Below the pieces are notes generated by a model. That model was not told where the DNA came from. It was given only the letters and a program-made list of their open reading frames with translations, and ran no database searches. Shown piece by piece: positions 1-25,737 of a stretch of 25,737 bases of DNA. Location: positions 1-25,737 of the IMG/VR virus record IMGVR_UViG_3300026097_000091; one strand, given 5' to 3'. The DNA comes from a virus. How positions within the stretch are numbered: the first letter of the stretch is position 1; each line of letters opens with the position of its first letter. A program made the position numbers and the translations under genes.

Positions 1-27
1 TTTTATCAACGGGTGGTTAGCCGCTAA
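1..27 (+). CDS. 3' end of an upstream gene (partial)
   Basis: Reading in the frame of the TAA at 25-27 gives eight residues, FYQRVVSR, then the stop. The A of this stop is the first base of the next gene's ATG (TAATG), the same one-base overlap seen at several other junctions here, which supports a real upstream gene in the same operon. Too little is visible to name it; by position it is probably another virion protein. Confidence 0.5.
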   Translation, partial: FYQRVVSR

Positions 28-1571
28 TGGCTGATAATCTTGAGATATTCAAAGTCTATTGTGAGGGTGGCCTTAACACCAACCGTGACCTGCTGTCTCA
101 GGGTGAACAACAACCCGGTAGTGCGACTCGTCTGATTAACTACGAGCCTGCTGTAACAGGTGGCTACAGACGTATTAGTGGCTTCAGTAATGACTTTCCT
201 AGCTTACCCGGTACCGGGTCTACTCTAGGTGTCTGTGTTGCTAACGGCATTGATGACGGTATCTTTGCGTGTCGTACGCCTTCTTCTGGTAACAACTACC
301 TGCATGCTTGGAATGATGGCACAGATAGCTGGGATACCATAACTACTGCGGGTAGCCCTACAATGACAGGCGTAGACAAAGTGCGCTTCGTTAAGTATAA
401 CTGGACTGAACCTCGCATCTTACTGGTTGATGGTGTCAACCCTGCCGCATACTACAACGGCACATCGTACGTACAGATTACACATGCGAATGCTCCGACT
501 GACCCTACGTATGCGAGTGAGTTTGCAAGTCACATGTTCTTAGCAGGTGATCCTGCAGAACCTTCAATTGTGTACTTCTCTGCTCCTTTAGATGAAACTG
601 ACTTTGCTGTAGCCAACGGTGCAGGGTCCATTAACATGGGCTTTGATGTAATCCAACTCAAGAAATTCCGTAACGAGTTGTATGTCTTTGGTACAAACCA
701 AATTAAAAAGATCGTTGGCTCAAGCATTGCAGACTTTACGGTACAGGAAGTCACAGATAACTTAGGTTGTGTTGCCCCTGATTCTGTGATTGAGATTGGC
801 GGTGATCTACTCTTCTTAGGGCCTGATGGATTACGCCCCGTGTCGGGTACAGATCGTATCGGTGACGTAGAGTTAGAAACAATCTCTAAAAACATCCAAT
901 CACTAGTTAACGATCTACAAAGCACACAGGTACTGACGACATTAAACTCTGTTGTTATCCGCTCTAAATCACAATTTAGAATCTTATTTAGTGCCGCAGA
1001 GTCAAACGGAGTAATCGGTGCGTTACGCCAAAGCTCTGGTGGTGGAATTGCATTTGAATTTGGTCAGCTTTTGGGTATAACTGCTACTTGTGCAGACTCT
1101 GGTTACATTGGCCAAAACGAATTCGTAATTCATGGGGACAGCGAAGGCAAGGTCCACAGACAAGAGCAAGGCACAGACTTTGATGGCGAAAACATCTTTA
1201 GTTTGTTCCAGACCCCGTTCTATCACATGGGCGACCCTGAGTTACGTAAACACTTTTTAAAGATATCTACGTATTTACGTGCAGAAGGCACAATCAATCT
1301 GGCAATGGGCATTGTGTACGATTACGAAGATATAGAAGTTTCTAACCCGACGGACTTTACATTGACCAGAGAAGGTGCCGCCGCATTCTATAACGAAGCA
1401 ATTTTTGATAATGCGGGAGCTATTTACGATGGTAACCCGTCACCAGTAATTAAAACAAATATAGCAGGATCTGGAACATCTATTGGTATTAAGTATGTTA
1501 CAGACGATACAAACGCATCGCATAACATTCAAGGTATTGTGATGCTGTTCGGAATCGACGACAGGAGATAA
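27..1571 (+). CDS. P22 gp10-like tail hub / DNA-stabilisation protein, copy A
   Basis: A 514-residue protein built of short beta-strand repeats with no signal peptide or membrane segment. The N-terminus has a GGLNTNRD motif followed by a GGYRRISGF motif. The middle carries a beta-propeller-like stretch: ELYVFGTNQIKKI, then GCVAPDSVIEIGGDLLFL and GPDGLRPVSG. This resembles the podovirus packaged-DNA stabilisation family typified by P22 gp10, which forms the tail hub below the portal. The same layout recurs in the 623-residue protein at 6837-8708 (VLVITDESVHAM, then MAPNAAIAVDDTVFWMG), so the phage has two related proteins. Its ATG overlaps the previous stop by one base, and the next gene starts 5 bases after its TAA. 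Family assignment is by pattern, not alignment; a fibre adaptor role is also possible. Confidence 0.6.
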   Translation: MADNLEIFKVYCEGGLNTNRDLLSQGEQQPGSATRLINYEPAVTGGYRRISGFSNDFPSLPGTGSTLGVCVANGIDDGIFACRTPSSGNNYLHAWNDGTDSWDTITTAGSPTMTGVDKVRFVKYNWTEPRILLVDGVNPAAYYNGTSYVQITHANAPTDPTYASEFASHMFLAGDPAEPSIVYFSAPLDETDFAVANGAGSINMGFDVIQLKKFRNELYVFGTNQIKKIVGSSIADFTVQEVTDNLGCVAPDSVIEIGGDLLFLGPDGLRPVSGTDRIGDVELETISKNIQSLVNDLQSTQVLTTLNSVVIRSKSQFRILFSAAESNGVIGALRQSSGGGIAFEFGQLLGITATCADSGYIGQNEFVIHGDSEGKVHRQEQGTDFDGENIFSLFQTPFYHMGDPELRKHFLKISTYLRAEGTINLAMGIVYDYEDIEVSNPTDFTLTREGAAAFYNEAIFDNAGAIYDGNPSPVIKTNIAGSGTSIGIKYVTDDTNASHNIQGIVMLFGIDDRR

Positions 1572-1576
1572 TATAA

Positions 1577-3505
1577 GTGGCTGGATATACCCGTCAATCG
1601 GTAGCTGACATTATTACTGGGGCTGTAATTAAAGCCGCTCCGGTGAATGCCGAGTTTAACCAAATCTTAGCGGCGTTCAATGCAACATCAGGCCACAAGC
1701 ACGACGGTACTGCCGCAGAGGGTGCCTTTGTTCCTGTTATTGCGGACACCGACGGCAACAATAAAGTTTCTGTAGATACTTCTAACAATCGTGTTGGCGT
1801 ATTTGTTGAGGTATCTTCTAGTCCTGTAGAACAGCTTCGCATTCAAGATGGTGCTATTGTCCCTGTTACAGACAATGACATTGACCTTGGTACTTCTGGC
1901 GCAGAGTTTAAAGATCTGTATCTTGATGGCACAGCCAACATTGACTCTCTGGTTGCTGACACAGCAGACGTAAACGGCGGTAACATTGATGGCACAATCA
2001 TCGGTGCATCCACCCCTGCCGCAGGGACCTTTGCTGGATTGACCGTAGACTCAGGTGCGGCTTCATTAGGATCTAACGTAGACATTAACGGTGGTACTGT
2101 TGATGGTGCTACTATTGGTTCTAACTCTGCTTCTACAATTGTCGGTACTACGATTACAGCCAACACAGGCTTTACAGGAGACGTTACAGGCGACGTAACA
2201 GGTAACCTGACTGGTAACGTAACAGGTAATGTCACAGGCAACGTCACAGGCGATTTGACAGGGGATGTGACTGGTAATGTCACAGGTAACCTAACTGGCG
2301 ATGTCACTGGGGATGTTACGGGAAATGTTACAGGTAATCTCACAGGCGATGTAACTGGAGACGTTACAGGTAACCTGACGGGCAACGTCACTGCAGGCAC
2401 TGGCACTTCTACATTTAACAATGTCACTATCAATGGCACAGTAGACTTTACAGATACTCGCCTCACAAACATTGCTGAACCTGTAGCGGCTGATGATGCG
2501 GCCACAAAGAACTATGTAGATACTGAGGTTGCTAGCCTCGTTGACTCAGCACCCGGTGCCTTAGATACCCTGAATGAGTTAGCCGCCGCATTAGGTGATG
2601 ACGCTAACTTCTCTACGACTGTTACCACATCCATTGCCACTAAGTTACCGAAGGATGGCTCTGAAGCCATGACCGGTGACTTGCCTATGGGTACGAATAA
2701 GATTACAGGTCTTGGTGATCCTACGTTGGCTCAGGATGCCGCCACTAAGACCTACGTAGATACAGCAGATGCCCTCAAGCTAGACCTTGCCGGTGGCACT
2801 ATGTCTGGTGCCATTGCCATGGGTACGAGTAAGATTACCGGTTTGGGTGATCCTACTGCTAACCAAGATGCGGCTACTAAGACATACGTAGATACTGCAG
2901 ATGATCTAAAACTGAACCTGTCTGGCGGCACCATGTCAGGCAACCTCGTGATGGGTTCTAACAAGGTCACCTCTACTGCGACACCCTCTGCTGATGATGA
3001 TCTTACACGTAAGGGATATGTAGACGGTATCTTAGGGTCAGCTACCTCTGCCGCTACAAGTGCTGGTGAAGCATCTGACAGTGCCGCTGATGCTGAGAAG
3101 CTCGCAATTAACCCTGAAGACTCTCAGTTCACGTTAGCTGATGGAGTGACTACAGGGTTCTCTGCGCTACACCACAAAGAAAAAGCACTAGACGCACAGA
3201 CAGCGGCGGAGGCGGCTCAGGCGGCGGCTGAAGCAGTGTACGACACGTTTGATGATAGGTATTTAGGAGTTAAGTCTTCAGATCCTTCATTGGACAATGA
3301 TAGCAATCCTCTGGCTGTAGGTGCGCTGTATTTTAGTAGCACAGACGATGCTATGTACGTGTACGACGGAGCCTCATGGAATTTAGTAGCTCCTGCCGCA
3401 ACAGATGAGCAGGTTCAAACAATTCTAGAAAACCTAGCAGAACAAGATTATGGATTTATTACCCAGACTGTTACGAACACTAATGATTATGGAGCTTTAG
3501 CATAA
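1577..3505 (+). CDS. Tail fibre protein with GxxT repeat shaft
   Basis: A 642-residue fibre protein. It starts at GTG, preceded by AGGAGA at 1563-1568. Residues 1-60 (YTRQSVADII, NAEFNQI, HKHDGTAAEG) look like the conserved virion-attachment end of marine phage fibres. Next come degenerate beta-strand turns (DLGTSGAEFKDLYLDGTANI), then 18 tandem four-residue units G-[DN]-[VL]-T at residues 201-272, then three 44-residue units beginning at M365, M409 and M453 (MGTNKITGLGDPT, DAATKTYVDTAD). An Ala-rich, probably coiled segment (residues about 490-555) leads to a C-terminal region with YLGVKSSDPSLDND and ALYFSSTDDAMYVYDG, seen in many marine phage fibres. Likely a trimeric fibre for host attachment. 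It overlaps the next fibre gene by one base (TAATG). The receptor cannot be read from the sequence. Confidence 0.75.
   Translation: MAGYTRQSVADIITGAVIKAAPVNAEFNQILAAFNATSGHKHDGTAAEGAFVPVIADTDGNNKVSVDTSNNRVGVFVEVSSSPVEQLRIQDGAIVPVTDNDIDLGTSGAEFKDLYLDGTANIDSLVADTADVNGGNIDGTIIGASTPAAGTFAGLTVDSGAASLGSNVDINGGTVDGATIGSNSASTIVGTTITANTGFTGDVTGDVTGNLTGNVTGNVTGNVTGDLTGDVTGNVTGNLTGDVTGDVTGNVTGNLTGDVTGDVTGNLTGNVTAGTGTSTFNNVTINGTVDFTDTRLTNIAEPVAADDAATKNYVDTEVASLVDSAPGALDTLNELAAALGDDANFSTTVTTSIATKLPKDGSEAMTGDLPMGTNKITGLGDPTLAQDAATKTYVDTADALKLDLAGGTMSGAIAMGTSKITGLGDPTANQDAATKTYVDTADDLKLNLSGGTMSGNLVMGSNKVTSTATPSADDDLTRKGYVDGILGSATSAATSAGEASDSAADAEKLAINPEDSQFTLADGVTTGFSALHHKEKALDAQTAAEAAQAAAEAVYDTFDDRYLGVKSSDPSLDNDSNPLAVGALYFSSTDDAMYVYDGASWNLVAPAATDEQVQTILENLAEQDYGFITQTVTNTNDYGALA
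2177..2392 (+). repeat. 18 tandem 12-bp units encoding G-[DN]-[VL]-T
   Basis: Eighteen in-frame 12-bp units in the fibre gene. All read Gly, Asp or Asn, Val or Leu, Thr. The second position runs strictly in pairs: DD NN NN DD NN DD NN DD NN. Codons vary between units (ggt/ggc/gga/ggg, gac/gat, gtt/gta/gtc/gtg), so the repeat is well kept in protein but scrambled in DNA. Such units probably form an elongated beta-structured shaft. Confidence 0.95.
2669..3064 (+). repeat. Three tandem 132-bp (44-residue) fibre repeats
   Basis: Units begin at 2669, 2801 and 2933. Units 1 and 2 share MGTxKITGLGDPT, QDAATKTYVDTAD and LKLxLxGGTM. Unit 3 is diverged (MGSNKVTSTATPS, DDLTRKGYVDG). A half unit (TRLTNIAEPVAADDAATK) lies upstream at residues 294-311. 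The pattern is typical of phage fibre and collar proteins and suggests past unit duplication. Confidence 0.9.
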
Positions 3506-4305
3506 TGGCTACGCAAATTCAATTTCGCCGTGGTACTACGGCAGAACACTCCAGCTTTACTGGGGCAGTCGGTGAGATCACCGTAGATACTACTAAGGAT
3601 ACTGCAGTTATCCATGACGGCTCTACTGCTGGGGGCGTTCCGCTCGCTAAAGAATCCGCAATTCCTACAGTTCCTACTATTACGGCTTTCGCTGAGACTA
3701 TCTTAGATGATGCGGATGGTGCGGCTGTACTGTCCACTCTAGGTTTAACTGCCACAGCTTCTGAGTTAAACACCTTGGACGGTATCACTGCGGATGTGAA
3801 CGAGTTAAACATTCTGGACGGGGCGACAGTCACGACCGCTGAGTTGAATATTCTGGATGGAGCAACGGTTTCCACTGCCGAACTCAACTACCTTGACATC
3901 ACCGCCCTTGGAACGACAGAAGCCTCGAAGGCGGTCACTGCTGATGCGAATGGTGTCGTCACCTTTGACAATGGCAAGATTGAAGAATCGACTGCGATCA
4001 CTTCAAGTTCTAATGCCGCCACGCTTGATCTTCAGGACGGTGATAACTTCACGCACGACCTCACTGAAGACGTGACATACACGTTTAGCAATCCTGCATC
4101 ATCTGGCAAGGCTTCTGCGTTTACATTGAAGGTGACACAGGACTCCACCGCCCGAACGATTACTTGGCCTGCGAGTGTGGATTGGGCAGACTCCACTGCA
4201 CCCACTCTTTCCACAGGTGACGGGGATGTGGACTACTTCGTGTTTATCACGACTGACGGCGGTACCACGTACTATGGTTTTACAGCAGGACAGGCGTTCG
4301 GTTAA
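3505..4305 (+). CDS. Receptor-binding/fibre protein with Mtd-type N-terminal domain
   Basis: A 266-residue virion protein. Residues 2-46 (ATQIQFRRGTTAEHSSF, GAVGEITVDTTKDTAVIHDG) match the short N-terminal domain found in the Bordetella phage major tropism determinant and in many fibre proteins, where it mediates folding and attachment. Residues 84-136 hold four copies of a 13-14 residue unit centred on ELNxLDG. The C-terminal third (FTHDLTEDVTYTFSN, TLKVTQDSTARTITWPASVDW, YYGF) looks like a beta-sandwich common at the ends of marine phage fibres. There is no C-type lectin fold or adjacent reverse transcriptase, so no diversity-generating element is suggested. Start ATG overlaps the previous TAA by one base, with GGAG upstream; the end overlaps the LamG gene in the same way. 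Confidence 0.7.
   Translation: MATQIQFRRGTTAEHSSFTGAVGEITVDTTKDTAVIHDGSTAGGVPLAKESAIPTVPTITAFAETILDDADGAAVLSTLGLTATASELNTLDGITADVNELNILDGATVTTAELNILDGATVSTAELNYLDITALGTTEASKAVTADANGVVTFDNGKIEESTAITSSSNAATLDLQDGDNFTHDLTEDVTYTFSNPASSGKASAFTLKVTQDSTARTITWPASVDWADSTAPTLSTGDGDVDYFVFITTDGGTTYYGFTAGQAFG
3754..3912 (+). repeat. Four ELNxLDG-type repeats
   Basis: Four consecutive 13-14 residue units in the Mtd_N-type protein, residues 84-136: ASELNTLDGIT, VNELNILDGATV, TAELNILDGATV and TAELNYLDITAL. The second and third are almost identical in protein. The ELNxLDG unit is frequent in marine phage fibres and is probably a structural spacer. Confidence 0.85.
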
Positions 4306-6329
4306 TGAGCATTTCAACAAAGATCATACAAGCCGCCGCAGGTGTGGGCGGAGCTGTAGCTCCGACCGATCCTAACTTCTCTGACACTACGTTGTTGCTT
4401 CAAGCAGACGATGTGAATGACGGCTCTCAAAACAACACATTCCTAGACTCATCCACCAACAACCACACCATCACCAGAAACGGTAACGTGACGCAGGGTA
4501 GTTTCTCTCCATTCTCGCAGGATGAAGGGAAGTGGGGGAATCAGTTTGATGGGGCAGACGGTGCATTTCTGCAACTTCCCAACGATACTTCTACAGATTT
4601 ATCTACTGGCGATTTCACGATTGAATGTTGGGTAAACTATAGTTCGTTTATTAATGATGCAAAGATATACATTGATGTTACTAACGGATCTAATTATGCA
4701 CAGCTAACATTCAGCACATCTTTAGGTTTAAGATTTATCGTAAATGCCTCTACTGTTGCCAACCAAGGAAATGTCAATGGATGGGAAACTGGAGTTTGGT
4801 ATCACGTTGCACTAGTTCGTAATGGGAGCAACTTTACAATTTATCGTGACGGTGTATCTATTGCGTCAGGAACTAGATCAGCATCCATTGGTAATTTCAA
4901 CGCTAAATGTATCGGCGGCTCAAACGGCTTTCCCGCTACGACAATGAACGGGTACATATCCAACTTCAGGATGGTAAAAGGCACTGCCTTATATACTTCA
5001 GCGTTTACACCGCCGACTGCGCCATTAACTGCAATTAGTGGTACGTCAGCCCTCACCTGCCAGAGCAATCGCTTTGTAGACAACAGCAGTAACGCTCACG
5101 CCATCACAGTCAACGGTGATCCAGAAGTCACCCCATTCTCTCCATTCGCACCAAGCACCGCATACGATCCTGCGACGAAGGGTGGTAGTGGGTATTTTGA
5201 TGGGAGTGGGGATGATCTTCAATTAGCAGATAGTGATGATTGGCATATTGGAGGCGGAGATTTCACAATTGACGGGTGGATATACAAAGGTAACAAAGGG
5301 TCTGGTTCAAACCTGATTGCGCAAAGGCAGACATCTACGGCAGAAATTCGTATTTTACTTGATTCAGATGGGTCAGGGTACAATGAAGGCTATTTTAGAC
5401 TTGAATGGGGCGCAGGAAGTCTTGTTTGGAACGCAGGAATCCAGTCTAATTCTTGGACACACTTTGCGTTAGTTCGTAGCGGCACGACTGGGACTCTATA
5501 TATAAATGGAACATCAGTGGGCACTAATACACTAAATAATGTAAGCAATTTTTCAGGGTCTTTGTATATTGGTGCGCTTTCAGGAAGTGCAGAATTTTAC
5601 CTTGGTTATATATCCAACCTACGCCTAGTCAAAGGCACTGCTATTGCGCCGTCAGGAATACCAACCGCCCCTGCCTCAGCAGTTAGCGGAACAGAACTCC
5701 TCCTCAACTTCACCAACGCATCCATCTATGACGGCACAGGGCGTAACGTCTTGGAGACAGTCGGTGACGCACAGGTAGATACCGCAGTGAAGAAGTACGG
5801 CACAGGCTCTATGCAGTTTGATGGGACGGGGGATAGGTTAGTTTCACCTCCAAGCGAACAGTTTAACTTTGGAAGTGGTGACTTTACGGTTGAGGCTTGG
5901 TTCTACGCAACATCAATCGATGCGGGCGGCACTCACCACATTGTATCTTATGCAACAAATACAACAAATTTTTGGGCAATACGATTCCGCAACTCTGATA
6001 ACTCAGGGTTGCAGTTCAGACTGTTTGAAACGTCTGAGATTGTGAATATTAGTCAAGGGTCTGACTTTACAACCACAGATCAATGGTTTCATGTGGCAGT
6101 AACACGAAACGGTAATTCGTGGCGGATGTTTTTAGACGGTACGCAAGTCGGAAGCACAGTGACTAATTCAAGTGCTATTTCCGATTATACTGGGTCTTTA
6201 CAAGTTGGAGACATCGCAAGCATTGGCGAAACATTTACAGGCTACATAGACGACCTACGCATCACCAAAGGTGTCGCCCGATACACCGCTAACTTCACGC
6301 CGCCTGCGGCTAAACTGCCGAATCTTTAA
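4305..6329 (+). CDS. Triple LamG/concanavalin A-like lectin adhesin
   Basis: A 674-residue protein with three beta-sandwich lectin-like domains of the LamG/laminin G_3 type, at about residues 80-240, 297-458 and 500-674. Each begins with a FDGxxD element, followed by GDFTIExW or a variant, a central W-[FY]-H-V-A-[LV]-x-R-N strand (WTHFALVRSG in domain 2), a GT-x-[VL] hairpin and a closing GYI-[SD]-[ND]-[FL]-R-[MIL]-[VT]-K-G motif. Domains 1 and 3 end in YTxxFTPP. Such domains bind carbohydrate, so the protein is a good receptor-binding candidate. It directly follows two other fibre genes and precedes a tail assembly chaperone-like gene, a usual arrangement for a terminal adhesin. There is no signal peptide. 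The start overlaps the previous stop by one base. Confidence 0.75.
   Translation: MSISTKIIQAAAGVGGAVAPTDPNFSDTTLLLQADDVNDGSQNNTFLDSSTNNHTITRNGNVTQGSFSPFSQDEGKWGNQFDGADGAFLQLPNDTSTDLSTGDFTIECWVNYSSFINDAKIYIDVTNGSNYAQLTFSTSLGLRFIVNASTVANQGNVNGWETGVWYHVALVRNGSNFTIYRDGVSIASGTRSASIGNFNAKCIGGSNGFPATTMNGYISNFRMVKGTALYTSAFTPPTAPLTAISGTSALTCQSNRFVDNSSNAHAITVNGDPEVTPFSPFAPSTAYDPATKGGSGYFDGSGDDLQLADSDDWHIGGGDFTIDGWIYKGNKGSGSNLIAQRQTSTAEIRILLDSDGSGYNEGYFRLEWGAGSLVWNAGIQSNSWTHFALVRSGTTGTLYINGTSVGTNTLNNVSNFSGSLYIGALSGSAEFYLGYISNLRLVKGTAIAPSGIPTAPASAVSGTELLLNFTNASIYDGTGRNVLETVGDAQVDTAVKKYGTGSMQFDGTGDRLVSPPSEQFNFGSGDFTVEAWFYATSIDAGGTHHIVSYATNTTNFWAIRFRNSDNSGLQFRLFETSEIVNISQGSDFTTTDQWFHVAVTRNGNSWRMFLDGTQVGSTVTNSSAISDYTGSLQVGDIASIGETFTGYIDDLRITKGVARYTANFTPPAAKLPNL
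4542..6326 (+). repeat. Three diverged LamG domain repeats
   Basis: Three protein-level repeats at about 4542-5024, 5193-5678 and 5802-6326. They share the FDG start, the GDFT[IV] strand and the GYI..LR..KG end. Linkers between domains 1 and 2 carry a repeated SFSPF/PFSPF motif (residues 66-70 and 277-281). DNA identity looks low, so the duplication is old or the domains were acquired separately. Confidence 0.75.
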
Positions 6330-6341
6330 GGAGCAATCAAT

Positions 6342-6830
6342 ATGTTCGTAGCAAAAGTAGTAGACGGTCAGATTGCCAACACAGGCAAATTGGCTGAAAT
6401 GTATCCCAACACATCATTCCCTGCCAACGGTGCATCGGATGAGTGGATGGCGAATAACCAAATCAAGATGATTAAGAAGTGGAGAGAATACGACAGAGCC
6501 ACACAGAAGCTCGTCAACGTTACTCCATACCTTGATGGTGATGAAGTCTATGACGTACAGGTACATGACCTCACAGCCGATGAGATTCAGGCTAAGACCG
6601 ATGCTGAGACAGCAAAGAAAGAAGACGCTGTACGCAAGCAACGTGATGCGCTTCTCGCTGAGTGTGACTGGACAGTCTTGCAAGATAGCCCTTTGACAGA
6701 TGCACAAGTCGCTGATTGGGTAATCTACCGTCAAGCACTCCGTGACATCACAGTCCATGCAAACTTTCCTGACATTCAGGGTCCAGATATGGATGGTAAC
6801 AATAGCGACTGGCCGACAAAGCCGGAGTAA
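6342..6830 (+). CDS. Tail assembly chaperone-like protein (Phage_tail_APC type)
   Basis: A 162-residue protein with a clear ribosome site (AAGGAG, 10 bases before ATG). Residues 98-161 carry the hallmark of phage tail assembly chaperone/Tfa-like proteins: RDALLAECDWTVLQDSPL, then WVIYRQALRDI, NFP and a C-terminal WPTKP. In other phages such proteins help fold or trimerise the fibre encoded just upstream, which fits its place after the LamG adhesin. The N-terminal 90 residues are less conserved and end in a charged helical segment (KTDAETAKKEDAVRKQR) that could be coiled coil. It is probably not in the mature virion. The motif is strong, but which fibre it serves is inferred from order. Confidence 0.65.
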   Translation: MFVAKVVDGQIANTGKLAEMYPNTSFPANGASDEWMANNQIKMIKKWREYDRATQKLVNVTPYLDGDEVYDVQVHDLTADEIQAKTDAETAKKEDAVRKQRDALLAECDWTVLQDSPLTDAQVADWVIYRQALRDITVHANFPDIQGPDMDGNNSDWPTKPE

Positions 6831-6836
6831 GAATAA

Positions 6837-8708
6837 ATGCCCCTTACCAAGCTCCAGTTCAAGCCGGGGATCAACCGGGAAGTTACCGCGTACACTAATG
6901 AGGGTGGGTGGAACGATGGAGATAAGGTCCGTTTCCGTTATGGCTTCCCGGAGAAGATTGGTGGCTGGGACAAGCTCGGTAACAACCAGTTCTTGGGTAA
7001 GGGCCGTGCAATGCACCCCTTTACCGACCTTGCCGGCACCGAGTTCACTGGACTAGGTACCGCATTTAAGTATTACATTCTCGAAGGCACGGGGTTCAAT
7101 GACATTACCCCTATCCGTGCGACATTTTCTAGCCCAGATACTGACAACTGCTTTGACACGACCGACGGCTCAACAACCGTCGTAGTTAATATCACGGCTC
7201 ACGGCGCGGAGACCGACGACTTTGTGATTTTCAGCGGCGCGGTTGCTGTGGGCGGTGTGCTTGCCGATGACTTAAACCAAGAATTCCAAGTCACGAGAAT
7301 CGACGCCAATAGTTTTAGCATTGTTGTAGACAACGCCGCAACGTCCACTGCCACAGGCGGTGGTACTTCGATTGAGGCAGAGTTTCAGATCAACACGGGT
7401 ATTGACCTTGTTGTCCCCGGCACAGGCTGGGGCGCGGGTACGTGGTCTCGCGGAACCTGGGGTTCGGCATCTTCTACTTCGATTATCACCGAGCAGCTCC
7501 GGCTGTGGACGCACGACAACTTTGGTGAAGACCTGTTGATTAACGTCCGTGACGGCGATATTTACTATTGGGATTCGTCAGCAAGTGTCCCCGGAGCTTT
7601 CCAGCGAGCACAAAAACTTTCTACGCTTGCGGGTGCCGACGGTTTTGCACCCACTATTGCCAAGAAAGTCTTGGTTTCTGACCGTGACCGGCACGTCATT
7701 GCGTTCGGCTGTGATCCGGTAGACAACCTTGGCGTGCAGGATCCACTGTTGATCCGGTTCTCAAATCAAGAAGATCCACTGGAATGGTTCCCGACAGCAA
7801 CCAACACTGCGGGCGACCTACGAATTGGTACGGGTTCCAAAATCGTCACTGCTGTCGAAACGCGGCAACAGGTACTGGTAATTACGGACGAATCAGTCCA
7901 CGCGATGCAGTACCTCGGACCGCCGTTCACCTTTGGTATTAACCAGATCTCAGAAAACACCACAATTATGGCGCCAAACGCAGCGATTGCGGTGGACGAT
8001 ACAGTGTTCTGGATGGGTGCTCGGGAGTTCTATGTGTACGCGGGTAACGTACAGCGCCTGCCTTGTACTGTTCGCGATTATGTCTTTAATGACTTTAACT
8101 ACGACCAGAAAGACAAGGTGTTTGCTGGCACTAACTCCTCGTTTGGTGAGGTGTGGTGGTTCTACCCATCCTCGTCCGCGACTGAGATCGACAGCTATGT
8201 TGTCTACAACTATTCGCAGCAGATCTGGTATTACGGCAAGTTGACCAGAACGGCTTGGGTTGATCGCGGAATTAACACCTTCCCGTTAGCCGCTGGTGTA
8301 GACGGTTATTTATACGAGCATGAGTCAGGCTGTTGCGACGGTAGCACCAATCCAAAGACACCGATCAATTCGTATATTGAGTCGAGCCCGATAGACATTG
8401 GCGACGGTGATCGGTTTGCATTTATCCGGCGTTTGATTCCAGACGTGACGTTTAGGGGTTCTACAGAAGAGGACGTGTCTGTAAACATGATCCTGAAGGC
8501 ACGCAACTTCCCAGGCGAAGCCTACAGAGATGATCAGGACGCCCTGATTACTCGATCAGCCACTATCCCTGTTGAACAGTACACTGATCAAGTTAATGTT
8601 CGGCTTCGTGGCCGATCTTTTGCAATGCGCGTAGAGTCTGACACTTTAGGAACAGCATGGAGGTTGGGTAGTCCCCGGGTAGATATCCGACAGGACGGTG
8701 GTCGATGA
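6837..8708 (+). CDS. P22 gp10-like tail hub / DNA-stabilisation protein, copy B
   Basis: A 623-residue protein of a family widespread in marine podoviruses. The N-terminus is diagnostic: LQFKPGINRE, NEGGWNDGDKVRFRYGFPEKIGGW. The core has propeller-like repeats (FGCDPVDNLGVQDPLLIRFS, VLVITDESVHAMQYLG, MAPNAAIAVDDTVFWMG, FAGTNSSFGEVWWFYP, YVVYNYSQQIWYYG). The C-terminus is beta-rich (NVRLRGRSFAMRVES, AWRLGSPRVDIRQDGGR), as in gp10-like proteins that seal the portal channel. About residues 108-183 form an inserted beta-rich domain (TTDGSTTVVVNITAHG, FSGAVAVGG) that resembles segments databases label as E1-FCCH-like; that label need not imply ubiquitin chemistry. It starts 7 bases after the chaperone-like gene and overlaps the next gene by 4 bases (ATGA). 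Confidence 0.7.
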   Translation: MPLTKLQFKPGINREVTAYTNEGGWNDGDKVRFRYGFPEKIGGWDKLGNNQFLGKGRAMHPFTDLAGTEFTGLGTAFKYYILEGTGFNDITPIRATFSSPDTDNCFDTTDGSTTVVVNITAHGAETDDFVIFSGAVAVGGVLADDLNQEFQVTRIDANSFSIVVDNAATSTATGGGTSIEAEFQINTGIDLVVPGTGWGAGTWSRGTWGSASSTSIITEQLRLWTHDNFGEDLLINVRDGDIYYWDSSASVPGAFQRAQKLSTLAGADGFAPTIAKKVLVSDRDRHVIAFGCDPVDNLGVQDPLLIRFSNQEDPLEWFPTATNTAGDLRIGTGSKIVTAVETRQQVLVITDESVHAMQYLGPPFTFGINQISENTTIMAPNAAIAVDDTVFWMGAREFYVYAGNVQRLPCTVRDYVFNDFNYDQKDKVFAGTNSSFGEVWWFYPSSSATEIDSYVVYNYSQQIWYYGKLTRTAWVDRGINTFPLAAGVDGYLYEHESGCCDGSTNPKTPINSYIESSPIDIGDGDRFAFIRRLIPDVTFRGSTEEDVSVNMILKARNFPGEAYRDDQDALITRSATIPVEQYTDQVNVRLRGRSFAMRVESDTLGTAWRLGSPRVDIRQDGGR

Positions 8709-9001
8709 GCCGTAATCTTGTCCGCCCGTATTTCCCTATCCCTCCGCAAGAGTATGATCAGGAATACTTTGCAGAAGTCATTCGGTCGTTCTCCACATAT
8801 GTAAACCAACAACAAAATCCTGGAGAAGGCCGTAACACATTTATTGTGCTAACCGACGTTCAAGAGAACGATCAAGGTCTTGAGGTTGGAGCAGTCTTTC
8901 AACAAGACGGCTTCCTAAAAATTACTCGGGCTAACGTTCCGCATCTAGCTGGTGTATCATCTACAGGAGCTATTGGTAGCGTTACCGTAACAACATCATA
9001 G
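8705..9001 (+). CDS. Conserved small virion-associated protein, function unknown
   Basis: A 98-residue protein starting MSRNLVRPYFPIPP, with a helical middle (QEYFAEVIRSFSTYVNQQQNPGEG) and a beta-rich, Gly/Ser/Thr-rich end (GVSSTGAIGSVTVTTS). I recognise the pattern from marine podoviruses, where a similar protein follows the gp10-like gene, but no function is known to me. The ATGA overlap with the hub gene suggests translational coupling and a shared structural role, for example a hub-associated or fibre-docking subunit. There is no signal peptide and no Cys. Confidence 0.6.
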   Translation: MSRNLVRPYFPIPPQEYDQEYFAEVIRSFSTYVNQQQNPGEGRNTFIVLTDVQENDQGLEVGAVFQQDGFLKITRANVPHLAGVSSTGAIGSVTVTTS

Positions 9002-9013
9002 AGGATACGCCGT

Positions 9014-10576
9014 ATGGCAATGTCAATGGCAGATATTGAAAAACAGATTCCGCAGGGCGCTCCTCCTGCTCCGATGCCTGCCGCATCGATGCCTGCTTCA
9101 CGGCCCACGGACATGATGGGTGGTATTGGTGCGCTTCCAGTAGAAGTTATGCAAGAGACTGAGGTCGAGGCTGGCGGCATTGGTGACGTTCAATCAGCGG
9201 TTGAGTTAGTACGTTCTTTTGGTCGAGAAACAGACCAAGTATTGGCGCATTTAAGCCCTGATGAAATGGTCGTGCCTAAAGAAATTTTAGAATCTAACCC
9301 ACAGATTAAAGAGCTTATCTTTGCAGAAATGCGGATGATGGGTATCGAAGAGCCTGAGCGTTACGTTGCGGGTTCTGGTTTAAACTCAATCAACCCCGAC
9401 ACCGGCCTACCTGAGTTTTTCTTGAAAAAGGTTTTTAAAGGCATTAAGGGCGTAGTCAAATCTGTCGGTAAAGTAATTAAGAAAGTTGCTCCGGTTGTTT
9501 TGCCTATCGCGTTTACAATGATGGGCCTCGGACCTGTTTATGCTGGAGCCTTGGGCTCTGGCCTTGGCACGTTGGTGCAGGGCGGAGATTTAAAAGACGC
9601 GTTTAAGTCAGCCTTGATTGGCGGTGCAGTAGGCGGCATAAGCTCAGGAGTTTCTTCTAAGTTAAGCGGCGGCACCTTTATGGGTGGCGTTAAGGGCGCG
9701 GTTGCCGACCCATCTGGAAGATTTAGTCAAGCTTTGTCTAACGTTAGGTCAGGTACGCCGTTTGCTGGGTATACCCCACCGTCGGGTGCGGCAGCTTCTC
9801 AGTCGGCAACTTCTTCAGCAAGACCTCCGGCTAGGATCACTCCGTCTACTACTACACAGGCGGCAACAGCTAACATGCCTAGCGACACATTACTTCTTGA
9901 TTCGTCTGGCAACCTAGTTACAGATCCTTCAGCAATTACGCAACCCACTTTGTACGATCAGACAATTGGTAAAGCGACAGATGTGTACAACCAGTATTTG
10001 TCTCCGTCTCGTGGTATGCCTTCGCAAACAGAGCTTTTGAATAAGGCAGGGCAGATTAGAACGGCGGCGGCTTCTGCAGGTACACCTATTTCTGGAGACA
10101 AGGCTCTTGAGATGGCTACTAAGGAGCTGAGCCCAGGAATTGTTTCGCAATATGCTCCTTTGGCAGCAGTAGGAACAGGAATCATGGCTGCCGCAGGCGG
10201 TTTTGAAACTCCTGACGTCAAACCTTATGATGCGTTTGAAGGACAAACGCGTTACTTTGACATGACTCCCGAGGAGCGGGCGCAGTATCAAGTCGGTACG
10301 ACCCGCGTTACACGGCCCACGTACAACTACATGGTCCGGAGTCCATATGTTCGTCAAGCCGCCGCAGGTGGTGAAATGACTCGACAGAACTTCCCTCGTC
10401 GAAATGGCTTTATAGCTGGACCGGGGACAGAAACCTCAGACGATATTCCTGCAATGTTGTCCGACGGAGAATTTGTGTTGACCGCTAAAGCTGTGCGTGG
10501 CGCAGGTAATGGCGATCGGCAACGTGGCGTAGCTAATTTGTACGACATGATGCGCAGTTTTGAAAGGATGGCGTAA
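9014..10576 (+). CDS. Putative internal virion/ejection protein (520 aa)
   Basis: Ribosome site GAGGA at 9001-9005, 8 bases before the ATG. The N-terminus is Met/Pro/Ala-rich. Residues about 140-215 are a basic helix (FKGIKGVVKSVGKVIKKV) followed by hydrophobic Gly/Ala-zipper segments (VVLPIAFTMMGLGPVYAGAL; LIGGAVGGISSGV), which look membrane-active. A 19-residue motif occurs twice: residues 74-92 and 476-494, both D-x-[VI]-x-A-x-L-S-x-x-E-x-V. The C-terminal copy resembles the LSxGEFV motif near the ends of tape-measure and minor virion proteins. A Ser/Thr/Ala-rich linker lies between. Placed in a run of four large virion genes, it is a candidate DNA-ejection protein comparable in role to P22 gp7/16/20 or T7 gp14-16; no homology to those is claimed. 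Confidence 0.5.
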   Translation: MAMSMADIEKQIPQGAPPAPMPAASMPASRPTDMMGGIGALPVEVMQETEVEAGGIGDVQSAVELVRSFGRETDQVLAHLSPDEMVVPKEILESNPQIKELIFAEMRMMGIEEPERYVAGSGLNSINPDTGLPEFFLKKVFKGIKGVVKSVGKVIKKVAPVVLPIAFTMMGLGPVYAGALGSGLGTLVQGGDLKDAFKSALIGGAVGGISSGVSSKLSGGTFMGGVKGAVADPSGRFSQALSNVRSGTPFAGYTPPSGAAASQSATSSARPPARITPSTTTQAATANMPSDTLLLDSSGNLVTDPSAITQPTLYDQTIGKATDVYNQYLSPSRGMPSQTELLNKAGQIRTAAASAGTPISGDKALEMATKELSPGIVSQYAPLAAVGTGIMAAAGGFETPDVKPYDAFEGQTRYFDMTPEERAQYQVGTTRVTRPTYNYMVRSPYVRQAAAGGEMTRQNFPRRNGFIAGPGTETSDDIPAMLSDGEFVLTAKAVRGAGNGDRQRGVANLYDMMRSFERMA

Positions 10577-11616
10577 TGGCTGATACTACAACCACCCAGA
10601 TAGTTCAAGAATCTCCCGATATCGAGGCGTATCGCCTCGGGTTATTGCAATCCGCTAAAGGTTTGTTGCCCGGAGAAGGTGAGACCTATCAAGCTCTTCC
10701 CGGTTACCAAGTCGCGGGGATGGACCCTTTAACAAGTAAAGCGGCAGCTCTTGGCGAGCTTGGGGTTGGTTCGTATTTACCCTTCATTGAAAATGCTTCT
10801 GAAGCATTAACCGCGGGTCAAACTCAAATACAGCAGGGCGCTATGCCTGCTTTGGCGACCGCCTCCTTAATGGCAGAGCAGGCGCAACCTTATATTTCTG
10901 CAGGCACAGGACGATTTGACCCGTCTCAAGTGTCTCGGTTCATGGACCCGTATTTAGATGACGTTGTTGATACACAGCTTGCTGAGATACAACGGCTCGC
11001 GGACCTCCAAAAGGTTAACGCTGCCGGCAGTGCTGTAGGTGCGGGAGCTTTTGGTGGTAGCCGTAGCGCAGTTCAGCGAGCTGAGATTGACAGGAACGCT
11101 TTAGCAGAAGCGGCTAAAACAGGCGCGGCGTTGCGATCGACTGGTTACAACCAAGCTATGCAGGCGGCGCAGCAAGCCTTTGAAGCACAAAAAGCGCGTA
11201 ATCTTCAGGCCGCACAGCAGCAGTCTACATTAGGCCAGGGGCTGGGAAGTTTAGCGGCGCAAGCAGGACAGTTCGGCACACAGCTTGGTCAGCTTGGTCT
11301 TCAGCAGGCAAGTCTGGGCGAGCTTCAGTCTAATTTGTCTACGGGCGATATTCAGAACTTAATCAACCTTGGCGGTATGCGTCAGCAACAGCAGCAGAAT
11401 ATTCTGGAAGCACAACGTCAGACAGAGCTGCAAGATTACTATCAGCCATACCAAGGTATTTCGTTCTTGTCCGACATTTATGCTAAGACGCCTTCGTCAC
11501 AGCAAACTATTTCAGTAGGCACATCGCCCGCCGTATCTCCATTCCAGCAAGTGGCTGGTTTAGGTATTGCCGGTTTGGCCGCCGCCTCGGGTGCACAAAA
11601 CGCAGGATTGTTCTAA
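10576..11616 (+). CDS. Putative internal virion protein, Gln/Ala-rich helical (346 aa)
   Basis: Start ATG overlaps the previous TAA by one base, with AAGGATGG upstream. The body is almost wholly helical and rich in Gln and Ala. Two motifs are characteristic of a marine phage structural family: FMDPYLDDVVDTQLAEIQR (residues 122-140) and GAFGGSRSAVQRAEIDRN (157-174). They are followed by a long amphipathic repeat (QAMQAAQQAFEAQKARNLQA; GTQLGQLGLQQASLGELQ) likely to form coiled coils. The C-terminal 40 residues are Ser/Thr/Pro- and then Gly/Ala-rich (VAGLGIAGLAAASG), a possible membrane-interacting tail. Composition and context fit a protein that multimerises inside the capsid or in the ejection channel. 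Function is inferred. Confidence 0.5.
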   Translation: MADTTTTQIVQESPDIEAYRLGLLQSAKGLLPGEGETYQALPGYQVAGMDPLTSKAAALGELGVGSYLPFIENASEALTAGQTQIQQGAMPALATASLMAEQAQPYISAGTGRFDPSQVSRFMDPYLDDVVDTQLAEIQRLADLQKVNAAGSAVGAGAFGGSRSAVQRAEIDRNALAEAAKTGAALRSTGYNQAMQAAQQAFEAQKARNLQAAQQQSTLGQGLGSLAAQAGQFGTQLGQLGLQQASLGELQSNLSTGDIQNLINLGGMRQQQQQNILEAQRQTELQDYYQPYQGISFLSDIYAKTPSSQQTISVGTSPAVSPFQQVAGLGIAGLAAASGAQNAGLF

Positions 11617-13907
11617 TGAACGTAATGAAGCGACCTCTATTCCGTCAAATGGGCGGCCCTGCAACGCCGGGTCCTCAAGACATGATGCAGCAAGCACAGA
11701 TGGAAGGTGCAGGAGTAGCGCAGCTTTTGCCTGAAGTAGAAAAAGCAGTGGCAGAACGGTCACAAGGCATTGGTGCGCAATACGCTGAAGAAATGATGGG
11801 CAAGTTAGATACTGCCGAAGACTTTAAGACCGTGATCGATGCTGTTCGAGGTAACGAAAAGCCGATCGATATGCGTTACCAAGAGCTGGCTTCTTATGTA
11901 GGACCAGAAGACGCCCGCCAGACTCCTGAGTCTGTCCTTGCGATGGTTCAACCTACAATCATGATGACTGAAGAAGGTGCGATGGATTCTGGCATTGGCG
12001 ATTTAATGCAGAATCTTACGTCTCAGGTTGACATGGAGTTTGGGGACGGTGCACCCACGGCAATGGGCCAAGGCGTCGGATCGATGCTTGGTGCGGGCCA
12101 GCCCGTGCAAGGGTTTAGAACCGGTGGATATGTTCAAAAAATGAATCAGGGCGGGGCGCCTGCAAACGTAAACGATCCCGTCCTTAATGAAGCGTTTTAC
12201 ATGGCAAATCGTTTAAAGCCAGGGTATGGCGGTCAAACACCTCTTCCGGGTACAACGCCCGCGGCGACGGCTCCTCAACTCCCTTCGTTAGAAACTTTGT
12301 ACGAAAAAAGTTTACCGATGTACCAAAAAATCTTAGGTACAGATCAAGGTCAAAAGGACTTATCTAAAGCAAACATCATGTTTGACATTGCTCGTCGAGG
12401 CTTATCGTATGCCGGAGGAGTCAACCCAGACACCGGACAAAGTATGGCGGGATCGTCTCCTGTAGCGCAATTTGCACAAGCAGCGGCAAGCCTACCCACC
12501 ACCGTTTCTACGGAGTTAGCTAAACGAAGTCAGCAAGATCAAGCCGTTAAGTTAGCTGCTTTGCAAGGAGCGCAGGGACAATATCAAGCTCGATTAAAGT
12601 CTGCGTTAGAAACTTTTGAGCTGGGAGAAGGGGAAACTCTTTTTAACGCTCAAGGAGAGGTGATTGCAGAAGGCAAAGACAAGCCTAAAAAGCCAATCGT
12701 CGCGGCCCCCGGATCACAGATTAGAGATCCAGACGACCCAACAAGGCTTATTGCTACGGTCCCGGCCAAACCTGCAAAGCCGAATATACAGTTTCTTGTG
12801 ACTCCAGACGGGGTTAATTCAGAGCCTTTTGATTTGAACGACCCCGTACAAAAAGCGGCGGCGTTGGCTCTTTTAGAAAACGACCCTAACTTTAAAGGCG
12901 CGTATTTTGATGCAACGCCTTCTTTTAGTCCTAATCAAGAAGACACAAACTTTGTAATTAACAAAGAACGTTTGGGTCGTATTAAAGACGGCACTGCTTC
13001 TGAAGACGAACTTATTAGGTTTCAACAATTGGCCGGCGAAATTTATGCCAGTGGCACAAAAGAAGTCACCGGGGCGGACGGACAGACAAAATTAGTTAAA
13101 AAGCCAGCGACGCCAATGCCACAACAAGTTGCGGACGTGTTAAAGGTTAAATTCCCGGATCTTTATAACAGCATTCAAAGGGATGCTGGAGCTATTATCG
13201 ACCCTCGGGTATGGCAGCCTTCTCTTGGAGAAAACAATATAGATGGCGCAGAAAGCTACGCTGAGACAGCCGACCCAATCGCGTATCAGTTAGGCATGAC
13301 TGTATACATGCCGTGGGAACAAGGTGGCCAGCCTCCTATAGAAGGGGATCAAATTTTCCCTCAATATGACTTTAGTAAAGCGGTGGGCTTCCCAGGGTTT
13401 TACAACCAAGTTAGTAACACCGTAGTGGATTTATTTACGGATCGGTTAGCAGATCCAGAAGCTGCGTCTGCGTTAGAAACAATGAACAGTGTTTTAGTAG
13501 ACTTGGATCAATTAGCGATTCAAAGCTTCCCCGGTCGTCCTCCGGTAAGTTATTTAGAAACTTTCCGTCTTTTGAACCCAGAGCCCGGTAAGTTGTTTGT
13601 AGGTAACGCGGCCAACGCAGCTAAGATAGATAAGCTGGTAAATAAAATTAAGTCTATGGAAATAGATTTGATGAGAAGAGCTTACGGCCCACTTCCTATT
13701 AAACAAAAACAGGAAGCACAATCTGGCTTGCTTGGATTAAGACCTATTCTTGCCCGAGCCATTATCATTCGTAATGGACTGCAGGAAGCAAAAGCTCAAA
13801 GTAAGAAGATAGATGCGGGCGAGTCGGTTCCGCCTAGAAGTCAGGTAGATTTTTCAGGAAGCTCTACTTCGGACAATTTGCTTCTTAGACACATGAATAC
13901 GCAATAA
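11616..13907 (+). CDS. Putative internal virion protein (763 aa)
   Basis: Start ATG overlaps the previous TAA by one base. The N-terminal segment (KRPLFRQMGGPA), the block MRYQELASYVGPEDARQTPE, then SVLAMVQPTIMMTEEGAMDS, and a Gly-rich FRTGGYVQKMNQGG at residues 167-180 are a combination I know from pelagiphage and other marine podovirus structural genes. The middle has a helical domain (LETLYEKSLPMYQKILG; ANIMFDIARRGLSYAGG). The C-terminal half is mixed and carries VWQPSLGENN and ALETMNSVLVDLDQLAIQ. There is no catalytic motif, signal peptide or convincing transmembrane helix. It lies between two other large virion genes, so it is probably part of the same internal or ejected complex. Specific role unknown. 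Confidence 0.5.
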   Translation: MNVMKRPLFRQMGGPATPGPQDMMQQAQMEGAGVAQLLPEVEKAVAERSQGIGAQYAEEMMGKLDTAEDFKTVIDAVRGNEKPIDMRYQELASYVGPEDARQTPESVLAMVQPTIMMTEEGAMDSGIGDLMQNLTSQVDMEFGDGAPTAMGQGVGSMLGAGQPVQGFRTGGYVQKMNQGGAPANVNDPVLNEAFYMANRLKPGYGGQTPLPGTTPAATAPQLPSLETLYEKSLPMYQKILGTDQGQKDLSKANIMFDIARRGLSYAGGVNPDTGQSMAGSSPVAQFAQAAASLPTTVSTELAKRSQQDQAVKLAALQGAQGQYQARLKSALETFELGEGETLFNAQGEVIAEGKDKPKKPIVAAPGSQIRDPDDPTRLIATVPAKPAKPNIQFLVTPDGVNSEPFDLNDPVQKAAALALLENDPNFKGAYFDATPSFSPNQEDTNFVINKERLGRIKDGTASEDELIRFQQLAGEIYASGTKEVTGADGQTKLVKKPATPMPQQVADVLKVKFPDLYNSIQRDAGAIIDPRVWQPSLGENNIDGAESYAETADPIAYQLGMTVYMPWEQGGQPPIEGDQIFPQYDFSKAVGFPGFYNQVSNTVVDLFTDRLADPEAASALETMNSVLVDLDQLAIQSFPGRPPVSYLETFRLLNPEPGKLFVGNAANAAKIDKLVNKIKSMEIDLMRRAYGPLPIKQKQEAQSGLLGLRPILARAIIIRNGLQEAKAQSKKIDAGESVPPRSQVDFSGSSTSDNLLLRHMNTQ

Positions 13908-13916
13908 GGGGGCTTT

Positions 13917-16900
13917 GTGGCGGATCAAGACAACACCTTGTTTGGCATATCTTTTGACCCAATAGCCTCGGAAAGAGCGGCGGACGTTGCTCTACCTAAC
14001 TTTGGGGAAGAGCTGTTAAATGCGGAAGAGACTCCGGCAGAGACTCCATTCCCTCAGTACGACGTTAACATCAACACCTACCTCAAAGAATCCGGCGAAC
14101 AAGGTATGGACAAAACTCAAGCTACGCGTAATTTAGCGCGTTCCTTGGTAGATCTTGCTCGTCAGGACCCTCAGTTTGAGCAATACGACATTAACTGGGA
14201 CGGGGTGGCTCAAGAAGATCCCAACGAAATTATCCGCACTCTAGTAAAGAACGTGCGTCCCGGCGGAGAAAAAGCCGAAATTGCGGCAGAAGAATTTACC
14301 GAAGGTCTTATGCGTGGGGCACCCTCGTTATATGCGGGGACTAAAGGAGCAGTAACATTAGCTCCTCTTGGGGCTCCGGCAGGTCCTTTAGGTGTACTAA
14401 CAATGGGGGCTCTCGGATTTGTAACAGGCTCTGTTCTTGGGTATACCGCAGGAGATTTGGTTGTAGATGCCTTAACGCCAGAAAACCTCAAGAATCAACA
14501 AGTTGCGCCAGAAGATCAGTTTACGGCTAATTTTTTTAGGAGCACCGGTGAGTTTATTCCCGGACTTGGCTTGCGTTCTTTTGCGAAGCCTGGTGCAGAG
14601 TGGATTAGCGGGCAGGTGTTAAAAGATTTAAATAAAAAAGCTTTGGATCTTAAAGACGGTAAAGGCATTGTCAATCGTATAAATCGGATTACGACGGGCG
14701 GACAAAAAGTAGGCGGCAAAGTTTTACAGTTTGGCGAGCGTGTAGAAAAATCTTTAGCGAATAATAAAGACAAACTAAGCAGTTATACCGGGGATATTGC
14801 GGCCATTGAGCTGGCTGCGTTAGGCGGAGCTATTGCAGATGAAGCCAAGCCGGGGGACCCTTTGTGGAAATTCACAGGGGAAATTGCAGGCGGATTTGCT
14901 CCGGCGCTAGTCCCTTATAAATTTACTTACGGCTTACTTGAAAAAACAGCGGGTACGATTAAAGGCTTAACCACAAGTCGGTTTACAGAAGCAGGTCGTC
15001 GTAAATCTGTAGCAACCGACACCATCGCAAAATCTGCCGAAGAAAAAATGGCGGAAGGTCTGGACATCAATGAAGCTTTCGCTTTCTTAGATGACCAAAT
15101 GATCAAATACCGCTCTGCGGTAGACGCTGCAAAAGAAGCCGGGGAAATACCCCCAACTCTTGCGCAGGTCAGTGATATTGAGCACTTGCAAAAAATTACG
15201 CAACAAATTGCAGAAAACAACTCTTTGCTTAGTACGCAGGCTAAAGCGTCTGCGGACGAAGTTATTTCAAAGAACATCGAAATACTTTCTGATTTATTTG
15301 AAGCCAGCAAAGTGGACCCCGAAGCAGCTCGCTTGTACTTACAGCTTCAGGAAGAGTTTTATGGAAACATGCTGGACACCCTGCTTGCTCAGGAATCTAT
15401 CCGAGTCACCGAACGCTTAAATAACACGCAGGCCGCGGCAGGCGAAACGACCACTGACATGACGGGCGAAGCTGTCGCAGATATGTTGAACAGAGTTTTC
15501 CGCACGGCGCGTGAAGAAGAAGCCATTCTTTGGAACCGCGTAGATCCAAATCAAGAACAAGTTGTGTCCGGGTCTAACCTTTCTGAGCAGTTCCAAAAAA
15601 TTCAACAAGGACTTATTGAAGGCGAGACGTTAAACCCTATTTTAGCAGGCGTTCCACAAAAGCTGTCTGATGAAACGGGTTCTTTAGCCGGTCCTTCTAT
15701 TGAAACTTTGAAGGAAGCGCGTGAAGAAGTAGGACGGCTGTCAAACGAAGTCTCTAAGATTATTGAGCGCAACCCCAGGGCTTCTGCAGAGTTTGATAAC
15801 GCTTTGGATCAATTGCGGTATGTATCCCCAGAAGGTAACCGCGACCCACGGACCATGAATCTTGGCCTAGCCGACTTTGATAACCAAGCCTCTGAAGCGG
15901 CGCAAGTTGCACAATATTTAGAAGCTCGTTTGGCGAAATTAGGGACGAAAGGTGTAGATGCTCGTACTCGTAAGGGTATGGAAGGCGCTTTACGAATCGC
16001 TCAGTTGAAGCAGTCACAGGAAGCGGCCAAAAGCACTGTTCAAGCAAACAGCCCCGAAGGATTGCCTTTAGCTCCTACAACAGTAGGAGAGTTAGTTCGT
16101 TATCGAAGCAAGATGTTGAAACTGGCTCGTCAAAAATCACCGGATGTAAACGAAGCGGAAACGGCCTATTACGCTAAAAAATTAGCGGATGCTGCTTTAG
16201 AAGATCTTAATCAGTCCGGGGTAACGGGCATCGAATATGAATCGGCACGAGCGTTTTCTCGTGTTTTAAACGATCGGTTTAAACGCAGCTTTGTTGGAAA
16301 CGTCATTGGTTCAAAAGCTAGTGGAGAGGCGAAGATTTCTCCTGAGCTGGTGACGAAGAAGATGCTGACCGGAGAAGGCACGCAAGTTGCCTTGAATATT
16401 CGGCAGACAGAAGACGCAATCAAGTTTTTGTTAGAGCAGAACCCAGAAAAATACGGCGACTTGGTAACCGAAAGTCTTAATACCTTGCGCACGCAAGAAG
16501 ATGCTTTCATGCGTATTGCTCTGTCAAACATCGTTGACGAAGAAACCGGACTTGTTACAGCGTCTAAATTAAACACGTTTTTGAACAATCAAGCGGTGCA
16601 AACTGTTTTAAAGAACAACCCGGCGCTTCGATCTGATCTACAAGACCTGCGCAGTGCGCAACGTGTAGTTGACAGCATGTCTGGCCCTCGGCCAACGAAT
16701 GACAGTGCTAAAGAATTAAGCGACATGAAAGCGTTTGTAAAAATGTTTACGGATCGCGAAGACGGGCCCACGGCCCTTGATTCTTATATCGGCACTCCCG
16801 AAAAACGCCCCGACGCCCCTGCGGAAAACTTGCAAAAATTGGCGCAACTTGTCGTCAAACGAAACAAGCAAGTTGAAGGTTCTCAAAAAGCGATTGATGA

Positions 16901-18092
16901 GGCGCGAGCAGAAGTAGCCAAGGCGACTAGAGACTACGACAATGCGTTAGGTCAAGGCGACAAGGTGCCTCGTAAGACGTTAGACGCCAAGTTAAAAGTG
17001 CTGCAAGAAAAAGAAGCTGCCTTGGATGCCGCGTTGCGTCGAGGAATGGCTGATCCAGATGAGCCTGTTACAGTTGCTGTTGGACAAGCCGGTGTTACTA
17101 AGCCACCTGCAGCACCAAAAGATGTTCGCGAAGGTTTTAAAAACGTAGTTATTGAACGAGCATTTACCTTTGCAACTAACGCAGAAGGTAAGTTTAGTGC
17201 GGTTAAGTTTAATAACTATTTGTTTAGACCCTTAGCGTCAGGGAAAAATTCTGTAATCACGATTTTGCGAAACAATGGATTAATCACTCAACGTGAAATT
17301 GAGCACATTAAATCCACCATTAAGAGCATTGAACAATACAGCACCACCACGGCTAAATATTTTGGACCTGAAGCGGTGGAAATGATCGATCCGACAAGCG
17401 ATGGCTTGACCGCCTTAGTACGTGGTTTTGGTGCAAGAGCGGGTCAAAGCTTTTTTGGCACGGGCCCAGGACCTGTCGGAGGATTACAAGCGGAAACCAT
17501 TGGTTCTAACTTAGCCGACAAACTGTTTAATCGTATTCCAAATGCCAAACGAAGAGAACTTTTCGTCAAAATGGCGAGGGACCCTGAGTTTTTGGCAGAC
17601 ATGTATGATGAGTTCCGTAATGTCACAAAGTCTTTGATGATCAAAAACCAGAAGGACCAACGTTCTGCGTTAGAAAAGGCTGTGGAAGGAGTGTCTAACT
17701 TTTTTGCAGGAACACTAGGTGTTCGTCTTTCCGGCCCACAAGTTCGATTAGCTCTTGAAGAAACCATACGAGGAGAGCTAGAAGGCGGCACGGGAGACCG
17801 AGGAACAGACCAAGATCGTTTGTCCGTTCCAATTAGCGGAGAGCCACCCGTTTTACGAGGCCCTACCGGTCCAGCTCCCGCCCCACCGGCGTCCTTTTCT
17901 CCAATACAGCAGCCTGTTGCACCACCACCTGTACGACAATCTGTGCCTACCGCACCGTTGCCTCAACCAACGCCTACGCCTCCTCCACAGGCCGCGGCCC
18001 CCGCGCCACAGACGCGTCAGCGGGTAGCACAAATGTTTCCGAATGACCCAGTTTTAGGAACCAACTCAGGCATAGGGAGCCTAATGACATGA
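13917..18092 (+). CDS. Giant internal virion/DNA-ejection protein (1391 aa)
   Basis: It starts at GTG with AAGGGGG 5 bases upstream (13905-13911), which decides the start. The N-terminus is acidic, followed by a helical domain (NINTYLKESGEQGM). Two Gly/Ala-rich hydrophobic regions at about residues 135-185 and 285-345 could insert in a membrane. The long central part (about 350-1290) is charged and helical with coiled-coil character (REEVGRLSNEVSKIIERN; VLQEKEAALDAALRRG). A Pro-rich linker (about 1300-1365) leads to a short tail, RQRVAQMFPNDPVLGTNSG, of a kind seen at the end of such proteins in marine phages. Size and position before the lysis gene resemble T7 gp16 or P22 gp16 in role. There is no obvious transglycosylase motif. 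Its TGA overlaps the peptidase ATG by 4 bases. Confidence 0.55.
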   Translation: MADQDNTLFGISFDPIASERAADVALPNFGEELLNAEETPAETPFPQYDVNINTYLKESGEQGMDKTQATRNLARSLVDLARQDPQFEQYDINWDGVAQEDPNEIIRTLVKNVRPGGEKAEIAAEEFTEGLMRGAPSLYAGTKGAVTLAPLGAPAGPLGVLTMGALGFVTGSVLGYTAGDLVVDALTPENLKNQQVAPEDQFTANFFRSTGEFIPGLGLRSFAKPGAEWISGQVLKDLNKKALDLKDGKGIVNRINRITTGGQKVGGKVLQFGERVEKSLANNKDKLSSYTGDIAAIELAALGGAIADEAKPGDPLWKFTGEIAGGFAPALVPYKFTYGLLEKTAGTIKGLTTSRFTEAGRRKSVATDTIAKSAEEKMAEGLDINEAFAFLDDQMIKYRSAVDAAKEAGEIPPTLAQVSDIEHLQKITQQIAENNSLLSTQAKASADEVISKNIEILSDLFEASKVDPEAARLYLQLQEEFYGNMLDTLLAQESIRVTERLNNTQAAAGETTTDMTGEAVADMLNRVFRTAREEEAILWNRVDPNQEQVVSGSNLSEQFQKIQQGLIEGETLNPILAGVPQKLSDETGSLAGPSIETLKEAREEVGRLSNEVSKIIERNPRASAEFDNALDQLRYVSPEGNRDPRTMNLGLADFDNQASEAAQVAQYLEARLAKLGTKGVDARTRKGMEGALRIAQLKQSQEAAKSTVQANSPEGLPLAPTTVGELVRYRSKMLKLARQKSPDVNEAETAYYAKKLADAALEDLNQSGVTGIEYESARAFSRVLNDRFKRSFVGNVIGSKASGEAKISPELVTKKMLTGEGTQVALNIRQTEDAIKFLLEQNPEKYGDLVTESLNTLRTQEDAFMRIALSNIVDEETGLVTASKLNTFLNNQAVQTVLKNNPALRSDLQDLRSAQRVVDSMSGPRPTNDSAKELSDMKAFVKMFTDREDGPTALDSYIGTPEKRPDAPAENLQKLAQLVVKRNKQVEGSQKAIDEARAEVAKATRDYDNALGQGDKVPRKTLDAKLKVLQEKEAALDAALRRGMADPDEPVTVAVGQAGVTKPPAAPKDVREGFKNVVIERAFTFATNAEGKFSAVKFNNYLFRPLASGKNSVITILRNNGLITQREIEHIKSTIKSIEQYSTTTAKYFGPEAVEMIDPTSDGLTALVRGFGARAGQSFFGTGPGPVGGLQAETIGSNLADKLFNRIPNAKRRELFVKMARDPEFLADMYDEFRNVTKSLMIKNQKDQRSALEKAVEGVSNFFAGTLGVRLSGPQVRLALEETIRGELEGGTGDRGTDQDRLSVPISGEPPVLRGPTGPAPAPPASFSPIQQPVAPPPVRQSVPTAPLPQPTPTPPPQAAAPAPQTRQRVAQMFPNDPVLGTNSGIGSLMT

Positions 18093-18541
18093 GATTATCC
18101 GAACACTTCACGTTAGCTGAGTTCACAAAAAGCCAGACAGCAGAGCGACACGGCATCGATAACACGCCAGATGACGCGCAGATCGAGCGTCTGAAGATTT
18201 TGTGTGAAAACGTACTAGAGCCAGTGCGGGTACATTTCGGTAAGTCTTTCTCACCTAGTTCTGGGTTTCGATCTGTAGAGCTGTGCAAAAAAATTGGTTC
18301 AAAGTCTACTAGTCAACACGCGCAAGGCGAGGCGGCAGATTTTGAGCTGCCTGGAATCGACAATCGTGATGTCGCGGAGTGGATCGCGGACAATTGTGAG
18401 TTCGATCAACTAATTCTTGAATACTACACACCGGGAGAGCCAAACAGTGGATGGGTCCACTGTTCGTTCAAGGGCGAAGGCAACCGCAAAGAAGTTTTAA
18501 CTTTAACTAAGGGATCTGGTTACTCGTTCGGACTCCCCTAA
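18089..18541 (+). CDS. Peptidoglycan peptidase, M15 family (endolysin-like)
   Basis: A 150-residue zinc peptidase of the M15 type (PF08291-like; D-Ala-D-Ala carboxypeptidase / L-Ala-D-Glu endopeptidase fold). It starts LSEHFTLAEF, has the substrate-loop motif SSGFRS (57-62), and the zinc motif SQHAQGEAAD with His77 and Asp84. The third zinc ligand is His124 in GWVHCS, and Glu111 in QLILEYY is the likely catalytic acid. All key residues are present and the length is normal for a single-domain phage endolysin. There is no signal peptide or cell-wall-binding domain, so release would need a holin not seen here, or the enzyme could be virion-borne. It overlaps the giant protein gene by 4 bases and is the last gene of the plus-strand module, 4 bases from the end of a convergent gene. 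Confidence 0.85.
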   Translation: MRLSEHFTLAEFTKSQTAERHGIDNTPDDAQIERLKILCENVLEPVRVHFGKSFSPSSGFRSVELCKKIGSKSTSQHAQGEAADFELPGIDNRDVAEWIADNCEFDQLILEYYTPGEPNSGWVHCSFKGEGNRKEVLTLTKGSGYSFGLP

Positions 18542-18545
18542 GCCA

Positions 18546-19994
18546 CTAGAGTAACCATTCTTTGCCCTGCTCCCCAAGGACCTCTCCGGCAATGTCTATC
18601 TTTGCTCGGAGGGCCTTGAGGATTTTTTCGTCCACAGTTCCGGGCGTGACAAAATCAATGTAGGTACAGTGGTTGGGTTGACCAATACGGTGAATGCGAT
18701 CTTCTGACTGCAGGCGTATCTCTAAATCGTAACTGTTACTAAAGTAGACCATAGTAGATGCTGCCGTCAGGGTGATGCCGTATCCGCCTGTTTTAGGCTG
18801 TCCGATAAAGAACCGTAGCGGCGAATCAGGATCTTGGAAGGTGCGCACAATGTTAGTACGTTCTTCAGTTTCCGTGGCTCCGTAGTAACACGCCACGCTA
18901 TCTTCGCCATATTCCTTGGCTATCGCTTCACGGATCTGGAGGATGTTGTGTGTAAACGTGGCCCAAATGACTACCTTACCGCTTGTCTCTTCGAGCACTT
19001 CCATGAGATTGGAAAGGCGGACTCGATCAACCTCTTGGATCTCCCCGTCATCAGTAGTGAGGATTCCACAAACTATCTGTTGCATACGCATAATCTGAGT
19101 CAGGACACTAGCCGTGGTAGCAAGATCACCGTTCTCAAGTTTCGCCAAAGCTAGCCTGCGCATCTGCTCATACACCGGCTTCTGCTTATCTGTTAACGGT
19201 ATAAACCGGGGTTGGTAAACTTTTTCTGGTAAGTCCAGGCATTCTTCCTTAGTTATTCGCGAGCTAAAGCTCTCTAATCGCTCTGTCAGCTCGTCTAATC
19301 GTCTGTATCCGACGATATCTTTGAAGACTTTCGGTCCCATCGTTTTGTTAACAACGACGGCGTAGCGGCCTTGAAACGCGTAATAGCTTTTGAACCCCAA
19401 GGCATCTTCGCTCAAGAAATTACATTGACTAAACAGATCCATCGGAGATTTTGTGATCGGGGAACCGGTCAGGATACGTTTGTACTTTGCTTTCTTGCCT
19501 AGCTTCACAACGTTTTTAGTTCGCTGGGCGCTTCGATTCTTGATGGTTGTGGACTCATCAACCACCATCATGCTGTCTGGATACCGCATCAAAAAGTACA
19601 TCGCGTGGTCTGCGCCTTTTGCAGAGGACAGTGCCTCGATGTTCATGACAAGGATAGTCAGGCCCTCTTTACGATTCATCAGCTCGTGAAACTCATTAGC
19701 GTAGGTCTTCGTGTGGTTTGGTTGCCACTGCAAAATCATGGTCTCTTCCAGCATATCGTCAGGCAGGTGCGCCGGAAATTCTTTGTGAGTCCAGTTACCG
19801 AAGACGCCTTTTGGCGCTAAAATCAGCGCGGCATTGATGCTCTTTTGCTTGTACAGGATACCAATATTGTCGATTGCAACTTTTGTTTTACCCGTACCCA
19901 TCTCCATGAAAAGCCCGTAATACGGCCTGTTCCACGATCCACGCAACACGGAATCCTGATGCGCAAACGGTTTTGTTTTAAATTCGTATTTCAT
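18546..19994 (-). CDS. SNF2-like DEAD/DEAH-box helicase (SF2)
   Basis: A 482-residue SF2 ATPase of the SNF2/Rad54-like group. It has an N-terminal Q-like segment (KPFAHQDSVL), Walker A MEMGTGKT (30-37), motif Ia LILAPKGV (57-64), motif II VVDEST (144-149; Ser-Thr replaces the usual Ala-His), motif III LTGSPI (175-180), motif V GYGITLTAA (404-412) and motif VI QSEDRIHRIGQ (429-439). Both RecA domains are complete. There is no nuclease or DNA-binding domain fused. It would be an ATP-driven dsDNA translocase; replication, recombination or protection of phage DNA are all possible. It is the only minus-strand gene in the window, convergent with the lysis gene and divergent from the replication operon. 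Ribosome site AGGGG reads on the minus strand at 20001-20005, 6 bases from the ATG. Confidence 0.85.
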   Translation of the reverse strand: MKYEFKTKPFAHQDSVLRGSWNRPYYGLFMEMGTGKTKVAIDNIGILYKQKSINAALILAPKGVFGNWTHKEFPAHLPDDMLEETMILQWQPNHTKTYANEFHELMNRKEGLTILVMNIEALSSAKGADHAMYFLMRYPDSMMVVDESTTIKNRSAQRTKNVVKLGKKAKYKRILTGSPITKSPMDLFSQCNFLSEDALGFKSYYAFQGRYAVVVNKTMGPKVFKDIVGYRRLDELTERLESFSSRITKEECLDLPEKVYQPRFIPLTDKQKPVYEQMRRLALAKLENGDLATTASVLTQIMRMQQIVCGILTTDDGEIQEVDRVRLSNLMEVLEETSGKVVIWATFTHNILQIREAIAKEYGEDSVACYYGATETEERTNIVRTFQDPDSPLRFFIGQPKTGGYGITLTAASTMVYFSNSYDLEIRLQSEDRIHRIGQPNHCTYIDFVTPGTVDEKILKALRAKIDIAGEVLGEQGKEWLL

Positions 19995-20006
19995 GCAATT
20001 CCCCTA

Positions 20007-20035
20007 TTGACGTATGCGAATTTATAGTATTTTAT
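20007..20035 (+). promoter_or_regulatory. Candidate sigma70-type promoter for the replication operon
   Basis: TTGACG (20007-20012) is a near-consensus -35 box. TTTTAT (20030-20035) follows after 17 bases as a weak -10. Transcription would begin near 20042, inside the first possible codons of the next ORF, which agrees with the later GTG start at 20084. The only good match is the -35 box; other -10 choices (TATAGT at 20023) have poor spacing. Confidence 0.35.
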
Positions 20036-20047
20036 ATGGCTTCACAA
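20021..20047 (-). promoter_or_regulatory. Weak candidate promoter for the SNF2-like gene
   Basis: On the minus strand, TTGTGA (20042-20047) is followed after 15 bases by TATAAA (20021-20026). Transcription from it would give a leader of about 20 bases with AGGGG before the ATG. It overlaps the plus-strand candidate promoter, so the two would compete for polymerase. Short spacing makes this a weak call. Confidence 0.25.
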
Positions 20048-20083
20048 GGGCGACACAAAGTCCTGAAACACGAGGAAAGAAAA

Positions 20084-20659
20084 GTGAGTGATATCAATGA
20101 ACTGTTTGAAGAAGACTTCGAGGCCCAAGCCTCGGGCATTGATAAAGTCAATTCAGACGAACTTAAATCAGTCGCTGCGATAGCTCGCACGATTGCTTCT
20201 AAAGAAGAAGAGTTAGCGCACTTAGAGGCGCAAATCAAAGAAACCAAAAAGGAGCTTCTCAAGCTTACTGACGAAGACCTCCCGGGTTTGTTGCACGAAA
20301 TGGGTCTAGCTAAGTTCAGCCTTGAAGATGGTTCAGAAGTCAGTGTGAAGCCGACTTATGGCGCGTCTATCAAAGTTGATAATCGTGACGCCGCCTTCCA
20401 GTGGCTTCGCGACAATGGCTATGACGACATTATCAAAAACAGCGTTATCTGTTCGTTTGGCCGAGGCGAAGACGAAATGGCAACGCAATTCTCACGAATG
20501 GCCGCAGAGCAGGGATATGTCCCTGAAAACAAAACCGAAGTACATCCGCAAACACTCAAAGCTTGGGTCAAAGAGCGGGTAGAAACCGGTGAAGAGTTCC
20601 CTATGGAGCTTTTTGGAGCCTATGTAGGTCAACGTGCATTTATCAAGAGGACTAAGTAA
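20084..20659 (+). CDS. Conserved phage protein with coiled coil, first gene of replication operon
   Basis: I chose the GTG at 20084 (191 residues, VSDINELFEEDFEAQ) because GAGGAAAG lies 4 bases before it. The in-frame ATG at 20036 would add 16 residues but has no ribosome site and lies on top of the candidate promoter. Residues 36-62 (ARTIASKEEELAHLEAQIK) form a clear coiled coil. The rest has LPGLLHEMGLAKFSLEDG, SVKPTYGASIKVDN and a C-terminal RVETGEEFPMELFG. The layout, coiled coil then a short beta domain, recalls siphovirus Gp157-like proteins, but I cannot claim homology. Its stop overlaps the SSB-like gene's ATG by one base, so the two are probably made together and may work together on single-stranded DNA. 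Function unknown. Confidence 0.6.
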   Translation: MSDINELFEEDFEAQASGIDKVNSDELKSVAAIARTIASKEEELAHLEAQIKETKKELLKLTDEDLPGLLHEMGLAKFSLEDGSEVSVKPTYGASIKVDNRDAAFQWLRDNGYDDIIKNSVICSFGRGEDEMATQFSRMAAEQGYVPENKTEVHPQTLKAWVKERVETGEEFPMELFGAYVGQRAFIKRTK

Positions 20660-21438
20660 TGACAACTAAACAAGTAGCAGAGAAGCAAGACAATGCAGTC
20701 GCATTACTCGACGAGTCAATGTTTGAAGAAGACGCAGGCGGTGGTCTGCAGGGTATTGGATCAGAAGACCTTGCGCTTCCATTCCTTAAAGTCTTATCCC
20801 GTCAGGACCCAGCACTGGATGAGTTAGAAGACGCTAAAGCGGGCGACATCCTAAACACAGTGACCGGAAAGGTCTACAAGGGTAAGGATGGTATCCGGGT
20901 AATTCCTTGTGCGTATCAGAAGCGGTTCATCGAATGGGCTCCCCGGGGCTCAGGTAGCGGCGCTCCTTTAAATATCTACAACACATCTGCCGAGTGTCCA
21001 AAGACAGAACGTTCGTCTGAAGACAACAAAGAGTATGTGGTTGGAGGTAACGGTAGCTACATCGAAGCAACCGCACAGCACTACGTGATTGTTTTAGATG
21101 AGGCGGAAGGGCCATCGACTGCTTTGATCGCGATGAAATCCACACAGCTCAAGAAAAGCCGTAAGTGGAACTCCATGGTGATGTCACGGAGCTTTGTCGG
21201 TAAAAACGGACCGTACACTCCGGCTTCGTACTCACACATCTACAAGCTCACCACACTGTCCGAAGAGAACAGCAAGGGCTCTTGGCACGGATGGGAGATC
21301 GCTTTGGAAGGTAAGATTGAAGACGTCGGCATGTACCACATGGCCAAAGAGTTTGAGAAATCAATCAATGCCGGAGAAGTGACTGTGAAGCACTCCGATG
21401 GGGAAGATGAAAGAGCAGGTGAAGAAGCACCGTTCTAA
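20659..21438 (+). CDS. Putative single-stranded DNA-binding protein
   Basis: A 259-residue protein of a family common beside phage primase and polymerase genes. Characteristic segments are LALPFLKVLSRQDPAL, AGDILNTVTGKVYKG, GIRVIPCAYQKRFIEW followed by APRGSGSGAP, and a beta-rich core with aromatic and basic residues (STQLKKSRKWNSMVMSRSF). It ends in an acidic tail of about 13 residues, DGEDERAGEEAPF. SSB and T7 gp2.5 proteins also end in an acidic tail with terminal Phe that recruits partners. The DNA-binding role is inferred from context and tail; I see no standard OB-fold signature by eye. It is translationally coupled to the coiled-coil gene (TAATG) and followed by a strong terminator, so it may be produced in excess of the downstream replication proteins. 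Confidence 0.5.
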   Translation: MTTKQVAEKQDNAVALLDESMFEEDAGGGLQGIGSEDLALPFLKVLSRQDPALDELEDAKAGDILNTVTGKVYKGKDGIRVIPCAYQKRFIEWAPRGSGSGAPLNIYNTSAECPKTERSSEDNKEYVVGGNGSYIEATAQHYVIVLDEAEGPSTALIAMKSTQLKKSRKWNSMVMSRSFVGKNGPYTPASYSHIYKLTTLSEENSKGSWHGWEIALEGKIEDVGMYHMAKEFEKSINAGEVTVKHSDGEDERAGEEAPF

Positions 21439-21443
21439 TCTGT

Positions 21444-21466
21444 GGCGGCCTTCGGGCCGCCTTTTC
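21444..21466 (+). terminator. Rho-independent terminator inside the replication operon
   Basis: Perfect 7-bp stem GGCGGCC (21444-21450) and GGCCGCC (21455-21461) closed by a TTCG loop, followed by TTTTC. The closing pair makes the extra-stable cUUCGg tetraloop. It begins 5 bases after the stop of the SSB-like gene and ends 4 bases before the primase ribosome site (AAGGAG, 21470-21475). Confidence 0.85.
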
Positions 21467-21480
21467 TCCAAGGAGTTTGT

Positions 21481-23031
21481 ATGTCAGACAGTAAGCGTTT
21501 TGCTGAAATCTTCGATGGCTTGAAGGCTGCTTACGGCACCTACGAAATACAAGATAAAAAAGCCAACGGGAAGAACACAGGCAAGGCGGCAGTTAAGCGC
21601 GAACCACGCACCGCGGCACACTGGGAAGGTCACCTTTCTGGGAAAGGCGCGGCTATTGGCATCGTACCTATTAATGAGGACAACGAGGTCAAGTGGGGCT
21701 GTATCGACGTGGATCAGTATCCGCTCGATCACAAAGCATTAGTTGGGAAGATACGAGAGCTTAAATTGCCACTGGTGGTCTGCCGGTCAAAGTCGGGCGG
21801 GGCACACTGTTTCCTTTTTTCGGATGATTGGATAACAGCAAAGTTAATGCAGGACACCCTGAACCACATCGCGGCCTCGCTAGGCTACGGTGGCAGTGAG
21901 GTGTTCCCGAAACAAATCCAGCTACATTTAGACCGCGGCGACGTGGGCAATTTCCTGAACATGCCCTACTACAACGCGGAAGACGGCTTGCGGTATGGAA
22001 TCCTGGACGACGGGTCCGCCGCCACACTCGAAGAATTTTTTGAACTGTACGAGAATCACGTACAGACAGCCGAGCAGATCAAGAAACTGCAGGTACAAGA
22101 CACGATCATTACAACGGACGCGATCTTAAACGACGCACCGCCTTGTATCGTGCATTGCTGTTCACAGGGTTTCCCTGAAGGCACACGGAACAACGGCCTG
22201 TTCGGCATCGGTGTTCTGTTACGTAAAGCGGTCCCCGACACATGGGACACGGCCATTCAGGAATGGAACGTTAAGCACATGGACCCGCCCCTCAAGCTTG
22301 ATGAGGTCTCCATTGTCGCCAAACAGGTTAGTAAGAAAGATTACGGCTACCGTTGTAATGACGCGCCTTATAGCTCGTATTGCAACAAGGAGCTTTGCTA
22401 TACCAAGAAGCATGGTGTGGGCAACGCTCAGTCCGGAGCCGCCATTGCTAACCTACGTAAGTACAACTCGACTCCGCCTGTTTGGTTTTTAGACGTCAAC
22501 GGCATCCCCTTGGAGCTGGATACAGAGGCGCTATTGAACCAAATTGACTTTAAAAAGGCGTGCTTAAATCAGCTTAACTTCATGCCACAGACGCAAGAGA
22601 AGCGTGCCTGGGAGTCGCGAATCAACCAGTTACTGACAGAAATGCAGAACACCGAGGGCGCGATCATTGAAGTTAGTGAGGATGCATCGGTAGACGGACA
22701 GTTTTATGACTATCTGGAAGAGTTCTGTACATCTATGCAGAGAGCGAACGATAGAGAAGAGATCTTACTCCGTCGTCCATGGACCGACGATGAAGATAAC
22801 CTAACGTACTTCCGGCTCAAAGATTTTGAGTCGTATCTGCGTAAGAACAAGTTCTTTGAATACAAGTCACATAAGATCGCGCAACGGCTCAGGGACCGTA
22901 ATGGTTTCTCCAAGCTGTTGAAGATCAAAGGCAAGCCGACTCGGGTTTGGGCAATTCCAGCATACGAAGAGGCTGTTACCAATATCAAACAACCTGAATT
23001 TGGGGGACAGAATGAAGAGGCGCCATTCTAA
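21481..23031 (+). CDS. Archaeo-eukaryotic-type primase (AEP, TOTE-like)
   Basis: I chose ATG 21481, 5 bases after AAGGAG. The in-frame GTG at 21442 would place coding sequence through the terminator. The 516-residue protein has an AEP domain: GCIDVDQY with metal-binding Asp76 and Asp78, the CRSKSGGAHCFLF strand with His109, SEVFPKQ (139-145) and GNFLNMPYYN (156-165). This is the pattern of the AEP domain named after TOTE elements. A second domain has RNNGLFGIGVLLRKA and four conserved-looking cysteines (222, 292, 301, 306; Y-R-C..YC....C), probably a metal site. The C-terminus is helical and ends in GGQNEEAPF. No helicase motifs are fused, so unwinding must come from another protein. It would make primers for the family A polymerase downstream. 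It overlaps the UvrD-like gene by one base. Confidence 0.75.
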   Translation: MSDSKRFAEIFDGLKAAYGTYEIQDKKANGKNTGKAAVKREPRTAAHWEGHLSGKGAAIGIVPINEDNEVKWGCIDVDQYPLDHKALVGKIRELKLPLVVCRSKSGGAHCFLFSDDWITAKLMQDTLNHIAASLGYGGSEVFPKQIQLHLDRGDVGNFLNMPYYNAEDGLRYGILDDGSAATLEEFFELYENHVQTAEQIKKLQVQDTIITTDAILNDAPPCIVHCCSQGFPEGTRNNGLFGIGVLLRKAVPDTWDTAIQEWNVKHMDPPLKLDEVSIVAKQVSKKDYGYRCNDAPYSSYCNKELCYTKKHGVGNAQSGAAIANLRKYNSTPPVWFLDVNGIPLELDTEALLNQIDFKKACLNQLNFMPQTQEKRAWESRINQLLTEMQNTEGAIIEVSEDASVDGQFYDYLEEFCTSMQRANDREEILLRRPWTDDEDNLTYFRLKDFESYLRKNKFFEYKSHKIAQRLRDRNGFSKLLKIKGKPTRVWAIPAYEEAVTNIKQPEFGGQNEEAPF

Positions 23032-24557
23032 TGTATCGGATATTCGGACCGCCCGGGACGGGAAAGACGACACGCCTACTGGGGATGGTGGACGAAGCTT
23101 TGGGGAAGGGCACACCGCCAAGCTCTATCGCTTTCCTAGCGTTCACAAAGAAGGCGGCTACGGAGGCCAAGGAACGCGCTATGGATCGTTTCAGCCTCAA
23201 GGAAAACGACCTACCCTACTTTCGGACGATTCACTCTTTGGCCTACCAAATGGTGGGTATGAAGTCAGAGCAGATGATCCAAGCGGAGCACTTCAAAGAG
23301 CTGGCTTCTTATATCGGAATCGATCTCAACACGACAAGCGACGCGCTAACCGAAGAAGACATGGGAATGCGTGGCTCACAGCATCCGATTCTGTCTCTGA
23401 TAAACCTGGCCCGTCTCAGAAAGATATCTTTATGGGAGGCGTACAACGAGACGGAGATTGATGAGAAGTGGGCCGCGATCGAGTATACCAGTACCGCTTA
23501 CAACAAGTTTAAAGAAATCAACCACTTATACGACTTCACGGATTTGTTAGAGCTGTTTATTGCAGAGGGGCATCGTTACTGTCCTAACTTCTCCCTATGT
23601 TTTCTCGACGAAGCACAGGATTTGAGCCCCTTACAGTGGGACATTGCACACATCTTGGATAGCAAAAGTGAGCGAATGTACGCTGCAGGGGACGATGATC
23701 AAGCAATCTATCGGTGGAACGGTGCCGACGTTGAGCACTTCATCCACTTAGACGGACCTTCCGAAGTGTTAGAGCAGTCCTACCGCGTGCCGTTGTCCAT
23801 TCACCAGTACGCAGAATCCATATCCAACCGTATACACAGCCGGTATACCAAGTCTTACGGCTACAAGCCCAACACTGTGGGGTCGGTTAACCACGTCGAA
23901 ACCATGACGGGCATCGACATGAGTACCGGAACGTGGCTCGTACTAGCGCAAACGCGCTACATGCTTGAAGAACCTAAGCAGGCTTTGCAGAGCATGGGGT
24001 ACCTGTTTCGTTACCATAACGGAAAACGATCGGTGTCAGAGAAAATTAGTCTAGCAATCAACGGTTGGACACAACTGTCCAAAGGTAATCGGATTGCGGC
24101 AGATACAGCCAAAGCAATCTATAGCTACATTAGTGGCAACGACTCGGGTATAGCTAAAGGGTATAAAAAGTACGCTTTTGACGACTCCAGGACATATTCA
24201 TACGACGATTTAGTCAAGGAGTGTGGATTAATTGTAGATAAATCAATGATATGGCACGAAGCTATGGATAAGTTACCCAAAGTAGACCGTGCATACATCA
24301 CTGCCGCGCTCCGTCGGGGAGAAAAGTTCAATGCCACGCCTCGGATTACTCTGTCCACGATTCACGGATCAAAGGGCGGCGAAGCCGATGGCGTCATTCT
24401 ATATACCGACCTGAGTTGGGCGGCAATTAAGAACACACAATCACAACAGGCTGTCGATGATCTGCTACGGGTTTTCTACGTAGCGGTGACTCGGGCTAAA
24501 AACGCACTGTTTTTAGTGGCGCCAGAAGAGTTCGAGAGGAGTTTCTTTGGAATATGA
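23031..24557 (+). CDS. UvrD/Rep-like SF1A helicase
   Basis: A 508-residue SF1A helicase. Walker A GPPGTGKTT (6-14), motif Ia FLAFTKKAATE (35-45), Ic RTIHSLAY (65-72), motif II LDEAQDLSP (192-200), motif III AGDDDQAIYRWNGA (219-232), motif IV EQSYRVP (248-254), motif V STIHGSKGGEADGVIL (442-457) and motif VI LLRVFYVAVTRAK (478-490). All ATPase motifs are intact. It is shorter than cellular UvrD (about 720 residues), mainly through reduced 1B and 2B inserts, as in other phage members. It probably translocates 3'-5' on ssDNA and may serve as the replicative or repair helicase, since no ring helicase is in view. It sits between primase and polymerase genes: TAATG overlap upstream, ATGA overlap downstream. 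Confidence 0.88.
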   Translation: MYRIFGPPGTGKTTRLLGMVDEALGKGTPPSSIAFLAFTKKAATEAKERAMDRFSLKENDLPYFRTIHSLAYQMVGMKSEQMIQAEHFKELASYIGIDLNTTSDALTEEDMGMRGSQHPILSLINLARLRKISLWEAYNETEIDEKWAAIEYTSTAYNKFKEINHLYDFTDLLELFIAEGHRYCPNFSLCFLDEAQDLSPLQWDIAHILDSKSERMYAAGDDDQAIYRWNGADVEHFIHLDGPSEVLEQSYRVPLSIHQYAESISNRIHSRYTKSYGYKPNTVGSVNHVETMTGIDMSTGTWLVLAQTRYMLEEPKQALQSMGYLFRYHNGKRSVSEKISLAINGWTQLSKGNRIAADTAKAIYSYISGNDSGIAKGYKKYAFDDSRTYSYDDLVKECGLIVDKSMIWHEAMDKLPKVDRAYITAALRRGEKFNATPRITLSTIHGSKGGEADGVILYTDLSWAAIKNTQSQQAVDDLLRVFYVAVTRAKNALFLVAPEEFERSFFGI

Positions 24558-24781
24558 AAACGATATCAGATGGTAGCACTGCTAAGTATTACGAGTTGCC
24601 AGAAGGGGCGACTGAACTACAGCACTTAATCAGTAATAAAAACATGAATGCTCAAATAGGAGAAATCTTTCGAGCCTGTTACCGATACGGCGAAGTAGAG
24701 CACAGTGAGATGCTCCGCGATGCCAAAAAGATCCGGTTTTATGCGCAGGCGGAGATTGAGCGGTTGGAGAAGTTAAAATGA
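24554..24781 (+). CDS. Small DUF3310-like protein
   Basis: A 75-residue protein. The central part (ELQHLISNKNMNAQIGEIF, then RACYRYGE and LRDAKKIRFYAQAEIERLE) follows the DUF3310-type pattern: a helix, a Gly-x-x-x-[KR]-A-x-[YW]-R turn, then a charged helix with Asp, Lys and an aromatic. Such small proteins are common in phage replication regions and their function is not established. It overlaps both neighbours by 4 bases (ATGA on each side), so it is embedded in the helicase-polymerase transcript. GAGGAG lies about 13 bases upstream of the ATG. Assignment to DUF3310 is by pattern only. Confidence 0.5.
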   Translation: MKTISDGSTAKYYELPEGATELQHLISNKNMNAQIGEIFRACYRYGEVEHSEMLRDAKKIRFYAQAEIERLEKLK

Positions 24782-25737
24782 ATAAAAAGCTACAGATGGC
24801 AATGTTCCCGCCAAAAACGGAATGGGTGCCGCCGATCGAGCTACCAGATCTATCTGACGCTAAAGTCATTGCCATTGACGTGGAAACACGCGACCCGGAC
24901 CTCAAAACGCACGGCCCAGGGTGGGCACGTGGCGTCGGAGAGGTGGTCGGCTACGCCATTGCAACCGAAGGATGGAAGGGCTACCTGCCTGTTAACCATT
25001 TAGGTGGGGGTAATCTGGACAAAAAGATTGTGTCTCGGTGGCTTAAAAAGGTTTTTGAGACGCCTGCAGATAAAGTCATGCACAACGCGCAGTATGATGC
25101 GGGCTGGATCAAACGCGAGGGCTTCACGCTCAACGGCAAGATTATCGATACCATGATGACCGCCGCACTGGTGGACGAAAACCGCTACAGCTACAGCCTG
25201 AACGCGCTTTGCTACGACCATCTGGGCAAAACCAAGTCCGAAAAGCTTTTGAACGAAGCCGCAAGCGACTTTGGTGTCGATCCAAAGGGTGAGATGTGGA
25301 AGCTGCCTGCAACTTACGTTGGACCTTACGCCGAGGTGGATGCCGAGCTGGCATTAGAACTGTGGCAATACTTTCAAACCGTCTTGAATCGAGAAGATTT
25401 GTGGGCGATACACGACTTAGAGACACGTCTGTTGCCGCATCTGGTTGATATGACCTACAAGGGTGTGCGAGTAGACGTGGACCGCGCTGAACGGACCAAA
25501 CAGGAGTTAATGAAACGTGAAAAAGATCTTCTCAAACGAATCAAAACAATGGTGGGAACGGACGTCGAAATCTGGGCTCCTGCATCACTGGCAAAAGCGT
25601 TCGATAAATTATCTATCCCTTATCCCAAAACGGATCGCGGTGCGCCTTCATTTACTAAGAATTTCCTTACAGATCATACACATGAATTTGCGAATATGGT
25701 TGTTGAGGCGCGTGAGATCAATAAAGCGTATGGGACG
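24778..25737 (+). CDS. polA: Family A DNA polymerase, N-terminal part (partial)
   Basis: Open for 320 codons to the window edge. The 3'-5' exonuclease domain is complete: Exo I IAIDVET (Asp34, Glu36), Exo II HNAQYD (102-107, Asp107) and Exo III YAEVD (Tyr184, Asp188), so proofreading should be active. From about residue 205 comes the thumb-like start of the polymerase domain: ETRLLPHLVDMTYKGVRVDV, then AREINKAYGT at the edge, usual for phage PolA. Finger and palm motifs lie outside the window. There is no 5' nuclease domain. Up to residue 320 I see no DnaJ-type insertion of the kind reported for the HMO-2011 polymerase; a later one cannot be excluded. The ATG overlaps the previous TGA by 4 bases, with GGAGAAG upstream. 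This is the likely replicative polymerase. Confidence 0.9.
   Translation, partial: MNKKLQMAMFPPKTEWVPPIELPDLSDAKVIAIDVETRDPDLKTHGPGWARGVGEVVGYAIATEGWKGYLPVNHLGGGNLDKKIVSRWLKKVFETPADKVMHNAQYDAGWIKREGFTLNGKIIDTMMTAALVDENRYSYSLNALCYDHLGKTKSEKLLNEAASDFGVDPKGEMWKLPATYVGPYAEVDAELALELWQYFQTVLNREDLWAIHDLETRLLPHLVDMTYKGVRVDVDRAERTKQELMKREKDLLKRIKTMVGTDVEIWAPASLAKAFDKLSIPYPKTDRGAPSFTKNFLTDHTHEFANMVVEAREINKAYGT

Follow-up and report, generated by a model that had tools for sequence, protein, structure and literature searches.

The window analysed here, a linear virus fragment of 25,737 nucleotides, carries an SSB-like gene and a gene coding for an archaeo-eukaryotic-type primase (AEP), and the question raised by this locus is why the two proteins end in the same five residues, EEAPF. 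Direct reading of both ends found this shared tip exactly as claimed in the preliminary description, codons included. The SSB-like protein ends in RAGEEAPF, the tip being encoded by GAA GAA GCA CCG TTC, and the primase ends in GQNEEAPF, encoded by GAA GAG GCG CCA TTC; a TAA codon follows in each case. Three of the five codons differ between the two tips, every difference being synonymous. Only these two of the 18 plausible genes of the window end in PF. As a background set, we used the open reading frames of at least 100 amino acids from 366 loci (IMG/VR and isolates) in which both genes are present: among 2847 such frames, 80 end in F and 5 in PF. The features of the region are listed in the table.

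Table. Features of the replication region of the window (aa, amino acids).
Feature	Position	Strand	Remark
SNF2-type helicase	18546..19994	-	candidate receptor, without tip
DUF7307 / Pam3 gp33-like protein	20036..20659	+	candidate receptor, without tip
SSB-like gene (Pfam PF23977 Pam3_Gp34)	20659..21438	+	259 aa
EEAPF tip codons, SSB-like protein	21421..21435	+	from sequence and conservation
Intrinsic-terminator-like hairpin (7 G-C pairs, 4-base loop) and T-run	21444..21471	+	between SSB-like gene and primase
Archaeo-eukaryotic-type primase (AEP)	21481..23031	+	516 aa, counted from ATG 21481
EEAPF tip codons, primase	23014..23028	+	from sequence and conservation
UvrD-like helicase	23031..24557	+	candidate receptor, without tip; ends SFFGI
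Family A DNA polymerase, 5' part, truncated at the window end	24778..25737	+	candidate receptor (cf. T7 gp5)

The primase can be assigned to the AEP superfamily by its profile matches (PF22548 AEP-TOTE, E 2e-11, 44.2 bits with a cut-off of 27; phrog_21866 primase, E 1e-90, 306 bits) and by motifs I (DxD; D76 and D78) and II (SGGxH; S105-GG-H109), whose residues are kept in at least 97% of 112 representatives, and primer synthesis is its predicted function. In the motif III stretch after E140, no acidic residue reached 97% conservation in the same representatives. The open reading frame as listed starts at GTG 21442, which borders a G+C stem (21444-21461); the start is probably ATG 21481, behind AAGGAG (21470-21475). 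The terminator-like hairpin formed by this stem possibly lowers the expression of the primase relative to that of the SSB-like protein; terminator-like sites are no more numerous here than in shuffles.

The SSB-like protein matches two families of unknown function, PF23977 Pam3_Gp34 (E 5e-60) and phrog_2402. Its AlphaFold2 model (pLDDT 81, pTM 0.73) contains long paired strands and a tail which is disordered from about residue 244, with pLDDT below 50 for residues 244-259. A Foldseek search of this model against the PDB returned mostly OB-fold proteins (SsbA, RPA and MCM N-domains), all of them weak matches (E of at least 0.009, probability of at most about 0.5, query TM of at most 0.20), and a single match named SSB was obtained in BFVD (E 8e-4). 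No Pfam SSB family matched the protein, a profile search against the PDB was negative, and so was hhalign against T7 gp2.5 (probability 0.2%) and Enc34 ORF6, so that no homology to the T7 or Enc34 SSB was found. The acidic disordered tail and the low-probability OB hits agree with the label "SSB-like", the lack of homology to a known SSB family does not, and a function as a true SSB, predicted from fold and tail, is plausible but weakly supported. Another reason for caution over the label is that a canonical SSB ending in DDDIPF or DDGIPF is encoded next to the SSB-like gene in three phages, VP2 and K228 of Vibrio and K21lambda1 of Klebsiella. In several phages of enterobacteria, Acinetobacter and Vibrio, these three and JeffCo among them, the SSB-like proteins themselves end in an acidic residue followed by M or Y. 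In ct3Et533 (MW202510), a tblastn search placed an SSB-like homologue where a minus-strand CDS is annotated beside the primase (7197-7946); the CDS may overlie this homologue, in which case the strand would be misannotated.

Both tips are conserved in homologues. In the clade of the window, all 97 distinct primases end in F, with P at -2 in 96 and E at -4 in 86, while 103 of the 110 distinct SSB-like proteins end in F (the other seven in W), 106 have P at -2 and most end in D[IT]PF. The tip is the best conserved part of two variable tails in this clade, identity at positions -5 to -40 being seldom above 50% in either of them. When cluster representatives of all groups are considered, the last residue is hydrophobic in 105/112 SSB-like proteins and 107/112 primases, and two to three of the last ten residues are acidic in both. 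Tipped primases that seemed to be without an SSB-like gene were, every one, on contigs cut at the primase. Homologues without the tip, which the preliminary description had named as an argument against its reading, do exist in part: the primases of HTVC023P, Pan1 and R26L lack it while their SSB-like proteins retain it, and the SSB-like proteins of three loci (L345, L361 and L392) terminate in arginines. In the three isolates with tip-less primases, the end of the primase gene shares 13-34 nt with the gene that follows, and this overlap may be the reason why the tip is missing. Conversely, phages without this primase keep an acidic, hydrophobic end on the SSB-like protein, such as EEF in PB1 and DEM in VP2.

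The idea that EEAPF, or even PF, is a universal tip did not hold, since other groups carry IV, DL, NF and further ends; judging from the groups compared, PF is one of several forms which the tip takes in different groups of phages. In the first search, 82 of 94 distinct pairs were PF/PF (SSB-like protein/primase). The HTVC027P clade (69 loci) combines DIV with [NYDT]IV (NIV, YIV, DIV or TIV), and the 023Pt_psg01 group combines TPY or SPY with mostly E[NHD]F. Two relatives of Acinetobacter phages carry PEL/PDL and TEL/PDL, Kokobel2 carries SEF/AEF, JeffCo carries DEY/SEF, and GNY/PNY is another matched pair. Many pairs of the ct3Et533-like group are alike only in acidity and terminal F (QHF/EVF, KHF/IPF).

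Similarity of the two tips was scored with BLOSUM62 over the last three residues and compared with 5000 shuffles of the pairs, after the primases had been collapsed at 70, 60 and 50% identity. Tips of the same genome resembled each other more than shuffled ones at each level: the score was 219 against 73 expected for 46 clusters (reached in 0/5000 shuffles), 113 against 26 for 32 clusters (p=0.0008) and 45 against -7 for 13 clusters (p=0.006). This covariation is between groups, and clustering and shuffling leave part of the shared descent in. The last residue alone gave a weak match (p=0.011, 0.044 and 0.63, respectively), and strict co-changes on branches of the tree numbered 2 against 1.2 expected (p=0.34). 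Of the proposal that the tips are conserved and covary in homologues, conservation and same-genome similarity therefore stand, whereas co-change at the level of single branches is not significant. Conservation in both families and covariation between groups support protein-level selection on both tips, as had been proposed.

The tip is restricted to two proteins in the genomes read. None of the four neighbouring genes is a third carrier: across loci, the helicases end mostly in L, I or R and the gp33-like protein in K. Likewise, -IV ends occur in only 2 of the 87 CDS of HTVC027P, which are the SSB-like protein and the primase.

A wider set of tipped proteins was found in two chi-like phages (Casjensviridae). 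In Enc34 (NC_019524), the primase, the SSB, the exonuclease, the RdgC-like protein, the small terminase subunit, ORF3 and ORF17 all end in an acidic residue followed by V, mostly as DDEV or EDEV, and in Pseudomonas phage SS2019XI (NC_053013) all seven orthologues end in an acidic residue followed by L, mostly as DDDL. The orthologues, ORF3/gp74 and ORF17/gp08 among them, are 27-45% identical. Seven matched V-to-L differences out of seven would be hard to explain without a single reader, with the limit that the case concerns two genomes and that the orthologue sets were picked after the ends had been seen. More distant relatives (L413, Isf-Pm1 and Carli) retain the shared acidic tip only partly. 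The small terminase subunit is a puzzling carrier of an SSB tip.

Since both families preserve their tips and the tips covary from one phage group to another, the best reading of their evolution suggests that both proteins use one phage-encoded docking site. The single site claimed in the preliminary description is supported to this extent, at the level of sequence evolution only. That both tips are docking peptides for such a site, most likely on another protein of the replisome, is the explanation we favour, with a confidence that falls somewhat short of even. The site would be a hydrophobic pocket accommodating the last side chain, with basic residues at its rim for the preceding acidic residues. 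The flexible tails of the SSB-like protein and of the primase would each present a docking peptide, and both proteins would be recruited to the site and compete for it, so that the coating of single-stranded DNA would be coupled to priming by a hand-off between them. As the pocket evolved, both tips would follow it. Candidates for the owner of the site are, in this order, the neighbouring family A DNA polymerase, which would play the part of T7 gp5, and a helicase. The gp33-like gene is a constant neighbour of the SSB-like gene and its product gave a good model (a 50-residue helix and an alpha/beta domain; pTM 0.69), but this model has no meaningful match in the PDB and the protein was not retained as an identifiable reader of the tip. 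In phages without AEP primase, such as PB1, the SSB-like gene is again preceded by a gp33-like gene.

The receptor could instead be the SSB-like protein itself, whose tail would fold into its own DNA-binding groove or that of a neighbouring molecule and be imitated by the primase, which would in this way dock on DNA coated by the SSB-like protein; the tips would match because one groove reads both. Tails of T7-type SSBs do occupy the groove of a neighbouring molecule in the crystals of the Enc34 and T7 proteins (PMC5686142), and human PrimPol, an AEP enzyme, docks on RPA via a motif that is acidic and contains a Phe (PMC5457501). A receptor of this kind would account for the near-constant motif of the SSB-like protein and for the acidic hydrophobic ends kept in phages without this primase, and it is the best account of the presence of an SSB tip on the exonuclease, RdgC-like protein and small terminase of chi-like phages. 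Against it, the OB fold of the SSB-like protein is weakly indicated and its sequence shows no link to T7 gp2.5 or Enc34 ORF6. We consider this explanation rather unlikely, while the groove of the SSB-like protein remains a serious second receptor candidate after the polymerase.

It is less probable still that no site is shared, the two tails having separate partners or a general role such as stability or self-inhibition of DNA binding, and their likeness being inherited or convergent. In its favour, DNA-binding proteins of phages commonly have an acidic tail with a hydrophobic last residue, the branch-level test was not significant and many ct3Et533-like pairs match loosely. This explanation fits poorly with specific matched tips such as IV/IV and EL/DL, limited to two proteins in HTVC027P, with an excess of same-genome similarity that persists after clustering, and with the V-to-L difference across seven proteins of chi-like phages.

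Imitation of the host SSB tail DDDIPF, which would recruit host readers such as PriA, RecO, ExoI and the clamp-loader chi subunit, seems very unlikely. The D[IT]PF ends that prevail among the SSB-like proteins in the clade of the window recall this highly conserved host motif (PMC5872125), as do the canonical SSBs of VP2 and K21lambda1, both of which terminate in MDFDDDIPF. The tips nevertheless vary (DIV/NIV, PEL/PDL, TPY/ENF), and a host pocket whose own ligand does not vary would not bring about this diversity. SAR11 strain HTCC1062 is the isolation host of both HTVC023P and HTVC027P, yet their tips are unlike (SVPF and DIV/NIV, respectively), which makes a host protein an unlikely reader.

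Finally, DNA copying between the two genes, already judged unlikely in the preliminary description, is rejected on the codons of 81 distinct tip pairs, where 84 of the 160 comparisons at matching residues show the same codon against 90.5 expected from pooled codon usage, and a ribosome-binding-site constraint, which the sequence GAAGAGG located 10 nt before the helicase ATG could evoke in the window, is rejected as a general cause of the primase tip, which persists where the next gene begins more than 25 nt downstream.

Taken more broadly, these tips may form a lineage-specific C-terminal code, in which each phage would have one pocket and all proteins joining replicating DNA would be read by it. 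The carriers would be the SSB and the primase and, in chi-like phages, also the exonuclease, the RdgC-like protein and the small terminase; pocket and tips would change together, and would have done so independently in at least three unrelated types of replisome. We regard such a code as possible, with more doubt than confidence. The shared acidic tails of T7 have so far been treated as a trait of a single model phage, and a T7-like arrangement is now found in an abundant group of aquatic phages whose primase and SSB-like protein are both unrelated to those of T7. The matched pairs represent a natural experiment, with pockets expected to accept PF, IV, DL or NF, and the last few residues of a protein of unknown function could serve to assign it to the replication machinery of a phage, as the chi-like set suggests. 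Searches of the open-licence literature for a previous description of such tips, in phages with an AEP primase or in chi-like phages, found none, and one may exist elsewhere.

Four known systems can be compared with this locus. In chi-like phages of the Enc34 type, an acidic tip is common to an SSB of the DUF2815 family, a primase and other proteins acting on DNA, as it is here to two proteins; these proteins of chi-like phages are unrelated to those of the window, and the tip is DDEV or DDDL and occurs on at least seven of them. Human PrimPol is likewise an AEP-family enzyme binding an SSB by means of an acidic motif and a Phe, the key Phe of its C-terminal motif lying in an OB-fold cleft of RPA (PMC5457501), but this motif is internal rather than at the chain end and is not known on any RPA tail. 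The D[IT]PF ends of the window clade resemble the bacterial SSB tail; in bacteria, the primase reads the SSB tail (PMC5872125), whereas in the window the primase itself carries a tail, and the tips vary between phage groups. A parallel with T7, where gp2.5 docks on gp5, as gp4 does, was already drawn in the preliminary description. There, gp2.5 ends in DGDF and gp4 in NDTDF, the only acidic-F ends among the 56 T7 CDS, and the gp4 tails bind the gp5 DNA polymerase (PMC8835902). An AEP primase in the window corresponds to a primase-helicase in T7 and Pam3_Gp34 corresponds to gp2.5, neither pair being homologous, and the tips are PF, IV, DL and others where T7 has DF. The comparison thus fails for the proteins and stands for the behaviour of their tails: in both systems, an SSB or SSB-like protein and a primase carry an acidic stretch with a terminal Phe.
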